From: Bacteroidota bacterium
Lineage (GTDB): Bacteria; Bacteroidota; Bacteroidia; B-17B0; Aurantibacillaceae
Assembly: GCA_029237825.1 (NCBI GenBank)
Contig: JAQZBQ010000011.1
Span: 1-64,000 of the forward strand
Direction: 5' to 3'
Length of the DNA stretch: 64,000 nt
Each line of letters starts with the position of its first letter. The stretch's first letter is position 1. The notes beneath the pieces are model-generated. The model saw nothing but the letters and a program-made list of their open reading frames with translations, searched no databases and was not told the origin of the DNA. This document shows positions 1-64,000 of this stretch, in pieces. The position numbers and the translations under genes are program-made.

Positions 1-56
1 TTTGGAGCCGCTTTTTTTGCAGCTTTCTTAGGTGCTGCTTTTTTTGTTGTTGCCAT
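1..56 (-). CDS. Lys/Ala-rich (histone H1-like) protein, N-terminus only
   Basis: Only the first 18 codons are inside the window. The start is ATG at position 56 on the minus strand, and the readable N-terminus is MATTKKAAPKKAAKKAAP, a lysine/alanine/proline low-complexity tract like the DNA-binding tails of bacterial histone H1-like proteins. The same kind of tract occurs at the end of bTHX (15232-15399) and the start of HemD (11749) and the DksA-like protein (50643). Function is not assignable because the body of the protein lies outside the window; it could be a small H1-like protein or a basic tail fused to another domain. Confidence 0.55.
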   Translation of the reverse strand, partial: MATTKKAAPKKAAKKAAP

Positions 57-383
57 GGTTTTTTGTTTTTAAGATTTTTGTTACTACGAAGTAAATAAAT
101 TTATTAACGCTAACTAATTTCCAACAAGTTATTTTATCAACATAAAATTGTTGAAATTGTTAATACCAATTTACTCATCTACATTTAAAATTACAAATCA
201 TCAAACACATCACATCAAATTACTCGATATCTCAAAAGCACTGATTTTACAGGGAATCGCAAAGAACTAATAAACTCAAACAATAATTGATGCGAATATT
301 TTTTTTATGAACGTATCACTAAAAATAAAATTACACTTATGTTTTTCATTAACAGCATCAGAATAAAGTAACAGATAAAAAAA
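57..383. other. AT-rich intergenic region
   Basis: About 330 bases between the start of the Lys/Ala-rich gene and the stop of the Ig-like lipoprotein gene, both on the minus strand. It must contain the promoter or leader of the gene at 1-56, but no clear TTTG/TAnnTTTG pair, hairpin, RNA gene or open reading frame of note was seen. Confidence 0.5.
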
Positions 384-2009
384 TTATTTGACGATCCATT
401 CGTTCTCCACTTCCCATCCTGAGAGTAATTTTATGGATGAGGGATTTATAAAAATGGTCTCCGGCTGTAGTTTTAAAAAATAATTACCTGTATCGAATCG
501 ACCGTTTTTATTGACATCTTCCACTACACGAACAAAATAATTGCCAGGCATGAGATTTTTATACTCAATAATTTGCTCTGAAGGCGACATTAATGCCAAT
601 GCAATTTTTCGTTCATCTATTATTTGTTCTTTTTCATTTAGTAAACGTACCAGGTAGTTTTCTTTTTTCGGAAAGAACAACTTCAAGTTTAATTGAGCGT
701 GATCTTCCTGTGCTGTTGTTACGAAATGATAGGCAATGGAATCGTTGAAGCGTCCATCAGCCGAAGAAAAAGCTTTACTGTCAATAATAATTCTATATCC
801 GGTTTCAATTTTTAATTCCGTCTTTACTGCCATCCGTGTAACCCAACCAGTATCACACACCACTACTAATGCCTTCGGTTTAAAAACAGAATCTGTTTTC
901 TCAAACAAAGTAATGCGGGATCTATCGATTTCATTACTTCTAACCGGAACGTTTAATCGTATCTCAGGTTGACTGTAAAAAGGAAATTCAGGCGCAATGT
1001 TTGTCTGTAATACAAACTTAATATCCTTGTTCTTTATTCGCTTTTCATATGTGCCTTTATTTATCAGTTTTATTTGAAGCGTATCTGCTTTTCTCGAATG
1101 GTAATTAATGATTGTCTGAAGTGTATCAAATTTATCCTGATAGAAAATGGATAATGTGTCTTTCATAGCGTTTAGCTCGTAATCAATCATTCCTTTAGCT
1201 ATTACAGATACAATATCTTCCTGCGGCTTGTTATAAACAACAACTGCTTTACCGTAATCAGGGGAAAAAGGTTTGCGGATGAAATTTTTCGACGGTGCTT
1301 CTTTAAAAAGATTTAAAGTCACCAAATTTGTATCCAGCGTGCTGATGTTTGATGTGGTAAACGCAATTTGTTCCTCCGATCCATCATACAATAGGTTTTT
1401 ATTCTGATCCTTAATCGCTAATATTTTAAAGGACTCGGCCGGCAGGTGGTTAAACGCAAAATTACCTGACACATCTGCTTTGGTGATATATAACGGTTTA
1501 TCAGTGTACATCACACTGTCTTTGGAATCCTTAGGATACAAGCCAACTAAAACCTCGTTTGATGGTTTCCCGTCTAAGGCGCTTAATACTTTACCTTTTA
1601 ACCGTAAACTGTCTATTGAATTTCCTGTACTTAAAATGTATTCGAAATTTTGTAAAATGTTTCCTTCGTTTATATCGGAAACAGCATTCCCAAAAGCCAG
1701 TTTGTAAGTTGTATTGGGAAGTAATGGTTCATTGAAGGTTACTTTCATCTTCTTTCCGGTAACCTGAATTTCAGGCGGCTCCTTTGTTTGAGGGGTAATG
1801 ATAAATTGACTCGAAATATCTTTTAGAGCGATGTATTCATCAAACTCAATATAAATGGTTTGCGTATTGAAATTAACCGAAGCGTTTGCCGGACGATACT
1901 CCTTCACTACGGGTGGACTCATATCTCTTTTGCCGCCTGTTAGAGGAGTAATTTGTGCGCAACGAGCACTTAGCAGGATAATACTTATATATATGAGTAG
2001 CTTTTGCAA
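384..2009 (-). CDS. Ig-like (Big_5-type) domain lipoprotein
   Basis: 541-residue secreted lipoprotein. The N-terminus is a short hydrophobic signal ending in LLSARC, giving a lipobox with Cys17. Residues about 30-130 match the Bacteroidota bacterial Ig-like domain (SPPVVKEYRPANASVNF, then NTTYKLAFGNAVSDINEGN). The remainder is beta-rich, and a VNKNGRFDTGNY segment near residue 500 resembles calcium-binding/prealbumin-like repeats. No ATG is available: an in-frame TAA lies just upstream and TTG at 2009 is the only standard start, which gives a correctly placed signal peptide. Proteins of this kind are common in Bacteroidota cell envelopes, but their exact role is not established. It stands alone on the minus strand, divergent from clpP. 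Confidence 0.8.
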   Translation of the reverse strand: MQKLLIYISIILLSARCAQITPLTGGKRDMSPPVVKEYRPANASVNFNTQTIYIEFDEYIALKDISSQFIITPQTKEPPEIQVTGKKMKVTFNEPLLPNTTYKLAFGNAVSDINEGNILQNFEYILSTGNSIDSLRLKGKVLSALDGKPSNEVLVGLYPKDSKDSVMYTDKPLYITKADVSGNFAFNHLPAESFKILAIKDQNKNLLYDGSEEQIAFTTSNISTLDTNLVTLNLFKEAPSKNFIRKPFSPDYGKAVVVYNKPQEDIVSVIAKGMIDYELNAMKDTLSIFYQDKFDTLQTIINYHSRKADTLQIKLINKGTYEKRIKNKDIKFVLQTNIAPEFPFYSQPEIRLNVPVRSNEIDRSRITLFEKTDSVFKPKALVVVCDTGWVTRMAVKTELKIETGYRIIIDSKAFSSADGRFNDSIAYHFVTTAQEDHAQLNLKLFFPKKENYLVRLLNEKEQIIDERKIALALMSPSEQIIEYKNLMPGNYFVRVVEDVNKNGRFDTGNYFLKLQPETIFINPSSIKLLSGWEVENEWIVK

Positions 2010-2125
2010 TTTATTTACAAAGAAAGCTATTTTTTAGAAATCCCTGTACATATAATATAAGGCGTCATTTACATAAATAACAGTCATCATATGACGAATT
2101 GGCGTTAAAAACTTTTTGGCATTGA

Positions 2126-2157
2126 TTTGGCTTTAGAGCACTCAACAAGTATATTTG
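2126..2157 (+). promoter_or_regulatory. Bacteroidota-type promoter of clpP
   Basis: TTTG at 2126-2129 and TATATTTG at 2150-2157, separated by 20 bases. This matches the Bacteroidota sigma-ABfr consensus TTTG-N19/20-TAnnTTTG. It lies 22 bases upstream of the clpP ATG, so the 5' leader would be short. Confidence 0.65.
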
Positions 2158-2179
2158 TTTAACAAAAAAAAATAACCTT

Positions 2180-2806
2180 ATGTTTGATCAAAACGAATTC
2201 AAAAAATACGCCACTAAACATGTTGGCATCAGTAGCTTAACTTATGATAGTTATGTTTCTGCAATTACTCCCGGTATTAGAAATCTAACTCCGAATATCA
2301 TAGAAGAGCGACAGCTAAACGTATCTGTGCTCGACGTATTTTCACGTTTAATGATGGACCGCATCATTTTCCTGGGAACAGGTATCAATGATCAGGTTGC
2401 CAATATCGTTCAAGCCCAGTTATTATTCTTAGAATCCGTTGATTCAAAAAAAGACATTCAAATCTACCTTAACTCGCCGGGCGGTTCTGTGTATGCCGGT
2501 TTAGGAATCTACGACACTATGCAGATCATTAAACCAGATGTTGCAACCATTTGTACAGGTATGGCAGCAAGTATGGGCGCGGTTTTACAATGTGCTGGAG
2601 CAAAAGGTAAACGTACCGCTTTAAAACATGCTCGTGTAATGATTCACCAACCTTTGGGAGGAGCTGAAGGACAGGCTTCTGATATTGAAATCACAGCCCG
2701 TGAAATTCAAAAGCTTAAAAAAGAGCTTTACGAAATCTATTCTTCCCAAACCTTTTTAAAAGTTGCTTTTTTTAGATCCCTGAAGGCAACGGTAACATGG
2801 GGATGA
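2180..2806 (+). CDS. clpP: ATP-dependent Clp protease proteolytic subunit, C-terminus replaced
   Basis: The N-terminal 186 residues are typical ClpP, the cytoplasmic serine peptidase that forms tetradecamers with ClpX/ClpA-type unfoldases. The nucleophile Ser131 sits in GMAASMGAVL and the catalytic His156 in RVMIHQPLGG. After the conserved helix ending KKELYEI (residue 186) homology stops. The last 22 residues are simply the antisense reading of the convergent 2H gene, over 70 shared bases. The third triad residue, an Asp expected about 49 residues after the His (near 205) in a D-RD-W context, and the last strand/helix are absent. As written the protein should not be a normal active ClpP. No clpX follows. 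Either a real deletion or an assembly join is possible. Confidence 0.85.
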   Translation: MFDQNEFKKYATKHVGISSLTYDSYVSAITPGIRNLTPNIIEERQLNVSVLDVFSRLMMDRIIFLGTGINDQVANIVQAQLLFLESVDSKKDIQIYLNSPGGSVYAGLGIYDTMQIIKPDVATICTGMAASMGAVLQCAGAKGKRTALKHARVMIHQPLGGAEGQASDIEITAREIQKLKKELYEIYSSQTFLKVAFFRSLKATVTWG

Positions 2807-3174
2807 AATCCACGAAGGTTATTTGCCTGATTAAGTAGTCCGAGGTTCATTTTTACATGGGTTACCAACTTCTTTTGCAATTCTATTAAATCGCTATTCT
2901 CAGCCACATCAATAAATACCACACGAGGCTCGAAGCATCCGTAAGAAGATAACACAACGTTTAAAGTCTTACTAAATTTAAAATCCTTAAGACAATTAAA
3001 AAGTTTGTCTTCTTTTTGCTCGTCGAACAAAAATGGCATGTGTAATGTAATATGAGCTGGTGATCTTAAAGCACCTTTGGTTTGATACGATTCAAAAATT
3101 CGTCGTTTGATATTCCAGATTTCTGATAAAATTGGTTCGGGGGGTACAATTGCTAAAAAATACTTTTGAAGCAT
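2737..3174 (-). CDS. 2'-5' RNA ligase family (2H phosphoesterase) protein, 3'-truncated
   Basis: 145 residues with both catalytic HxT motifs of the 2H superfamily: H41-I-T43 in SPAHITLHMPF and H126-V-T128 in FHPHVTVAF. Members act on 2',3'-cyclic phosphate or 2'-5' linkages; the physiological substrate is unknown. Homologues I know from Bacteroidota continue some 30-40 residues beyond the FRDLKK...VWEE segment, whereas here a TAG follows at once at 2737-2739, exactly where clpP homology also ends. So both convergent genes appear cut at one junction. The upstream phosphatase gene stops one base before this ATG, so the two are co-transcribed. Confidence 0.75.
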   Translation of the reverse strand: MLQKYFLAIVPPEPILSEIWNIKRRIFESYQTKGALRSPAHITLHMPFLFDEQKEDKLFNCLKDFKFSKTLNVVLSSYGCFEPRVVFIDVAENSDLIELQKKLVTHVKMNLGLLNQANNLRGFHPHVTVAFRDLKKATFKKVWEE

Positions 3175-3175
3175 G

Positions 3176-5386
3176 CTAAAATTTAATCCCGGTTACTAAA
3201 ACATCATCCACTTGTTCTAGTTCGCCTTTCCACGAAGCAAACTCCGCTTCAAGTCTGAGTCGTTGATCAAACATCGGGATTTTTTGCACCTCCCGTAAAA
3301 GCTCATTGAGTTTTCTGTATTTAAACTTCTTCCCCTTTTCCCCACCAAACTGGTCGGCGTAACCATCCGTGTATAAATACAAGGTATCTCCTTTCTGCAA
3401 ATCCACGGAATGACATATAAATGAATCAGTACTTTCGCCTTTTCCTACCGGCATTTTGTCTTTAGGCAATTCAATAATTTCTTCACCCCTGATCAAAATA
3501 GGCTCATTATTGGCTGCCGCGTACGTAACGCGTTTTGGGTACCCTGAATGATCATTATCGATACAAATCAATATTCCGTCCATTCCGTCCTTTTGTCCCC
3601 CGTCACTTATTGTAGTAATAAGACGGTCACGCACATAGTTAAATATTTCATGTGGTTCGGCAATATTTTTCTCCTTAATGGCTTCGCTTAGAAATCCCAT
3701 ATTCAACAAACTCATGAATGCACCTGGAACGCCATGACCTGTACTGTCACATACTGCGAGGTAAAATCTTCCGTTGTAGTGCGTAGCCCAGTAGAAATCA
3801 CCGCTTACAATATCCTTTGGTTGAAATAAAATAAAATTATCCGGAATACTTTCTGCAATAACATCGGCATTCGTAATCAATGCCGTTTGAATCCGTTTTG
3901 CATAATGAATTGAATCAAGGGTTTCTTTCTGGTGCGCTTCCACCAGTTCCTTCTGCACCTGAAGCTCCTCTTTTTGCTGGCTGATCAACGCGTTCTGTTT
4001 TTGGGTAATTTTAAAGCGGTTATACATGAAAGCCCCAAAGATCGCCACCAGAATGATCCCGCAGTATAAAGCCAGTCGCTGTGTCTTCTCCTGTTTTAAC
4101 TGCGCGCTCAAAACTTTACGTTCTTCATAAACACGCACACTATCAGCTGCGGCTTTCTTTTCATATTCATATTTAGTGTTTTGAGTGATGAGCGCTTTTT
4201 GATTCGAAAGATTATTCAAACTGTCGCGCATCTGTACTTCCAGTTCCTGCATGTGAAACGCTTCTTTAAATTTACTCTGGAGCAGATAAATCTTTTTAAG
4301 GGTTGAAGCACTTCTGTATATAATTTCAGGATGTCCGAACTTTTGTCCCAAATCGAAACTCTGTTTTGCGTAGCGCATCGCATCGTCAGTTTTCCCATCA
4401 TTTAACAATACCTGTGCAATGTTATTGGATGCATAAGCAACACCTACATTGTTTTGGATCTCTTCATGAATTTGTAAACTTTGTGAAAGGTATTCCATGG
4501 CCAATTCCTGTCCGTGCTTCTTTTTTTCCGTTGCGGTACCCGAAAAATCGGGATCGCCGTGTTTACGGTAAAAACTTGCAATGTTGTTCAGCGAGTAAGC
4601 CATTCCCCGTTTGTCTCCTGCTTCTGATTGAATTTGAATGCAGAGTTTATAATTCTTAAGTGCCAGGGCAAGGCCTTCATTTAAGCATAACTCATTACCG
4701 TTTTTGCAATCCGGATTTCCAATGGTCTCATAAATATTGGCAATGTTATTTAAAGACTGAGTGATGCCTTCTTTATCATCTATTTCGTAACGGTATTTTA
4801 AGCTCCTGTTATTATATTCCAGTGCTTTTTTATATTCTTTTTGACTGGCATAGATATAAGCAATATTGTTCAGTGTAAGTGCCTGTCCGTCTTTTAAATG
4901 AAGTTCTTCCTGAATTTTAAGGGCTTCATGAAAATACTCCAGGGCCTTGGGCGCATCCCCAAGATTATCATAAACGATACCGAGATTATTTAAAGCTTCA
5001 GAAATCCCGGTTTTATATAAATTTTCGCGGTGAACCTCTAAGCTCGCTTCATAAAATTCAATCGCTTTACTTAAGCGACCTTTATCCGCCTGAATGGCGC
5101 CTATATTATTTAACGATACAGCTTTCGATTTTAAAAATGACTTTTTTTCAATAGCACTTGCTCTCCCAAGATTCGCGTCGGCCAGAGCTATCACCTTTTC
5201 ACTCATCGGAATAACCGTATCGAGGTTGGAGCCATATAAATATTCGGCGATGTTGATTAAAAAATGACACCTGGCAGAATCATGGGTTGCCTGTTTGAGT
5301 TGATTATTCAGGGAGTCGAGATAAGGATCCTGAGAAAATACAGTAGCCGCCAGGCTAAAAAAAACAATCATTAAAAAGGATTTCAT
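3176..5386 (-). CDS. TPR-repeat, membrane-anchored SpoIIE/PP2C-type Ser/Thr phosphatase
   Basis: 736 residues. Order: signal peptide (1-18), periplasmic tetratricopeptide repeats (about 60-400, repeated LNNIA/LNNLG motifs spaced roughly 40 residues), one membrane helix (about 437-456), a coiled coil, and a cytoplasmic SpoIIE-type PP2C phosphatase domain (about 490-736). Metal-binding acidic motifs are visible: KDIVSGDFYW, CDSTGHGVPGAF, DGMDG, YTDGYADQFGG and QVDDV. This layout suggests an envelope sensor whose TPRs report to a phosphatase acting on a phosphorylated protein, perhaps an anti-sigma-factor antagonist; no partner-switch gene is adjacent. A close paralogue lies at 27578-29563. It is followed one base later by the 2H gene. 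Confidence 0.85.
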   Translation of the reverse strand: MKSFLMIVFFSLAATVFSQDPYLDSLNNQLKQATHDSARCHFLINIAEYLYGSNLDTVIPMSEKVIALADANLGRASAIEKKSFLKSKAVSLNNIGAIQADKGRLSKAIEFYEASLEVHRENLYKTGISEALNNLGIVYDNLGDAPKALEYFHEALKIQEELHLKDGQALTLNNIAYIYASQKEYKKALEYNNRSLKYRYEIDDKEGITQSLNNIANIYETIGNPDCKNGNELCLNEGLALALKNYKLCIQIQSEAGDKRGMAYSLNNIASFYRKHGDPDFSGTATEKKKHGQELAMEYLSQSLQIHEEIQNNVGVAYASNNIAQVLLNDGKTDDAMRYAKQSFDLGQKFGHPEIIYRSASTLKKIYLLQSKFKEAFHMQELEVQMRDSLNNLSNQKALITQNTKYEYEKKAAADSVRVYEERKVLSAQLKQEKTQRLALYCGIILVAIFGAFMYNRFKITQKQNALISQQKEELQVQKELVEAHQKETLDSIHYAKRIQTALITNADVIAESIPDNFILFQPKDIVSGDFYWATHYNGRFYLAVCDSTGHGVPGAFMSLLNMGFLSEAIKEKNIAEPHEIFNYVRDRLITTISDGGQKDGMDGILICIDNDHSGYPKRVTYAAANNEPILIRGEEIIELPKDKMPVGKGESTDSFICHSVDLQKGDTLYLYTDGYADQFGGEKGKKFKYRKLNELLREVQKIPMFDQRLRLEAEFASWKGELEQVDDVLVTGIKF

Positions 5387-5466
5387 AGTTCAGGTTCCAA
5401 TTGTTTCACGCTTAAGATAAATTTGTCTAATCCAGGAATTTATTAATGCGTAGAGAATCTATAAAT

Positions 5467-5474
5467 TATATTTG
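5467..5474 (+). promoter_or_regulatory. TAnnTTTG -7 box upstream of the free-Met-R-sulfoxide reductase gene
   Basis: TATATTTG, a perfect match to the Bacteroidota -7 element, 46 bases before the ATG at 5521. No TTTG at the proper -33 distance was seen, so only the -7 half is supported. Confidence 0.4.
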
Positions 5475-5520
5475 CACTTAAAAATAATCAAAAATCACCA
5501 GCACGAAATAAATTATTATC

Positions 5521-5994
5521 ATGGCAGAAAATATTCAAATTCATGGGAATACAAAAGAAGAAAAATATGAATCGTTGCTTTCTCAGGTGACTGCTCTGGT
5601 GCAGGGAGAAACTGATCAGATTGCAAACATGGCAAATATTTGCGCTGCCCTGAAACATGGAATGGATTTTTTTTGGGTGGGCTTTTATCTGGTGAAAGGG
5701 GAGCAACTGGTTTTAGGGCCATTTCAGGGGCCTGTAGCATGTACGCGTATCAACTTTGGAAAGGGTGTATGTGGTACAGCCTGGAAAAATAAGACAACAG
5801 TTATAGTGGATGACGTAAACCAATTTCCAGGCCACATCGCATGTAGTGCCCTCTCTAAATCAGAGATTGTTTTACCTTTTTTTGGAAAAGAAGATAACGT
5901 CATTGGAGTCCTGGATATTGATAGTGATAATTTCTCCACCTTCGATCACACCGACGAGATATATTTAACCCGCATCCTCACGTTGATTCATTAA
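5521..5994 (+). CDS. msrC: Free methionine-(R)-sulfoxide reductase (GAF-domain fRMsr)
   Basis: 157-residue single GAF-domain cytoplasmic enzyme that reduces free L-methionine-(R)-sulfoxide with thioredoxin. The three family cysteines are Cys74 (VACTRI), Cys84 (GVCGTAW) and Cys108 (HIACSALSKSEI); the spacing of 10 and 24 residues is the same as in the E. coli enzyme (84/94/118). The GVLDIDSD strand near the end is also characteristic. The gene is divergent from the TPR/SpoIIE phosphatase and has its own -7 box. The symbol msrC follows E. coli usage. Confidence 0.9.
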   Translation: MAENIQIHGNTKEEKYESLLSQVTALVQGETDQIANMANICAALKHGMDFFWVGFYLVKGEQLVLGPFQGPVACTRINFGKGVCGTAWKNKTTVIVDDVNQFPGHIACSALSKSEIVLPFFGKEDNVIGVLDIDSDNFSTFDHTDEIYLTRILTLIH

Positions 5995-6084
5995 AATAAT
6001 AATCCATCGCGTGATGAATTTCGGCATTTGCAATTTTGTGCAATTTTAATAATCTTTGATAGGAATAAACTAAGCATTACACAA

Positions 6085-7860
6085 ATGGAGATAACACGGG
6101 TATTTGATATTTTAGAACTATATAAAGCTAAATACAAAAAAGACGATATTCTATCTGCCAAAGAAAATAAACAATGGAAAAAATACAGCAGCGATGACCT
6201 AATCAGGCATTCCAACCTTGTTAGTTATGGGTTGCTTGCACTGGGCTTAACCGACAAGGATAAAGTTGCAATTATATCCAATAACCGCCCTGAATGGAAT
6301 TTTTGCGATTTCGGTTGCCAGCAGGCCAACATTGTGACTGTACCGGTTTTTCCAACTATTAGTAATACCGATCTCAATTTCATTTTAAATCATGCCGAGG
6401 TAAAAGCGATTTTTATTTCAGATAAAGCCATTTATACAAAGTTGGTTGCTATCGAAAAAGAAATCCCTCTCGTAAAACACATTATCAGTTTCAATCCAAT
6501 TGAAGGCGTCATGTCCTTTAATGATTTTCTAGAATTAGGTAAACAAAATGAGGCAGAAGAAAAGGTAAATGCAATAAAAAATTCTATTTTCCCCTCGCAC
6601 TTACTTACTATCCTTTATACTTCAGGAACAACCGGAACGCCCAAAGGAGTAATGATTTCGCATCACAACCTTGTTTCAAATATTCTGGCGGTTCAGGATT
6701 TTGCTCCATTCGAAAGTTGGTGGAAAGCGTTGAGTTTTCTTCCTCTTAACCATGTATATGAGCGCATGGTATGTACCCTTTATTTGTATAAAGGTATTTC
6801 GGTGTATTATGCTGAAGGACTGGAAACTATAGGTGACAACCTAAAAGAAATTAAGCCGCAGATCTTCGTTTCGGTCCCACGTTTAATAGAACGTGTTTAC
6901 GAAAAAATTACCGCTACCGGCGAAAAACTCACAGGGACCAAACGTAAAATATTTGACTGGAGTATGAATTTAGCTCACCGTTATGAATTGAACAATAAAA
7001 ATGGCTGGTGGTATAACCTACAACATAAAATTGCCGATAAGCTTGTATTTAGTAAATGGCGCGCAGCAGTAGGCGGAGAACTGGTTTGCATTGCTTCCGG
7101 CGGAGCTGCTCTTAACCCGAAACTTGAGAGAATCTTTCTTTGCGCAAATATCATTTGCCTGCAAGGTTACGGACTTACCGAAACCTGCGTAGTGGTTAGT
7201 GTAAACCATTTCGGTGAAGATAACATCCGTATTGGCACCTGCGGACCTGTGATCGACTCCGTTTCCGTTAAAATTGCCGAAGAGGATGGGGAAATTTTGG
7301 TAAAAGGACCCAACGTGATGCTCGGCTATTATAAAAATCCTGAGGCTACAGCTGAGGTAATGGACAGTGAAGGTTGGTTTCATACAGGTGATGTGGGCAC
7401 TTTTGTGGATGACCGGTTTTTAAAAATAACCGATCGCAAAAAGGAAATCTTTAAAACGAGCGCCGGAAAATACATTGCTCCATTAATGATTGAAAATAAA
7501 TTGAAAGAATGCCGTTACATTGAACAAAGTATGATCGTGGGCGAGAACCAGAAATTCGCTTCAGCGGTGATTGTACCGTCATTTGCGAATTTTAAAGAAT
7601 ACTGTAAAGACAATGGAATTGTCTGGACAACCAATGAGGAGATGAGTAAACACGATGACCTCAAACGCATCATTAACGATCATGTAAAAAACATGAATAA
7701 AAGCCTGGCACCTTACGAACAGTTAAAACGTGTTGCGATTTTAAGTAAAGAATGGAGCATTGAAGGAGGTGAATTAACACCAAAAATGAGCTTGAAGCGC
7801 AAGGTGATTAAAGAAAAAAATGCCGAGGCAATTTATAAAATTTTTGCGGTGGAGGACTAA
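6085..7860 (+). CDS. Long-chain fatty-acid-CoA ligase (AMP-forming)
   Basis: 591-residue ANL-superfamily adenylating enzyme that activates fatty acids to acyl-CoA through an acyl-adenylate. The AMP/ATP-binding loop YTSGTTGTPKGVM, the LPLNHVYERM motif, the GYGLTE motif, the WFHTGDVG motif and the C-terminal ITDRKKEIFKTSAGKYIAP segment with its catalytic lysine are all present. The LPLNH-ER and DRKKE-KTSAGK features resemble long-chain (FadD15/ACSL) enzymes. I chose ATG 6085; an upstream in-frame TTG at 6028 would add 19 unconserved residues. mutY follows three bases after the stop, so the two are probably co-transcribed. Confidence 0.9.
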   Translation: MEITRVFDILELYKAKYKKDDILSAKENKQWKKYSSDDLIRHSNLVSYGLLALGLTDKDKVAIISNNRPEWNFCDFGCQQANIVTVPVFPTISNTDLNFILNHAEVKAIFISDKAIYTKLVAIEKEIPLVKHIISFNPIEGVMSFNDFLELGKQNEAEEKVNAIKNSIFPSHLLTILYTSGTTGTPKGVMISHHNLVSNILAVQDFAPFESWWKALSFLPLNHVYERMVCTLYLYKGISVYYAEGLETIGDNLKEIKPQIFVSVPRLIERVYEKITATGEKLTGTKRKIFDWSMNLAHRYELNNKNGWWYNLQHKIADKLVFSKWRAAVGGELVCIASGGAALNPKLERIFLCANIICLQGYGLTETCVVVSVNHFGEDNIRIGTCGPVIDSVSVKIAEEDGEILVKGPNVMLGYYKNPEATAEVMDSEGWFHTGDVGTFVDDRFLKITDRKKEIFKTSAGKYIAPLMIENKLKECRYIEQSMIVGENQKFASAVIVPSFANFKEYCKDNGIVWTTNEEMSKHDDLKRIINDHVKNMNKSLAPYEQLKRVAILSKEWSIEGGELTPKMSLKRKVIKEKNAEAIYKIFAVED

Positions 7861-7863
7861 AGC

Positions 7864-8916
7864 ATGCCTCAGACCCACCCTGTTTCCAAACGATTAATTT
7901 CATGGTATAAAAAAAATAAGCGCGACCTGCCCTGGCGTGAAACATCAGATCCGTATCGAATCTGGCTATCCGAAATAATACTTCAGCAAACTCAAGTGAT
8001 TCAAGGTTTAAGTTATTATGAACGTTTTATTGCGCATTTTCCTACAGTTAAAGACCTGGCTCATGCTCCTGAGGACAAGGTAATGAAACTATGGCAGGGA
8101 CTGGGCTATTACTCAAGGGCTCGCAACCTCCACGCCACCGCTAAAAAAATTGACTCAGCGTTTCATGGGAAGTTTCCGGACAATTTTGAATCCATCAAAG
8201 ACTTGAAAGGCATTGGAGATTATACTGCCGCGGCAATTGCCTCTTTTGCATTTGATTTACCTTATGCAGTTGTAGATGGAAATGTGAGTCGTGTTTTATC
8301 ACGCCTTTTTGATATAGATACGCCGGTCAATTCATCGCGAGGTAAAAAAGAGTTCCAGTTGCTGGCAGATGAATTATTAAACCACGCCCATCCAGCACAA
8401 CATAACAGTGCCATGATGGAATTTGGTGCACTTTTGTGCCGGCCCCAGAATCCCAAATGTGAAACCTGTCCGGTTCAGGAATTTTGCCTCGCATATCAAC
8501 ATAAAACCATTGCCTTAAGGCCAGTAAAAGAAAAGAAGATTACGATTAAGAACCGTTACTTCCACTATTTTCTTTTCAACTACGAAGATTGGATATACAT
8601 TCAAAAACGTACGGAAAAAGACATCTGGCAAAACCTTTATGAATTTTTTAAAATTGAAACCGAAGGCATGAAAGAACCTGCCGAAATATTAAAACATCCC
8701 TCTCTAATCGCTTTAGATACAGGCTTTAATATAAAGAAAATTACAATCTCGAAAAAACACATTCTTTCGCACCAACATATTTTTGCATCATTTTATGAAA
8801 TGGAGATTACCAAACCCATGAACACTAAAATGACTAGAATTAAAAGAAATCAGCTTGAAACAATTGCTTTCCCCCAACTCATCATTAAATATTTAAAGTC
8901 GTTAAGTTATTATTAA
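7864..8916 (+). CDS. mutY: A/G-specific adenine DNA glycosylase
   Basis: 350 residues. MutY removes adenine mispaired with 8-oxoguanine in base-excision repair. Visible features: catalytic Glu37 in SEIILQQTQV, helix-hairpin-helix LKGIGDYTAAAI (about 114-125), catalytic Asp138 in AVVDGNV, and the [4Fe-4S] loop with Cys192, Cys199, Cys202 and Cys208 (C-X6-C-X2-C-X5-C). The C-terminal third is the NUDIX-like 8-oxoG recognition domain (about 225-345, HILSHQHIFASFYE). Length is normal for the family. It sits three bases downstream of the acyl-CoA ligase gene. Confidence 0.95.
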   Translation: MPQTHPVSKRLISWYKKNKRDLPWRETSDPYRIWLSEIILQQTQVIQGLSYYERFIAHFPTVKDLAHAPEDKVMKLWQGLGYYSRARNLHATAKKIDSAFHGKFPDNFESIKDLKGIGDYTAAAIASFAFDLPYAVVDGNVSRVLSRLFDIDTPVNSSRGKKEFQLLADELLNHAHPAQHNSAMMEFGALLCRPQNPKCETCPVQEFCLAYQHKTIALRPVKEKKITIKNRYFHYFLFNYEDWIYIQKRTEKDIWQNLYEFFKIETEGMKEPAEILKHPSLIALDTGFNIKKITISKKHILSHQHIFASFYEMEITKPMNTKMTRIKRNQLETIAFPQLIIKYLKSLSYY

Positions 8917-8975
8917 CGGCTTTTAAAGTAAGAACATTGCAACACCTCTTTAAGCCCATTATCCCCAAAGGGATG

Positions 8976-9003
8976 TATATTTGCCACGTGAAAAGTATTT
9001 TTG
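8976..9003 (+). promoter_or_regulatory. Two TAnnTTTG -7 box candidates upstream of the cytochrome-like lipoprotein gene
   Basis: TATATTTG at 8976-8983 and TATTTTTG at 8996-9003 both fit the Bacteroidota -7 element and lie 54-74 bases before the ATG at 9057. No convincing -33 TTTG accompanies either. One of them probably starts the operon running through rnpA. Confidence 0.35.
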
Positions 9004-9056
9004 TAACTTTCTGGATTTAAAACTATGAGAACTTTGGGCTTCTCAATTTTTGAGAT

Positions 9057-9404
9057 ATGAAATTTTTTATTTCAATATTAGTCTTGTGCTTTCTGCTGGC
9101 TTCTTCTTGCACAAAAGATATAGGTCCTAACACTGCCTTGTTGCCAGAGTCATGCGATTCCATAAGATATAATAAGCACGTAAAACCAATTATTTCAAAT
9201 TATTGTACAATTAGCGGCTGTCACGTAACGGGAGCGCAGTCGCCGGATTTAACTGACAGCCTTACAATCCAGTCTCAGGCAGAACAAATTAGGTCGTTAG
9301 TTGTTCAACAACATGCCATGCCGCCGTCTGGCTATCCACAACTTTCAAAACAAGAATTGAATTCATTACACTGCTGGCTCAATGCGGGTGCTCCGTTTAA
9401 TTAA
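9057..9404 (+). CDS. Small lipoprotein with c-type cytochrome-like CX4CH motif
   Basis: 115 residues. The signal peptide ends LLASSC, so Cys18 should be lipidated and the protein anchored in the envelope. Residues 38-56 read NKHVKPIISNYC-TISG-CH: Cys50 and Cys55-His56 form a CX4CH motif rather than the canonical CXXCH, and Met88 in QQHAMPPSG could be a distal haem ligand. The sequence around it (VKPII..YC..SGCH) is like the small cytochrome-type proteins often found beside YceI and DUF5777 genes in Bacteroidota. Whether haem is attached is an inference. It is the first gene of a run ending at rnpA. Confidence 0.7.
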   Translation: MKFFISILVLCFLLASSCTKDIGPNTALLPESCDSIRYNKHVKPIISNYCTISGCHVTGAQSPDLTDSLTIQSQAEQIRSLVVQQHAMPPSGYPQLSKQELNSLHCWLNAGAPFN

Positions 9405-9428
9405 TCCATTGATTAAAACTAAAAAATT

Positions 9429-9986
9429 ATGAAGACATTAATTGCTACTACATTGTTTGCTTTTATTTGTTCATTAAGCTTAAACGCTCAGTTGTATCGA
9501 AGCAAAGCCGGAAACTCATCCATATCCTTTTTTTCAAAAGCACCCCTGGAAGATATCGAAGCCACCAATAAAAAACCAACTATTGTGCTGAGAACTACTA
9601 CCAACGACATTCAATTTGGTGTGCCAATGGTTGGTTTCAAATTTGCAAAGCCATTAATGGAAGAACACTTTAATGAAAATTATGTCGAGTCGGATAAATA
9701 CCCAACCTGTACATTTAAAGGAAAAATCAATGAAACGATCGATTATACTAAAGACGGTGAACACCAGGTTACTGCAAAAGGAACAATGAACTTGCACGGT
9801 GTTTCTAAAGAAGTAGAAGCGCCAGGAACTCTGATCATAAAAGGAAAAGAAATAACGATCACATCCACATTTAAAATGAAAGTGGCCGATTATAACATCA
9901 AAGTACCTTCGCTTTATATTCAGAATATTGCAGAAGTAGTGGATGTAAAAGTGAATGCGGTACTTGAACCATTTGATAAAAAATAA
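9429..9986 (+). CDS. YceI family periplasmic lipid-binding-like protein
   Basis: 185 residues with signal peptide (1-20, ...SLSLNA). The body is the YceI beta-barrel/lipocalin-like fold: SKAGNSSISFFSKAPLEDIEA, the MEEHFNENYVESDKYPTCTF core, and MNLHGVSKEVEAPGTL. Family members bind isoprenoid-type hydrophobic ligands; the ligand here is unknown. It lies 24 bases after the cytochrome-like lipoprotein and 15 bases before the DUF5777 protein, a triad often seen together in Bacteroidota. Confidence 0.9.
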   Translation: MKTLIATTLFAFICSLSLNAQLYRSKAGNSSISFFSKAPLEDIEATNKKPTIVLRTTTNDIQFGVPMVGFKFAKPLMEEHFNENYVESDKYPTCTFKGKINETIDYTKDGEHQVTAKGTMNLHGVSKEVEAPGTLIIKGKEITITSTFKMKVADYNIKVPSLYIQNIAEVVDVKVNAVLEPFDKK

Positions 9987-10001
9987 AAGCTCAGAATTCC
10001 C

Positions 10002-10946
10002 ATGTTAAAAAAATTATACTTCTGCTATGCCCTCCTGTCTTCAATCTGTTGTCTGGCACAGGACGATCTTCTTGAACTTGTTAAAGAAGATCCAAAAAAC
10101 GAACCTGCTAAATCAGTGTATGCCACTTTTAAAACAACCAAGATTGTTAACTCGCAGAATATTGAAACCGTAAAAAAGCGCAACCTAGATTTCAGAGTGA
10201 CTCACCGCTTTGGAAATTTATATAACAGCGCCAGTAACAATGCGCTTAATGAAGCAGCGCACAGTGCTTTTGGATTGGACAATTCAACCGATATCCGGAC
10301 ATCTTTCGATTACGGAATCACCGATGCATTAACCATTGGAATTGGCAGAAGCAAATACCGGGAGATGAATGATGCTTCTGTGAAATGGCGTTTCTTGACA
10401 CAAAAGGAGAATAACGCGATTCCCGTGTCCGTTTGTTTTTACGGTAATATTGGATACACTTCTATGACTACCGATAACTTGTATGCAGGAACCATTCGGC
10501 CAAAAACAAATGAGGCACATCGTGTTCAATATGCCAGTCAGTTTTTAATTGCCCGAAAATTTAACAATGCCCTTTCTCTTCAATTGATGCCAACGTATGT
10601 GCACCGCAATTTCATTAAACAACAAATTAATATCGAAAACGGCAAGGAAGATCAGAATGCCCTATTTTCAATGGGTGTAGGAGGTCGTTTGAAATTTTCT
10701 AAGCGCATGGCAATAGTGGTTGACTATTTTTATAATTTTTCTGAATTCCAAACCGGCAATCCGGATGGTTATTACAATCCTCTGGGCGTTGGGCTCGAGA
10801 TTGAAACGGGCGGGCATGTTTTTCACATCAATTATACCAATGCTCCCGCCATCTTAGAAAGTAGTTTCCTACCTTCAACGCAGGATACATGGACTAAAGG
10901 GCAGATCAAGTTAGGGTTTAATATTTCAAGGTGGTTTGCATTTTAA
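10002..10946 (+). CDS. DUF5777 family outer-membrane beta-barrel-like protein
   Basis: 314 residues with signal peptide (MLKKLYFCYALLSSICCLAQ). After a short acidic linker the protein is made of alternating amphipathic strands (DFRVTHRFGNLY, TSFDYGITDALTIGIGRSK, a C-terminal strand ending in FNISRWFAF), with an aromatic last residue as in outer-membrane proteins. The segment KRNLDFRVTHRFG is characteristic of DUF5777. Function is unknown; its steady association with YceI and small cytochrome-like proteins suggests a shared envelope process. Probably translated from the same message as its neighbours. Confidence 0.8.
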   Translation: MLKKLYFCYALLSSICCLAQDDLLELVKEDPKNEPAKSVYATFKTTKIVNSQNIETVKKRNLDFRVTHRFGNLYNSASNNALNEAAHSAFGLDNSTDIRTSFDYGITDALTIGIGRSKYREMNDASVKWRFLTQKENNAIPVSVCFYGNIGYTSMTTDNLYAGTIRPKTNEAHRVQYASQFLIARKFNNALSLQLMPTYVHRNFIKQQINIENGKEDQNALFSMGVGGRLKFSKRMAIVVDYFYNFSEFQTGNPDGYYNPLGVGLEIETGGHVFHINYTNAPAILESSFLPSTQDTWTKGQIKLGFNISRWFAF

Positions 10947-10954
10947 GATTTTAA

Positions 10955-11734
10955 TTGGTGGCTAACAACGATTCCCTCTTACATTATCGAAAGGATTCTC
11001 TCGCAACAGCTGTGGATCACGGATCTCGGTCCTTGTTTTATAACCACGAATTACAACCTATTCATTCCACCCCAGTGTTTACTACAGTTAGGACATCCTA
11101 TTGGCCCGGGATTGTCTTGTTTCTCATTTTATCGATCTACGTTTTAATAAAGGTAACGGAACCAAAAAAAATTGTGCGTGTTTTTTTATCGGTTTTTAGT
11201 TTGCAGGAAGCAAAACAACTCTTCCGGGAAGAATTTAAGTTAACCAAACGTTTCTCCATTTTTCTTGTGCTGTGTTTCATACTAGTTGGAGCTTTCCTGA
11301 TTTATGTTACTAACCGGTATTTTGGATTGATCCTCCAGAACCATTCGCCTTTAAACCAGTACGCGTTTTTCGTAGCATTAATTACCATTTCCTATCTCGT
11401 AAAATTTACCATAAATTATTTTCTGGCTTTTGTTTCAGCCAGTTCGGAATTAGGAAGAGAATACATTTTTAATGTTGTTGTATTTGCACAAACTATCGGG
11501 ATCGTGTTGTTTCCCTTTGTCGTAGCAATGCAGTTCACCTCATACCCTCCCGAATGGTTCCTGTATCCATCCCTTGTGATATGTTTGGGATTTTTTGTTC
11601 TCCGGCTGTTCCGCGGGTTCCTCATTTCGGTGTCCGAACAAAACGTAGGAATTATCTATATTTTTTTATACCTTTGTGGCTTGGAAATTTTACCCCTTTT
11701 AATCTTGATTAAATTTTTAATGACTAATTTTTAA
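10955..11734 (+). CDS. DUF4271 multi-pass membrane protein
   Basis: 259 residues: a soluble N-terminus of about 48 residues followed by some six membrane helices (about 50-67, 100-120, 137-158, 172-191, 200-215, 230-255). The YFLAFVSASSELGREYIFNVVVF region matches DUF4271. There is no ATG: an in-frame TAA at 10952 leaves TTG 10955 or GTG 10958 as the start. In many Bacteroidota this family lies directly upstream of uroporphyrinogen-III synthase, as here (14 bases), so a link with haem synthesis or envelope assembly is suspected but unproven. Confidence 0.8.
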   Translation: MVANNDSLLHYRKDSLATAVDHGSRSLFYNHELQPIHSTPVFTTVRTSYWPGIVLFLILSIYVLIKVTEPKKIVRVFLSVFSLQEAKQLFREEFKLTKRFSIFLVLCFILVGAFLIYVTNRYFGLILQNHSPLNQYAFFVALITISYLVKFTINYFLAFVSASSELGREYIFNVVVFAQTIGIVLFPFVVAMQFTSYPPEWFLYPSLVICLGFFVLRLFRGFLISVSEQNVGIIYIFLYLCGLEILPLLILIKFLMTNF

Positions 11735-11748
11735 GAGTTGATTTTTAT

Positions 11749-12993
11749 ATGGCTATAAAGAAAAAAAAACCGGTAAAAACGCCTGCCCGTAAAACGGCCG
11801 CAAAATCTTCAGCAAAAAAAAATAATCAGGCAAAAAGACCGGTTGCAAAAAAATCAGTAAAAAAAATCACTAAGAAAGTTCTCGTTAAAAAAGTTACCAA
11901 AGCTGTTCCAGCTAAAAAAGCAGCCGTTAAAAAAGCCGCTAAGAAAGTGGCGGCAAAAAAAGCGGCGCCTAAAAAAATACTGGCAAAGAAACCAATCGCA
12001 AAATCGACACCTTCTGTCAAAAAGAAACCCGTGTCAAACCCTAAAACTTCGCTAAAAAAAACCGTTGCACCCGCGCAATCATCTGTTGCTCCTAAAGTAA
12101 CCGCGAAAGTTAAATTAGAATCTACTGAAAAAGCAACACCGGTTGTAAGTGCGGAAAAATTTGTTAAAGTGGGTGTGAAAACAAAAAAGCAGTTGGTTGC
12201 TGTGGCACCACAGCCGGTTATTGAGGTCTCCAATTTTCCGAAACATAAAGTAAAAACAATACTGATTTCCCAGCCAAAACCTGAGAATGACAAAAATCCT
12301 TATTACGATTTAGCTAAGAAATATAACCTTATTGAAACCTTCCGCCAGTTCATTAAAATTGAAGGTTTGCCGGTTAAGGATTTCCGCGCACAACGTATTG
12401 ACATATTAGAACATAAAGCGGTAATACTTACCAGTCGCATGGCTGTGGATCATTATTTTCGTATGTGTAATGAAATGCGCGTTACCGTGCCTGAATCCAT
12501 GAAATACTTCTGCATCAATGAAGCTACGGCTTATTACCTGCAAAAGTATATTCAATACCGCAAACGAAAAATCTTTTTTGGACACCAAACCATTCAGGAT
12601 TTAGTAGATGTGATTCGCAAAAACCGCGAGGAAAAATTTTTATTACCCGCTGCAGATGTTCACAAAGAGCAAATTTGTGAGTTTCTGGATGCCATCGATA
12701 TCAAATATACCAAAGCGGTGATGTACAGAACCGTGAGTGCTGATTTATCTGACATCAAGAATCTAAATGAATACGATATTCTTGCATTTTTTACACCTGC
12801 CGGAATCAATTCGCTGAAACAAAACTTCCCTGATTTTAAACAAGGGAATACCCGAATAGCCTGTTTTGGTGCAGCAACTGCTAACACGTTAAAAAAACAC
12901 GGATACCGATTGGACATCTATGCTCCAAATCCAAAAAATCCGAGTATGTCGGGCGCACTGGATGAGTATATCAGGGAGGCCAATAAACGTTAA
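11749..12993 (+). CDS. hemD: Uroporphyrinogen-III synthase with histone H1-like N-terminal extension
   Basis: 414 residues. The C-terminal part (about 166-414, from VKTILISQPKP) is the two-lobed HemD fold that closes hydroxymethylbilane to uroporphyrinogen III in haem synthesis; ILTSRMAVDHYF and the FFTPAGINSLKQNFPDF segment are typical of the Bacteroidota branch. The first 110 or so residues are a Lys/Ala/Pro/Val low-complexity tract, rich in KKA, AKK and PKK units, followed by a Val/Thr/Ser linker. That makes it about 150 residues longer than an ordinary HemD. Upstream ATG 11749 is the only start giving the extension; translation could in principle start later, but no strong internal ATG precedes the domain. 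Confidence 0.88.
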   Translation: MAIKKKKPVKTPARKTAAKSSAKKNNQAKRPVAKKSVKKITKKVLVKKVTKAVPAKKAAVKKAAKKVAAKKAAPKKILAKKPIAKSTPSVKKKPVSNPKTSLKKTVAPAQSSVAPKVTAKVKLESTEKATPVVSAEKFVKVGVKTKKQLVAVAPQPVIEVSNFPKHKVKTILISQPKPENDKNPYYDLAKKYNLIETFRQFIKIEGLPVKDFRAQRIDILEHKAVILTSRMAVDHYFRMCNEMRVTVPESMKYFCINEATAYYLQKYIQYRKRKIFFGHQTIQDLVDVIRKNREEKFLLPAADVHKEQICEFLDAIDIKYTKAVMYRTVSADLSDIKNLNEYDILAFFTPAGINSLKQNFPDFKQGNTRIACFGAATANTLKKHGYRLDIYAPNPKNPSMSGALDEYIREANKR

Positions 12994-13043
12994 CCCTATA
13001 TGGATTTGAGATCGTAATTCGGCTCAATCATCGCATTACGCTC

Positions 13044-13442
13044 ATGAATTTCACATTTACCAAAGCAGAACGGCTGTGCAGTAAGACCGCAATCGACGAT
13101 CTGTTCGCCAATGGTAAATCCAAAACACAATTTCCTTTTAAATTACTCTACAAGCCAACCGAGGTAGAAAGCCCTTCCCCTGTACGTGTTATGTTTGTAG
13201 TTCCTAAGAAGAAACACAAACGGGCCAATAAAAGAAATTCAATCAAAAGGAGGATGCGTGAAGTATACCGTTTGAATAAGCACAAACTTTATGAAGCTTT
13301 AAAAGCTCAAAAACTGGATTTGATGTTTATCTGTTTGAGCAATGAGGAACTTGAATATGCGGTTATTGAAAAAAGCATGTTGCAACTAATGGAGGCGATG
13401 GGAAAACAAGAATTCATACAAAAGAACAATGACTTACAATAA
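13044..13442 (+). CDS. rnpA: Ribonuclease P protein component
   Basis: 132 residues. RnpA is the protein subunit that helps the RNase P RNA bind pre-tRNA leaders. The signature basic helix RANKRNSIKRRMREVYR (about 51-68) is intact, as are the N-terminal FTKAERLCSK and the MFVVPKKKHKRA strand. It lies 50 bases downstream of hemD, matching a common Bacteroidota order. The usual neighbours rpmH and yidD are not here. The gene converges with purE, and no clear terminator was seen between them. Confidence 0.93.
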   Translation: MNFTFTKAERLCSKTAIDDLFANGKSKTQFPFKLLYKPTEVESPSPVRVMFVVPKKKHKRANKRNSIKRRMREVYRLNKHKLYEALKAQKLDLMFICLSNEELEYAVIEKSMLQLMEAMGKQEFIQKNNDLQ

Positions 13443-13476
13443 GAACGTAGCTGTAATCAATTAAGCTGATACATAA

Positions 13477-13956
13477 TTACTTCTTCACTTCCTCCAGGCT
13501 CTTCATCACTTTTTCTTTCAGCTCTTCTTTAAACAAAACGAGCTTATCAAAAATAGCCTGATCCTGGCAACCTAAAATTTGCGCAGCGAGTATTCCTGCA
13601 TTTTGAGCAGCATTCACCGCCACAGTGGCTACTGGCACGCCATTCGGCATCTGAACAATGGATAATAAAGAATCCCAGCCATCTATGGAATTACTTGATT
13701 TAACTGGCACACCAATGACAGGGAGCGGTGTTAAAGACGCAACCATTCCAGGCAAATGTGCTGCACCACCAGCTCCGGCGATGATCACTTTTAATCCGTG
13801 TTTATGGGCGTTCTTCGCGTAGTCGAACATCCGTTCGGGTGTGCGGTGTGCCGACACTATTGTAATGTCGTAAGGTATTTCCAGCTTTTTTAAAAAATCT
13901 GCTGCTTCATTCATGATTTTTAAATCACTGCTGCTACCCATTATAATTCCTACCAT
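13477..13956 (-). CDS. purE: N5-carboxyaminoimidazole ribonucleotide mutase
   Basis: 159 residues, class I PurE. It converts N5-CAIR made by PurK to CAIR in de novo purine synthesis. The N-terminal GIIMGSSSDLKIMNEAADF substrate loop, the SAHRTPERMFDYA motif with the catalytic histidine, GAGGAAHLPGMVA and PVIGVPV are all present. It lies 68 bases downstream of purK on the same strand, so the two make a purKE pair transcribed in the order purK, purE. Confidence 0.96.
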   Translation of the reverse strand: MVGIIMGSSSDLKIMNEAADFLKKLEIPYDITIVSAHRTPERMFDYAKNAHKHGLKVIIAGAGGAAHLPGMVASLTPLPVIGVPVKSSNSIDGWDSLLSIVQMPNGVPVATVAVNAAQNAGILAAQILGCQDQAIFDKLVLFKEELKEKVMKSLEEVKK

Positions 13957-14024
13957 AAGTGAATGTTTGAATTCTATTTTGAAACTCTGATTATCTAGCT
14001 GTCAATTTTAACTTCAAAAACCTA

Positions 14025-15167
14025 CTAGCTTACTATCTTAATTAAATCTTTTACTGTAACTGCTTTCTTTTTAGCGAGACTCAAATCATCATCAATTACC
14101 GTAACATGCCCCATTTTTCGAAAAGGTTTAGTGGCAATTTTACCGTACAAATGAATGTAAACACCTTTGTATTTCATCGCGTCAGTTAAACCTTCGTATT
14201 TTGCCACGCCTTCATTATTTTTCTCACCTAGTAGGTTAATCATTACTGCGGGTTTAATAATACTTGTATCTCCCAAAGGAAGGTTTAATATGGCCCGGAG
14301 ATGTTGTTCAAATTGTGAGGTGATATTTCCTTCAATGGTTTGATGGCCACTGTTATGAGGACGCGGAGCCACTTCATTCACCAACACCATTCCATCTTTT
14401 GTTACAAATAATTCAACGGCAAGTAGTCCAACAATATTTAGCTTCTCAGCTATTTTAACAGCAATTTCGGTTGCCTGCTTTTCAACGCTTTTTTTAATGT
14501 TGGCAGGAGAAAACAAAAACTCTACCAGGTTGGCTTCAGGATTGAACTCACACTCCACTGCAGGAAAACATTTGGATTCTCCGCTTTCGTTCCTTGCAAT
14601 AATAACCGAAATTTCCTTGTCAAAATCCACGAGGCGTTCCAAAACACTGGGTGCTTCAAAGGCGTGTTCCGTTTTATTGGGGTGGCCAAGCTTCACTACG
14701 CCTTTTCCATCGTAACCGCCAGTACGCAATTTTTGAAAAAATGGAAAAAAATCACGGTATTTTTCAATCTGATCTCTGTTTTCAACGAGAAAAAAATCGG
14801 GGCTTGGAATGTCGTTTCGCTGGTAAAACATTTTTTGTAACCCTTTATCCTTAATGATTTCAATCACTTCAGGTTGAGGGAAAACTTTTTTACCTTCCTG
14901 TTGCAGCTTTTTTAAAGCTTCCACGTTCACATTCTCAATTTCAATGGTAATAATATCCTTGTCTTTTCCGAATTTGTAGACCGTGTCAAAATCCGTTAAA
15001 CTTCCTTTTGTAAATTCATTAGCAAAGGTTTTACAAGGAGCGTTAGCATCCGGATCAAGGCAGCAAATGTAAAGGTTATAATTGATGGCGCTCTGAATCA
15101 TCATGCGACCTAACTGTCCGCCGCCTAATACGCCAATTTTAATTTTATCTGGTTGGAAATAAGTCAC
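14025..15167 (-). CDS. purK: 5-(carboxyamino)imidazole ribonucleotide synthase
   Basis: 380 residues, ATP-grasp enzyme that carboxylates AIR with bicarbonate and ATP to N5-CAIR. The glycine-rich GVLGGGQLGRMM near residue 13, the ATP-grasp loop KLRTGGYDGKGVVKL, and the VNEVAPRPHNSGHQTIEG metal/substrate motif are clear. The start is GTG at 15167; no ATG fits the conserved N-terminus. It is upstream of purE on the same strand and downstream of the bTHX gene, whose terminator hairpin lies between them. Confidence 0.95.
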   Translation of the reverse strand: MTYFQPDKIKIGVLGGGQLGRMMIQSAINYNLYICCLDPDANAPCKTFANEFTKGSLTDFDTVYKFGKDKDIITIEIENVNVEALKKLQQEGKKVFPQPEVIEIIKDKGLQKMFYQRNDIPSPDFFLVENRDQIEKYRDFFPFFQKLRTGGYDGKGVVKLGHPNKTEHAFEAPSVLERLVDFDKEISVIIARNESGESKCFPAVECEFNPEANLVEFLFSPANIKKSVEKQATEIAVKIAEKLNIVGLLAVELFVTKDGMVLVNEVAPRPHNSGHQTIEGNITSQFEQHLRAILNLPLGDTSIIKPAVMINLLGEKNNEGVAKYEGLTDAMKYKGVYIHLYGKIATKPFRKMGHVTVIDDDLSLAKKKAVTVKDLIKIVS

Positions 15168-15200
15168 GATTTAAAGGTAACTATTTTTTAAAGAGCGCAT

Positions 15201-15224
15201 AAAAAAAACCGCATGAAGCGGTTT
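15201..15224 (-). terminator. Rho-independent terminator of the bTHX gene
   Basis: Seven-base stem AAACCGC/GCGGTTT with a five-base loop. Read on the minus strand it ends in a run of eight T. It starts eight bases after the bTHX stop and lies before the purK GTG. Confidence 0.75.
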
Positions 15225-15231
15225 CTTAATT

Positions 15232-15399
15232 CTATTTTGCTGCTTTCTTCGCTGCTTTTTTCGGAGCTGCTTTTTTAGCTTCTGCGCCCTCCGCTTTTGG
15301 AGTTGAAGTAATTGTTCTTGCCTTTTTACGCGGACGAAGATTTCCAAATGAACCTGCTTGTATTTTTCCACGTTTTGATCTTTGATCGCCTTTTCCCAT
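15232..15399 (-). CDS. 30S ribosomal protein THX (bTHX) with Lys/Ala-rich tail
   Basis: 55 residues. The first 27 (MGKGDQRSKRGKIQAGSFGN, then LRPRKKA) are the bTHX signature, a small basic peptide bound in the head of the 30S subunit in Thermus and Bacteroidota. The remaining half is a low-complexity tail ending AAPKKAAKKAAK, longer than the minimal THX. The stop TAG is at 15232-15234 and the ATG at 15397-15399. A terminator hairpin follows immediately. Confidence 0.9.
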   Translation of the reverse strand: MGKGDQRSKRGKIQAGSFGNLRPRKKARTITSTPKAEGAEAKKAAPKKAAKKAAK

Positions 15400-15491
15400 G
15401 ATAAATTGTGTTTAAATTAAATGTGTGATCAAAAATAAGGTTATTAATGGTATTTTCAAATTTTAAGTGAAGGCAGGCTTTTAGATTTTGA

Positions 15492-17171
15492 TTAAAAACG
15501 CTTATTGGGATTAAACGGTTTGGTTGGCTTTTCAATAGTGGTAAGGATGGCAGTCATCCTCGTTTTATCGCCCAACATTTTCTTTGCTTCCAAAACATCT
15601 TTATCATACCTTAATGCTGTTTCAATTCTTCCTTTCTGAAATTCAAAACGCGAAGCCAGTTCTTCTTCAATAAATTGTTTTATTTCTGGCTTAAAGCGTA
15701 TCAAATCATCCTTCTTGTTCGCAGCCATTTTGGTTACCAAAGCCTCGTATTCAGATTTAATGCTTTCGTAATATTTTTCATTAGAAGCGTCATCTTTTAA
15801 TTCTTCAAGAGCATAATCACTTTGCGTTTTATAGTTATAATCCTTGTCTTTGAGAAAGTTGATGAACTCGTTGTAATCACTTTCGGTAAGAGAAACAGAA
15901 GCGGCGGTGGTTTTAAATTGTGGATGGGTTAACAGATATTGGTTAACGTAGGTGAAAATGTGATTCTTGTTTAAAAGCGTTGCAAGGATGTTGCTGTACT
16001 TTACCGGCTCTGTCTTAAAATCAGGAAGTATACCTGCCCCGTCGTAAATAATTCTCCCGTTTTTTGTTTTGAAAGCGGTGATAAGGGAATCAGGGACTTT
16101 CTCCACCCTCCCTTCTTCATCTTTGTGTGTATAATCCAATGCCTGAATGCATCTGCCGCTAGGAATGTAATATTTTGCAACAGTTACTTTTAACTTGGTA
16201 TTGTAAGTGAGATCTCTTGTTTGCTGCACAAGTCCTTTTCCGTATGACCGCTGGCCAATGATTACGGCACGATCCAGGTCTTGCAATGCACCGGAAACAA
16301 TCTCTGAGGCAGATGCCGAATTATTGTCAACCAATACTGCTAAAGGCATCTGGGTATCCACAGGAGCATATAATGAAAAGTACTGCTTGTTCCAGTCTTT
16401 TACTTTACCACGTGTTGAAACAACTTCGTTATTTTTGTCAACAAACAGGTTTACAATATTTACAGCTTCATGTAAAAGTCCACCAGGATTGCCACGTAAG
16501 TCCAAGACAAGCGATTTACAGTTTTGCTCTTTTAATTTCAAAAGCGCATCCTTCACTTCGCCCGAACAATTATCAGTGAAACTGGTTAATTTGATGTAGC
16601 CAATGTCGTTGGTTAACATGCTGAAATACGGAACAGATTTCACTTTGATTTCTTCCCGTTTCATATTAACCTCAACCGGTACAGTTTCTCCAAGGCGAAT
16701 AATCTTCAACTTAATGGGTGTACCCGCCTGTCCTTTGAGTAATGATGTAATGTCTTCCGTTCTCTTTCCTACCACATTTATACCATTCACTTCAACAATT
16801 TCATCACCGGCGCGCAATCCGGCATTAAAAGCGGCAAATCCATCATACGGCTCGGTTACAGTTATTTTCTTATTTACATCCTGTATCAAAGCGCCAATGC
16901 CACCATATTCCCCCGTGGTCATATATCGGTAATCCTCGATGTCATTTTCTGTATAGTAATTCGTGTATGGGTCCAGAGAGGCCAACATGGCCTCAATGCC
17001 CGTTTTCATAAGTTGTCCGGGTTTGGTTTCATCCACATAAGCAATGTTTAATTCACGGTACAGGGTATTAAATACATCCAGGTTTTTGGAAATTTCGAAA
17101 TAATCCTGAGAAAAGTTAAATGCAAAAACCGAAGCAAGGCACAGCGAAAGAATGATAAGGTATTTTTTCAT
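15492..17171 (-). CDS. S41 family C-terminal processing peptidase (Ctp/Prc)
   Basis: 559 residues. A membrane anchor/signal (MKKYLIILSLCLASVFAF) is followed by an N-terminal helical region, a PDZ domain (about 90-175, GIGALIQDV, GLRAGDEIVEVNG), and the S41 catalytic core. LVLDLRGNPGGLLHEAV (about 221-237) forms the oxyanion region, the nucleophile is the serine in NNSASASEI (about Ser287) and the general base is Lys312 in SYGKGLVQ. The C-terminal 170 residues are a helical tail. The enzyme degrades or processes envelope proteins from their C-termini. I take ATG 17171; an upstream ATG adds ten residues before the signal. Confidence 0.93.
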   Translation of the reverse strand: MKKYLIILSLCLASVFAFNFSQDYFEISKNLDVFNTLYRELNIAYVDETKPGQLMKTGIEAMLASLDPYTNYYTENDIEDYRYMTTGEYGGIGALIQDVNKKITVTEPYDGFAAFNAGLRAGDEIVEVNGINVVGKRTEDITSLLKGQAGTPIKLKIIRLGETVPVEVNMKREEIKVKSVPYFSMLTNDIGYIKLTSFTDNCSGEVKDALLKLKEQNCKSLVLDLRGNPGGLLHEAVNIVNLFVDKNNEVVSTRGKVKDWNKQYFSLYAPVDTQMPLAVLVDNNSASASEIVSGALQDLDRAVIIGQRSYGKGLVQQTRDLTYNTKLKVTVAKYYIPSGRCIQALDYTHKDEEGRVEKVPDSLITAFKTKNGRIIYDGAGILPDFKTEPVKYSNILATLLNKNHIFTYVNQYLLTHPQFKTTAASVSLTESDYNEFINFLKDKDYNYKTQSDYALEELKDDASNEKYYESIKSEYEALVTKMAANKKDDLIRFKPEIKQFIEEELASRFEFQKGRIETALRYDKDVLEAKKMLGDKTRMTAILTTIEKPTKPFNPNKRF

Positions 17172-17338
17172 AGTATAATTAACTGATATATAAAAATACA
17201 TCTAAAAATGCAGTTTGATTTGGCAATTATGTTTTTTTGTAAGATTAATGTACAAGTGGCTTATTAGGTAAATCAATGGCTTTACTAGTCCAAAAAGCCT
17301 GTTCACGAAACACTCCGACATAACCAGCAGGATTTTTG

Positions 17339-17346
17339 TAAATTTG
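17339..17346 (+). promoter_or_regulatory. TAnnTTTG -7 box deciding the start of the Lon-substrate-domain gene
   Basis: TAAATTTG. If it is used, transcription would begin near 17353, which rules out ATG 17347 and favours ATG 17383 as the translation start. Confidence 0.4.
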
Positions 17347-17382
17347 ATGAACAGTCCCGAGTTAAACCGTAAACGTAGAGCC

Positions 17383-17985
17383 ATGGCAACGCAACAACTC
17401 ACCATTCCAATGTTTCCACTTAACCTGGTATTGCTGCCCGGGGAAACAAAAACACTCCATATTTTCGAAGAGCGTTATAAGCAATTAGTGGCAGACTGTT
17501 TATTAAACGAGGCGCATTTTGGTATTCCGTTTTTTCACCAGAACAGTATTAGCGAGTATGGGGTTGAAGTAAAAATCAGCAACATCATTAATGAACATCC
17601 CAATGGCGATATGGATATAGCTATTGAAGCGATAAGCGTTTTTAAAATAATTGAGTATTCACAGGTTCTTCCTCCTAAATTATACGGCGCAGCCATTATC
17701 CAATATGAAACTAAAATTCTGGAAAAGCCTTCCCACGAATTGCAGGAATTAACCAAAGAATATTTGTGGATTGCACAGCAAAAAACCATTCCGGTTGATG
17801 CCTTCGATCATACTAACGTTTATGGGGTTGCCCGCCTTTTGGACTTATCGTCGCCGGAAAAATATGAATTGCTGAAAGCAAAAACCGCTGTTCAAAAAGA
17901 ACAATACTTAAAACCTAAAATCAAATTGTTTATTTTTTTGATCCGTACGGAGAATGAATTGAAATCGAAATTCGTCCTTAATTAG
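17383..17985 (+). CDS. Lon N-terminal substrate-binding (LON/PUA-like) domain protein
   Basis: 200 residues consisting of the LON domain only: IPMFPLNLVLLPGETKTLHIFEERYKQL at the start and GVEVKISNIINE in the core, with no AAA+ or protease domain. Such stand-alone LON-domain proteins are widespread in bacteria; the role is thought to be substrate or partner binding, but is not established. In-frame ATG 17347 exists, yet a -7 box at 17339-17346 would place the transcript start after it, so ATG 17383 (MATQQLTIPMF) is preferred. The gene is divergent from the S41 peptidase. Confidence 0.85.
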   Translation: MATQQLTIPMFPLNLVLLPGETKTLHIFEERYKQLVADCLLNEAHFGIPFFHQNSISEYGVEVKISNIINEHPNGDMDIAIEAISVFKIIEYSQVLPPKLYGAAIIQYETKILEKPSHELQELTKEYLWIAQQKTIPVDAFDHTNVYGVARLLDLSSPEKYELLKAKTAVQKEQYLKPKIKLFIFLIRTENELKSKFVLN

Positions 17986-18125
17986 CCCTCATCTCCTTGC
18001 ACAAGGTATATCAACTAAATTCCACAGACCTTTCAAAAAAGAGATTGGTATAATTGGCGGCTACTATTCCGTGGAATTGAAAGAAAAACTGAAAAACACT
18101 TTTAGGGATTGAGTACCCCGGCTGC

Positions 18126-19424
18126 TTATTTCTTTACATAAAAAGGTGCATTAGCTGTGGCCACATTGTTTTGCCCATCAAACGCATATACAAAAAGCCG
18201 ATAAGCTCCTTCCTTTTCGGGAGATTTAAACGATAAATGTTTTCCCTTTCCATCAAGGATCAAGCCATCAATAATGGCAGGTTTGCTTTCTGTATCGCCG
18301 CCTTCTTTAGTTTCTGTGCTTTCATACAGGATTTCCCATTTATATGTAATAGGGTCGTTATCGGGGTCAGTGGCTTCTGTATATGCCATATAGTTTGAGG
18401 CCGGTTTCAGATAAATGCCTTTATGTACTTCAAAATTGTCAATTCCTAACGGTTTAATAAGCGGCGCTCTGTTTGAAGGTTCTACACCCGTCCATTCTTT
18501 CTGGAGTTTATCAACTACTCCAATGCGTTCTCCCGATTCAAGGTACAAACTTAATAGGGTATGCGTTCTTGCTTGTTTCCACCCCCAGTAAAACGCGTAA
18601 CTCCCAATGCAGAGGTCTTTATTTACAGCGATGCCTTTTTTATAACGCTCTTCACATACGTCTGCTTTTTGCGTACTGGTTTCCTCAAGAAACACACCCC
18701 ATGGCGTTTTTGGAGCTTCCCAATAACCGGAAGCACCCCATTCCCCAACAAGATAAGGTCCCTTCCATCCGGCTTTAATAATTTTGTGACGGATGTAGGG
18801 CAAATCTGAAAACGCGTTAATAGAAAGGACATCAATATTTGGCGCACGCTTCATAATCTCTTTAATGTGGGGCTCCGGAACACCCGCCAGCATAGTTGTG
18901 GTTAGATGGTTAGGGTCAACTTCATGGATGAACGCAGCGAGTTCATTTACGGCATCCCATACATCGTAATTTTTCGCAAACTGGTCAACTTCATTTCCCA
19001 CTCCCCAGATGAGTAGCGCCGGATGGTCTTTATATGCAAGCACCTCTTTCTTTAACCGCTCCAACTGTTCCTTCACAGCCTTTTTGTTACTGTAATTAAA
19101 GCCATGGCGTTCAAGTGCCATTTCTAAACCCAGTGTAACGGTTAACCCGTTTTTATAGGCTTCGTCAAGATATTCCTTTGCACCATTTGTATTCCAGATT
19201 CTGACTGAATTCCCACCGTAATATTTCAACTGATCATAATTGGCATATCCACCGGCGCCGTTAATAAAATAGGGTTGGCCGTTGCGGTATAACTGAAAAG
19301 CTTTACCTGATTTCCGGATCTCCACTTTCACGGGTGGTGCCGGCATCATCACAGTCCAGCCAGATATGAAAACCAAAACGCCTATTGCAAGTGTCGCCAC
19401 GAATGGAATAACTAATTTTTTCAT
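18126..19424 (-). CDS. Membrane-anchored glycoside hydrolase family 2-like TIM-barrel protein
   Basis: 432 residues. One N-terminal membrane anchor (about 4-22) is followed by a TIM barrel (about 35-330). ALLIWGVGNEVD gives the Asn144-Glu145 acid/base pair and YLVGEWGASGYWE gives Glu228 as the likely nucleophile, the arrangement of clan GH-A enzymes. Residues 330-432 look like a C-terminal Ig-like module (ATDPDNDPITYKWEILYES). The typical jelly-roll domains of beta-galactosidase-type GH2 are absent, so a glucanase or transglycosylase is as likely. The substrate is unknown and no PUL genes (SusCD) are nearby. ATG 19424 is preferred over 19451 because it directly precedes the anchor. Confidence 0.75.
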   Translation of the reverse strand: MKKLVIPFVATLAIGVLVFISGWTVMMPAPPVKVEIRKSGKAFQLYRNGQPYFINGAGGYANYDQLKYYGGNSVRIWNTNGAKEYLDEAYKNGLTVTLGLEMALERHGFNYSNKKAVKEQLERLKKEVLAYKDHPALLIWGVGNEVDQFAKNYDVWDAVNELAAFIHEVDPNHLTTTMLAGVPEPHIKEIMKRAPNIDVLSINAFSDLPYIRHKIIKAGWKGPYLVGEWGASGYWEAPKTPWGVFLEETSTQKADVCEERYKKGIAVNKDLCIGSYAFYWGWKQARTHTLLSLYLESGERIGVVDKLQKEWTGVEPSNRAPLIKPLGIDNFEVHKGIYLKPASNYMAYTEATDPDNDPITYKWEILYESTETKEGGDTESKPAIIDGLILDGKGKHLSFKSPEKEGAYRLFVYAFDGQNNVATANAPFYVKK

Positions 19425-19568
19425 GGAAATAAGGTTTGTGTGCTGATACAATTATAATTCATTAAAGACCTCAGCGCGGCTAATTTTGTTCAAGCTGGGA
19501 TTTAAATCGCTCAAAAACGTTTTTACTTACACAATTCTTATTTGATGATCAATAGTCTGAAACTCTAC

Positions 19569-20435
19569 CTATTCATCGATAGATGCTTTTAACAGTTTCC
19601 CTGAGAAACTGCCAGTTTTAGAATTGTATTTAAGTAAATAAAAACCCTGAGAAAGATTGTCCTCGGTAACAATTTTTAAATCCTTCCCCTTCAATTCGTA
19701 ACTAAAACCCACGCGTTGGCCATACATATTGGTGAGTGAGAGTTTATTCGCATCAAACGAGGTGAGATCGGCGTTGTGTATGTAAAAGTTTCCGTTGGAA
19801 GGATTAGGAAAGACTTGCACCGTTTGTTCATTGTTTTCTTCCACTCCAATAATCACCTGTGAATAGGACAGGTCTTTAATAAGACAGGAATCTTCATCCG
19901 GGCATTTTACCCTTATCCAACCATAACTGAAATTGCTGCCATTTTCATATTTAATGCCAATAAACTTTTCCAGCCCCACAAAATCATTCACATTCTTATT
20001 GGCACCGCTATGTCCTGAATGGTCGGTTAAAAAAAGTGTACCATTATCCCATACCGCTGTGGGCTCATCGATGGGTTCGGTAACTAACAATGGCTTGGCC
20101 ACTTTTGTTATATCCCATGCCAGTGTAGCCGGAACCAGCACAGAATCCGACCTGCCAAATAAAAGATACAGATTAGGGTTTAGCGACTGCACTTTAATAT
20201 ACGCGGCAGATCCCGATGAACTTACTGAACCGCGAGCTGTAAATAAAATATCCGGAGCCCCGTCGTCAAACAGGTTAATGCCATACGTTTCGTCAGTATA
20301 TGGAGTCACCACGTAATTGAGCATGGTGTCAGGGTCGATGTCGTTATACACTTCAAATAAAGTACCTGCGTTAAACGTTTGTGCTAAAACAGGAAAATAC
20401 AACGATGCAAAAATCAGGAGTAAGGTTTTCTTCAT
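19569..20435 (-). CDS. Secreted protein with T9SS type A sorting domain
   Basis: 288 residues: signal peptide (MKKTLLLIFASLYFPVLAQ), a beta-rich region of unknown function (20-205), and a T9SS C-terminal sorting domain starting QVFPNPSNGNFYI, with LSLTNMYGQRV and the closing GFYLLKY strand. The CTD directs export by the type IX system and attachment at the cell surface. The middle region (SYGWIRVKCPD, FVGLEKFIGIKYENG) resembles surface proteins described only as T9SS cargo. No enzymatic motif was recognised. Confidence 0.8.
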   Translation of the reverse strand: MKKTLLLIFASLYFPVLAQTFNAGTLFEVYNDIDPDTMLNYVVTPYTDETYGINLFDDGAPDILFTARGSVSSSGSAAYIKVQSLNPNLYLLFGRSDSVLVPATLAWDITKVAKPLLVTEPIDEPTAVWDNGTLFLTDHSGHSGANKNVNDFVGLEKFIGIKYENGSNFSYGWIRVKCPDEDSCLIKDLSYSQVIIGVEENNEQTVQVFPNPSNGNFYIHNADLTSFDANKLSLTNMYGQRVGFSYELKGKDLKIVTEDNLSQGFYLLKYNSKTGSFSGKLLKASIDE

Positions 20436-20667
20436 GATAATCCTTTTAAATGTTACTTACTAAACCGATACCAGGAACATACTTTTGTGATGCTGTGCAA
20501 CACAAAAAAAATTTAAGTAAAAATAGGTTGTGTCTGCGAAGTACCTGATTCTAATCTTTAAAAACAGAAATTAAATAGCCATAGGCAAGCAAAGCTCCGC
20601 CCGAATTTTTTAATGAAACATTGTGTGGGATTTTTATAAGGGTAGGAAATCGGAACTCAAATACTAA

Positions 20668-21453
20668 TTACGTAAGAATTGTGAAACTATCGCCATCCAG
20701 TAACACAGGAAATTCTGAACGGAATGTTTGGAGCTCGTTGTAATTTAGTGAAAACGATTTAACTCCTTTTTCATGCGGAGCAAACGAGCAGAGTATTTCA
20801 CCCCGGGCATTGAGTATACACGAATCACCGGAATGCGATTTTCCATTCCCATCTTCTCCTACACGGTTAACGCCGGCAACATACGATTGGTTTTCGATTG
20901 CGCGTGCGATCAACAATTGCTTCCATGGATAGTTCCGGGCTTCGGGCCAGTTTGCCACATATAGCAGGACATCGTACGGTTTAGCATGTTCGTTTCTGCT
21001 CCACACCGGAAACCGCAAATCGTAACATACCAACGGGCATATTTTCCATCCTTTATAATCAACGATCAGTTTCTCAGTTCCTGCAGAATAATGCTCATGT
21101 TCACTACCCATCCGAAACAAATGACGTTTATCGTAATATTGAAAGTCTCCCTTTGGCGTAACCCAATATAGCCGGTTGTAAAACTTGTGATTTTCTCTTA
21201 CAGCGATGCTGCCAGTAACGACACAGTTTTTTCCGGAAGCAGTTTTTTGCATCCATCGTAAACCCAGGCCTCCAGGCTCCTCTGCAAGTTTCCCAGGGTT
21301 CATCGTAAACCCAGTGGTAAACATCTCAGGCAATACAATGATGTCGGTTTCCACAGAGATTGTATGCAGTAGCTGGTCAAATTGTGCCAGATTTTTTTCC
21401 GGACTTTCCCATTGTAAGCTGGTTTGAATCAGTGTGATGTTTAGGTCTTGCAT
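20668..21453 (-). CDS. Omega-amidase-like nitrilase superfamily protein (YafV-like)
   Basis: 261-residue cytoplasmic C-N hydrolase. The catalytic triad is Glu43 (IVLPEMFTTGF), Lys109 (YYDKRHLF) and Cys143 (CPLVCYDLRFP). RHLFRMGSEHEHY and ANWPEARNYPWKQLL are characteristic of the YafV/Nit2 group, which hydrolyses alpha-ketoglutaramate and alpha-ketosuccinamate, the products of glutamine and asparagine transaminases. It is the last gene of a five-gene minus-strand run that starts with an aminotransferase of the matching type. Its ATG overlaps the preceding stop by one base, so translation is probably coupled. Confidence 0.9.
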   Translation of the reverse strand: MQDLNITLIQTSLQWESPEKNLAQFDQLLHTISVETDIIVLPEMFTTGFTMNPGKLAEEPGGLGLRWMQKTASGKNCVVTGSIAVRENHKFYNRLYWVTPKGDFQYYDKRHLFRMGSEHEHYSAGTEKLIVDYKGWKICPLVCYDLRFPVWSRNEHAKPYDVLLYVANWPEARNYPWKQLLIARAIENQSYVAGVNRVGEDGNGKSHSGDSCILNARGEILCSFAPHEKGVKSFSLNYNELQTFRSEFPVLLDGDSFTILT

Positions 21454-22148
21454 CAGTTTAAAGATTGGTTGTGTAATTCCATAACGCTATTTGCGTGCTT
21501 TACGCGTTTTAATTTATAGGACACCGAGAAAATCTGTGATACAACGAAAACGGAAACTCCTGCTGATGCGGTTGCCATACTGAGTAAAACCAGGGCTCCG
21601 TCATTACCGTCCAAGTCAGAAACCATAATCATACTTCCTGCCAGGCAGGCCAAACTTACACCGGCCCCGCCAAAACCTATGGTATACTGCATTTTTCTGG
21701 ACTTTCGTTGATCTTGAGCATGTAAATCAATTTCCCGGTTAACAATGGGGTGATTTATAGATTGAACGACAGGCACTAGCCGTGTATCTGAAAAGTTTTG
21801 CTTATGGTAAACGTAGACCCCTCGCCGTGGCGTTAAAGCGATGTTATCCGGATGGACTGTTAATTTATTTGAAGAAACGATCATCCTAACCGGTAACCCC
21901 GAAGCCGTTACCTTAAACGAATCAACCTGGCCCGAACTGTAAATTATTTTCGCGATCTCCTTTTTAGAACTAATAATGGTAGGACCGTCAGGAAGGTCAG
22001 CCCGTTTGTAAGAAACTTCGTTGATATTAACTTCCAATACTTTTCCATTGATTTTATCCCCGCTCCTTTTATAAATGGTATCCTGCGCGGAACACATCAG
22101 AGAACAGAACCCTGCTATTACTAACCAAAATGTTGCGCTCCTTCTCAT
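21453..22148 (-). CDS. Conserved secreted/membrane protein, tandem paralogue 3
   Basis: 231 residues; I do not recognise a named family. Signal peptide (about 1-21), then a beta-rich domain of about 65 residues (DTIYKRSGDKINGKVLEVN, EVSYKRADLPDGP, KEIAKIIYSSGQ) shared with the next two genes upstream. A linker with conserved basic residues and two predicted membrane helices (about 155-177 and 183-205) follows. The same N-terminal pattern occurs in many uncharacterised Bacteroidota proteins. Last of three tandem copies; its stop overlaps the omega-amidase start. Confidence 0.7.
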   Translation of the reverse strand: MRRSATFWLVIAGFCSLMCSAQDTIYKRSGDKINGKVLEVNINEVSYKRADLPDGPTIISSKKEIAKIIYSSGQVDSFKVTASGLPVRMIVSSNKLTVHPDNIALTPRRGVYVYHKQNFSDTRLVPVVQSINHPIVNREIDLHAQDQRKSRKMQYTIGFGGAGVSLACLAGSMIMVSDLDGNDGALVLLSMATASAGVSVFVVSQIFSVSYKLKRVKHANSVMELHNQSLN

Positions 22149-22158
22149 CTAAAAAAAT

Positions 22159-22803
22159 TTAAATTTCTGAATTATACAATAAAGCCGCTTTTCGTATGCG
22201 GTTATTTTTAACGGATTTATAAACCTGTGCGGCAACGAGCGAAACGACACATACACTCAGTCCGCTGATAATGAAAGCCTTTGAACGCAATTTTTCCCGA
22301 GGATCATTGTACCGGTTCCTTCTTGCCAGGTAGAGACCACCTACCAGAGCTGTGGGACCAAGGATATTAAAAGCAATTTGACCAGTTTTTTTACTCTCTG
22401 CCTCTATAAGGGCTAAATTTAAATCCTCACTGTTTTGTTGAACGTCTCGCTGCAACATCATTTTCATGGCCTCTTTGTGTGTAATGTCAACATTGTTTAA
22501 TGCTATATGCCTCCCTTCAATTACAAATAAAGAATGTGGTTTAACGCTTGCCGCCGTTTTTTCTTTTAACTGAAACAGCGTTTCTTCTTTACCATTTTCA
22601 TAAACGATGCGTTTTACCTGGCCGCTTCCTACCTTTCTTAAAATACCATCCGGGTTATAAAAATTTTTATACGTCACCTCCGTTGCTGAGATCTCCAACA
22701 CCCGCACCAACAAACGTTCTTCTGATAAAGTAAATATGGTATCCTGCCCAGAAGCACTCAGTGCGTATGATATAAAAAAAACAAAAGCAAGCGTTTTAAT
22801 CAT
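22159..22803 (-). CDS. Conserved secreted/membrane protein, tandem paralogue 2
   Basis: 214 residues with the same plan as its neighbours: signal peptide (1-19), beta domain (DTIFTLSEERLLVRVLEIS, EVTYKNFYNPDGI, KRIVYENGKEE), linker, and two C-terminal hydrophobic segments (about 147-160 and 177-193). The most divergent of the three in the linker. Its first eight bases overlap the end of paralogue 1, and ten bases separate it from paralogue 3, so all three are one transcription unit. Function unknown. Confidence 0.7.
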   Translation of the reverse strand: MIKTLAFVFFISYALSASGQDTIFTLSEERLLVRVLEISATEVTYKNFYNPDGILRKVGSGQVKRIVYENGKEETLFQLKEKTAASVKPHSLFVIEGRHIALNNVDITHKEAMKMMLQRDVQQNSEDLNLALIEAESKKTGQIAFNILGPTALVGGLYLARRNRYNDPREKLRSKAFIISGLSVCVVSLVAAQVYKSVKNNRIRKAALLYNSEI

Positions 22804-23461
22804 TATACGACTTCACAAAATCCGTCCTTTTCTTTTTTAAACTAAGGGTTACCGCAATGGAAGCCCCCCCGAAGCCAAGTCCCAGGGTTCCAAAAATAAG
22901 GGGCTGCAGGGAATAAATGGGGTCAACATATCCATTATATGAAGAGGCCGCAATCATGGAATACAAGGCAACACCCGCAAGTGCAACCCCGCCAAAAATA
23001 ATGGCGCAGGTGCGTGTACCATTTTGATGCCGTTTTAAGTTACGGATTACGATAGCGTCCTCCCTGAGTCGATCTCTTCGTTTAACATCAGGATGCCGGT
23101 CGACCAGGTTTACTAACCGGTAATAAGGTTTCTTTGTGTCACGGTAAGTGATTTTTTCTGTATTGATATTTTCATCGCCACCTTTATAAATCACAAAGGT
23201 TTCTCCGGTTTTAGGTTCTTCGCTGGCCGTTTTAAATACATCCGTCACCCCATTTTTATAAATGATTTTATCTACATCACTTTTTGAAATGACATACATC
23301 GGACCGTCAATCAGTTCTGGCTTCTTATAATGAATCTCGGATGGAGATACTTCTTTTACAATTACCACCAACTTGTTATTGGTTTTAAAAAATATCGTAT
23401 CCTGGGCAAAGGTGTTTAAAAAAGATACGCAACTAATGAAACTAAAAATGAAGGCACGCAT
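22796..23461 (-). CDS. Conserved secreted/membrane protein, tandem paralogue 1
   Basis: 221 residues: signal peptide (1-19), beta domain (DTIFFKTNNKLVVIVKEVS, EIHYKKPELIDGP, DVDKIIYKNGVTD), a charged linker including the pair NLVDRHPDVKRRDRLRED, and two hydrophobic segments near residues 153-170 and 184-205. The conserved core D-T-I..K-V-x-E-V/I-S/N..E-h-x-Y-K...DGP...K-I-h-Y-x-N-G is shared by all three. It follows the aminotransferase by 23 bases. No catalytic motif was seen; a role as membrane-tethered binding or sensing modules is only a guess. Confidence 0.7.
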   Translation of the reverse strand: MRAFIFSFISCVSFLNTFAQDTIFFKTNNKLVVIVKEVSPSEIHYKKPELIDGPMYVISKSDVDKIIYKNGVTDVFKTASEEPKTGETFVIYKGGDENINTEKITYRDTKKPYYRLVNLVDRHPDVKRRDRLREDAIVIRNLKRHQNGTRTCAIIFGGVALAGVALYSMIAASSYNGYVDPIYSLQPLIFGTLGLGFGGASIAVTLSLKKKRTDFVKSYND

Positions 23462-23484
23462 AAAAATAAGTTAAGGGTTTATAA

Positions 23485-24627
23485 TTACAAGGTACATAAA
23501 ATTTCAGCCGCTCTTTCAAGAGTTTCTTCCTTTTTTGCAAAGCAAAATCTCAGCAAATGGTTTTGTGGTTTATTGGAAGAAAAAACAGAGAGCGGGATGG
23601 CGGCAAGACCTTTTTCTTTTGTGAGCCTTAGAGCAAACTCGGTATCACTTTCATCGGAAATATTTTTATAATTGAGCAGGTGGAAATAAGTTCCGGTGCA
23701 TGGCTCCATTGTAAAGCGAGAGCAGGAAATGAGTTGCCGGAAATAATCACGTTTTGTCTGGTAAAAATGATGCAGTTGCAGGTAAACTGAGGAATCTTTC
23801 AGATAATCAGCCAGCGCCAATTGAAACGGATGGTTAACACTGAAAACTAAAAACTGGTGAACCTTTCTGAATTCCTCCATGATCGCTTTAGGTGCTGTCA
23901 CGTATCCTATTTTCCATCCCGTTGCGTGAATGGTTTTTCCGAACGATGATACAATGATGGATTGAGACGCCAATTGTTTATACCGCGCTACACTTTGATG
24001 AGCATTTCCGTCAAATACCATATGCTCATACACCTCATCACTTACCACAATAATATTTTTTCCGGCTACTAATTTTTCAAGTTCCTTCAAGTCGTTTTCT
24101 GCAAGCGTTGTACCACTCGGATTATGTGGCGTATTGATGAGGATCATCCTGGTTTTATGAGTAATTGTTTTTTTTACCGTGGCCCAGTTAATGGTGAAGC
24201 CAGGATAATCCAGTGCAATGGCTTTCACAATGCCGCCATTGACTTCAATTGCAGGACGATAAGAATCATAAGCCGGTTCAAAAATAATTACTTCATCGCC
24301 CGGGCGAATAAAAGCGGCAATGGAAGTATAAATGCCTTGCGTGGCACCAGCGGTGATTGTGATTTCAGAATCGGGGTGGTAAATTGCCTGATAACAATTT
24401 TGGATCAGACCTGCTATTTGTTCCCGTAAAGGAAGTGCCCCCTGCATAGGCGCATATTGGTTGAATCCGCCGGATGTGAACCCTGCAGTAAGTTCTATTA
24501 ATTTCTTATCACAATTAAAATCTGGGAAGCCCTGTGAGAGGTTAATAGCGTTGTGTTCCCTTGCTAAAGCGCTCATTACCGTGAAGATAGATGTTCCTAC
24601 ATGTGGCAACTTTGAAGTAAAATCCAT
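23485..24627 (-). CDS. PLP-dependent methionine/glutamine-type aminotransferase (YbdL/KAT-like)
   Basis: 380-residue class I/II aminotransferase. Asn169 (NTPHNPSGT), Asp197 and Tyr200 (VSDEVYEH), and the Schiff-base Lys231 (SSFGKTIHATGWKIGY) are all in place, as is the C-terminal arginine region LLRFCFAKKEE. NLSQGFPDFNCD and YAPMQGALPLREQIA are typical of the YbdL/kynurenine aminotransferase/glutamine transaminase K group, which favours methionine and glutamine. The omega-amidase three genes downstream would clear the keto-amide product of glutamine, which supports glutamine as amino donor. First gene of the minus-strand run. Confidence 0.88.
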   Translation of the reverse strand: MDFTSKLPHVGTSIFTVMSALAREHNAINLSQGFPDFNCDKKLIELTAGFTSGGFNQYAPMQGALPLREQIAGLIQNCYQAIYHPDSEITITAGATQGIYTSIAAFIRPGDEVIIFEPAYDSYRPAIEVNGGIVKAIALDYPGFTINWATVKKTITHKTRMILINTPHNPSGTTLAENDLKELEKLVAGKNIIVVSDEVYEHMVFDGNAHQSVARYKQLASQSIIVSSFGKTIHATGWKIGYVTAPKAIMEEFRKVHQFLVFSVNHPFQLALADYLKDSSVYLQLHHFYQTKRDYFRQLISCSRFTMEPCTGTYFHLLNYKNISDESDTEFALRLTKEKGLAAIPLSVFSSNKPQNHLLRFCFAKKEETLERAAEILCTL

Positions 24628-24680
24628 AAAATAAATTTTCTACAAGTAACGAAATATTTATTACATTTGTAACCCAAATT

Positions 24681-24751
24681 GGTCCTGTGGCCGAGTGGTT
24701 AGGCTCAGCTCTGCAAAAGCTGCTACTCCAGTTCGAACCTGGACGGGACCT
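24681..24751 (+). tRNA. tRNA-Cys (GCA anticodon)
   Basis: 71 bases folding as a cloverleaf: acceptor stem GGTCCTG/CGGGACC, D-arm with GTGGCCGAGTGGTTAGGC-like loop, anticodon loop CTCTGCAAAAG carrying GCA, and T-arm CCAGTTCGAACCTGG. U is at the discriminator position, as expected for cysteine tRNAs. CCA is not encoded. A terminator hairpin follows within five bases. Confidence 0.95.
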
Positions 24752-24755
24752 CTGG

Positions 24756-24788
24756 AAAACCCCTTGTATTAAGTTATGAGGGGTTTTT
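24756..24788 (+). terminator. Terminator after tRNA-Cys
   Basis: Stem AAAACCCCT/AGGGGTTTT with a 14-base loop and a T run on the plus strand. The A run on the left arm could also let it act on the minus strand. The 3' end of the HxlR gene (stop at 24774) lies inside the hairpin. Confidence 0.75.
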
Positions 24789-25169
24789 AATTTTATCCTG
24801 TTCCCGATTTTTTGTATGACGGAGTTGGTCGCGGTATGAAGTTCCCCATTTTGCCACTTCATCAATGAGTGGCTCCAGTGTTTTTCCAAAATTTGAAATT
24901 TCATATTCAACGGTTATTGGTTTGGTTTGAAGTACGGTTCGGCTAAGCAATTGATTGAATTCAAGATCCTGAAGTTCTTTTGAGAGCATTTTTGCGGAAA
25001 TGCCATTTAGTTCCCGTTGCAAATCCATGAAACGAAGCTTGCCGCCCTGCATCAAAGTTCCCAGAATATGAAATTTCCATTTACCGGAAAGTATTTCCAT
25101 TGCATCCCGAATCGCCATCATGCGTGTCTGGCATGCGATGCTGGTATTGACAACGGCTTTCTTTTTCAT
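24774..25169 (-). CDS. HxlR family winged-helix transcription regulator
   Basis: 131 residues. Core: a Cys near the N-terminus in TSIACQTRMMAIRDAMEILSG, then the family signature GKWKFHILGTL and a winged helix (LRFMDLQRELNGISAKMLSKEL, VEYEISNFGKTLEPLIDEVAKWG). Several HxlR proteins (HypR, YodB) use that N-terminal cysteine to sense electrophiles or oxidants. The gene is divergent from a CXXC DsbA-like protein, a sensible redox target. A GTG at 25187 would add six residues but lies inside a TATCTTTG -7 box on this strand, so ATG 25169 is the better start. Confidence 0.9.
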   Translation of the reverse strand: MKKKAVVNTSIACQTRMMAIRDAMEILSGKWKFHILGTLMQGGKLRFMDLQRELNGISAKMLSKELQDLEFNQLLSRTVLQTKPITVEYEISNFGKTLEPLIDEVAKWGTSYRDQLRHTKNREQDKIKNPS

Positions 25170-25186
25170 GCATGCATGGTTTTGCA

Positions 25187-25194
25187 CAAAGATA
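25187..25194 (-). promoter_or_regulatory. -7 box of the HxlR gene
   Basis: CAAAGATA on the plus strand, i.e. TATCTTTG on the minus strand, a match to TAnnTTTG located 18 bases before the ATG at 25169. No clean -33 partner was seen. Confidence 0.4.
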
Positions 25195-25221
25195 AAAACT
25201 ATTAGGTAGTAACATAGAGGT

Positions 25222-25229
25222 AACCGGTT
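25222..25229. promoter_or_regulatory. Palindrome AACCGGTT, possible HxlR operator
   Basis: Perfect 8-base palindrome (G-C pair also two bases further out on each side) placed between the two divergent -7 boxes. Position is right for a dimeric winged-helix regulator controlling both genes; binding is an inference. Confidence 0.35.
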
Positions 25230-25248
25230 TCAACGATGTAAGGCATAG

Positions 25249-25278
25249 CTTGCAGGAGTTATCTAAACTGTATCTTTG
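25249..25278 (+). promoter_or_regulatory. Promoter of the DsbA/SpxH-like gene
   Basis: CTTG at 25249-25252 (near-match to TTTG) and TATCTTTG at 25271-25278 with an 18-base spacer. Transcription would start close to 25285, giving a leader of about 12 bases to the ATG at 25297. Confidence 0.5.
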
Positions 25279-25296
25279 TAAAAGAAATAAGACACA

Positions 25297-26355
25297 ATGA
25301 AAGAAAGAATTGATTTCATGACGCTGATTCAAAACAAGGGCATTTACCATTTGATGAAATGGTGTTGGCTTTTAGCTATATGCGCGCTCATGATAAACAA
25401 TATTCCTGCACAAATAAACACTAAGAACATGAAGAACATCGCATCAACAACAAACCCGCTCATTTGCGACCCGAATGATGGAATATGCGCTATCCCTGAA
25501 CATCCATCAGAAAAAGGCGTGCAGACAAAAGAATTTAATAAGCCCATTAAGGTGATTTATTTCACCGACCCGATATGTTCGTCGTGTTGGGGAATTGAAC
25601 CGCAGTTACGGAAACTGAAACTGGAGTATGGCCATGCTCTAGATATTGAATACCGCATGGGCGGTTTATTACCCGACTGGAGTTACAATAGCGGAGGAAT
25701 TAGCAAACCATCAGACGTGTCGCATCATTGGGATGAAGTAAGTACCTATTATGACATGCCGATTGACGGCGATGTTTGGCTGGAGGATCCTTTAGATTCG
25801 TCATACCCGCCTTCCATCGCTTTTAAGGCAGCACAATTACAGGATCAAGACAAGGCGTTGTTATTTTTAAGGGAACTACGTGAACTGGTATTTTTGAAAA
25901 AGAAGAATATTGCTAAATGGGACATCATCCGGGAAGCAGCCATTACTGCCGGATTAAATCCGGATCAATTGAAGTTAGATTATGATGGCAAGGCAAAAAT
26001 TCTTTTCGAAGAGGACCTGAAAACAGCCAGGGAATTTGGCGTGCGCGGGTTTCCAGCGATGTATTTCATAAATTCATCCGGCCAAAAAGAAATGGTGTAT
26101 GGCTCGAAGCCCTATGCGAATTATGAAGAGGCGATTCATAAGTTGAATGCAGCCATCAAAAAATCAAGCTATGAAAAAGAGGCAGCGTCTCTCTTTATAA
26201 AATATCACACCCTAACTGCTAAAGAATTTTCGGAACTGTCGGGCATTAAACGGAGTGAGTGTGAGCAAGTGCTGGATGAAATGGTAAAGAAGGAACAACT
26301 TTTAAAACTGAACACCAAAAATGGCGCTTTGTGGATTCTCAAACAAAAGTCTTAA
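25297..26355 (+). CDS. DsbA/FrnE family thioredoxin-like protein (SpxH-like)
   Basis: 352 residues. The core (about 85-290) is a DsbA-type thioredoxin fold with an inserted helical domain. The active site is DPICSSCWGIEPQLRKLKLEYG, a CXXC followed by the motif seen in SpxH (YjbH) ClpXP adaptors and FrnE-type oxidoreductases; the cis-Pro region is GVRGFPAMYF. The C-terminal 60 residues (TLTAKEFSELSGIKRSECEQVLDEMVK) look like a winged-helix-like tail. The start is uncertain: ATG 25297 or 25354 puts the hydrophobic stretch MKWCWLLAICALMI at the N-terminus (export), while ATG 25426 gives the cytoplasmic form usual for SpxH relatives. Divergent from the HxlR regulator. Confidence 0.8.
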   Translation: MKERIDFMTLIQNKGIYHLMKWCWLLAICALMINNIPAQINTKNMKNIASTTNPLICDPNDGICAIPEHPSEKGVQTKEFNKPIKVIYFTDPICSSCWGIEPQLRKLKLEYGHALDIEYRMGGLLPDWSYNSGGISKPSDVSHHWDEVSTYYDMPIDGDVWLEDPLDSSYPPSIAFKAAQLQDQDKALLFLRELRELVFLKKKNIAKWDIIREAAITAGLNPDQLKLDYDGKAKILFEEDLKTAREFGVRGFPAMYFINSSGQKEMVYGSKPYANYEEAIHKLNAAIKKSSYEKEAASLFIKYHTLTAKEFSELSGIKRSECEQVLDEMVKKEQLLKLNTKNGALWILKQKS

Positions 26356-26546
26356 ACGGTTCTCGTTAAAAGAAGTTGATCTCTTTAACTTTTTTTAAAA
26401 CGAAACAGCTGATTTTGTTGGTATGACTAGCGTATAGACGAATGTTGCTTTTTAATTTGCAACATTTTTTCAATTAACTATAACTATTTCGGGCGGTTTA
26501 AGTTGCAACTTTGTATAATAAATACAAACCATTAAAATTTATTGTC

Positions 26547-27002
26547 ATGGAAACCACAGAAAAAGTAAATAGCGCGGTCAGAGAACTTGTAATTATTAAT
26601 AACGACCGTACTGAAGGGTATAAAACTGCTGCTGAAGAAACGAAAGATGCAGATTTAAAAATGTTATTCAACCGTTTAAGTCAGCAAAGCGTTGGGTTTG
26701 GAAGTGAGTTAAGACCTTTCATAACCGATGCGGATGAAATGCCAAAATCTGATGAAACGAAAAACACTGGTAAGTTATACCGTGTGTGGATGGACATTAA
26801 AGCTGCAATTACAGCCAATGACCGTAAAGCCGTTTTATCGTCTTGTGAGTTTGGTGAAGACAGAGCACTTCTTTCTTACGATGAAGTTTTAAAAGATACA
26901 GAAGGTTTACCGGCCAATGCCGTGGAAACTATCAGACGCCACAGAGCGGAATTGCAAAAAGCACACGATGAAGTAAAAATGCTTCGCGATAGCGCTAAAT
27001 AA
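26547..27002 (+). CDS. DUF2383 (PA2169-type) four-helix ferritin-like protein
   Basis: 151 residues, almost entirely helical: VNSAVRELVIINNDRTEGYKTAAEET opens the first helix, and RVWMDIKAAITANDRKAVLSSCEFGEDRALLSYDE the third. The E-x(n)-D-R pattern is that of PA2169/DUF2383 proteins, relatives of ferritin-like bundles linked to stress in some bacteria. No role is proved. ATG 26547 is chosen; an upstream in-frame start would add twelve residues unlike the family. Monocistronic, with a strong terminator 21 bases after the stop. Confidence 0.82.
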   Translation: METTEKVNSAVRELVIINNDRTEGYKTAAEETKDADLKMLFNRLSQQSVGFGSELRPFITDADEMPKSDETKNTGKLYRVWMDIKAAITANDRKAVLSSCEFGEDRALLSYDEVLKDTEGLPANAVETIRRHRAELQKAHDEVKMLRDSAK

Positions 27003-27022
27003 ATTTTAAGATAATTTTTTTG

Positions 27023-27054
27023 AAGCCTGGTCATCTTTGAACCAGGCTTTTTTT
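27023..27054 (+). terminator. Rho-independent terminator after the DUF2383 gene
   Basis: Stem GCCTGGT/ACCAGGC with a nine-base loop, extended by AA/TT, followed by seven T. Confidence 0.85.
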
Positions 27055-27066
27055 ATTACGTTTTCT

Positions 27067-27486
27067 TTATTTTTCGAGGTACTCTTTTAAAGACCGGCCT
27101 ATGATATCTGTCCAGCCAGCTACAAAGTTTTCCCGTGCGAAATCCTGGATGGGAGGAAAGGTTTCCAAACCGGTATGTGTAACCTTCACGAGGGTTTGAT
27201 CTCCCTGATCGGTTAAATTAAATGTGACATACGAAATTCCTTCATAGCCTTTATACCGCCAGCTGTAAGTTAACTGTTTATTGGCAATTACTTCTGTTAC
27301 CTCGCATTCGTGGGTGAAGGTGTTGACTTCATTCCCGCCTTCAAAGCAAAATTTGAAACCTACTTCGGCTTTGAACTCAGCCAAATCAAAATACCAAAAC
27401 TTCATTTCTTCCCGGTTAGTAATGGCTTTCCACACACGGCTTACCGGCACCGGGAATGTTTTTTCAGTAATGACAGGTTGTGACAT
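27067..27486 (-). CDS. SRPBCC (AHSA1-like) domain protein
   Basis: 139 residues of one START/Bet v1-like fold: EKTFPVPVSRVWKAITNREEMKFWYFD at the N-terminus, NKQLTYSWRYKGYEGISYVTFNL in the middle and the C-terminal helix FVAGWTDIIGRSLKEYL. These proteins bind hydrophobic ligands or, as AHA1 homologues, Hsp90-type ATPases; the bacterial role is generally unknown. It converges with DUF2383 across the terminator and is divergent from the following phosphatase gene. Confidence 0.85.
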   Translation of the reverse strand: MSQPVITEKTFPVPVSRVWKAITNREEMKFWYFDLAEFKAEVGFKFCFEGGNEVNTFTHECEVTEVIANKQLTYSWRYKGYEGISYVTFNLTDQGDQTLVKVTHTGLETFPPIQDFARENFVAGWTDIIGRSLKEYLEK

Positions 27487-27577
27487 ATTTAATACGTTAA
27501 GTAATATCCCCTACAACAGAGTTTGCACAAATATATTTTGATTTAGCTTTCAAAAAACGAACTTATCCTTAATTTTA

Positions 27578-29563
27578 ATGCTGAAATTATCATTACACGG
27601 CATGCCTGCATTTCTTTTACGAATTCTTATTTTGATTTTATTTCCTGCAACTCTGGTTGCGCAGTCGAACAACACGGATGCAATCAGTAAAGCGCTTGAA
27701 CAGCTTCAGAAATCAAAAACAGAAAAGGCACGGCTGGATGCTTTTTCTCAACTTGCCTGGCTTTACCGAAAAACGAATACCGCGCTGGCTGAACAGTATT
27801 CAGACTCCACCATCCAGCTTGCAAAACGAATGAATGACCATGAATTATATTGGGTTGGGCTCAATAGTAAAGCGGAAGCACTGCGTTTGGGAGCAAATTT
27901 TGAGAAAGCATTAATTATTCATCAGGAGGCTTTAAATTTCAGTGAAGCCAAAAATCTTATGCTTGAAAAAGCACATTCCCTTAATAATATCGGACTGATT
28001 CTAAAGCGCCTTAAAAACTTAAAAGATGCGAAGGACTACATTTCACGGGCGAGAGAAGTTTACAAATCCATTCACGACACCGATGGTATTATCACAACCA
28101 GCACAAATTTAGGCAACTGCATTATCCAGGTGGAGGAATATCCCGAGGCGATTGCCTACTATCATGAAGTGATAAATCTGGCTACACCCCGAAACGACCT
28201 CTCTTCATTAGGCAATGCCTATACCAATATTGCACACTGTTATTATTACATGAAAAATTCGAAAAAAGCAAAAGACTATTATTATAGAGGATTGAAAATA
28301 AGGGAAAAGGCGGGTATACCCATGGATATTGTTGACTCATATGGCAACTATGGATATATGTTATATGAGGAAGGTAACTACGAAGCAGCCAATACCTATT
28401 ATCAGCAAGCGCTGCTTTTAACACGACCTACGGGTGATAAAGACAACCTGATTGACCTGTACAGCTTTCTCGCAGATCTCGCGTTAGCTAAAAAAGATTT
28501 TAAAAGTGCTTATTATTATGCTGATTCTTCAAGGATCTACAAAGACTCTGTGATCAACGCACGAGCAGTAGAATCCGTGAATGAAATGAATAAAAAATTT
28601 GAGTCTGAAAAAAAACAGCTAAAAATTGAAAAGCTAAGCACGGAAAATGCCTACAAAGAAAAAGTAAATGCTTCACAGCGGTTATTTCTTTTAATAGTGG
28701 CTATTGCACTCATTATTTCGCTTATGCTGGGGGCTTTCGTTTTTAAACTGTATCAGGAAAAGAAAACTGCGAATCACATTATCCATTCACAAAAAGAATC
28801 GCTCGAAGAAAAACAAAAAGAAATTATTGATTCCATTTCTTATGCCAAACATTTACAGCAAGCGATTTTGCCCACTGATACCGCCATTAACGAATCTTTT
28901 CCCGAAAATTTTGTTTTATACAAACCCAAAGACATTGTTGCAGGTGATTTTTACTGGCTGGAAAACAAACAGCATTTAAAATTCATTGCTGCGGCAGATT
29001 GTACAGGGCATGGCGTTCCGGGTGCGATGGTGAGTGTGGTTTGCAGCAACGCCCTGCACAGGGTAGTAAAGGAATTTAACCTCATCGACACAGGCGAAAT
29101 ATTAAACAAAACACGTGAATTGGTTCTGGAAACATTTACAAGGAATAATAAAGATGTAAAAGACGGCATGGATATTTCACTAGCCTGTTTTAATTCGAAT
29201 ACCTGCGAATTGTTTTGGAGCGGGGCAAACAATCCGTTATGGTATTTCCAAAATAATGCGCTGAAAGAAATTACTGCAGATAAACAACCGATTGGCAAAA
29301 CAGACTACCCTAAGCCATTTACAACCCACCGTATTCAATTAGTAAAAGGCGACATTTTTTATTTGTTCACTGATGGTTATGCCGACCAATTTGGTGGGCC
29401 TAAAGGAAAAAAATTAAAATATAAACCTCTTAAAGAACTGCTGACAGAAAACAGCCAGGAAGCACCGGATATCCAAAAACAAAAATTAGAAAAATTATTC
29501 AACGACTGGAAAGGCGATTTGGAACAGGTTGATGACGTGTGCATTATTGGCATCAAGGTTTAA
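27578..29563 (+). CDS. TPR-repeat, membrane-anchored SpoIIE/PP2C-type Ser/Thr phosphatase (second copy)
   Basis: 661 residues with the same plan as the 3176-5386 protein: signal peptide (about 10-28), TPRs (about 45-330; SLNNIGLILKRL, SLGNAYTNIAHC), a coiled segment, membrane helix (about 369-392, LFLLIVAIALIISLMLGAF), coiled coil, and a SpoIIE domain (about 425-661). KDIVAGDFYW, DCTGHGVPGAM, DGMDISL, TDGYADQFGGPKGKK and QVDDVCI preserve the acidic metal sites. The two proteins are close paralogues in the phosphatase part and more divergent in the TPRs, as expected of sensors with different inputs. AlkB follows after two bases. Confidence 0.87.
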   Translation: MLKLSLHGMPAFLLRILILILFPATLVAQSNNTDAISKALEQLQKSKTEKARLDAFSQLAWLYRKTNTALAEQYSDSTIQLAKRMNDHELYWVGLNSKAEALRLGANFEKALIIHQEALNFSEAKNLMLEKAHSLNNIGLILKRLKNLKDAKDYISRAREVYKSIHDTDGIITTSTNLGNCIIQVEEYPEAIAYYHEVINLATPRNDLSSLGNAYTNIAHCYYYMKNSKKAKDYYYRGLKIREKAGIPMDIVDSYGNYGYMLYEEGNYEAANTYYQQALLLTRPTGDKDNLIDLYSFLADLALAKKDFKSAYYYADSSRIYKDSVINARAVESVNEMNKKFESEKKQLKIEKLSTENAYKEKVNASQRLFLLIVAIALIISLMLGAFVFKLYQEKKTANHIIHSQKESLEEKQKEIIDSISYAKHLQQAILPTDTAINESFPENFVLYKPKDIVAGDFYWLENKQHLKFIAAADCTGHGVPGAMVSVVCSNALHRVVKEFNLIDTGEILNKTRELVLETFTRNNKDVKDGMDISLACFNSNTCELFWSGANNPLWYFQNNALKEITADKQPIGKTDYPKPFTTHRIQLVKGDIFYLFTDGYADQFGGPKGKKLKYKPLKELLTENSQEAPDIQKQKLEKLFNDWKGDLEQVDDVCIIGIKV

Positions 29564-29565
29564 GA

Positions 29566-30165
29566 ATGGATTTATTCAGTGATGAAATACAAAATCTGCT
29601 TCCTTATGATGGAACAGCATTCTATTATGGCCCCGTGCTGCAGGAAATAATTGCGAGCCAATATTTTAATCAACTTTATAATACGATTAAGTGGAAACAT
29701 GATGAAGCCGTGCATTTTGGCAAGCACATCATCACAAACCGAAAAGTAGCCTGGTATGGAGATCAACCATACTCCTACACCTATTCCAACACCACTAAAA
29801 CTGCCCTACCCTGGACTAAAGAACTTTTAGAATTAAAACATATCGCTGAAGAAATTACAGGCAGCATGTTTAATTCCTGTTTATTAAACCTTTACCATAA
29901 CGGAAACGAGGGAATGGCCTGGCATAGCGATGGCGAAAAAATGCTTCAGAAAAACGGTGCCATTGCCTCATTCAGTTTTGGCGCTGAACGGAAATTTTCA
30001 TTCAAACATAAAATTACGAAAGCGGTTGTATCGTTAGTACTCGAACACGGAAGTCTTTTAATAATGAAAGATGAAACCCAAACGCATTGGTTGCATCGTT
30101 TGCCTCCAACAACATTAGTAAAGCGTCCAAGAATAAATTTAACGTTCCGTACCATTGTGGAATAG
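29566..30165 (+). CDS. alkB: AlkB family 2-oxoglutarate/Fe(II)-dependent dioxygenase
   Basis: 199 residues. Fe(II) ligands: His120 and Asp122 in AWHSDGE and His177 in THWLHRLP; the 2-oxoglutarate-binding arginines are Arg189 and Arg195 in RINLTFR. SFGAERKFSFKHK is the conserved strand before the C-terminal half. Length and motifs match AlkB2/AlkB-like oxidative DNA demethylases that repair 1-methyladenine and 3-methylcytosine. ATG 29566 is used; it lies two bases after the phosphatase stop. Confidence 0.9.
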   Translation: MDLFSDEIQNLLPYDGTAFYYGPVLQEIIASQYFNQLYNTIKWKHDEAVHFGKHIITNRKVAWYGDQPYSYTYSNTTKTALPWTKELLELKHIAEEITGSMFNSCLLNLYHNGNEGMAWHSDGEKMLQKNGAIASFSFGAERKFSFKHKITKAVVSLVLEHGSLLIMKDETQTHWLHRLPPTTLVKRPRINLTFRTIVE

Positions 30166-30300
30166 GCATGGATGAATCATTCTACGCGAGAGATAATTAG
30201 GTTTTTAAATAGAACCATTCCAAATAAGATTGCTTTTAATCGTTTGCCAAGGTAAACTTGACGATTTAATCCCACTCCGTTAATAAAAGCCGAGGAAAAA

Positions 30301-30332
30301 ATTGCATTAAATCAATCACAATAATACATTTG
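30301..30332 (+). promoter_or_regulatory. Promoter of the sdhCAB operon
   Basis: ATTG at 30301-30304 (3 of 4 bases of the -33 TTTG) and TACATTTG at 30325-30332 with a 20-base spacer, 29 bases upstream of the sdhC ATG. Good fit to the Bacteroidota consensus. Confidence 0.55.
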
Positions 30333-30361
30333 CCTTGTAAAAAATTAAACATATTTCTCTT

Positions 30362-31036
30362 ATGAGTCAAGGATTCTTAAAATCATCGGTTGGAAAAAAA
30401 GTGTTAATGGGCCTCACGGGTTTGTTTTTAATATCTTTCCTATTAGTTCATTGTTTTATCAATAGTCTTATATTTTTTAACGATGGTGGTCTTACCTTTA
30501 ACACAGCCGCTGCATTTATGGCTCATAACTGGTTGATTCGGGCCGGGGAACTTGTGTTATTTGCAGGTTTAATTCTTCATGTCATTCAGGCATTAATTTT
30601 GACATTAGAAAACCGCAAGGCGCGGCCAGTTGGATACGCAAAATTTGATGGTGCAGCCAATTCTTCCTGGTATAGCCGTTCCATGGGGCTTTTAGGTACC
30701 CTTTTATTAATATTTTTAATTATCCATTTGATCCATTTTTGGGTAAAGTCGCGCTTCACGGGATTACCGGGAGAAGATGCAAATGGGAATGAAAATTTAT
30801 ACGCTGTAATGCAGTTTACATTTTCCATAGGAATTGTTGTAGTTATTTACGCTTTATCTATGATTTCATTAGCTTACCATTTATTACATGGTTTTCAATC
30901 AGCATTTCAATCATTGGGTTTAAATCATAAAACCTATACGCCGCTTATTAAAAAAGCGGGAGTAGCATTTTCATTAATTATCCCGTTCATTTTTGCCTTA
31001 ATGCCTGTACTTATGTACTTCGGTGTTATTAAATAA
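30362..31036 (+). CDS. sdhC: Succinate dehydrogenase/fumarate reductase cytochrome b subunit
   Basis: 224 residues, five membrane helices (about 15-37, 57-80, 107-127, 147-172, 190-220), the B-type (single large anchor, dihaem) subunit of succinate:quinone oxidoreductase. Histidines in FLLVHCFIN, ILHVIQAL, IIHLIHFW and AYHLLHGF are candidate haem b ligands. It anchors SdhAB to the inner membrane and passes electrons to menaquinone. First gene of the operon, 38 bases before sdhA. Confidence 0.93.
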   Translation: MSQGFLKSSVGKKVLMGLTGLFLISFLLVHCFINSLIFFNDGGLTFNTAAAFMAHNWLIRAGELVLFAGLILHVIQALILTLENRKARPVGYAKFDGAANSSWYSRSMGLLGTLLLIFLIIHLIHFWVKSRFTGLPGEDANGNENLYAVMQFTFSIGIVVVIYALSMISLAYHLLHGFQSAFQSLGLNHKTYTPLIKKAGVAFSLIIPFIFALMPVLMYFGVIK

Positions 31037-31074
31037 AATCAAAACATTCAATCTTACATTCTTAATTTTTCGAT

Positions 31075-33087
31075 ATGAGTAAATTAGATTCAAAAATTCC
31101 TGAGGGACCTATTGACCAAAAATGGTCGAAATACCGTTCTACCGTTCATTTGGTTAATCCAGCCAATAAAAGGAGTCTAGAGGTATTGGTAGTTGGTTCG
31201 GGATTAGCCGGGGCTTCTGCCGCTGCAACCCTTGCCGAAATGGGATATAAAGTAAAAGTATTTTGTTTCCAGGATTCACCCCGTCGCGCTCACTCAATTG
31301 CTGCGCAAGGTGGAATCAATGCCGCTAAAAATTACCAGAACGATGGTGACTCGACCTACCGTTTATTTTACGATACCATTAAAGGAGGAGATTACCGTGC
31401 ACGTGAAGCAAACGTTCACCGTTTAGCTGAAGTATCTTCCAGCATTATCGATCAGTGCGTGGCACAAGGTGTTCCATTGGCCCGTGAATATGGTGGATTA
31501 TTAAGTAACCGTTCTTTTGGCGGCACACAGGTTCAGCGTACGTTTTACGCAGCAGGACAAACAGGGCAGCAATTATTATTAGGAGCCTACTCCGCTTTAC
31601 AGCGCCAGGTAGGTTCAGGCAACGTGACTTTATGTTCCCGACACGAAATGCTGGATGTGGTAACCATCGATGGTGTTGCCCGTGGTATCATAGCCCGTAA
31701 CTTGGTTACAGGCGAGATGGAAAAACATTTCGGACACGCAGTCTTATTATGTACCGGTGGTTACGGAAACGTATTTTATCTTTCTACGAACGCCATGGGA
31801 AGTAACGTTACTGCGGCATGGAAGGCCCACAAAAAAGGTGCTTTCTTTGGCAATCCATGTTATACTCAAATTCACCCAACCTGCATTCCTGTGTCGGGCG
31901 ATCATCAATCGAAACTAACCCTGATGTCTGAATCGTTACGTAACGATGGACGTATCTGGGTTCCAAAAAAGAAGGATGATAACCGGAAACCAACGGATAT
32001 TCCTGAAGAAGAAAGAGATTATTATTTAGAGCGTCGTTACCCTGCCTTTGGTAACCTCGTCCCACGTGACGTAGCTTCGCGCGCAGCCAAAGAACGATGT
32101 GATGCAGGCTATGGTGTAGGAAATTCCAAAATGGCTGTTTACCTGGATTTTGCTTTTAATACTGCCCGCTACGGACGAACTGAAGCTACCAAACGTAACA
32201 TTCAAAACCCAAGCCAGGAAGAAATTATGCGCTTAGGTAAAGAAGTTGTGAAAGAAAAATATGGTAACCTGTTTGATATGTACGAACAGATTACCGGTGA
32301 GAATCCGTACGAAGTACCGATGCGTATTTATCCGGCAGTTCATTATACCATGGGTGGATTATGGGTAGATTATAATTTAATGACTACCGTAAAAGGTTTG
32401 TATGCATTGGGAGAGGCAAACTTCTCTGACCACGGCGCTAACCGTTTGGGAGCATCCGCGTTAATGCAGGGATTGGCCGATGGATATTACGTAATTCCAT
32501 ATACTTTAGGCGTATACTTATCAGAAGAAGTGTCGAGGATGAGTGCAGAAAAAGATAAACCGGATTCAATTGATAAATTGAAAACGAAGCATCCTGCATT
32601 TGATGCGGCATTGAAAGAGCAAACAGATTTAATTAATAAATTTCTGACTATTAAAGGAACCAAATCTGTTGAAAGCTTCCATAAACGCTTAGGTTTGATC
32701 ATGTGGAACAAATGCGGCATGGCAAGAAATAAGCAGGGCTTAACAGAAGCAATTTCTGAGATACAGGCATTACGTCGTGAGTTCTGGAGCGATGTAAGGG
32801 TATTGGGAAGTGCCGATGAGATGAACCCTGATTTGGAAAAAGCAGGCCGAGTGGCTGACTTCTTAGAATTGGGTGAATTGATGTGTAAAGACGCGTTGCA
32901 CCGTGAGGAGAGCTGTGGCGGACATTTCCGTGAAGAGCACCAAACGGAAGAAGGCGAAGCGAAACGGGATGACGCTAACTTCGCATACGTTGCTGCATGG
33001 GAATATAAATCGGAGAGCAACTGGGAACTGAATAAAGAAGAATTGAAATACGAGAATATTAAGATAGCACAGAGGAGCTACAAGTAA
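31075..33087 (+). CDS. sdhA: Succinate dehydrogenase/fumarate reductase flavoprotein subunit
   Basis: 670 residues. The Rossmann FAD site [20 protein letters not shown] (about 39-58), His73 in [14 protein letters not shown], the residue that carries covalent FAD, the [18 protein letters not shown] segment, and [17 protein letters not shown] near the C-terminus are all conserved. It oxidises succinate to fumarate in the TCA cycle at the cytoplasmic face of complex II. Full length. The stop TAA at 33085-33087 abuts the left inverted repeat of the four-helix-bundle cassette. Confidence 0.96.
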
Positions 33088-33105
33088 TTAGGAAATAGAG
33101 AATAG
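33087..33105 (+). repeat. Left imperfect inverted repeat of the four-helix-bundle cassette
   Basis: ATTAGGAAATAGAGAATAG. It matches the reverse complement of the repeat at 33521-33540 at 15 of the first 18 positions. It starts on the last base of the sdhA stop codon. Confidence 0.55.
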
Positions 33106-33123
33106 TGATAAGCAAATAAAAAG

Positions 33124-33513
33124 GTGAGCGAGAAACTTAATTCATATAAAGATTTAATAGTGTGGCAAAAATCTGTCGCTTTAGTTACATCTATTTATGG
33201 ATTAACCAAAACCTTTCCTCTAGAAGAAAAATTTGGAATAGTTTCTCAATTAAACAGAGCGAGCGTTTCAATACCTTCAAATATTGCGGAGGGTTGGGGA
33301 AGAGAATCTTCAAAGAACTATTTACAATTTCTTCGGATATCCAGAGGATCTTTAATGGAAACTGAAACTTTATTAGAGATATCTAAAAATTTGGGATTAA
33401 TCAACAGCTCTGATTTTTCTAATATTTCTACTCAAATTCAAGAAGTAAGTAAAATACTTCAGGGACTAATTAAAAGCGTACAACAAAAAATAAAACTAAC
33501 ACAACCTGTTTAA
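33124..33513 (+). CDS. Four-helix-bundle protein (23S rRNA intervening-sequence/Avd-like family)
   Basis: 129 residues of the TIGR02436-type family: DLIVWQKSVALVTSIYGLT, FPLEEKFGIVSQLNRASVSIPSNIAEG, then NYLQFLRISRGSLMETETLLEIS. The conserved R-A-x-x-S-I-P-x-N-I-A-E-G core is intact. Relatives are encoded in 23S rRNA intervening sequences and, as Avd, in diversity-generating retroelements; the function of stand-alone copies is unknown. The start is GTG at 33124, as no ATG fits. The gene sits between sdhA and sdhB on the same strand, and imperfect inverted repeats flank it, suggesting insertion into the operon. No reverse transcriptase or rRNA is nearby. Confidence 0.85.
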   Translation: MSEKLNSYKDLIVWQKSVALVTSIYGLTKTFPLEEKFGIVSQLNRASVSIPSNIAEGWGRESSKNYLQFLRISRGSLMETETLLEISKNLGLINSSDFSNISTQIQEVSKILQGLIKSVQQKIKLTQPV

Positions 33514-33520
33514 GCAAAGG

Positions 33521-33540
33521 CTTATTGCCTATTGCCTAAT
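33521..33540 (-). repeat. Right imperfect inverted repeat of the four-helix-bundle cassette
   Basis: CTTATTGCCTATTGCCTAAT; its reverse complement ATTAGGCAATAGGCAATAAG pairs with the left repeat. Internally it is two copies of the heptamer TATTGCC. Confidence 0.55.
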
Positions 33541-33558
33541 CACAAACGACTAATAACC

Positions 33559-34323
33559 ATGGGATCAGGACACGGAACAGAATTAAATCTTACACTTAAA
33601 GTGTGGAGACAAAAAAATGCAAAAGCTGCAGGAAGCTTTGAAACGCATCAGTTAACCGGCATCTCAACCGACATGTCGTTTCTTGAAATGTTTGACGTTT
33701 TAAACGAAAAATTAATTCACGAAGGAAAAGAGGCCATCGCTTTTGACCATGATTGCCGCGAAGGAATCTGCGGAGCCTGCAGCATGTATATCAATGGAAG
33801 GCCTCACGGACCAAAGAACCTTGTAACCACATGCCAGTTGCATATGCGTTCATTTAAAAACGGTGATACCATCGTTGTAGAACCTTGGAGGAGCGCGGCC
33901 TTCCCTGTAATTAAAGATTTAGCGGTAGACCGTACTGCTTTCGACCGCATCATCGCCAGCGGCGGTTATGTATCGGTTAATACCGGTAACGCGCAGGACG
34001 CTAACAATATATTGATCCCTAAAGAAGCGGCAGACGAGGCATTTAGTGCGGCAGCGTGTATTGGCTGTGGCGCCTGTGTTGCAGCCTGTAAAAACGCTTC
34101 GGCTATGCTGTTTGTCTCAGCAAAAGTTTCGCAGCTTGCGTTGTTACCTCAAGGACAGGTAGAGCGAAAGGAGCGAGTGAAGAAAATGGTTGCCCAAATG
34201 GACGAAGAGGGATTTGGTAATTGCACCAATACCGGCGCCTGTGAAGCCGAATGTCCTAAAGGAATTTCACTGGAAAACATTGCGAGGATGAACCGCGAAT
34301 TAACAGCGGCGTCTCTTAAATAG
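33559..34323 (+). CDS. sdhB: Succinate dehydrogenase/fumarate reductase iron-sulfur subunit
   Basis: 254 residues. The [2Fe-2S] ligands are Cys66, Cys71, Cys74 and Cys92 ([20 protein letters not shown]). The ferredoxin-like C-terminal domain has Cys167, Cys170, Cys173 and Cys177 ([11 protein letters not shown]) and Cys222, Cys228 and Cys232 ([13 protein letters not shown]) for the [4Fe-4S] and [3Fe-4S] clusters. It carries electrons from SdhA to SdhC. ATG 33559 matches the family N-terminus. The gene lies 45 bases beyond the four-helix-bundle gene instead of directly after sdhA; a terminator follows. Confidence 0.96.
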
Positions 34324-34343
34324 TTTGTATGTGATAGAAAATT

Positions 34344-34374
34344 AAATCCCTGGTATTATTACCGGGGATTTTTT
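34344..34374 (+). terminator. Terminator of the sdh operon
   Basis: Stem AAATCCCTGGT/ACCGGGGATTT (one T-G pair) with a six-base loop and a T run, 20 bases after the sdhB stop. Confidence 0.8.
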
Positions 34375-34440
34375 ATTGGCATTGATTGAATTAAAGAGGT
34401 ATTGATTATATTTAATCTCACAATTAAAAACACATAGACA

Positions 34441-35046
34441 ATGAAAAAAACTATTGCAGCTTTTATTTTCATGGGCCTTTCAACACTGGCTTTTTCGCAG
34501 GCTCAACCACAGGGAGAATTTCATAAGTCGATCCTGAAAAAAACAGAAGAAATCCGAAAAAAAACAAAGCCCCAGGAATGGTGGAATAAGGGAGTGATTG
34601 TTTTTTCCAAACAGGAAATTAAACGCCTTGGAACCATCGCAGAAACTGAAAAGAACATCACCAACACATTTAAGGACGGCGAAACGTTTTATGGCCGCGC
34701 ATTTATGCCTAAAAGTATTGGTGAATTAGAACGGAAACCATCAGGAATTATCACCCGTTTTTATATCGACGGTAAATTATCCAATTATGAAATTCTTTAC
34801 AGTGGTGAAAATATGCTGGAGGATGCCTGGTCTTCCTGGTCATATGTTTTCCCGGAAGATTTTGAAAAAATGTATAATAATTTGAGCGCCGGGGAACATA
34901 TTTTTAAAATGGAAATCTGGACCGATGTTCCCACAGAAAAAACAACAACCTATGTTGACCAGGACGACAAAGCCATAGGTACTACAAAGGAGCAAATAAA
35001 CCGCGGACAATTTCTGGGAGCAGGAGAATTCAAAATCATAAAATAA
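34441..35046 (+). CDS. Secreted protein of unknown function
   Basis: 201 residues; no family recognised. Signal peptide (MKKTIAAFIFMGLSTLAFSQ), a lysine-rich segment (24-45), then a mixed alpha/beta region with FKDGETFYGRAFMPKSIGEL, the WSSWSYVFPEDFEKMYNNL stretch and HIFKMEIWTDVP. There is no lipobox and no T9SS sorting domain, so it is probably periplasmic. It precedes a T9SS protein by 27 bases on the same strand, and the two may be co-transcribed. Confidence 0.65.
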   Translation: MKKTIAAFIFMGLSTLAFSQAQPQGEFHKSILKKTEEIRKKTKPQEWWNKGVIVFSKQEIKRLGTIAETEKNITNTFKDGETFYGRAFMPKSIGELERKPSGIITRFYIDGKLSNYEILYSGENMLEDAWSSWSYVFPEDFEKMYNNLSAGEHIFKMEIWTDVPTEKTTTYVDQDDKAIGTTKEQINRGQFLGAGEFKIIK

Positions 35047-35073
35047 AAATATTTTAAAACAAAACATTGGTGC

Positions 35074-36069
35074 ATGAAAAAAATTCTACTTACTGCAGTA
35101 ACGGTCTTTTCAAGTGTTATAGCTGGCGCACAATGCCTTGGAACCTTTACATGTAATATCATTCCAACCGCCGCTGCCAACGGGAAAGTTATTATGTACA
35201 GAACTGACGATAATGGTGGCCAAATGGATTCCGTTAATTATAAAAACGTTACAACACCAACCTTTACAATTGCCATTCCGGACAGCGGCAAATATGTTTT
35301 AAAGTTTGTACCTTCTTCCCCATCCTATCAGGTTACTTATGCTGATAGCGCACAGTCATGGAATGAAGCAACTGTCTATACGAATCCGTGTTTTGCTAAT
35401 TTAACTGCGTATTTCTTCCCGCAAACTTACGCATCCCTGGGCGGTTCAGGTAACGGCTCCATTTCAGGAAAAGTAGTTGAAGGATTAAAATACGGACAGA
35501 AAACCAACGGCCCTTCCGCACCTGGAAACCCAATTGGTGGGATCATTATTAAAGGCGGTAAAAACCCGGGAGGGCAATTGTTCGCTCAAACCGAAACTAA
35601 TGCAAATGGCGATTACTTCTTCAATAACCTGCCAGCTGGCGATTATTTTATATTGGTAGACATCCCAGGGCTCGACACTGCTTCTACCCACCATGTGAGT
35701 TTAAATAATAACCAGATTTCTAACTTAGGTTTTACAGTGGACTCGTTAAAAATTGTTCCAACCTTAATTAATTCTGACGTTTCGGTGAATGAACTAAACC
35801 ATCTGAGTTATTCTTCTAGGGTTTACCCTAATCCGTCATCATCTTATTTTACCATTGAATACATCTTGACTACAGAATCACCGGTACAAATGGATTTATT
35901 TGATCTGCTTGGAAAACATCAATCAACCCTTATGCCACGAACGATTCAGACAAAAGGGGAATATAAACAGGTACTGCCCTCAGATGGCCTTGAATCGGGC
36001 ATCTATTACATGAAACTAAAGGTCGGCCAACACGAATTGATATATAAACTATTCGTTGTAAAAGAATAA
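35074..36069 (+). CDS. T9SS-sorted surface protein with SdrD B-like domain
   Basis: 331 residues: signal peptide (about 1-19), a beta-rich N-terminal domain, a carboxypeptidase-regulatory/SdrD-B-like Ig module (about 125-225; GSISGKVVEGLKYG, ETNANGDYFFNNLPAGDYFILVDIPG) and a T9SS C-terminal sorting domain from about residue 245 (SRVYPNPSSSYFTIEYIL, LDSGIYYMKLKV-type ending). Exported by the Por secretion system. The B-like module is a structural stalk; no enzymatic site was found. A bidirectional terminator follows. Confidence 0.8.
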   Translation: MKKILLTAVTVFSSVIAGAQCLGTFTCNIIPTAAANGKVIMYRTDDNGGQMDSVNYKNVTTPTFTIAIPDSGKYVLKFVPSSPSYQVTYADSAQSWNEATVYTNPCFANLTAYFFPQTYASLGGSGNGSISGKVVEGLKYGQKTNGPSAPGNPIGGIIIKGGKNPGGQLFAQTETNANGDYFFNNLPAGDYFILVDIPGLDTASTHHVSLNNNQISNLGFTVDSLKIVPTLINSDVSVNELNHLSYSSRVYPNPSSSYFTIEYILTTESPVQMDLFDLLGKHQSTLMPRTIQTKGEYKQVLPSDGLESGIYYMKLKVGQHELIYKLFVVKE

Positions 36070-36084
36070 GAGTATCATCAGGAT

Positions 36085-36116
36085 AAAAAAGGCCAATCGA
36101 ATGATTGGTCTTTTTT
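36085..36116. terminator. Bidirectional terminator between the T9SS gene and holB
   Basis: Perfect palindromic stem AAAAAAGGCCAATC/GATTGGTCTTTTTT (one G-T pair) with a four-base loop GAAT; A and T runs on both sides serve the convergent genes. Confidence 0.85.
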
Positions 36117-37239
36117 ATGCCGGGAGATTTATCAGCTCATTGGTTTTCATGATCAAATCCATGAACAAAATTTTCGGATTGGCGTTCCGCTCAATATGAT
36201 AGAACGCCGAATTAAATTCTTCGAGAAGACGCTCGTAGTTACGTTGATTGACGAAACGCGAAAATTTGGTAATGAATTCTTTCTCATCACCCGAATGTCT
36301 GATCAGATCGGCACTACCGAAATTATACATCAGGCAATCCCTGAAAATTTCAAGTCCATATTGTAAGAATTGTTTTTGCTTTTCACGACCTGTGCGCGCG
36401 TTTTCATCAATCCAGGCAACTGCTTTAATCGCATCAAACTTCAGAGCAATTAACATGAACGCTCTGAAATTCTGAAGGTAAGCGGTTCCACCATCTAAAT
36501 GTTGTAATAACAATTGCGCTTCACGGTAACTCCCATTGCTTAGCATGGCTGCCTGCTTCGCTGCTTGTGGCTGACAACTAAATTCTTCCACAAGTGCCCT
36601 GACAATTTCTTCGGTTTCAATTTGAAAAAACGGGATTTGTTGGACGCGAGAAATAATAGTGGCAAGTAACTGGTCTGGGTGGTTGCAAACCAGTAGGAAT
36701 AAGGTTTGCTCCGGCGGCTCCTCAAGAATCTTTAAAAGTTTGTTAGCGGAAGAAGCGTTCATTTTTTCGGGTTGCCATATCACCATAATTTTATAGCCAC
36801 CTTCGTAACTTGTATACGAAAGTTTCTTCAATATATCGTTGGCCTCATCCGTCGGAATCGTTGGTTGCTTATTTTCAGCGCTTAAGGTATCAAACCAATC
36901 GTGCACAGTTAAATAGGGAGTTTCAATGAAACATTCCCGAAACTCGGGAAGCAAATCGTTACTTGTTCTTACATTTTTGCTTAATGGAATGGGAAATACC
37001 AGGTGAAGATCGGGGTGAATTAACTTCTTAACTTTCAAACAAGAAGAACAGGCACCGCAGGCATCGGAAGGCTGTTTGTTTTCACAAAAAATAAACTGAA
37101 CAAACGCTAATGCCGCAGGCAGGTTACCACTTCCTTCTGGCCCGGTAAACATAAGCGCATGCGGAACACGTCCATCATGCAGCATGTTTAAAAGCTTCTG
37201 TTTAACGGGGGTCTGACCAACAATTTGTTTAAAAAGCAC
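36115..37239 (-). CDS. holB: DNA polymerase III delta' subunit
   Basis: 374 residues, AAA+ clamp-loader subunit. The P-loop is degenerate: GPEGSGNLPAAL has Asn where an ATPase has Lys, as expected for delta', which does not hydrolyse ATP. The zinc module CGACSSCLKVKKLIHPDLH (about 60-80) and the sensor 1 region SSANKLLKILEEPPEQTLFLLV followed by SRVQQIPF (the SRC-like motif with Val instead of Cys) are present. The start is GTG 37239. The C-terminal collar is complete, and the stop runs into the bidirectional terminator. Confidence 0.9.
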   Translation of the reverse strand: MLFKQIVGQTPVKQKLLNMLHDGRVPHALMFTGPEGSGNLPAALAFVQFIFCENKQPSDACGACSSCLKVKKLIHPDLHLVFPIPLSKNVRTSNDLLPEFRECFIETPYLTVHDWFDTLSAENKQPTIPTDEANDILKKLSYTSYEGGYKIMVIWQPEKMNASSANKLLKILEEPPEQTLFLLVCNHPDQLLATIISRVQQIPFFQIETEEIVRALVEEFSCQPQAAKQAAMLSNGSYREAQLLLQHLDGGTAYLQNFRAFMLIALKFDAIKAVAWIDENARTGREKQKQFLQYGLEIFRDCLMYNFGSADLIRHSGDEKEFITKFSRFVNQRNYERLLEEFNSAFYHIERNANPKILFMDLIMKTNELINLPA

Positions 37240-37309
37240 ACGCTAATTTACATATTAAGCGGGTTATTTTATGAGAATTAAATCGAAAATGATGTTTAAT
37301 TTTACCATT

Positions 37310-37885
37310 ATGCATATTGGTTTATTTTTTGGTTCTTTTAATCCTGTTCACGTTGGCCACATGGTACTCGCTAATTACATGGCGGCGTTTACCGACCTTG
37401 AACAGGTTTGGTTTGTGGTTTCACCACATAATCCTTTAAAAGAAAAATTAACTCTGCTCGATCAGAACCAAAGGCTGCACATGGTAAATCTTGCAATCGG
37501 CGAACATCCAAAACTAAAAAGCAGTAACATTGAATTTGGCCTTACGCAGCCATCTTATACGGTTCATACGCTTGCTCACCTAAAAGAGAAATACCCGCAA
37601 CACCGCTTTTCCTTAATCATGGGCGAGGATAACCTGCAATCGTTTACTCGTTGGAAAAACTATGAAGAAATACTGAAAAACCATACGCTGTTTGTTTATC
37701 CCCGGCCAGGAAGTGATGCAGGCAACCTTAAGCATGACAAAAATGTTATTATGACAGAAGCCCCGGTGATGGAAATTTCGTCAACCATGATCCGTCAGGC
37801 GATCAAACAAAAAAAAGACGTTTCCTTCTTTGTGCCACCAAGTGTTTGGCAATACATAGAAGAAATGCACTTTTACAAAAAGTAA
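37310..37885 (+). CDS. nadD: Nicotinate-nucleotide adenylyltransferase
   Basis: 191 residues. NadD adenylates nicotinate mononucleotide in NAD synthesis. The nucleotidyltransferase HxGH motif is GSFNPVHVGH (His14-Val-Gly-His17), VSPHNPLKEK binds the dinucleotide, LIMGEDNLQSF is the family motif, and EISSTMIRQAI is the ISSTxIR signature. ATG 37310 places MHIGLFFGSFNP as in the family; an upstream in-frame ATG at 37271 would add 13 unconserved residues. The gene is divergent from holB; the usual neighbour gmk is not here. Confidence 0.94.
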   Translation: MHIGLFFGSFNPVHVGHMVLANYMAAFTDLEQVWFVVSPHNPLKEKLTLLDQNQRLHMVNLAIGEHPKLKSSNIEFGLTQPSYTVHTLAHLKEKYPQHRFSLIMGEDNLQSFTRWKNYEEILKNHTLFVYPRPGSDAGNLKHDKNVIMTEAPVMEISSTMIRQAIKQKKDVSFFVPPSVWQYIEEMHFYKK

Positions 37886-38015
37886 AAGGGTCTCAGATGG
37901 TTTTATGAAACGTTCACCCATGCAAATCCAATCATGAAAGTTAAATTTTTTAACGTAAAATGGGATGCGATTGAATAAAAGGCAGGACTACAATTCGTGA
38001 TTTCATTAAAAACCC

Positions 38016-38023
38016 TATTTTTG
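38016..38023 (+). promoter_or_regulatory. TAnnTTTG -7 box of the Omp28-like gene
   Basis: TATTTTTG, 43 bases upstream of ATG 38066. Only a weak -33 candidate accompanies it. Confidence 0.35.
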
Positions 38024-38065
38024 TGAGGATCGGCGCGAATGACCAATCTATACTTTTTACATACC

Positions 38066-40147
38066 ATGCTTAAACATTTACTTTACCTCGTTTTATTTAT
38101 TTCCGCTGAAAAAAGCATTTCACAAATTCTTTACAGCGAACGGTTCAATAACCTAACTTTAAATTCAGGTACAATAACCGGCACTTCAAATGCATATTTG
38201 TATTCCGACCTACCAACAGGGATGGTAGCCATCAATACCAGTACCCTGGCTGCAGATACACTCACCGGCAATTACCCTTTCAGAGCTAATGGCCAAAAAC
38301 AAAAAGCATGGCTAAGTTACAAACCATTCACAGCTACCGATACGTTTGCCGTATCTACGTCATGGGTAAATCCATCCGGCACAGCGTCTGCTTGGATGAT
38401 TACACCACCAATAAGCAGTATTACTGTTAATTCTGTACTAAGCTGGGAAGCTATGGCACCCGATTTTAATAACCCGGATGGCTATGAGGTTTACGCCGCT
38501 ATCAGTACAACAAACAGTCCTCTTGCCAGTGACTTCACTACGCCGCTATTTAGCACAAGTGCTGAAAAAAACAGCTGGCAAACACACGGGATATCTTTAT
38601 CATCTTTCGCAGGTCAAACCATCAGAATTGCATTTAAAAATAATTCCAGCAATAAATATCAATTATGGGTTGATGATATTGTTGTATCACAGATTACTAA
38701 TGCCTATGATGTTTCTGCCTTATCACATAGTGTTTACAAATACTCTTCTGTAAACTCAAATAATACTATGGCGGCGACTTTTAAAAATCACGGCTACACC
38801 CCTATTACTAATCTTACACTTAAATACCGCATGGAAAACGGTAGTACTGTAACCGAAACCAAAATCATTTCACCTCCTTTAAATTACCTTGAGAGCAGAA
38901 CCCTGACCTTTACACAACCTTTCAGCTCTACAACCCCTATCTACACCACTTTCAAGATCTGGGCTGATTTAATTAATGGCCAGGCTGATGAATTCATAGC
39001 AAACGATACCATTGCGGGTTCAATCACCGTCTCATCGAGCGTTCCTCCCAAAAAAGTGTTAGTTGAGCAATTTACAAGTTCAACTTGCGGATGGTGTCCC
39101 GAGGGTTATAGCGTGTTAAAAACAATCGCCGCCACTAATACAAATGTTATTGCCGCATCGCATCACATCGATGATAATATGTCTACTGCATCCGGTGTAG
39201 CGCTGAAAGCTGATTATGCGACAGATCTACCCTCTGCAACAATTGATCAAGTGTATTTTCCAACAAACCAAAACATTGCCATTAACCGGGAAAGCTGGAA
39301 CACATACATTAGCCAACGCCTTGCCATGAAAACTCCGGCAACAGTAACCATCACTAACATAAGTTACAATACTGTTACCAGGCAACTGGATGCAACAGTA
39401 TCAACAGCGTTTGTTGGTGATGTGAAAGGAGACTACCGTTTAAATTTATATGTGAAAGAAAATAATGTATATGGACCTACAAACGATAATTCAGATAATC
39501 AATGGAACCAACATAGTTTCCTGTTTAATATCGGATCATCGCCATACTATCAAATAGGTTCGTATTTAAATTCAAACACTTACCTTCTAAATCCTTCCCA
39601 GTTTAAACACCAATATGTGATAAATGAATTAACTGACGGCCCGTATGGCGCTGCAGGCATTATCCCGATTAACGGTCCTACTCAGGGCCTAAACTTTTCA
39701 AAAAATTACAGCATCACACTTCCAACGGCAACCAACGGAGAGTTCAGGTATAATGCTGATAATATCTATTTAATTGGTGTAGTGACTGAATACAATGCGG
39801 ATACAAAATCACGAAGTGTTCTGAATGCGGCTGAAGTGAAACTTACCCCTAACCAGGAAGTACTCGTGGGAATTAATGAATTAAAAAATCCAACCGTAGA
39901 GTTAACACTATTTCCAAACCCAGCAACAGAAGAGTGTTATTTATCCTATCACCTAAATCAAAATGAAATGGTGACGGTGAATATATATAACGCATTAGGA
40001 GAACTGGTTTCCATTGAAACACGAAATGCTTACGCGGGTGACGTTATACATGCGTTGAATGTGAATGAATTACGTGCAGGAAACTACAGTGTTCAGGTTT
40101 CTTTTAAGAATAATGTTGTCACAAGAAAATTAACCATCATTAAATAA
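38066..40147 (+). CDS. T9SS-sorted Omp28-family surface protein with CGWC motif
   Basis: 693 residues from ATG 38066 (ATG 38039 would add nine). Signal peptide (about 1-19), a choice-of-anchor/jelly-roll domain (about 25-210; WMITPPIS, YQLWVDDIVVSQ), a CARDB-like region, an Omp28 domain (about 335-590) starting VLVEQFTSSTCGWCPEG, and a T9SS sorting domain at the end (LTLFPNPATEECYLSYHL). The Omp28 domain is a thioredoxin-like fold, and CGWC is a plausible redox CXXC. Omp28 relatives are abundant T9SS cargo in Bacteroidota. hldD follows four bases later. Confidence 0.85.
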   Translation: MLKHLLYLVLFISAEKSISQILYSERFNNLTLNSGTITGTSNAYLYSDLPTGMVAINTSTLAADTLTGNYPFRANGQKQKAWLSYKPFTATDTFAVSTSWVNPSGTASAWMITPPISSITVNSVLSWEAMAPDFNNPDGYEVYAAISTTNSPLASDFTTPLFSTSAEKNSWQTHGISLSSFAGQTIRIAFKNNSSNKYQLWVDDIVVSQITNAYDVSALSHSVYKYSSVNSNNTMAATFKNHGYTPITNLTLKYRMENGSTVTETKIISPPLNYLESRTLTFTQPFSSTTPIYTTFKIWADLINGQADEFIANDTIAGSITVSSSVPPKKVLVEQFTSSTCGWCPEGYSVLKTIAATNTNVIAASHHIDDNMSTASGVALKADYATDLPSATIDQVYFPTNQNIAINRESWNTYISQRLAMKTPATVTITNISYNTVTRQLDATVSTAFVGDVKGDYRLNLYVKENNVYGPTNDNSDNQWNQHSFLFNIGSSPYYQIGSYLNSNTYLLNPSQFKHQYVINELTDGPYGAAGIIPINGPTQGLNFSKNYSITLPTATNGEFRYNADNIYLIGVVTEYNADTKSRSVLNAAEVKLTPNQEVLVGINELKNPTVELTLFPNPATEECYLSYHLNQNEMVTVNIYNALGELVSIETRNAYAGDVIHALNVNELRAGNYSVQVSFKNNVVTRKLTIIK

Positions 40148-40151
40148 TACC

Positions 40152-41117
40152 ATGATTGTAATAACGGGAGCTGCTGGTTTCATTGGAAGTTGTTTAATCA
40201 CCAAATTAAATAACGAAGGTCATGAAAACTTAATTTTAGTGGATGATTTTTCCCAATTACACAAAATCGAAAACTATCACACAAAAAATTTTGTACATAA
40301 AATTGAACGTAGTCAATTCCTGACATGGTTTGAAGAACACGCGGCAGAGGTAACATTTGTATACCATATTGGTGCAAGAACAGACACTGCCGAATTCAAT
40401 GTTGATTTGTTGAACCAACTGAATTTGAATTACACGAAAGCCATTTGGAACACCTGTACCAAACACTTTATTCCTCTCGTTTATGCTTCATCAGCTGCAA
40501 CATACGGATTAGGTGAGTTAGGGTACACCGATGATGAAATGAAAATTCCCGGGTTGAAACCACTCAACCCTTACGGCGACAGCAAAAATGAATTTGATAA
40601 GTGGGCGATTCTTCAAACGAACTGTCCACCGAAATGGGTCGGCTTTAAATTCTTTAATGTTTACGGCCCAAATGAATACCATAAAGAACGAATGGCTTCT
40701 GTCATTTTCCATTCCTTTAATCAGATAAACGAAAAAGGAAAAGTGAAGCTATTCCGCTCTCATAATCCTAATTACGGAGATGGGGGGCAGTTACGCGATT
40801 TTGTTTACGTAAAAGATGTGATTGACGTGCTGTATTTCGCTTATAGCGCGGCCATGCAAAATGGAATTTACAACCTCGGAAGTGGCAAAGCTCGTACTTT
40901 CCTTGACCTTGCAAACGCAACTTTTCATGCACTAAATAAACAACCGGATATTGAATTTATTGATACGCCCATCGATATCCGCGATAAATACCAGTATTTT
41001 ACAGAAGCTAATATGGAAAAACTGAGGTCGCAGGGTTATAAAAAACCTTTTACAACTTTAGAAGATGGCGTGCGCGATTACGTGACAAATTACCTGGTTG
41101 CGAAAAAATATTTCTAA
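40152..41117 (+). CDS. hldD: ADP-L-glycero-D-manno-heptose 6-epimerase
   Basis: 321-residue short-chain dehydrogenase-fold enzyme that epimerises ADP-D,D-heptose to the L,D form for the LPS inner core. NAD(P)-binding GAAGFIG at the N-terminus, the SSAATYG motif, the catalytic pair Tyr/Lys in NPYGDSKNEFD, FFNVYGPNEYHK and QLRDFVYVKDV are all present. A GT9 heptosyltransferase gene lies 1.6 kb downstream, consistent with a shared LPS role. Its last four bases overlap the convergent UbiA-like gene. Confidence 0.93.
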   Translation: MIVITGAAGFIGSCLITKLNNEGHENLILVDDFSQLHKIENYHTKNFVHKIERSQFLTWFEEHAAEVTFVYHIGARTDTAEFNVDLLNQLNLNYTKAIWNTCTKHFIPLVYASSAATYGLGELGYTDDEMKIPGLKPLNPYGDSKNEFDKWAILQTNCPPKWVGFKFFNVYGPNEYHKERMASVIFHSFNQINEKGKVKLFRSHNPNYGDGGQLRDFVYVKDVIDVLYFAYSAAMQNGIYNLGSGKARTFLDLANATFHALNKQPDIEFIDTPIDIRDKYQYFTEANMEKLRSQGYKKPFTTLEDGVRDYVTNYLVAKKYF

Positions 41118-41965
41118 AAAATAAAGAACAGAATAGTTTGCAGGATCAATAGGCCATCAACCCAAAGGTAATAGTAAAATGCATGCCTATGATCATTTGT
41201 GAAGAGGATCGTAGCTAATAAAAACATCCTCAGGATTACGGAAGCTATTATGGAAGACGGGCTGTTGCTGAACATATAAAAACACGAGAAGCCAACCACC
41301 ACCAAAACCCCGCAAATAATTTTTGTAACTGTAACCCCAAATTTGTTTGCATACGTATTTACACCGGATAGGTAGTCCTTATCGTTATCCTTAATATCGA
41401 AAAGCATACACAATACAGAAATAAACACAAACTGGGAAACAAGAAACCAGGCACTGTGATTTGTAAGCACCTGATTTTCGATTAAAGGAACAAGTCCGCA
41501 ACTTATTACCCAAACGGCTGATATGAGAAAAGGTTTAATGTATCCATGCCTCCTTAAGTTAAAAGGTTGAAGGTAGTAAAGCGTGGAAATAATTTCCGCT
41601 CCTACCATAATACCAATGGAAAGCATGCTTAAATTATTGCAAAGGAACAAAAGGATAATAAGTGAGGCCCCTATACAGTACCCTATCAGTTTCTTATGCT
41701 TCAATACCCATTGAGAACGCGGGGATATTTGTCCGACATGATTGACAATGTAATAACCACGCTGTACGTTATATTGCAGAAACGTTGCCAATAAAACAAA
41801 TGCCAGGTAAGCATTGTTGTCAAAATTTACCGGTATATCAAACAGGTGATAAGTTAGCAAAACCTGTGAAAACGCGCACACTGCAATAAACACATTCGCG
41901 TACACCAGAGTGTTTAACCATGGTAAAGGTATGAAGGACTTAGTTCTCAAATATTTCTTCCGCAT
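41114..41965 (-). CDS. UbiA prenyltransferase-like membrane protein
   Basis: 283 residues, eight or nine membrane helices. The second UbiA-type aspartate motif is present as FDIKDNDKDYLSGVNTYANKFG (DxxDxxxD ... G-x-x-T). The first motif, normally NDxxDxxxD, appears only as QYNVQRGYY and lacks its aspartates, so prenyl-transfer activity is doubtful. YYLQPFNLRRHGYIKPFLIS is also UbiA-like. Bacteroidota carry many such uncharacterised relatives. The start overlaps the TatD gene by 26 bases, so the two are translationally linked in the order tatD, UbiA-like. Confidence 0.75.
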   Translation of the reverse strand: MRKKYLRTKSFIPLPWLNTLVYANVFIAVCAFSQVLLTYHLFDIPVNFDNNAYLAFVLLATFLQYNVQRGYYIVNHVGQISPRSQWVLKHKKLIGYCIGASLIILLFLCNNLSMLSIGIMVGAEIISTLYYLQPFNLRRHGYIKPFLISAVWVISCGLVPLIENQVLTNHSAWFLVSQFVFISVLCMLFDIKDNDKDYLSGVNTYANKFGVTVTKIICGVLVVVGFSCFYMFSNSPSSIIASVILRMFLLATILFTNDHRHAFYYYLWVDGLLILQTILFFIF

Positions 41966-42704
41966 TGGCAGAAGTAACCCGAGCTACTTCCTCGATAGAC
42001 ACTTGTTTGAGGCTGGCGATTTTCTCTGCAATCAGGGGGATATAGGAACTCTCATTCCGTTGCCCGCGAAAAGGAACAGGCGCAAGATATGGGGCATCGG
42101 TTTCCAGTACAATGTCCTGCAAATTGAGTTGTTCAACCACTTTATCAAGTCCTGAGTTTTTAAATGTTACTACACCTCCAATTCCAAGTTTAAAATTACC
42201 AAGAGATAAGATCTGCTGCGCCTGTATGTAATCACCGCTGAAACAATGAAAAATTCCCTTAGGGAGTTTGTCATACGATTTTAATATGGAAAAGATTTCA
42301 TCAAATGCATTCCTGCAATGAATTACAATGGTATAATTATATTCCATCGCCCAATAAATCTGCTCTCTGAAGGCTAATTCCTGCTCCTTTAAAAACGTTT
42401 TATCCCAATAAAGGTCAATGCCAATTTCACCAATGGCTGCAAATCGCCTTAGGTCAAGCCATTTTTTCACCAATTCTAATTCTTCTCTGTAATTCGCTTT
42501 CACTGAGCATGGGTGCAAACCCATCATCGGTAAACACACTTCAGGAAAATGAACTTCTAAATCCAACATACGATCAATCGTAGTGCTGTCTACATTTGGC
42601 ATGTAAAATTTTGTCACAGATTTTGAGATCGCGTCATTAATCCTGTCGAAGCGATCAGCGTTGAACTCTTCGGAATAGAGGTGTGTATGCGTATCTATAA
42701 ACAT
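41940..42704 (-). CDS. tatD: TatD family metal-dependent hydrolase (DNase)
   Basis: 254 residues, amidohydrolase TIM barrel. Metal ligands: His6 and His8 in DTHTHLY, Glu in IGEIGIDLYWD, His in IVIHCRNA, His in GIFHCFSG and Asp in LETDAPYLAP. TatD proteins are 3'-5' exonucleases on DNA/RNA or general phosphohydrolases. It is divergent from the GT9 gene and overlaps the downstream UbiA-like gene. Confidence 0.92.
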   Translation of the reverse strand: MFIDTHTHLYSEEFNADRFDRINDAISKSVTKFYMPNVDSTTIDRMLDLEVHFPEVCLPMMGLHPCSVKANYREELELVKKWLDLRRFAAIGEIGIDLYWDKTFLKEQELAFREQIYWAMEYNYTIVIHCRNAFDEIFSILKSYDKLPKGIFHCFSGDYIQAQQILSLGNFKLGIGGVVTFKNSGLDKVVEQLNLQDIVLETDAPYLAPVPFRGQRNESSYIPLIAEKIASLKQVSIEEVARVTSANAEEIFEN

Positions 42705-42717
42705 GGAAAAAAATAGT

Positions 42718-42725
42718 TACTTTTG
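42718..42725 (+). promoter_or_regulatory. TAnnTTTG -7 box of the GT9 gene
   Basis: TACTTTTG, 29 bases upstream of the GTG start at 42755. Confidence 0.4.
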
Positions 42726-42754
42726 CATAAAGATAAGCATCTTTCATTATACCT

Positions 42755-43717
42755 GTGAAAATTTTAGTTGTGCGCTTTAGTTCCATTGGCGATGTTGTAC
42801 TTACAACACCCATCCTGCGATCAATTAAACAACAACTTCAAAACGTTACGGTGCATTTCTTAACCAAACAAAACTTTCTTCCCGTTATCGAAAACAATCC
42901 CTATGTCGATCAATTCTTCGCTATTAAACACGGATTGGAAGAAGTTGTACCGCAACTAAAAAAAGAAAGTTACGATTATGTCATTGATCTCCATCATAAC
43001 TTAAGAACCTTTAAACTCAAGCGCGCGCTTGGCCAAAAAGCTTTTTCGTTTAATAAATTAAACCTCGAAAAGTTTCTGATGGTTAATTTTAAAATTAACC
43101 GCTTGCCTAATCAGCACATCGTTGATCGTTATTATGATACGGTTAAAGCCCTTGGCGTTACTAACGACCACAAAGGCCTCGACTATTTTATCCATGAAAA
43201 AGATGAAATAACAATCACCAACTTTCTTCCAACGGCCTTCCATAACGGGTATCATGTACTCGTTGCTGGTGGTTCATATTTTACCAAGCAGATTCCGCTT
43301 AATAAACTGAAAGAGTTTTGTAACAAAAGCACCTCCCCAGTGGTTTTATTGGGTGGTAAAGAAGATGCTGATGTCGCTGAACTGGTTCATCAGACTTTTC
43401 CGAAAACAACTTTGAACCTTTGCGGTAAGTTAAACATCAATCAATCCGCTTCAATTATCCGGCAGGCCAAAACCGTTATCACATCCGACACTGGCCTGAT
43501 GCACATAGCAGCGGCATTCAAGAAAAATATCATTTCTGTTTGGGGAAATACTATTCCCGAATTTGGAATGGGTCCATATATGCCCGGAGAAAAATCCCTT
43601 ATTGTTGAAGTGAAAAACCTGCCATGCAGGCCATGCTCAAAACTCGGGTACCCAAAATGCCCAAGAAGGCATTTTAAATGCATGAATGATATCGTTGTTC
43701 CTCGGCCCGATCTTTAA
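42755..43717 (+). CDS. Glycosyltransferase family 9 (ADP-heptose:LPS heptosyltransferase-like)
   Basis: 320 residues, GT-B fold. The N-terminus MKILVVRFSSIGDVVLTTPILRSI and the C-terminal donor-binding ITSDTGLMHIAAAFKKNIISVWGNT followed by PCRPCSKLGYPKCPRRHFKC are typical of the family that adds heptose to the LPS inner core. The start is GTG 42755; no ATG fits. hldD, which makes the sugar donor, lies nearby. Whether it is the first or second heptosyltransferase cannot be said. It converges with the thioesterase gene, overlapping by four bases. Confidence 0.9.
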   Translation: MKILVVRFSSIGDVVLTTPILRSIKQQLQNVTVHFLTKQNFLPVIENNPYVDQFFAIKHGLEEVVPQLKKESYDYVIDLHHNLRTFKLKRALGQKAFSFNKLNLEKFLMVNFKINRLPNQHIVDRYYDTVKALGVTNDHKGLDYFIHEKDEITITNFLPTAFHNGYHVLVAGGSYFTKQIPLNKLKEFCNKSTSPVVLLGGKEDADVAELVHQTFPKTTLNLCGKLNINQSASIIRQAKTVITSDTGLMHIAAAFKKNIISVWGNTIPEFGMGPYMPGEKSLIVEVKNLPCRPCSKLGYPKCPRRHFKCMNDIVVPRPDL

Positions 43718-44229
43718 TCCTTAGCGAATAAGGCTTTTAATTCTGTAGCCTCATCTGGTTTCATTCTACCTCCTAAGATCAGGGAAAGCTGGCGCCGGCG
43801 TAGTGCTCCATCGTAGCGCTTTTTCTCTTCTTCTGTTTCTGGAATAAGCGGGGGAACCGGTAAAGGAGCGCCGTTTTGATCAATAGCCACAAATGTAAAA
43901 ATGGCCTCATTACATTTTGTTTTATGTCCGGTTATACGGTCTTCCACAAACACATCAATGTGCACTTCCATGCTACTGGTAAATGCGCGCGAAACTTTTG
44001 CTTCAAGTGTAACTACCGAGTTTTGTTTTATCGGGTTATCAAAAGAAACATGGTTAATAGATGCTGTTACAACTACCCTGCCGGAATGTCTTCCAGCAGC
44101 TATGGCTGATGTGATGTCCATCCATTGTAAGAGTTTTCCTCCGAATAAATTTCCAATATGGTTCGTATCATTTGGTAATACAACTTCAGTGTTAATGGTT
44201 AAGGATTCTTTCGCTGTTTTACCTTTCAT
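43714..44229 (-). CDS. Hotdog-fold acyl-CoA thioesterase
   Basis: 171 residues, one hotdog domain of the YciA/ACOT type: VVLPNDTNHIGNLFGGKLLQWMD carries the conserved Asn/Asp and the long-helix entry, TASINHVSFDNPIKQNSVV the dimer strand, and HKTKCNEAIFTFVAID the third. It hydrolyses acyl-CoA thioesters in the cytoplasm. The C-terminal 40 residues are a charged tail usual in Bacteroidota members. Divergent from hemJ. Confidence 0.9.
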   Translation of the reverse strand: MKGKTAKESLTINTEVVLPNDTNHIGNLFGGKLLQWMDITSAIAAGRHSGRVVVTASINHVSFDNPIKQNSVVTLEAKVSRAFTSSMEVHIDVFVEDRITGHKTKCNEAIFTFVAIDQNGAPLPVPPLIPETEEEKKRYDGALRRRQLSLILGGRMKPDEATELKALFAKD

Positions 44230-44371
44230 AAATCAAAATTAATTTTCTTTTTAGTTTTTAAATTTGTTTTAGTCCTAAACGTGGGCATTGCAATAACCAT
44301 TAATAATTCCTGCAATGAGACGTAATTTAATAATGAGGCAAAAATACTACCTTTACACTAAATAAAATAAT

Positions 44372-44953
44372 ATGGACTATTCATATATCAAGGCCCTTCA
44401 CGTTGTATTTATTGTTACCTGGTTTGCAGGGTTATTTTACATGGTTCGGTTATTTATTTATACCAAAGAGGCCTCTGCAAAGGAGGAGCCCGCAAAAAGC
44501 ATTTTAACGGCTCAATTACTAATCATGCAAAAAAAGCTGTGGTTCATCATCACCTGGCCATCGCTCATACTTACATTAATTTTCGGACCGTGGATGTTGT
44601 ATTTAAATCCAACGCTATTAACATTTCCCTGGATGTGGCTTAAACTCATCTTTGTTGGCCTGTTGACCTTATACCATTTGCAATGCCACGCCTATTACAA
44701 ACAACAACAATCGGGAATATTTAAACCTTCATCCTTTAAATTGAGGATGTTTAACGAATTAGCTACCGTTTTTTTAGTGGCTATCGTATTTTTAATAATT
44801 GTGCGGTCAACCAGCGGACTTGTATGGGGAATGATTGGTTTATTCATATTTGCCGCCCTTTTGATGGGCGTGGTGTATATTTATAAAAAGCAAAGGCAAA
44901 CCATGGCAGAAAAAAGAGATGGAACCATCCCTCCGGAAAAAGGTCCTAAATAG
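44372..44953 (+). CDS. hemJ: HemJ-type protoporphyrinogen IX oxidase
   Basis: 193 residues, four main membrane helices plus a fifth near the C-terminus (about 158-176). His10 in IKALHVVFIVTWFAGL and the WMWLKLIFVGLLTLYH segment with its Lys are the conserved residues of HemJ, which oxidises protoporphyrinogen IX to protoporphyrin IX. It pairs functionally with hemD elsewhere in the window. TACCTTTA at 44348-44355 is a near -7 box. NDH-2 follows 37 bases later, a quinone-linked partner that could reoxidise the same pool. Confidence 0.88.
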   Translation: MDYSYIKALHVVFIVTWFAGLFYMVRLFIYTKEASAKEEPAKSILTAQLLIMQKKLWFIITWPSLILTLIFGPWMLYLNPTLLTFPWMWLKLIFVGLLTLYHLQCHAYYKQQQSGIFKPSSFKLRMFNELATVFLVAIVFLIIVRSTSGLVWGMIGLFIFAALLMGVVYIYKKQRQTMAEKRDGTIPPEKGPK

Positions 44954-44990
44954 GGGTAACCAAAACGTTGAACTATTAAAACAATTTTAT

Positions 44991-46238
44991 ATGGAAACAC
45001 GAAAAAAAATAGTTTTAATCGGGGGTGGATTTGCCGGGCTACATTTAGCCAGAAAACTTAACAAGGAAAATTTTGATATATGGTTGCTTGATAAACAAAA
45101 TCATCACCAGTTTCAACCTCTATATTATCAGGTAGCCTGTGCCCGACTTGAGCCTTCAAACATTTCATTCCCATTCCGTAAAATTTTTCAGCGGTCGCCC
45201 AATGTGCAAATCAGAATGGCGGACGTAACTAAAATTGTTGCTGAAGAAAATAAAGTTGAAACCAACATTGGCGAATACCATTACGATTTCCTCGTTATAG
45301 CAACGGGGTGCAAAACCAATTTTTTTGGGAACGCAGAGATCAGCAAACACGCTTTCGCAATGAAAACAACGGAGGAAGCGATCGAGATAAAAAATAACAT
45401 CCTTTTAAGTTTTGAAAGAATTATTTCGGCAGAAAAAAAGGACCGCGAGGCACTGATGAATATTGTTCTTGTAGGTGGCGGCCCAACAGGCGTAGAATTA
45501 GCCGGGGCATTTGCTGAAATGCGCAACCATATTTTGCCAAGGGATTACCCCCACATCGATTTTTCGCAATTAAAAATATATCTCCTGGAGGGGAGTAAAA
45601 ATACATTGAATAGCATGAGTGACGACTCTAAACGGGTGTCTAAAAAATACCTTACGGATCTTGGCGTGATTGTTAAAACAGAAACCATTGTAACTAATTA
45701 TGACGGTCACCTCGTTACGCTTAATAATGGAGAAACAATTCCAACCAGTAATTTGATCTGGGCAGCTGGCGTTACCGGAAATGTAATTGAAGGCCTTCCT
45801 TTAGAAAACATCATTAAAAACCGCTATAAAGTTGACCGTTACAACAAAGTGATGGGAACTCAGAATATCTATGCCATTGGCGACGTAGCCTATATGGAAA
45901 CTCCACTTTATCCCAACGGACATCCCCAATTAGCAAACGTTGCCATTAACCAGGGAAAAAATCTGGCGAAAAATTTTTTAAACCTGATCAAAAAAAGACC
46001 CCTCAAAGAATACGAGTATAAAGACTTGGGTTCTATGGCCACAATTGGTAAACGCCGGGCAGTTGTGGATTTGCCCTTCGTTAAGTTTCAGGGATTTTTT
46101 GCATGGTTCATCTGGATGTTTTTGCACCTGATGCTTATTTTAAGTGTAAGGAATAAACTTGCCATCTTCTTTAACTGGGCATGGAACTATTTAGCAAAAG
46201 ATTCTTCGTTACGCCTTATTTTGAAGCCGAGAAAATAA
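44991..46238 (+). CDS. ndh: NADH:quinone oxidoreductase type II (NDH-2)
   Basis: 415 residues, two Rossmann folds: FAD site IVLIGGGFAGLHLARKL (about 6-22) and NAD site NIVLVGGGPTGVELAGAFAE (about 155-174), plus the quinone-binding region LANVAINQGKNLAKN. A C-terminal amphipathic/hydrophobic stretch (FFAWFIWMFLHLMLIL) would seat the enzyme on the membrane. It oxidises NADH without pumping protons. ATG 44991 is preferred; starting at 44919 would overlap hemJ by 35 bases and add unrelated residues. Confidence 0.92.
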   Translation: METRKKIVLIGGGFAGLHLARKLNKENFDIWLLDKQNHHQFQPLYYQVACARLEPSNISFPFRKIFQRSPNVQIRMADVTKIVAEENKVETNIGEYHYDFLVIATGCKTNFFGNAEISKHAFAMKTTEEAIEIKNNILLSFERIISAEKKDREALMNIVLVGGGPTGVELAGAFAEMRNHILPRDYPHIDFSQLKIYLLEGSKNTLNSMSDDSKRVSKKYLTDLGVIVKTETIVTNYDGHLVTLNNGETIPTSNLIWAAGVTGNVIEGLPLENIIKNRYKVDRYNKVMGTQNIYAIGDVAYMETPLYPNGHPQLANVAINQGKNLAKNFLNLIKKRPLKEYEYKDLGSMATIGKRRAVVDLPFVKFQGFFAWFIWMFLHLMLILSVRNKLAIFFNWAWNYLAKDSSLRLILKPRK

Positions 46239-46247
46239 AAATTATAT

Positions 46248-47864
46248 TCAACGATACGTTTCGTTGATCGCATTCACGCAGTTTACACCATCCATTGCCG
46301 CGCTAACAATGCCTCCGGCATAACCAGCCCCCTCGGCACAGGGATACAAATTTTTAATTTGTACATGGTTTAACCCGATTTTCTCCCGGGGAATTCTCAC
46401 CGGAGTTGATGTGCGTGATTCGACACCCAGAATAATTGCTTCATTACTCACATAACCCCGCATTTTTTTATCAAAGGCAATAAACCCCTGCCGCAGGGTT
46501 TCTCCGATCATTTGGCCAACAACCTCTTTCATTTGAACTGAACGCGTTCCAGGCTGATAAGAACTATCAATCAATCTTGTACTGAGCTTATTGTTCACAA
46601 AATCCTGGAGATTCTGAGCCGGCGCCGTTTGCCTCTTTCCGCCCATTTCCCACGCTTTATGTTCAATCTCTTTCTGCAATTGCAATCCTGCCAGCGCTCC
46701 AAATTTTTTGTAAGCTTCAAAATCCAACATCTCAAGTCCTACCACTATTCCACTATTGGCATAGGGGTTATTTCTTTTTGAAGGACTCCAACCATTTGTA
46801 ACTACTTCTTCCTGTGCTGTTGCGCATGGCGCAATAATACCTCCGGGACACATACAAAACGAATACACGCCATGACCCTGAGCCTGATGAACCAGGCCGT
46901 ATGATGCTGCCGGTAAATAAGACCGCTTTGCAACCACTTCACTGTGACTGTGACAGGAATACTGTATTTTATCAATAAATTCCTGAGGATGCTCTACCCG
47001 GACACCAAGCGCGAATGGCTTGGCCTCAATGATTATCTGCTTCCGGTCAAGCAATTCATATATATCCCGTGCAGAATGTCCGGTTGCTAAGATAAGGTGG
47101 GTGCAGGAATGTTCGATTATTTGTCTCTCTGTTTGAATAAGAGGTGATTCATCGCCAATTATTTGTTCAATGAGCACTGACGTTATAATTTCACTACTGT
47201 AATTAATATCTATTAGTTTTGAATTAAAATGGGCTTCACCACCATGCTTTATAATAGTTTCCCGCATGTTAGAAATAATCTTGGGCAACTTATTTGTACC
47301 GATATGGGGATGGGCATCTACCAGAATAACATCATCGGCTCCGTGATATACAAATGTTTTTAAAATATGTTCGATGTCACCGCGCTTTGTTGAACGGGTA
47401 TAAAGCTTACCATCACTGTAGGTTCCTGCTCCGCCTTCTCCAAAACAATAATTACTTTCGGGATTCACAATGTGATCCTTGTTGATAGCTGCAAGGTCAC
47501 GACGTCTTTCCCTTACATTTTTGCCTCGCTCAAAAATTATAGGCTTGATGCCCAACTCAAGACAACGCAATGCTGCGTATAAACCGGCCGGACCTGCACC
47601 AATAATTGTGATGCTCTGCTTTGAATTTGAAACGTCCCTGTAAGACATGTTCAGCGCTTCATTCGTCACAGCTTCATTAATCCAGACGGCGAGTTTCAAA
47701 TTTACTTTAATTTGCCGTGACCGGGCGTCGATACTCCTTCGTAAGAGCTTGATGAAAAAAGAGTCGGAAGATTGTAAAGATAGGTGTTCGGCAACTTCCT
47801 GTTTAAGAAGTTGTTCATCATAGGCGATGTGTGCAGCTACTGCAAGGTTCAATTCTTTTTTCAT
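46248..47864 (-). CDS. FAD-dependent protein (COG2509 family)
   Basis: 538 residues. A 90-residue N-terminal alpha/beta extension is followed by an FAD-binding domain (SITIIGAGPAGLYAALRCLELG, about 84-105), ERGKNVRERRRD, the FGEGGAGTYSDGKLYTR motif and the C-terminal PCAEGAGYAGGIVSAAMDGV. These features identify the COG2509 family of uncharacterised FAD-dependent dehydrogenase-like proteins; no substrate is known. SFCMCPGGIIAPCATAQEEVV is also diagnostic. Convergent with ndh, with only nine bases between stops. Confidence 0.88.
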   Translation of the reverse strand: MKKELNLAVAAHIAYDEQLLKQEVAEHLSLQSSDSFFIKLLRRSIDARSRQIKVNLKLAVWINEAVTNEALNMSYRDVSNSKQSITIIGAGPAGLYAALRCLELGIKPIIFERGKNVRERRRDLAAINKDHIVNPESNYCFGEGGAGTYSDGKLYTRSTKRGDIEHILKTFVYHGADDVILVDAHPHIGTNKLPKIISNMRETIIKHGGEAHFNSKLIDINYSSEIITSVLIEQIIGDESPLIQTERQIIEHSCTHLILATGHSARDIYELLDRKQIIIEAKPFALGVRVEHPQEFIDKIQYSCHSHSEVVAKRSYLPAASYGLVHQAQGHGVYSFCMCPGGIIAPCATAQEEVVTNGWSPSKRNNPYANSGIVVGLEMLDFEAYKKFGALAGLQLQKEIEHKAWEMGGKRQTAPAQNLQDFVNNKLSTRLIDSSYQPGTRSVQMKEVVGQMIGETLRQGFIAFDKKMRGYVSNEAIILGVESRTSTPVRIPREKIGLNHVQIKNLYPCAEGAGYAGGIVSAAMDGVNCVNAINETYR

Positions 47865-47893
47865 ACCGGAAGATTTCTATTCTTCAATTAATT

Positions 47894-48646
47894 TTATCCT
47901 TCAAATGTCACCGAAAAGATCGCCATCTTTGAATTAACTTTTTCGATGCTGTTTGAAAATATATTATTAAGAGGCTGCAAAAGGTTTTTTGTTCCTTGCA
48001 ATACTTTTACCTCTAACCCAAGTTTAAAATACTGCAGGTAAAAATCAACACCGGCACCGCCGCTGTAAAAATAATCATCGCGCTTTAAAAGCACCGCGTC
48101 ATCTAACTGATTAGCGCCGCCGGTTGCCTGGCCTTTCTTTTTTGAGACCAAATCCATGGTATACCCTCCTCCTAAAATAACATAAGCGCCAAAATTATCG
48201 AGCCGCTTGGATTGGAGTTTTATTTCAAGCGGCAAAATAATGAAAGTTGACTCCACACTTTTTTTATACTGCTTGGTGCTGTCTCGATTTGGATTTTCAA
48301 GCGTATATTCCAAATTACGGGACGCGAAACTCAGATTAGGTGTAAACCTCAGCCGAAGGTATTCATGTAACCTGAAATCCGAGATTATCCCCAATGCGAA
48401 GCCGGGGTCAGATTTCGTATAGATAGTTTTCATACCATAGGTTACACCACCGATAACGGTATCTGGGAATGCAGAATTCTTAATCGTATGAATCCTGAAA
48501 TCGGTTCGGTTATATGCAAGAGCAAAACCAAAATGCATCTTATTTCGGTAAAACTTTGGAAGATTTACGCCACTCTCTTCTTTATGTTGAGCATAAGACT
48601 GGGACCACAGTAAGCTAAAAAAGAGTATGTATAAACAATGTTTCAT
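47894..48646 (-). CDS. porT: PorT family T9SS/gliding outer-membrane protein
   Basis: 250 residues with signal peptide (1-19, ...SQSYA). The rest is an eight-strand-type beta barrel: NLPKFYRNKMHFGFALAYNRTDF at the start, the MKTIYTKSDPGFALGIISDFRL strand pair, and FYSGGAGVDFYLQYFKLGLEVK. These features fit PorT/SprT, needed for type IX secretion. The T9SS cargo proteins in this window would depend on it. It lies between the FAD protein and lspA on the same strand. Confidence 0.82.
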   Translation of the reverse strand: MKHCLYILFFSLLWSQSYAQHKEESGVNLPKFYRNKMHFGFALAYNRTDFRIHTIKNSAFPDTVIGGVTYGMKTIYTKSDPGFALGIISDFRLHEYLRLRFTPNLSFASRNLEYTLENPNRDSTKQYKKSVESTFIILPLEIKLQSKRLDNFGAYVILGGGYTMDLVSKKKGQATGGANQLDDAVLLKRDDYFYSGGAGVDFYLQYFKLGLEVKVLQGTKNLLQPLNNIFSNSIEKVNSKMAIFSVTFEG

Positions 48647-48680
48647 TAACCAAGAAACGAATTTAACGCACTTTTAGTAT

Positions 48681-49352
48681 TTAAGGGTTATAAGAATCGT
48701 CTGCACTTTTTTCAATGACCGGCAATTTTGTGCCTTTCAAATTTTTTGTATTGAAAAAACGATTTTGAAAAACGAGAATGATACCAACTCCAAAAGAAAT
48801 GGCCATATCAGCAACATTAAAAATAGCATTAAAAAATTCAAAATGTTCACCTCCCCAGATAGGGAGCCAGGAAGGGAAATTGCCCTCGTAAATTGGGAAA
48901 TAAAACATATCCACAACATGGCCCTGTAAAAAGCCGGTATAACCGCCGCCTTCCGGAAGAAATTCAGCAACCTCAAACTCTGTGCTCTCACCAAAAATCA
49001 ATCCGTAAAATGCCGAGTCAAGGATGTTGCCTAAAGCACCTGCTAATATCAGGGAAACACAAATAATAAACCCTTTATGTTCTCCGTCATTTACAATTTT
49101 TCTTACATAAAATGCACCAGCGAAAACCGCTATGATCCTGAATAAGCTTAACGCAAGTTTGCCGTAATCACCACCAAACTCTAATCCCCAGGCCATGCCA
49201 GGATTTTCGGTAAAGGTAATGCGGCTCCAGTCACCAACGATACGACATACCTCACCAATTGGATAATTGGATTTGATGTATAGTTTACTACATTGATCAA
49301 TAACCAGAACAATCAGAACAGTAAGTATCGGGAGGCGGTATTTTTTAAGCAT
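48681..49352 (-). CDS. lspA: Lipoprotein signal peptidase II
   Basis: 223 residues, four membrane helices. Catalytic aspartates are Asp112 (GNILDSAFYG) and Asp182 (FNVADMAIS). It cleaves prolipoprotein signal peptides after lipidation. Between the two aspartates is an insertion of about 50 residues (GESTEFEVAEFLPEGGGYTG and the region to HFEFFNA), which is longer than in E. coli but common in Bacteroidota. The DksA-like gene lies upstream with a strong hairpin between them. Confidence 0.94.
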   Translation of the reverse strand: MLKKYRLPILTVLIVLVIDQCSKLYIKSNYPIGEVCRIVGDWSRITFTENPGMAWGLEFGGDYGKLALSLFRIIAVFAGAFYVRKIVNDGEHKGFIICVSLILAGALGNILDSAFYGLIFGESTEFEVAEFLPEGGGYTGFLQGHVVDMFYFPIYEGNFPSWLPIWGGEHFEFFNAIFNVADMAISFGVGIILVFQNRFFNTKNLKGTKLPVIEKSADDSYNP

Positions 49353-49367
49353 GGAGCCTATAAAAGG

Positions 49368-49399
49368 AAAAGGTTATCTTTGTGCAAAGATAACCTTTT
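49368..49399 (-). terminator. Perfect 15-base inverted repeat between the DksA-like gene and lspA
   Basis: AAAAGGTTATCTTTG and its exact complement separated by two bases (TG). On the minus strand it ends in TTTT, so it can terminate or attenuate transcription from the DksA-like gene into lspA. Confidence 0.7.
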
Positions 49400-49419
49400 A
49401 GTTGAATGTTAAATGTTAT

Positions 49420-50643
49420 TTAGCTGGATTGGTTTAACTTAGCATCAATACCTAAAGTTGCATGGGGCACTGAACGCAATCTCTCTTTCGGGATTAGTTT
49501 ACCGGTTACACGACAAATACCATATGTTTTATTTTCAATACGCATCAATGCATTTTTCAAATTGACAATGTATTTTTCCTGACGAACTGCTAACTGAGCC
49601 GTTTCTTCTTTCGATAATACATCAGAACCATCTTCCAGCAATTTAAATGATGGCGAAGTATCATCCGTTCCATGATTATCTGCATTGGATAATGTTTGTT
49701 TCAGCAAATCATAATCTGCCTGGGCTTCCTTTAGTTTCTCAATGATCAGTTCTTTAAACTCTGTCAATTCTTTATCCGAATAACGGCTTCTGTCATCTTT
49801 TGTATTCAAAAACGGTTTTGGTTGTGCGGCCTGAGGTTTTTTAATGAGTGGCTTGGTTATATCGATATGAAGGGGCCTGTTACGAATATAAGACTCTGAA
49901 CCAACAGAACGGCCTTCATTTTTCTTCCTGCGACCACGGCCACGTTTTTCCGGAATTTCATCATCATCATCATCATCAATCGGAATTCCTCCACCTTCCA
50001 GGTCTAAAACCGGAGCCTCATCTAAATCAACTACGGCATCATCTTCTTCTTCAGGCTTTTCGTAATCATCTTTTACATCAACATCTGAATCATCTTCTTC
50101 TTCCGGTTCTGCTTCATCTTCTTCCTCATCACCGCCTTTCTTACCTTTCTTGGAAGCCTTAGCGTTTTTAGCCGGTTTTTTGGAACCCTTCTTAGCAACC
50201 GCATCAATTGGCTTGCCAACTACCTTTGGTTTTGCAATCTCTTTAACCGCTTTTACCGGTTTAATTTCCGCTTTTTTTGCCGGCTTAGCGGCAACCTTTG
50301 CTGCTGTTTTTGGTACTGGCTTACTTATTTTTTTCTCCACTTTTTTTGGAGCTGGTTTAGCAGCTTTCACTGCTTTTTTTACAGGAACTTTAGTCACTTT
50401 ATTTGGAGCTGGTTTTTTAGCGACAACTTTCTTTGCCGCCGGTTTAGATACAGGTTTTTTAACAACTGCTTTTTTTGCAGCCTGTTTAGCACTTACTTTT
50501 TTAGCTATAGGTTTTTTTGGCGCAGGTTTACTTGCTTTTTTCGACGCAGGTTTAGCGGCCGATTTTTTCGCCGGTTTTGCAACCGCTTTTTTCGGTGCCG
50601 GTTTGCTTGCTTTTTTTGCAGGTTTTACAATCTTCTTTGCCAT
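49420..50643 (-). CDS. DksA/TraR-like protein with long Lys-rich and acidic N-terminal regions
   Basis: 407 residues. The C-terminal 120 (about 287-407) are a DksA/TraR-like coiled coil and globular end: LTEFKELIIEKLKEAQADYD, NLKNALMRIENKTYGICRVTGKL, IPKERLRSVPHATLGIDAKL. Only one of the zinc-finger cysteines (GIC) remains, as in other Bacteroidota homologues. Residues 1-160 are KPAKKA-type repeats like histone H1, 160-235 are strongly acidic (runs of Glu and Asp), then a basic KRGRGRRKKN patch. DksA-like proteins enter the RNA polymerase secondary channel; the tails suggest added DNA or RNA binding, an inference. Located 16 bases after ileS on the same strand. Confidence 0.85.
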   Translation of the reverse strand: MAKKIVKPAKKASKPAPKKAVAKPAKKSAAKPASKKASKPAPKKPIAKKVSAKQAAKKAVVKKPVSKPAAKKVVAKKPAPNKVTKVPVKKAVKAAKPAPKKVEKKISKPVPKTAAKVAAKPAKKAEIKPVKAVKEIAKPKVVGKPIDAVAKKGSKKPAKNAKASKKGKKGGDEEEDEAEPEEEDDSDVDVKDDYEKPEEEDDAVVDLDEAPVLDLEGGGIPIDDDDDDEIPEKRGRGRRKKNEGRSVGSESYIRNRPLHIDITKPLIKKPQAAQPKPFLNTKDDRSRYSDKELTEFKELIIEKLKEAQADYDLLKQTLSNADNHGTDDTSPSFKLLEDGSDVLSKEETAQLAVRQEKYIVNLKNALMRIENKTYGICRVTGKLIPKERLRSVPHATLGIDAKLNQSS

Positions 50644-50659
50644 AATTCTTTGCTTAAAA

Positions 50660-53600
50660 TTAATTTAACTTTTCTATAGAAATAAGGGTAGATACCAATT
50701 CATCCACTTCAACAGAATTTGCTGTGGCCGAGGACAAATTTTGTACCACTTGAAGGTCTCCTGTTAGAGTTTCGGCGCAAATATACTTTAAATTATTCTG
50801 AATGGCGGTATCAAGGGCATCATTTTGTTGTATTTTAACCAAAATACGGTCAGTTACATCCAGCCCACTGTCTTTTCTGAGATTTTGAATCCTGTTAACC
50901 AATTCCCTTGCCAGTCCTTCTTCCTTAAGCGATTCTGTAAGTGTCACATCCAAAGCTACTGTTATTTGTCCGCTATTAGCCACTTTCCATCCCGGAATAT
51001 CTACCGGGATAATTTCCACATCTTCTGCATCAAGTACTATTTCCTCACCTTCTACATTCAGCTTAAAAATCCCTGTTTTTTCTATACCTTCAATTATTAA
51101 TGGGCCATGATCGTTGGCATACGCCTGAACTGCCTTCATATGCTTACCGCATTTTTTACCAAGGGTTTTGAAATTTAATTTTAGGTTCTTGACAATATGC
51201 GCTTCCTCTTCCGTTACAAATTCAAGGTCTTTTACATTCACCTCTGCAAGAATAATATCCTTTACTGCCTCTACATGCGACCGGAATTCTGAGTCAAGAA
51301 CGGGAATACGGATTTTTTGCAACGGTTGACGTACCCGGAGGTTTTCTTTTTTCCGGATAGATAAAATCATCGAAGAAATTTTCTGAGCCATTTCCATCCG
51401 CTTTTCCAGATTTACATCAATCACACTGGTGTTTACTTTTGGATAATTGGTTAAATGTACCGAGTTGATATCACCCGACACATCATTCAAATTTTGGTAC
51501 AACCAGTCAGAGAAAAATGGGGCGATCGGGCTCATCAATTGCGATAATGTGTTCAAACATTCGAACAGCGTCTCGTAAGCAGCCTTCTTATCATCACTCA
51601 TATCGCCTTTCCAGAAACGGCGGCGCGACAAACGGATATACCAGTTACTCAAATGCTCATCCACAAATTCTTCGATGTAACGCGCCGATTTATGCGGCTC
51701 AAACGCTTCATACTGCTCTGTAACATCTTTTACTAACGAATTTAATTTAGACAAAATCCAACGGTCAAGCTCCGAACGGTTACTAACGTTTACCGTATTG
51801 CTTAAATCAACTACAAATCCATCTACATTTGCGTATAAAGCAAAGAATCCATAAGTATTATAAAGCGTGCCAAATAATTTACGTTGCACTTCTCCAATTC
51901 CTTCTACGTCAAATTTTAAATTATCCCAGGGTGCAGCATTTGCAATCATATACCAGCGAGTAGCATCAGCACCATATTTTTCAATAGTTTCAAAAGGATC
52001 AACCGCATTCCCCAAACGCTTACTCATTTTATTTCCATTTTTATCTAACACTAATCCGTTAGATACTACATTTTTATATGCTACCGAATCAAAATTCATA
52101 GTTGCAATAGCGTGAAGTGTAAAAAACCACCCGCGGGTTTGATCCACACCTTCAGCAATAAAATCAGCCGGATAATACTTTTTATTGTCAATTAATTCTT
52201 TGTTCTCAAACGGGTAATGAACCTGCGCATAAGGCATAGCGCCAGAATCGAACCACACATCTATCAAATCAGGTTCACGGAATAATTTTTTCCCGTTCTT
52301 CTCTAAAACAATATTATCAGCGTATGGTTTATGTAAATCAAAGGTGTCGTAGTTCTCTACCGTAAAGTTTCCTGGCACAAATTTTCCTAATGGGTTTTCT
52401 GTTATGAAACCTTTTGCAATCGAATTCTCAATTTCTTTCTTCAATTCTTCAGCGCTTCCAATCACAATTTGTTCTGCCTTATCCTCGCTTGTCCAGATAG
52501 GAATTGGAATTCCCCAGAAGCGTGAGCGTGATAAGTTCCAGTCATTTAAATTTTCAAGCCAGTTTCCAAAACGGCCAGTTCCGGTAGCCTCCGGCTTCCA
52601 GTTAATGGTTTTATTCAATTCAATCATTCGGTCTTTAGCAGCCGTTGATTTAATAAACCATGAATCCAATGGATAATACAAAACCGGTTTGTCAGTTCTC
52701 CAGCAATGAGGATAACTGTGTTCGTAAGTCTCTTTCTTAAAAAGCTTTCCTTCTTCCTGTAGTTTTAATACAATTCGTTCATCTACGCTTAAATACGCTT
52801 TTAACTCTTTAATTTTCCCCGAAGATTCTAAAACATGCTTTTGTTTTTCAAACTCAACTTGCTTTTCTGAATCTGTGTAATATGCTTCCTTTACATATTC
52901 TTCTCCGAATAAAAAAGTTCCGTCCTTTATTTCCGGAAGAAACCTGCCACGTTTATCAACCAGGGTTAATGAACCAATTCCGTTTTGTTTCGCAACCCTA
53001 AAGTCATCCGCACCAAAGCTAGGCGCAATGTGAACAATACCTGTACCATCAGTCGTTGTAACAAAATCTCCAACTATTACTTTAAAGGCATCGCCATCTG
53101 TTGGTTGCGCAAAAGGTAAGAGTTGTTCATAGGAAATCCCTGCTAAATCTGCACCCTTACAATTGGCTAAGATTTTAAATGGGACATTTTTATCTCCTGG
53201 CTTGTAGTCGTCGAAAGACAATGCAACATTCTTCTCAGGGAAATATTTCCCTACAAGATCCTTTGCTAAAATAACGGTCTGACGATTGCCTCCAAAGGGA
53301 TTAAATGTTTCAACGAAAAGGTAGTCAATATCTTTTCCTACAGCGAGGGCAGTATTGGAAGGTAGTGTCCATGGTGTGGTTGTCCACGCAAGGAAGTAAA
53401 CATCGCCTTTTATATCTGTTTTTAGCTCCGTATTATTTTTTACTTTAAATTGCGCAACCGCAGTCCTATCTTTCACATCACGGTAACAACCCGGTTGGTT
53501 TAACTCGTGAGAAGACAAGCCGGTTCCTGCCGCCGGAGAATAAGGCTGAATGGTAAACCCTTTATACAGTAAATCTTTTTTTGATAAATTCTGCAGCAAC

Positions 53601-54100
53601 CACCAAACACTTTCAATGTATTTATTATCGTAGGTAATATATGGATTCTTCATATCAACCCAATACCCCATTTTAGCCGTTACATCTTCCCATTTATCGG
53701 TGTACTTCATCACCTCCTTGCGGCAGGCTTTGTTGTAATCTTCAACGGAAATAAATTTCGGACTGGATGTATTTCCAATATCTTCTTTCGTGATGCCCAG
53801 TGTTTTTTCAACACCAAGCTCAATGGGTAACCCATGGGTATCCCACCCTGCTTTTCGCTTTACTTGAAAGCCCTGTAACGTTTTGTACCTGCAAAAAATA
53901 TCCTTTATCGTACGCGCCATCACGTGATGAATTCCGGGCATTCCATTTGCACTCGGTGGTCCTTCGTAAAACACCCAGGGCGTTTTTCCTTCGCGGGTAG
54001 AAATGGATTTCCCAAAGGTGTCTTTGTCTTTCCAGTAATTTAAAATGTCTTTGCTTATCTGCGATAAATTAAGCTGATTGTATGTAGGGTACTTTTTCAT
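50660..54100 (-). CDS. ileS: Isoleucyl-tRNA synthetase
   Basis: 1146 residues, class Ia synthetase. The HIGH-equivalent is SANGMPGIHHVMAR (about 50-63), the KMSKS motif is KMSKRLGN, and the editing domain carries TTPWTLPSNTALAV. WDTHGLPIELGVEK and SRSRFWGIPIPIW are typical. The length and the C-terminal extension (from about 900) match the longer, eukaryote-like IleRS used by Bacteroidota, a form often associated with mupirocin insensitivity. It is the first gene of a likely ileS, DksA-like, lspA series. Confidence 0.97.
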   Translation of the reverse strand: MKKYPTYNQLNLSQISKDILNYWKDKDTFGKSISTREGKTPWVFYEGPPSANGMPGIHHVMARTIKDIFCRYKTLQGFQVKRKAGWDTHGLPIELGVEKTLGITKEDIGNTSSPKFISVEDYNKACRKEVMKYTDKWEDVTAKMGYWVDMKNPYITYDNKYIESVWWLLQNLSKKDLLYKGFTIQPYSPAAGTGLSSHELNQPGCYRDVKDRTAVAQFKVKNNTELKTDIKGDVYFLAWTTTPWTLPSNTALAVGKDIDYLFVETFNPFGGNRQTVILAKDLVGKYFPEKNVALSFDDYKPGDKNVPFKILANCKGADLAGISYEQLLPFAQPTDGDAFKVIVGDFVTTTDGTGIVHIAPSFGADDFRVAKQNGIGSLTLVDKRGRFLPEIKDGTFLFGEEYVKEAYYTDSEKQVEFEKQKHVLESSGKIKELKAYLSVDERIVLKLQEEGKLFKKETYEHSYPHCWRTDKPVLYYPLDSWFIKSTAAKDRMIELNKTINWKPEATGTGRFGNWLENLNDWNLSRSRFWGIPIPIWTSEDKAEQIVIGSAEELKKEIENSIAKGFITENPLGKFVPGNFTVENYDTFDLHKPYADNIVLEKNGKKLFREPDLIDVWFDSGAMPYAQVHYPFENKELIDNKKYYPADFIAEGVDQTRGWFFTLHAIATMNFDSVAYKNVVSNGLVLDKNGNKMSKRLGNAVDPFETIEKYGADATRWYMIANAAPWDNLKFDVEGIGEVQRKLFGTLYNTYGFFALYANVDGFVVDLSNTVNVSNRSELDRWILSKLNSLVKDVTEQYEAFEPHKSARYIEEFVDEHLSNWYIRLSRRRFWKGDMSDDKKAAYETLFECLNTLSQLMSPIAPFFSDWLYQNLNDVSGDINSVHLTNYPKVNTSVIDVNLEKRMEMAQKISSMILSIRKKENLRVRQPLQKIRIPVLDSEFRSHVEAVKDIILAEVNVKDLEFVTEEEAHIVKNLKLNFKTLGKKCGKHMKAVQAYANDHGPLIIEGIEKTGIFKLNVEGEEIVLDAEDVEIIPVDIPGWKVANSGQITVALDVTLTESLKEEGLARELVNRIQNLRKDSGLDVTDRILVKIQQNDALDTAIQNNLKYICAETLTGDLQVVQNLSSATANSVEVDELVSTLISIEKLN

Positions 54101-54248
54101 TTGTTACTTGAGTATGAATGGTGAGCGTTGGGCGACAAGTGAAATCAGGCATTCAGCACAGATTCCTTATCACACAATTAAGGGTAGCGAATGTACAAAA
54201 ATATGGTTTAAGAACAAAGGATAGAAATCGCCTGGATAGGAGAGGGCT

Positions 54249-54614
54249 TTAATGCAATTTACCCATTTGCTTCATCTTGTTCTCAAATGAATAGGCTATG
54301 GTTTGAGCCCGCTGAATAGCCATTTGCGCTTTTTCACCTTCAAACAAACTATTAACGGTGTTTTCAAAGGTTTTTAGCCAGATGGTAAAATGCTCCGGCT
54401 TTAACGGCAGGTTCACATGTTTATCAAAGACATTGGTTGTGTATCCTTCCTTATCCAGCAATACAAATTCCCAAAATGCAACCATGTGTGGCATATGCTT
54501 CTCAAAATCAACATTCGCGAAAATGGGCTTAATTTGTTCATTCAATAATAAGTTTGAGTAGAATGTCCTAACCATCAATTCGGCATCTTCAGAAGTTGTA
54601 ATGTCTTTCTTCAT
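54249..54614 (-). CDS. Group III truncated haemoglobin
   Basis: 121 residues, 2-over-2 globin fold. The proximal haem ligand is His75 in LPLKPEHFTIWLKTF, and HMPHMVAFWEFVLL (about 40-53) forms helices C-E with the conserved Trp. TFYSNLLLNEQIKPIFANVDFEKH is typical of the N-terminus of group III proteins. These bind oxygen or NO; the function is often suggested to be electron transfer or NO detoxification. No regulator is adjacent. Confidence 0.9.
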   Translation of the reverse strand: MKKDITTSEDAELMVRTFYSNLLLNEQIKPIFANVDFEKHMPHMVAFWEFVLLDKEGYTTNVFDKHVNLPLKPEHFTIWLKTFENTVNSLFEGEKAQMAIQRAQTIAYSFENKMKQMGKLH

Positions 54615-54684
54615 TAGGTAAAAATGGACTTCCTACGCGATTCCTCCAAATTAAAGGCGAATGTTATAACTAAAATAGACGTAG

Positions 54685-55752
54685 CTATTTTTTCTTGCAA
54701 ATCTGGATTGTATGACTGATTCCAACGTTATCAATCTGTTCTATTACCTTAAATCCGGCTTTATCAATCAATTTATTAAAAACAGCGCTGTCATACATTT
54801 GACTATTCCCGTTAGCAATATTGGTGAAATAAAGCGAAGTCATTTGTAAACTAAACGCACCAGGCTCAAACTTCTGTCTATCCCAGAAAGTTTCCATGAT
54901 ATATATATTCCCGTTGTCGGAAATGGCTTCATGACACCGTTTTAGAATACTCACAATTTCATCTTCACTGAAACAGTCTAAAAACTGGCTCATCCAAATG
55001 GTATCCGCTCCTTTAGGAAAGCGCTGTGAATCATCTAAAATATTTATCGGATGATAATTTACCCTGTCACCAAACCCGGTTTTGGCAATATTCTCCTTTG
55101 CCATAGCCAGTTGGCCCGGCAGATCAAGCATGGTCATTTTTACGTCAGGGTCATAACTCAGGCATTTCATCGTAAATTTCCCTGTATTCCCGCCAATGTC
55201 AAGAATATGCTTGGGCTTATGCGTAAATAACTGTTTCAGTGCCTGATCAAAAGATCCATCTGAATAGTAATGGTCAAAGTTGAACCAGCTATCCTGTATG
55301 TGCTTAGGCAAGTGTGCTAACCCTTCATATACCGTTGGCCAGTCTCCCAAAGTCTTCAATCCTGTTGGTTTTCCTTCTTTAATACTATCACTGAGGGTAA
55401 ACATTCCCTGGTAACACACATCGTGCGTAAAATCCATATTTACCCGGGTCATGCGATCGTTTAAAATAAATAAGCCTGTTTTTGTAATGGAATAGTTATC
55501 CCCGTTTTTAATAACCAATCCTATCCCTAAACCGGCTTCAAGAAGTACCCTAACACCATATTCGGTTAAATTAAGTTTTGGATATAATTCGGCAAGAGTT
55601 ACACCTTTTTCACCCGATGATTCAACCATAGCAAGGATGCCTAAGTCTCTTAATGACTTGGTAGCCTGAAAAACAATCGGTGCAAATGCTATAAACTGAG
55701 CGTTGGAAATTGCTTCAAAAGCCGACGTAGTATCCTTATTAAAAAAATTCAT
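54685..55752 (-). CDS. SAM-dependent O-methyltransferase (family 2-like)
   Basis: 355 residues. An N-terminal winged-helix dimerisation domain (about 15-100; FQATKSLRDLGILAMVES) is followed by a Rossmann methyltransferase domain with the SAM loop HILDIGGNTGKFTMK (about 188-202) and LDLPGQ. The plan is that of plant-type O-methyltransferases and of methyltransferases seen in flexirubin/aryl-polyene clusters, which methylate the phenolic head group. It is divergent from the ammonia-lyase gene with 149 bases between the starts, so shared regulation is plausible. Confidence 0.85.
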   Translation of the reverse strand: MNFFNKDTTSAFEAISNAQFIAFAPIVFQATKSLRDLGILAMVESSGEKGVTLAELYPKLNLTEYGVRVLLEAGLGIGLVIKNGDNYSITKTGLFILNDRMTRVNMDFTHDVCYQGMFTLSDSIKEGKPTGLKTLGDWPTVYEGLAHLPKHIQDSWFNFDHYYSDGSFDQALKQLFTHKPKHILDIGGNTGKFTMKCLSYDPDVKMTMLDLPGQLAMAKENIAKTGFGDRVNYHPINILDDSQRFPKGADTIWMSQFLDCFSEDEIVSILKRCHEAISDNGNIYIMETFWDRQKFEPGAFSLQMTSLYFTNIANGNSQMYDSAVFNKLIDKAGFKVIEQIDNVGISHTIQICKKK

Positions 55753-55901
55753 GGTTTAATTAAAGTAAATAGTAAAATGTATAAGCGCACCAAAATAAGG
55801 AAAGATCATTTAATTTTTTCCTTTTATTTCTTAATAAATTAAAAATACCCGTCCCCCGGGATAGAAAAATGTTTGTAATATTGTAAATTGCACCCACAAA
55901 T

Positions 55902-57440
55902 ATGGTAAAGATAGGAGATAAGAAAATATCGGCGGATGATTTCTACAAAGTTTTAATTAGTAATCTGGAGCTTCAGTTAGATGAAGAAGCCCTTCGAAAA
56001 GTATATCGCAGTCATTATTTTTTAAAAGAATTTACGCGTGAAAAATTGATTTATGGCATTAATACTGGATTTGGTCCGATGGCGCAATACCGTATTAACC
56101 ACGATGACCAGATGAAGTTACAATATAACCTCATACGGAGTCATTGCTCAGGTGCGGGGAATCCCATTCCTGAAATTGATTGCAAAGCCGTTATGTTAGC
56201 CCGGCTTAATACACTGATGCAGGGCTTTGCGGGAATTCATCCGGATGCTTTGATTTTAATCAAAGACCTGATTAACAAAAACATATCACCGGTAATTTAT
56301 GAACATGGTGGCCTTGGCGCAAGTGGGGATTTGGTGCAACTTGCCCACCTGGCATTAACCTTAATCGGAGAAGGCGAGGTGTATTATAATGGCACCATTA
56401 CATCTACGGCTGAAGCATTTAAGAAAGAGAACATTACGCCCATGGAGATTCACATTCGTGAAGGCCTTGCTTTAATGAATGGAACATCGGCGATGAGTGG
56501 CATCGGCATGTTGAATGTGATTTATGCTGAAAATCTGATGAACTGGAGTTTATTAGCTTCAGCAACCATCATGGAACTCGTTCAGAGTTTCGACGACCAC
56601 TACTCTACTCCATTGAATGAAGTTAAACACCATTACGGGCAAAACCGCGTAGCCAGTGCTTTACAGGAAACACTGAAAGATAGTAAACTTGTTAAAAGCC
56701 GCGAAGAACACCATTACAATCAAAAGGTTGAAGTAGATGTTTTAGTGGAGAAAATGCAGGAATATTACTCCATCCGTTGCGTTCCTCAAATTGTAGGGCC
56801 GATTGTGGATACAGTAAATTATGCGAAAGAGGTACTCATCAACGAAATCAATTCAGCTAACGATAACCCAATTGTTGATTGGGAGCGTAAAAATGTTTAC
56901 CATGGCGGAAATTTCCATGGAGATTATGTAGCCCTCGAAATGGATAAATTGAAAATATCTATCACAAAATTATCCATGCTTGCTGAACGTCAATTGAATT
57001 TCTTGCTCAACAACAAGCTCAATAACATTTTGCCGCCGTTTGTGAACCACGGTGTATTAGGATTGAACCTGGGCATGCAGGGCGTGCAGTTTACTGCAAC
57101 ATCCACAACAGCCGAAAATCAAACCTTATCCAATCCGATGTATGTTCACAGTATTCCGAGTAACAACGATAACCAGGATATTGTCAGCATGGGTGCCAAC
57201 GCCTCGTTGATCTGCAAGAAGGTAATCATGAACAGTTACGAAGTTCTTGCCATTGAGTGGATGACTATCCTACAAGCAATTGATTACTTAAAAATGCAGG
57301 ATAAATTGTCATCCAAATCAAAAGAAGCCTATAAAAAATTACGCGCGATATTTCCTTGTTTTGTGGAAGACAGCACCAAATACAAAGATGTGAAAGCGGT
57401 TCGAGATTATATATTTTATAACCACATAGAGATTTTATAA
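55902..57440 (+). CDS. Aromatic amino-acid ammonia-lyase (HAL/TAL/PAL family), probable tyrosine ammonia-lyase
   Basis: 512 residues. The MIO prosthetic group forms from Ala140-Ser141-Gly142 in HGGLGASGDLVQLAHL. The catalytic Tyr51 is in YGINTGFGPM, and NNDNQDIVSMG and the SNPMYVHS loop complete the active site. The selectivity position reads R-S-H (79-81), as in histidine lyases and several bacterial tyrosine lyases, so sequence alone does not settle the substrate. Its neighbours (FabG, KAS, ACP, acyltransferase) make tyrosine to 4-coumarate the likelier reaction, because coumarate is the starter of flexirubin-type pigments. fabG starts at the base after its stop. Confidence 0.9.
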   Translation: MVKIGDKKISADDFYKVLISNLELQLDEEALRKVYRSHYFLKEFTREKLIYGINTGFGPMAQYRINHDDQMKLQYNLIRSHCSGAGNPIPEIDCKAVMLARLNTLMQGFAGIHPDALILIKDLINKNISPVIYEHGGLGASGDLVQLAHLALTLIGEGEVYYNGTITSTAEAFKKENITPMEIHIREGLALMNGTSAMSGIGMLNVIYAENLMNWSLLASATIMELVQSFDDHYSTPLNEVKHHYGQNRVASALQETLKDSKLVKSREEHHYNQKVEVDVLVEKMQEYYSIRCVPQIVGPIVDTVNYAKEVLINEINSANDNPIVDWERKNVYHGGNFHGDYVALEMDKLKISITKLSMLAERQLNFLLNNKLNNILPPFVNHGVLGLNLGMQGVQFTATSTTAENQTLSNPMYVHSIPSNNDNQDIVSMGANASLICKKVIMNSYEVLAIEWMTILQAIDYLKMQDKLSSKSKEAYKKLRAIFPCFVEDSTKYKDVKAVRDYIFYNHIEIL

Positions 57441-58169
57441 ATGGAATATGCACTGGTAACAGGCGGTAGCCGGGGAATTGGAAAAGCAATTTGTTTGCGT
57501 TTAGCCGACATGGGCTATAACATCATATTAAATTACACATCAAATGATGCCGAGGCAAATAAAACAAAAGATTTGCTCACTGCAAAAGGAGTAGATGTTA
57601 TATTGATGAAATTTGATGTGAGTAGTACGGAAGAATGCGACGCTCACATTGAAAAATGGATTAACGAAAACAAAGATAAAACCATATCCGTGTTAGTGAA
57701 TAATGCAGGGATTCGTAAAGATAACATCATGGTATTTATTCAGCCGGAAGATTGGAAGCGTGTGATTGACATTACAGTTGATGGGTTTTACAATGTAACA
57801 CGTCACGTGGTAAAAAGCATGTTGAATAAACGTAAAGGCCGTGTGGTGAATATTGTTTCGTTATCCGGTTTAAAAGGCCTGCCAGGACAAACCAGTTACT
57901 CTGCTGCCAAGGGCGCGGTAATTGCTGCAACCAAAGCCCTTGCACAGGAAGTTGGTAAGCGGGGAATCACTGTTAATGCAGTAGCTCCCGGATTTATTAA
58001 AACGGATATGACCGAAGATATTAAAGAAGAGGATTATAAATTCATGATTCCAATGAATCGCTTTGGTGAAGCAGAAGAAGTTTCTGGAGTAGTTGCTTTC
58101 TTAGTAGGAAAAGACTCCAGTTACGTTACAGGACAGGTTATATCAGTTAACGGAGGATTATATAGTTAG
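57441..58169 (+). CDS. 3-oxoacyl-ACP reductase-like SDR (FabG family)
   Basis: 242 residues. Classical short-chain dehydrogenase: NADP loop TGGSRGIGKAI (about 7-17), VLVNNAGIRKDN, and the catalytic Ser140, Tyr153 and Lys157 (SLSGLKGLPGQTSYSAAKG). The RKDN motif marks FabG-type 3-oxoacyl-ACP reductases. It abuts the ammonia-lyase gene and precedes the KAS gene by five bases, so the three are one transcript. It is likely the ketoreductase of the polyene-chain assembly rather than the housekeeping FabG. Confidence 0.9.
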   Translation: MEYALVTGGSRGIGKAICLRLADMGYNIILNYTSNDAEANKTKDLLTAKGVDVILMKFDVSSTEECDAHIEKWINENKDKTISVLVNNAGIRKDNIMVFIQPEDWKRVIDITVDGFYNVTRHVVKSMLNKRKGRVVNIVSLSGLKGLPGQTSYSAAKGAVIAATKALAQEVGKRGITVNAVAPGFIKTDMTEDIKEEDYKFMIPMNRFGEAEEVSGVVAFLVGKDSSYVTGQVISVNGGLYS

Positions 58170-58174
58170 TAAAA

Positions 58175-59392
58175 ATGAATAGAGTAGTTATCACAGGAAT
58201 TGGTGCCTGGTCGTGTTTAGGGAAAAATGTAGAGGAGGTAAAAAATTCTTTGTTTACAGGTAAATCCGGGATCGGTTTTGAACAAATCCGTAAAGACATG
58301 GGATATCGTTCGGCATTAACAGGAATTGTAGAAACTCCGGTTTTAAAGGGATTGCTCGATCGCCGTGCGCGCGTGAGCATGGGCCAACCCGCCGAATTTG
58401 CCTACATGGCTACTTCCGAAGCCTTAAAAATGGCAAAAATGGAACCTGACTGGATCGCAAACCAGGAGGTGGGTATCATTTATGGCAATGATAGCGTAGC
58501 GCAATCAACCATGGAAGCAATTGATACCGTTCGCGCAAAGAAAGACACCATGCTTGTTGGTTCCGGAGCAACATTCCAATCAATGAACTCCACAGTAACT
58601 ATGAACCTTTCTACCATCTACAAGTTGAAAGGAATTAATTTCACACTGGCCGCTGCCTGTGCAAGTGGTTCACATTCTATTGGAATGGGCTATTTATTGA
58701 TCCGTACTGGCCTGCAAAAGCAGGTAATTTGCGGAGGCGCCCAGGAAGTTAACCCTTACACGTTTGGAAGTTTTGACGGGTTGAGTGCTTTTTCCATTCG
58801 TGAAAATGAACCCACTAAAGCTTCACGTCCGTTCGACCGCGACCGCGATGGGTTAATTCCAAGTGGTGGTGCGGCAACTGTCATCCTCGAAAGTCTTGAA
58901 TCAGCTCAGGCGCGTGGGGCCACTATCTTAGCAGAAGTAATAGGCTACGGATTTTCCAGCAACGGAGATCACATTAGTAATTCGAGCGTCGACGGGCAGG
59001 TTAGATCCTTGGAAATGTCACTAAAAGATGCCAAGTTAGATGCTAAGGATATTGATTACATCAACGCTCACGCAACTTCTACGCCGGGTGGTGACCGCGT
59101 AGAGGCCAAAGCCATTGACCAGGTTTTTGGAGGAAAAACTCCGGTGAGTTCCACCAAGTCCATGACCGGCCATGAATGCTGGATGGCAGGCGCAAGCGAA
59201 ATTGTTTACTGTACCCTGATGATGCAGAATGGATTTATTGCACCTAACATTAATTTTGAAAATCCGGATGAAGATACGCAAAAAATAAACGTTATTGCTG
59301 AGACCAAACAAACCCCGTTAAATATTGTTTTATCTAACTCTTTTGGCTTTGGCGGTACTAATTCTACTTTGATAATCAAAAAATTTTCCTAA
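58175..59392 (+). CDS. Beta-ketoacyl-ACP synthase (FabB/FabF type)
   Basis: 405 residues with a complete Cys-His-His triad: Cys162 (AAACASGSHSIGMG), His299 (INAHATSTPGGD) and His333 (TGHECWMAGASE). It condenses malonyl-ACP with an acyl or aryl-polyenyl-ACP. The sequence is closer to KAS I-like synthases of aryl-polyene clusters than to typical FabF in having GGAQEVNPYTFGSFDGLSAF; this is a judgement by eye. In an operon with the ammonia-lyase, FabG and ACP. Confidence 0.9.
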   Translation: MNRVVITGIGAWSCLGKNVEEVKNSLFTGKSGIGFEQIRKDMGYRSALTGIVETPVLKGLLDRRARVSMGQPAEFAYMATSEALKMAKMEPDWIANQEVGIIYGNDSVAQSTMEAIDTVRAKKDTMLVGSGATFQSMNSTVTMNLSTIYKLKGINFTLAAACASGSHSIGMGYLLIRTGLQKQVICGGAQEVNPYTFGSFDGLSAFSIRENEPTKASRPFDRDRDGLIPSGGAATVILESLESAQARGATILAEVIGYGFSSNGDHISNSSVDGQVRSLEMSLKDAKLDAKDIDYINAHATSTPGGDRVEAKAIDQVFGGKTPVSSTKSMTGHECWMAGASEIVYCTLMMQNGFIAPNINFENPDEDTQKINVIAETKQTPLNIVLSNSFGFGGTNSTLIIKKFS

Positions 59393-59428
59393 TTTTGTAA
59401 TAAATAATTAACCAGTAAGATTAGGGAA

Positions 59429-59686
59429 ATGACACAAGAAGAAATTATAAAAACCGTTAATGGGTTTTTAGTTGAAGAGTTTGAAGTTGATGAATCAAAA
59501 ATTACACCGGATGCTAATTTACGCGATACTTTAGAGTTAGACAGCTTGGATTATGTGGATTTGGTTGTTGTAATTGAAAGTCATTTTGGTTTTAAGGTTG
59601 TTGGAGAAGATTTTATTAATATTCATACATTCCAGGATTTTTACACGTACTGTTTTAATAAAGTTCAGGAAAAAGCAGTTGCTTAA
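59429..59686 (+). CDS. Acyl carrier protein
   Basis: 85 residues, four-helix ACP with the phosphopantetheine attachment site Ser39 in LELDSLDYVDLVVVIE. Acidic overall. It lies 36 bases after the KAS gene and is followed by a strong terminator hairpin. Probably the dedicated carrier for this locus, not the main AcpP, since fabF and fabD-type genes are not adjacent. Confidence 0.92.
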   Translation: MTQEEIIKTVNGFLVEEFEVDESKITPDANLRDTLELDSLDYVDLVVVIESHFGFKVVGEDFINIHTFQDFYTYCFNKVQEKAVA

Positions 59687-59708
59687 TTTCTTGGGCAATT
59701 GAGATTTT

Positions 59709-59741
59709 AAAAAAACAAAACACCATGTGTTTTGTTTTTTT
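59709..59741 (+). terminator. Terminator after the ACP gene
   Basis: Fifteen-base perfect stem AAAAAAACAAAACAC/GTGTTTTGTTTTTTT with a three-base loop CAT. It separates the lyase-fabG-KAS-ACP unit from the acyltransferase gene. Confidence 0.75.
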
Positions 59742-59761
59742 ATTTAAGACATAATCTGTTC

Positions 59762-60664
59762 ATGACGAAAAGTTCAAACTGGGACGGGCAATCAAAAGCC
59801 AGGGTATTAGGATTTAAAATATTTGTTTTTATCCTGAACTCACTCGGATTGAATCCTGCATACTTCTTTTTGCGGATAGTAGCCTTCTATTATTTCCTAT
59901 TTTCCAAACCAAATAAATACATCAAGGATTATTTCATGAAGGCTCATGGTTATTCGTCTCTCAAAGCGCGCATGGCCGTTTACAAAAATAATTTTCTACT
60001 TGGTCAAACCATCATTGATAAAGTTGCCGTAATGGCTGGTGCCAAAAACCCTTTTAAAGTCATTCATAAAAATGGAAAAATGCTTGAAGAAATTGCATCC
60101 ATTGGGAAAGGTGGTATTTTGGTAAGCGCCCATATTGGCAATTGGGAAGTAGCCGGCCAGGGTTTAAACCGATTAGGGACGCCTTTCAATATCCTGATGT
60201 ACGCCAACGAAAAGGAAGATGTAAAACAATACATGGATGGGGTGATGAAAGAGAAAAAAATAAACATCATTGCCATTGATGAAGAAACCAAAAGTCATAT
60301 CATTGAATTGCACAGGGCATTCAGTAACAACGAACTGGTTGTAATGCATGGCGACCGTTTCCGGGACGGAGCTAAAACCCTAACTACGAATTTTTTTGGC
60401 CGCCCCGCGAAGTTCCCGGCGGGTCCGTTTATTATGGCTGCAAAATTTGGCGTACCGCTTTGTATTGCCTTTGCCGTTAAAACCGACAAGCATACTTATG
60501 AATTTTCAATCGAGGAACCCATTCAGGTTCAGAGGGTGCGCGGAGAACAGCAGCTCGAAAAAGTTTGCATGGAACTGTTACAGCAATATGTTGTTCATGT
60601 TGAACTGATGGCAAAAAAATACCCGCACCAATGGTTTAATTACTACGATTTCTGGAAACTATAA
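59762..60664 (+). CDS. LpxL/HtrB-type lipid A (lysophospholipid) acyltransferase
   Basis: 300 residues. One hydrophobic region at residues 15-40, then the LPLAT core with GILVSAHIGNWEVAGQGL (HxxxxE-type catalytic His and the following Glu) and the VVMHGDRFRDGAKTLT motif. The family transfers acyl chains from acyl-ACP to lipid A. Similar genes occur in flexirubin/aryl-polyene clusters, where they may attach the polyene to a lipid. It lies 76 bases after the ACP stop but beyond a terminator, so it may have its own promoter. ATG 59762 is chosen. Confidence 0.85.
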   Translation: MTKSSNWDGQSKARVLGFKIFVFILNSLGLNPAYFFLRIVAFYYFLFSKPNKYIKDYFMKAHGYSSLKARMAVYKNNFLLGQTIIDKVAVMAGAKNPFKVIHKNGKMLEEIASIGKGGILVSAHIGNWEVAGQGLNRLGTPFNILMYANEKEDVKQYMDGVMKEKKINIIAIDEETKSHIIELHRAFSNNELVVMHGDRFRDGAKTLTTNFFGRPAKFPAGPFIMAAKFGVPLCIAFAVKTDKHTYEFSIEEPIQVQRVRGEQQLEKVCMELLQQYVVHVELMAKKYPHQWFNYYDFWKL

Positions 60665-60747
60665 GTTAAAATGCAATCGGCTGTTTTCTTTTTTTTGTAT
60701 TATTACATATCAAAACGCCTCCACTTAATTTTTTAAAAACAACCATC

Positions 60748-62165
60748 ATGAAATCAATCGCACTGTTATTTTATGGAATCTTATTGTGTTTGCCGCTTTC
60801 TCATAAATTACAAGCGCAATGCCAAACCAGCATTACCGCACTCAATACAGCGATTGGCAATAATGGGACAGCGACCATTACCACCGTTACAACAGGAACT
60901 ACTAACCCGATGTTTCTCACTGATAACTGGCAGGTTACGCCAGGTACAACCCAGAATAATCAGAATGGGCAGTTCCAATTTTTTGCAAACGGCACTTACA
61001 CCGTGTGTTTAACTATCATAGATTCCTTATATGGATGCATATCTAATGAATATTGCACCCATGTTACAATCAGTAACTTAGCCTCATCAACTTGCCATGC
61101 CGCATTTACGGCCTATACCGACAGTAATTGCGTAACTCATTTCCAAAACACATTCTACCGGGAGCGGACTAAGCTACCGGTGGAAAATTGACAGCGTGTA
61201 CCTTTATTCTGCCAATCCATCCGCAAGCTTAATAAATGGGAGCCATCAAGTACTTCTGGAAGCTTATAATGGTAGCCAGCTGTGTGATACCATTATTCAA
61301 ACGATCTATGTTGGATGCAGCGGAACGAATACACTTTCGTGCTCGTCCGATTTTACATACTACGTGGATTCCTGTGTTACACACTTCTATCAAACTTCAA
61401 CCGGAAACAATTTAAGCTTTGAATGGTACCAGGTTACCAATCAGGGGACAACCTTATTGAGTACATCCCCAAACCCTGCATTGAATTTATTGCAAGGTTA
61501 CAATGAAATACATTTAGCTACATTTTCAAACGGCGCCTTTTGCGATTCAGCTGTAAAGATCATCAACGTCAATTGTCCAGGACCTCCATTAGGATGTCTC
61601 GCAGTTTCACATTTCTTCATGTTTGCCGATTCTGTGAATCCCGCAAGTGGCAATTACTTTGCCTATAATACATCCTACGGATCAGAAACCATGTCTTACT
61701 TATGGAATTTCGGCGACGGTACTACTTCAACACAACAGTACCCATTCCATCAATACGCTGTACCAGGATCAATACATAATCTGCCTGACCGTGACTTCAA
61801 CCGAAGGAACAGTTACTTGCTCCGATATGTTTTGCGATTCTTCCAGCGTGCAAAAAACGGCTTCGTTCCTAATGAGCCAGATGAATGTGGTGCCACAAAC
61901 AACCGCCGGCATTAAAGAAATCAGGGATGCGCTTACCGTACAAGTGTTTCCGAACCCTATCAACGATTACCTCGCGATTAAAACTACCACAACTAATGGT
62001 TTTACTTTCCAGTTAATCAATTCATTCGGACAAATAACCGTTCAGGGAAGTTCAAAGGCTCCGGAATTATTAATAAACACGGATTCCCTTAAACAGGGTT
62101 TTTATACGCTTCGTATAAGTGAGGAGATGGGAACTGGCATCCAATCCTTCAAGCTGGTCAAATAA
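60748..62165 (+). pseudogene. T9SS-sorted PKD-domain surface protein gene with two frameshifts
   Basis: About 470 residues in all. Signal peptide (MKSIALLFYGILLCLPLSHKL...), then cysteine-containing modules with the pattern CxTHF-Q-T-S-T-G, a PKD domain (YLWNFGDGTTSTQQYPFHQYAVPGS) and a T9SS sorting domain (VQVFPNPINDYLAIK). The reading frame breaks twice. Near 61153-61154 an extra T destroys NTSTGSGLSY, and near 61771-61772 an extra A breaks the PKD strand VPGSYIICLTV. Removing one base at each place restores a continuous protein. Either the gene is decaying or the assembly has two homopolymer-type errors. A terminator follows. Confidence 0.75.
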
Positions 62166-62182
62166 TTAAAATATTACCCAAT

Positions 62183-62212
62183 AAAAAAGCCGTTTAATTA
62201 AACGGCTTTTTT
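62183..62212 (+). terminator. Terminator after the T9SS PKD gene
   Basis: Perfect palindrome AAAAAAGCCGTTT AATT AAACGGCTTTTTT (30 bases with a short AATT centre), 17 bases after the stop. Confidence 0.85.
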
Positions 62213-62441
62213 ATTGAATTTGATTTGGCTACACCGTATCCCATCTATCGCTCATGCTTAGATGTCGGCTTGTGGTGATATAAAATTACTTCACGAGCCG
62301 CGCTTTAACCGGTAATTTTTTTTAATCGGTTTATTTTGATGCCGAAAAGGTACTTTGCTTAGTTAAAAATGTTTTTTAACCTATAATTATAATACTTGAA
62401 TTTCCATCTCAGCATTTCCATTGTCGTCTGCGTTATAATAT

Positions 62442-62801
62442 TTAACACTTACGTTTCTTGTTTATTATAATTTGAAATTCGTCAGCCTTCTTTTTCGATC
62501 TTCGGGACTTTTTTTGAGCTACAAGAATAGCATCGTTAAATAAAGGATAATATTTTCCATCGCCTTCCGCTGCCTTTATAATATCACGATCTATTTTACA
62601 GATTTCGTATCCTTTGCCAAAACATATTAACGTGTCACATGTTCCGGAATTATTAAAATGATAGGTATTATACCCTAGCTTTCCTAAAGTGAAAATAGAT
62701 TTTTTTCCGCCGTGTCTGGACACATATATTTTTGAATTCTGTGCTAATGTTTCTCCAAGTATGAAGAAGCAGGAAAAAGAAATTAAAATGAAGAATTTCA
62801 T
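62442..62801 (-). CDS. Small secreted protein of unknown function
   Basis: 119 residues from ATG 62801 (an upstream in-frame start would add 15). Signal peptide MKFFILISFSCFFILGETLAQ, a central region with two cysteines (TCDTLICFGKGYEICK), and a strongly basic C-terminal tail (KKSRRSKKKADE, KKRKC) ending in Cys. No known domain recognised. Located downstream of groEL on the same strand but beyond its terminator. Confidence 0.6.
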   Translation of the reverse strand: MKFFILISFSCFFILGETLAQNSKIYVSRHGGKKSIFTLGKLGYNTYHFNNSGTCDTLICFGKGYEICKIDRDIIKAAEGDGKYYPLFNDAILVAQKKSRRSKKKADEFQIIINKKRKC

Positions 62802-62883
62802 CGTTAATATTTTTATAAAAGGTAAATAATAATTTTCCAAATCCAATCATATGCGTTATTGATTTCAACAAAAAGTAGAAAAT

Positions 62884-62913
62884 AAAAAAACGCCCCACAT
62901 TACTGTGAGGCGT
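62884..62913 (-). terminator. Terminator of groEL
   Basis: Ten-base stem ACGCCcCACA/TGTGaGGCGT with one mismatch and a four-base loop; on the minus strand it ends in seven T. It begins 22 bases after the groEL stop. Confidence 0.8.
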
Positions 62914-62935
62914 CTTCATACTCATTAGGAAACGA

Positions 62936-64000
62936 TTACATCATTCCGCCCATGCCACCCATTCCTGGGTTCATCGGCATTGCAGGTGCACCTTCTTCTT
63001 TTTTCTCTGCTAACACACAGTCGGTAGTCAACAACATCGCTGCAACGGATGCTGCGTTTTCTAAAGCTACACGGCTTACTTTAGCAGGATCAATTACACC
63101 GGCTTTTAATAAGTTTTCGTATTTCTCAGTGCGAGCGTTGAATCCATAGTCTAATGTTCCTTCTTTCACTTTCTGAACAACAATAGAACCTTCGATTCCG
63201 CTGTTTGCACAGATCTGGCGTAATGGCTCTTCAATCGCACGACGAACGATTTGAATACCTGTATTCTCATCTTCATTAACTCCTTTTAATTTATCCAAAG
63301 AAGCAATCGCACGGATGTAAGCCACACCACCGCCCGGTACAATTCCTTCTTCAACTGCTGCACGCGTTGCTGCCAAAGCATCATCCACACGGTCTTTTTT
63401 CTCTTTCATTTCAACTTCAGTCGCTGCTCCTACGTACAATACTGCAACGCCACCAGCTAACTTCGCTAAACGCTCTTGTAATTTTTCTTTATCGTAATCA
63501 GAAGTTGTTGATTCGATTTGAGCTTTGATTTGGTTAACACGAGCCGTGATATCTGCTTTTTTACCAGCACCACCAACGATAGTTGTGTTGTCTTTATCAA
63601 CCGTAACTTTTTCTGCTTTTCCTAAGAAAGTTAAGTCAGCGTTTTCTAATAAGAAACCTCTGTCTTCAGCAATGAATACACCACCGGTTAAGATCGCTAA
63701 ATCTTCTAACATTGCTTTTCTTCTATCGCCAAAACCTGGAGCTTTTACCGCACAGATTTTTAAGTTAGAACGTAAACGGTTTACTACTAATGTTTGTAAA
63801 GCTTCTCCGTCAATATCTTCCGCAATAATTAAAATTGGTTTACCTGTTTGTACTGCCTTTTCCAACACCGGCAACAATTCTTTCATTGTAGAGATTTTCT
63901 TCTCATAAATCAGAATTAACGGATTATCCAACACAGCTTCCATTTTATCCACATCGGTAATAAAATAAGGAGAGATGTATCCTCTGTCGAATTCCATACC
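62936..64000 (-). CDS. groEL: Chaperonin GroEL, C-terminal two thirds
   Basis: 354 residues are inside the window; the 5' part (about 190 residues) lies beyond its end. The readable sequence opens with [13 protein letters not shown], the start of the apical domain, and contains [18 protein letters not shown], the [16 protein letters not shown] equatorial motif and the [10 protein letters not shown] region before the Gly-Met-rich tail ([14 protein letters not shown]). The protein forms the 14-mer folding chamber with GroES. The AMG at 63997 is internal, not a start. Confidence 0.97.

Follow-up and report, generated by a model that had tools for sequence, protein, structure and literature searches.

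The window, the 64,000-nt stretch of DNA analyzed here, contains a small gene between sdhA and sdhB. The sequence-only reading had assigned this gene to the IVS/Avd type and placed it on the same strand as its neighbors. Both points were borne out: the three ORFs share one strand, and a profile search matched the product over its full length to PF05635 (23S_rRNA_IVP; E 4.6e-40; score 136.6 bits, cut-off 33.8). We refer to it as IVP; to our knowledge, no function has been established for IVP/S23 proteins since their discovery in fragmented rRNA. The gene is bracketed by two short arms (Table 1). As read earlier, the left arm starts on the last base of the sdhA stop codon, 15 of 18 bases match the inverted right arm, and the right arm contains a tandem of TATTGCC heptamers. 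Both arms follow a 7-nt rhythm (left, TTAGGAA/ATAGAGA/ATAGTGA; right, inverted, TTAGGCA/ATAGGCA). The gap between sdhA and IVP reads TAATTAGGAAATAGAGAATAGTGATAAGC... and that between IVP and sdhB ...GGCTTATTGCCTATTGCCTAATCAC...; sdhB itself is kept in 57 of 60 relatives.

Table 1. Features of the sdhA-IVP-sdhB locus, in window coordinates.
Feature	Position	Strand	Description
probable sdhC	30362..31036	+	224 aa, operon head; ORF assigned by position and sequence appearance
sdhA	31075..33087	+	ORF with FAD_binding_2 and Succ_DH_flav_C domains; host gene 5′ of the cassette; stop TAA 33085-33087
left heptad arm	33087..33113	+	TTAGGAA ATAGAGA ATAGTGA TAAGC; inverted match to right arm; paired in predicted fold
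IVP gene	33124..33513	+	129 aa, GTG start; four-helix-bundle family, PF05635
right heptad arm	33519..33540	+	TTATTGCC TATTGCC TAAT; inverse of left arm; tandem TATTGCC, inverted match, predicted fold
sdhB	33559..34323	+	ATG start 33559; Fer2_3 and Fer4 domains; host gene 3′ of the cassette

Taken alone, the inverted repeat of the window is of modest significance (P is 0.0004 when compared with shuffles, 0.0016 with random window pairs, and 0.008 with control intergenic pairs), and the same 900 bp also holds other inverted repeats of similar length. We nevertheless judge it to be above chance because related IVP elements show both periodicity and matching of the two arms within an element. An RNA structure formed by the paired repeats had been suggested as a check, and the predicted fold of the segment is indeed closed by the left and right arms (z -2.15). 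At -26.3, the arm duplex is energetically no better than duplexes of swapped arms; duplex energy beats all swaps in 33% of elements, and the window element is not among them. An Rfam search of positions 32900-33700 matched no family, so that the cassette lies outside any rRNA gene, and searches of 15 other IVP loci likewise returned no rRNA.

PF05635 genes were present in 54 of the 60 genomes searched, at 1 to 12 per genome, and 119 such genes from related genomes were analyzed together with their flanks. The gaps on either side (medians of 50 nt on the left and 46 nt on the right) have lag-7 identities of 0.449 and 0.441, respectively, against 0.31 for control intergenic gaps of the same loci; the 7-nt period is confined to the IVP flanks. 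Aligned on this period, the left unit reads A-G-N-N-W-W-W and the right unit its inverse, with both N positions near uniform, and across phyla AG is constant and NN free. C is scarce in left gaps and G in right gaps, which disfavors pairing within a single arm. Left arms match the inverted right arms of their own element with a median score of 26, compared with 16 for swapped arms, and for 44% of elements the match lies above the 99th percentile of swaps. Relative to near relatives, the gain over swapped arms is slight (Wilcoxon p 0.03), and a test of heptad order was weakly positive (150 versus 143.2, sd 3.5). Across 66 sdhAB elements, left-arm NN and right-arm NN vary together (cosine 0.523 versus 0.226 swapped, p<0.0005; 2000 permutations, which leave relatedness in, reached a maximum of 0.325). 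The upstream gene is co-directional with IVP in 117 of 119 cases and both neighbors are in 108; counted by distinct junction, co-direction holds at 60 of 61 (P 1.3e-6 against a baseline of 76%). We also considered the heptads as all-frame stop-codon devices, for which left gaps (68%), right gaps (45%), and control gaps (70%) gave no signal.

The 119 elements occupy 61 distinct junctions, many of them recurrent, among others miaB/sigma-54 regulator (15 genomes), sdhA/sdhB (9), fadB/fadA (8), sufB/sufC (6), sufC/sufD (5), sufA-like/sufB (3), and pdh E1/E2 (3), where all gene names except sdh are our reading of the neighboring sequences. On the IVP tree, sequences from a shared junction or operon group together, rather than those from a shared genome (24 label changes versus 57.8 shuffled), and related IVPs sit at neighboring junctions of one operon, as at sufA/B, B/C, and C/D, or at fadB/A and thiolase/acyl-CoA dehydrogenase. 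When a named collection was searched, 58 of the 80 closest relatives of the window IVP were located at sdhA/sdhB, in Flavobacteriaceae (Xanthomarina, Olleya, Lacinutrix, Polaribacter, Arenibacter, Flavobacterium, and Capnocytophaga) and other Bacteroidota, and nearly all of these 58 have matching heptad arms. A single sdhAB clade of IVPs was rejected by the AU test (p 0.001), an outcome due mainly to a single sequence, L068. The IVPs between the miaB-like gene and the sigma-54-type AAA regulator form one clade in their 15 genomes and have quite different heptad units (L119, L133, L124, L111, L141, L137, L134, L109, L139, L140, L144, L147, L149, L104, and L055).

The sequence-only reading had advised a search for an empty site in close relatives. 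Among 20 genomes of the same genus, the window's own (G000) included, five have a bare 8-nt gap between sdhA and sdhB (TAATAGAAACT before the ATG, stop codon counted in). Five carry an intact IVP at the junction (G000, G015, G007, G009, and G001), one an IVP interrupted by a stop codon (G017), and three others remnants (G014, G013, and G018). Short gaps of 23 and 46 nt occur in two genomes; in three others a different gene of ~360 aa, which has no homolog in the window, takes the place of IVP (L004, L014, and L016), and in the last the junction falls at a contig edge. These states are scattered on the sdhB DNA tree, where G000 pairs with G016, G015 with G005, and G009 with G002, the second member of each pair having the ~360-aa gene. 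The window IVP shares 83% identity with the G015 protein and 39% with that of G007, whose SdhB is 96% identical to the window's; in this single genus, the junction has therefore hosted two or more IVP lineages that separated long ago. No target-site duplication was recognized by eye at these junctions, where the gap is short and diverged. In other genera, some IVP-free sdhA-sdhB gaps (L032, L067, and L077) resemble 7- or 8-nt arrays, which could be either remnants or a repeat class of their own.

The dN/dS ratio is 0.12 between the window and G015 IVPs, and its low median over 51 IVP pairs (0.078) indicates that the protein is kept by selection. Several sdhAB copies are apparently broken (G017, L187, L189, L193, and L238), which indicates that IVP is dispensable. 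These results bear on the proposal that the locus is a small mobile cassette. A discrete ORF with inverted arms in an operon gap, and relatives with empty, pseudogene, remnant, or other-lineage states, agree with it. Free mobility is not supported: the genome, where a search for other copies of both had been suggested, holds one IVP and no further copy of the repeat, the pattern of which is no commoner than its reversed control; lineages follow junctions, most close relatives share the sdhA/sdhB site, and the protein is under purifying selection. Random mobility in particular is ruled out by the site-clustered tree together with the single copy. A retroelement partner or a Y1 transposase acting in trans was likewise rejected, since searches of the window genome for RVT_1 and Y1_Tnp found neither. 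Conserved synteny with no repeat similarity elsewhere had been named as the outcome that would speak against a mobile cassette, and it describes the relatives largely, not fully.

Arms of the same kind, with heptads of their own, surround IVP genes in Chloroflexi, Planctomycetota, Patescibacteria, and Mesorhizobium records. In three Chloroflexi records (L182, L212, and L234; about 1.7-5 kb), the coding sequence of a histidine kinase harbors, between its GNAIKFT-like and DTGxGI boxes, a cassette with long heptad arms. The frame of the kinase stays open through both arms and IVP, which is overprinted in another frame; such a stop-free shifted frame accompanies 3 of 3 kinase-nested IVP genes and 0 of 183 others. 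Thus, cassettes can enter a coding gene with the host frame kept open.

Comparison of these sequences establishes the architecture of the element, the complementarity and covariation of its arms, its sense placement within operons, its junction lineages, purifying selection on its protein, and its empty/full polymorphism. Because the arms covary, the orientation is fixed in sense, the ORF would lie in the loop, and the protein is kin to those of rRNA intervening sequences (IVSs), a fold-back element acting in the transcript is suggested. In the Coxiella rRNA IVS, complementary ends bound the ORF and RNase III cuts the element (PMC4990558). We lean toward a comparable reading, which falls a little short of an even chance: a cassette at an operon junction that functions in the manner of an rRNA IVS. 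The heptad arrays, AGNNWWW on the left and its inverse on the right, would fold back into a terminal stem with the IVP gene in its loop. sdhA, IVP, and sdhB would be co-transcribed, and the arms would pair in the mRNA, presumably the acting form, and delimit the IVP message from its neighbors. RNase III, which the window genome encodes, would probably cut the stem and leave sdhA, IVP, and sdhB as separate RNAs, and an IVP pentamer would probably bind the stem or its heptads. The cassette would mostly be inherited with the operon and would often be lost, and sometimes a different IVP lineage would take its place at the junction. A broader proposal, possible but doubtful, is that AGNNWWW-armed IVP cassettes are widespread mRNA intervening sequences, excised from polycistronic mRNAs and in some Chloroflexi nested in kinase genes, with pentamers that read the heptads and lineages specialized for operons.

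Several results weigh against parts of this scheme, among them the weak outcome of the heptad-order test, the slight gain in arm matching relative to near relatives, and the unremarkable duplex energy of the window element. Selection on RNA should favor sense-strand G-U pairs, and these are not enriched (80 sense-type versus 104 antisense-type mismatches), which disfavors action at the RNA level. A constant AG is superfluous for mere pairing, which disfavors pairing as the sole purpose of the arms and suggests that something reads the heptad unit; the obvious candidate reader would be the IVP pentamer. The missing G-U asymmetry fits a cassette that acts as DNA, its arms being ends active in recombination or repair, which is moved or replaced at fixed permissive junctions by an enzyme acting in trans, or else via homologous recombination in the conserved flanking genes. 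Such a cassette would also explain why a single genus shows empty, full, broken, and remnant junctions, the divergence of IVP (39%) beside near-identical SdhB (96%), the AU rejection of a single sdhAB clade, and the insertions inside kinase genes of three Chloroflexi. It fits poorly with a single copy that has no shared ends elsewhere and no RVT_1 or Y1_Tnp, with ends that vary between elements, with a sense orientation nearly without exception, with lineages that track the junction, and with strong purifying selection on IVP, and we regard it as somewhat unlikely.

The constant reading of AG with free NN across phyla could instead reflect an ordinary regulatory gene of the operon. TRAP wraps RNA on its triplet repeats, and an IVP pentamer might similarly wrap the AG heptads of its own transcript and tune translation of IVP and sdhB, the inverse right arm being a competitor that hides the site. 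The dN/dS of 0.078, the junction-specific lineages, the closeness of the right-arm end to the start of the next gene, and the five chains found in crystals of each of two homologs of known structure (2gsc and 2rld) are all consistent with this. NN evolves rapidly beside a conserved protein, and many carriers have lost IVP and kept the operon; both facts count against regulation of this kind, which we consider unlikely. That the arms are chance or low-complexity intergenic sequence beside an unremarkable gene could be entertained from the window repeat alone, given its modest P of 0.008 against control gaps. Periodicity, complementarity, and covariation in more than 100 other elements refute it for the class, and for the window by itself, where the predicted stem speaks against it, it is highly improbable.

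The proposed IVS-like cassette resembles several known systems, and IVP proteins, rRNA IVSs, and heptanucleotide repeats have all been described before. With the 23S rRNA IVSs of Coxiella and Leptospira that carry an S23p/IVP ORF, it shares the protein family, an ORF between stem-forming complementary ends, a patchy distribution at conserved sites, and decay of the ORF in some lineages (PMC4990558). It differs in that the host is a junction in a protein-coding operon rather than an rRNA helix, heptad arrays make up the arms, purifying selection acts on the ORF, and excision by RNase III without ligation, as in rRNA IVSs, is putative. Avd and bAvd of diversity-generating retroelements have a related four-helix-bundle fold, and the window IVP scores 29.8 bits with the bAvd profile (PF22296); unlike them, it falls under the bAvd cut-off of 40, and its genome is without a reverse transcriptase. 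Like MITEs and other small non-autonomous transposons, the cassette is short, has terminal inverted repeats and no transposase, and is absent from an empty site in relatives. Unlike these, it is single copy, sense-only, and junction-specific, and encodes a conserved protein.

TAACTGA heptamers form direct repeats in Beggiatoaceae, Cyanobacteria, and Bacteroidetes (PMC4679880). They resemble the arms in being 7-nt intergenic arrays near start codons, and their inverse, TCAGTTA, fits the AG-type heptad; in contrast to the arms, they were described as direct repeats, and that report nowhere mentions an IVP gene. Among open-licence PMC papers, we found no report of operon-embedded IVP genes bracketed by self-matching heptad arms at fixed junctions. 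Many IVPs of the genomes examined occupy fixed junctions in housekeeping operons (sdh, suf, fad, pdh, and miaB), each in its own matching pair of arms. This arrangement would give a large protein family a concrete and testable role, in mRNA processing or operon regulation, and may explain some bacterial heptanucleotide arrays.

In one further arrangement, at 45151-48915 of contig 2 of G045 (L045 and L092), three IVP genes lie in series and alternate with ABC-permease-like genes, as if a unit of gene plus IVP had been duplicated.
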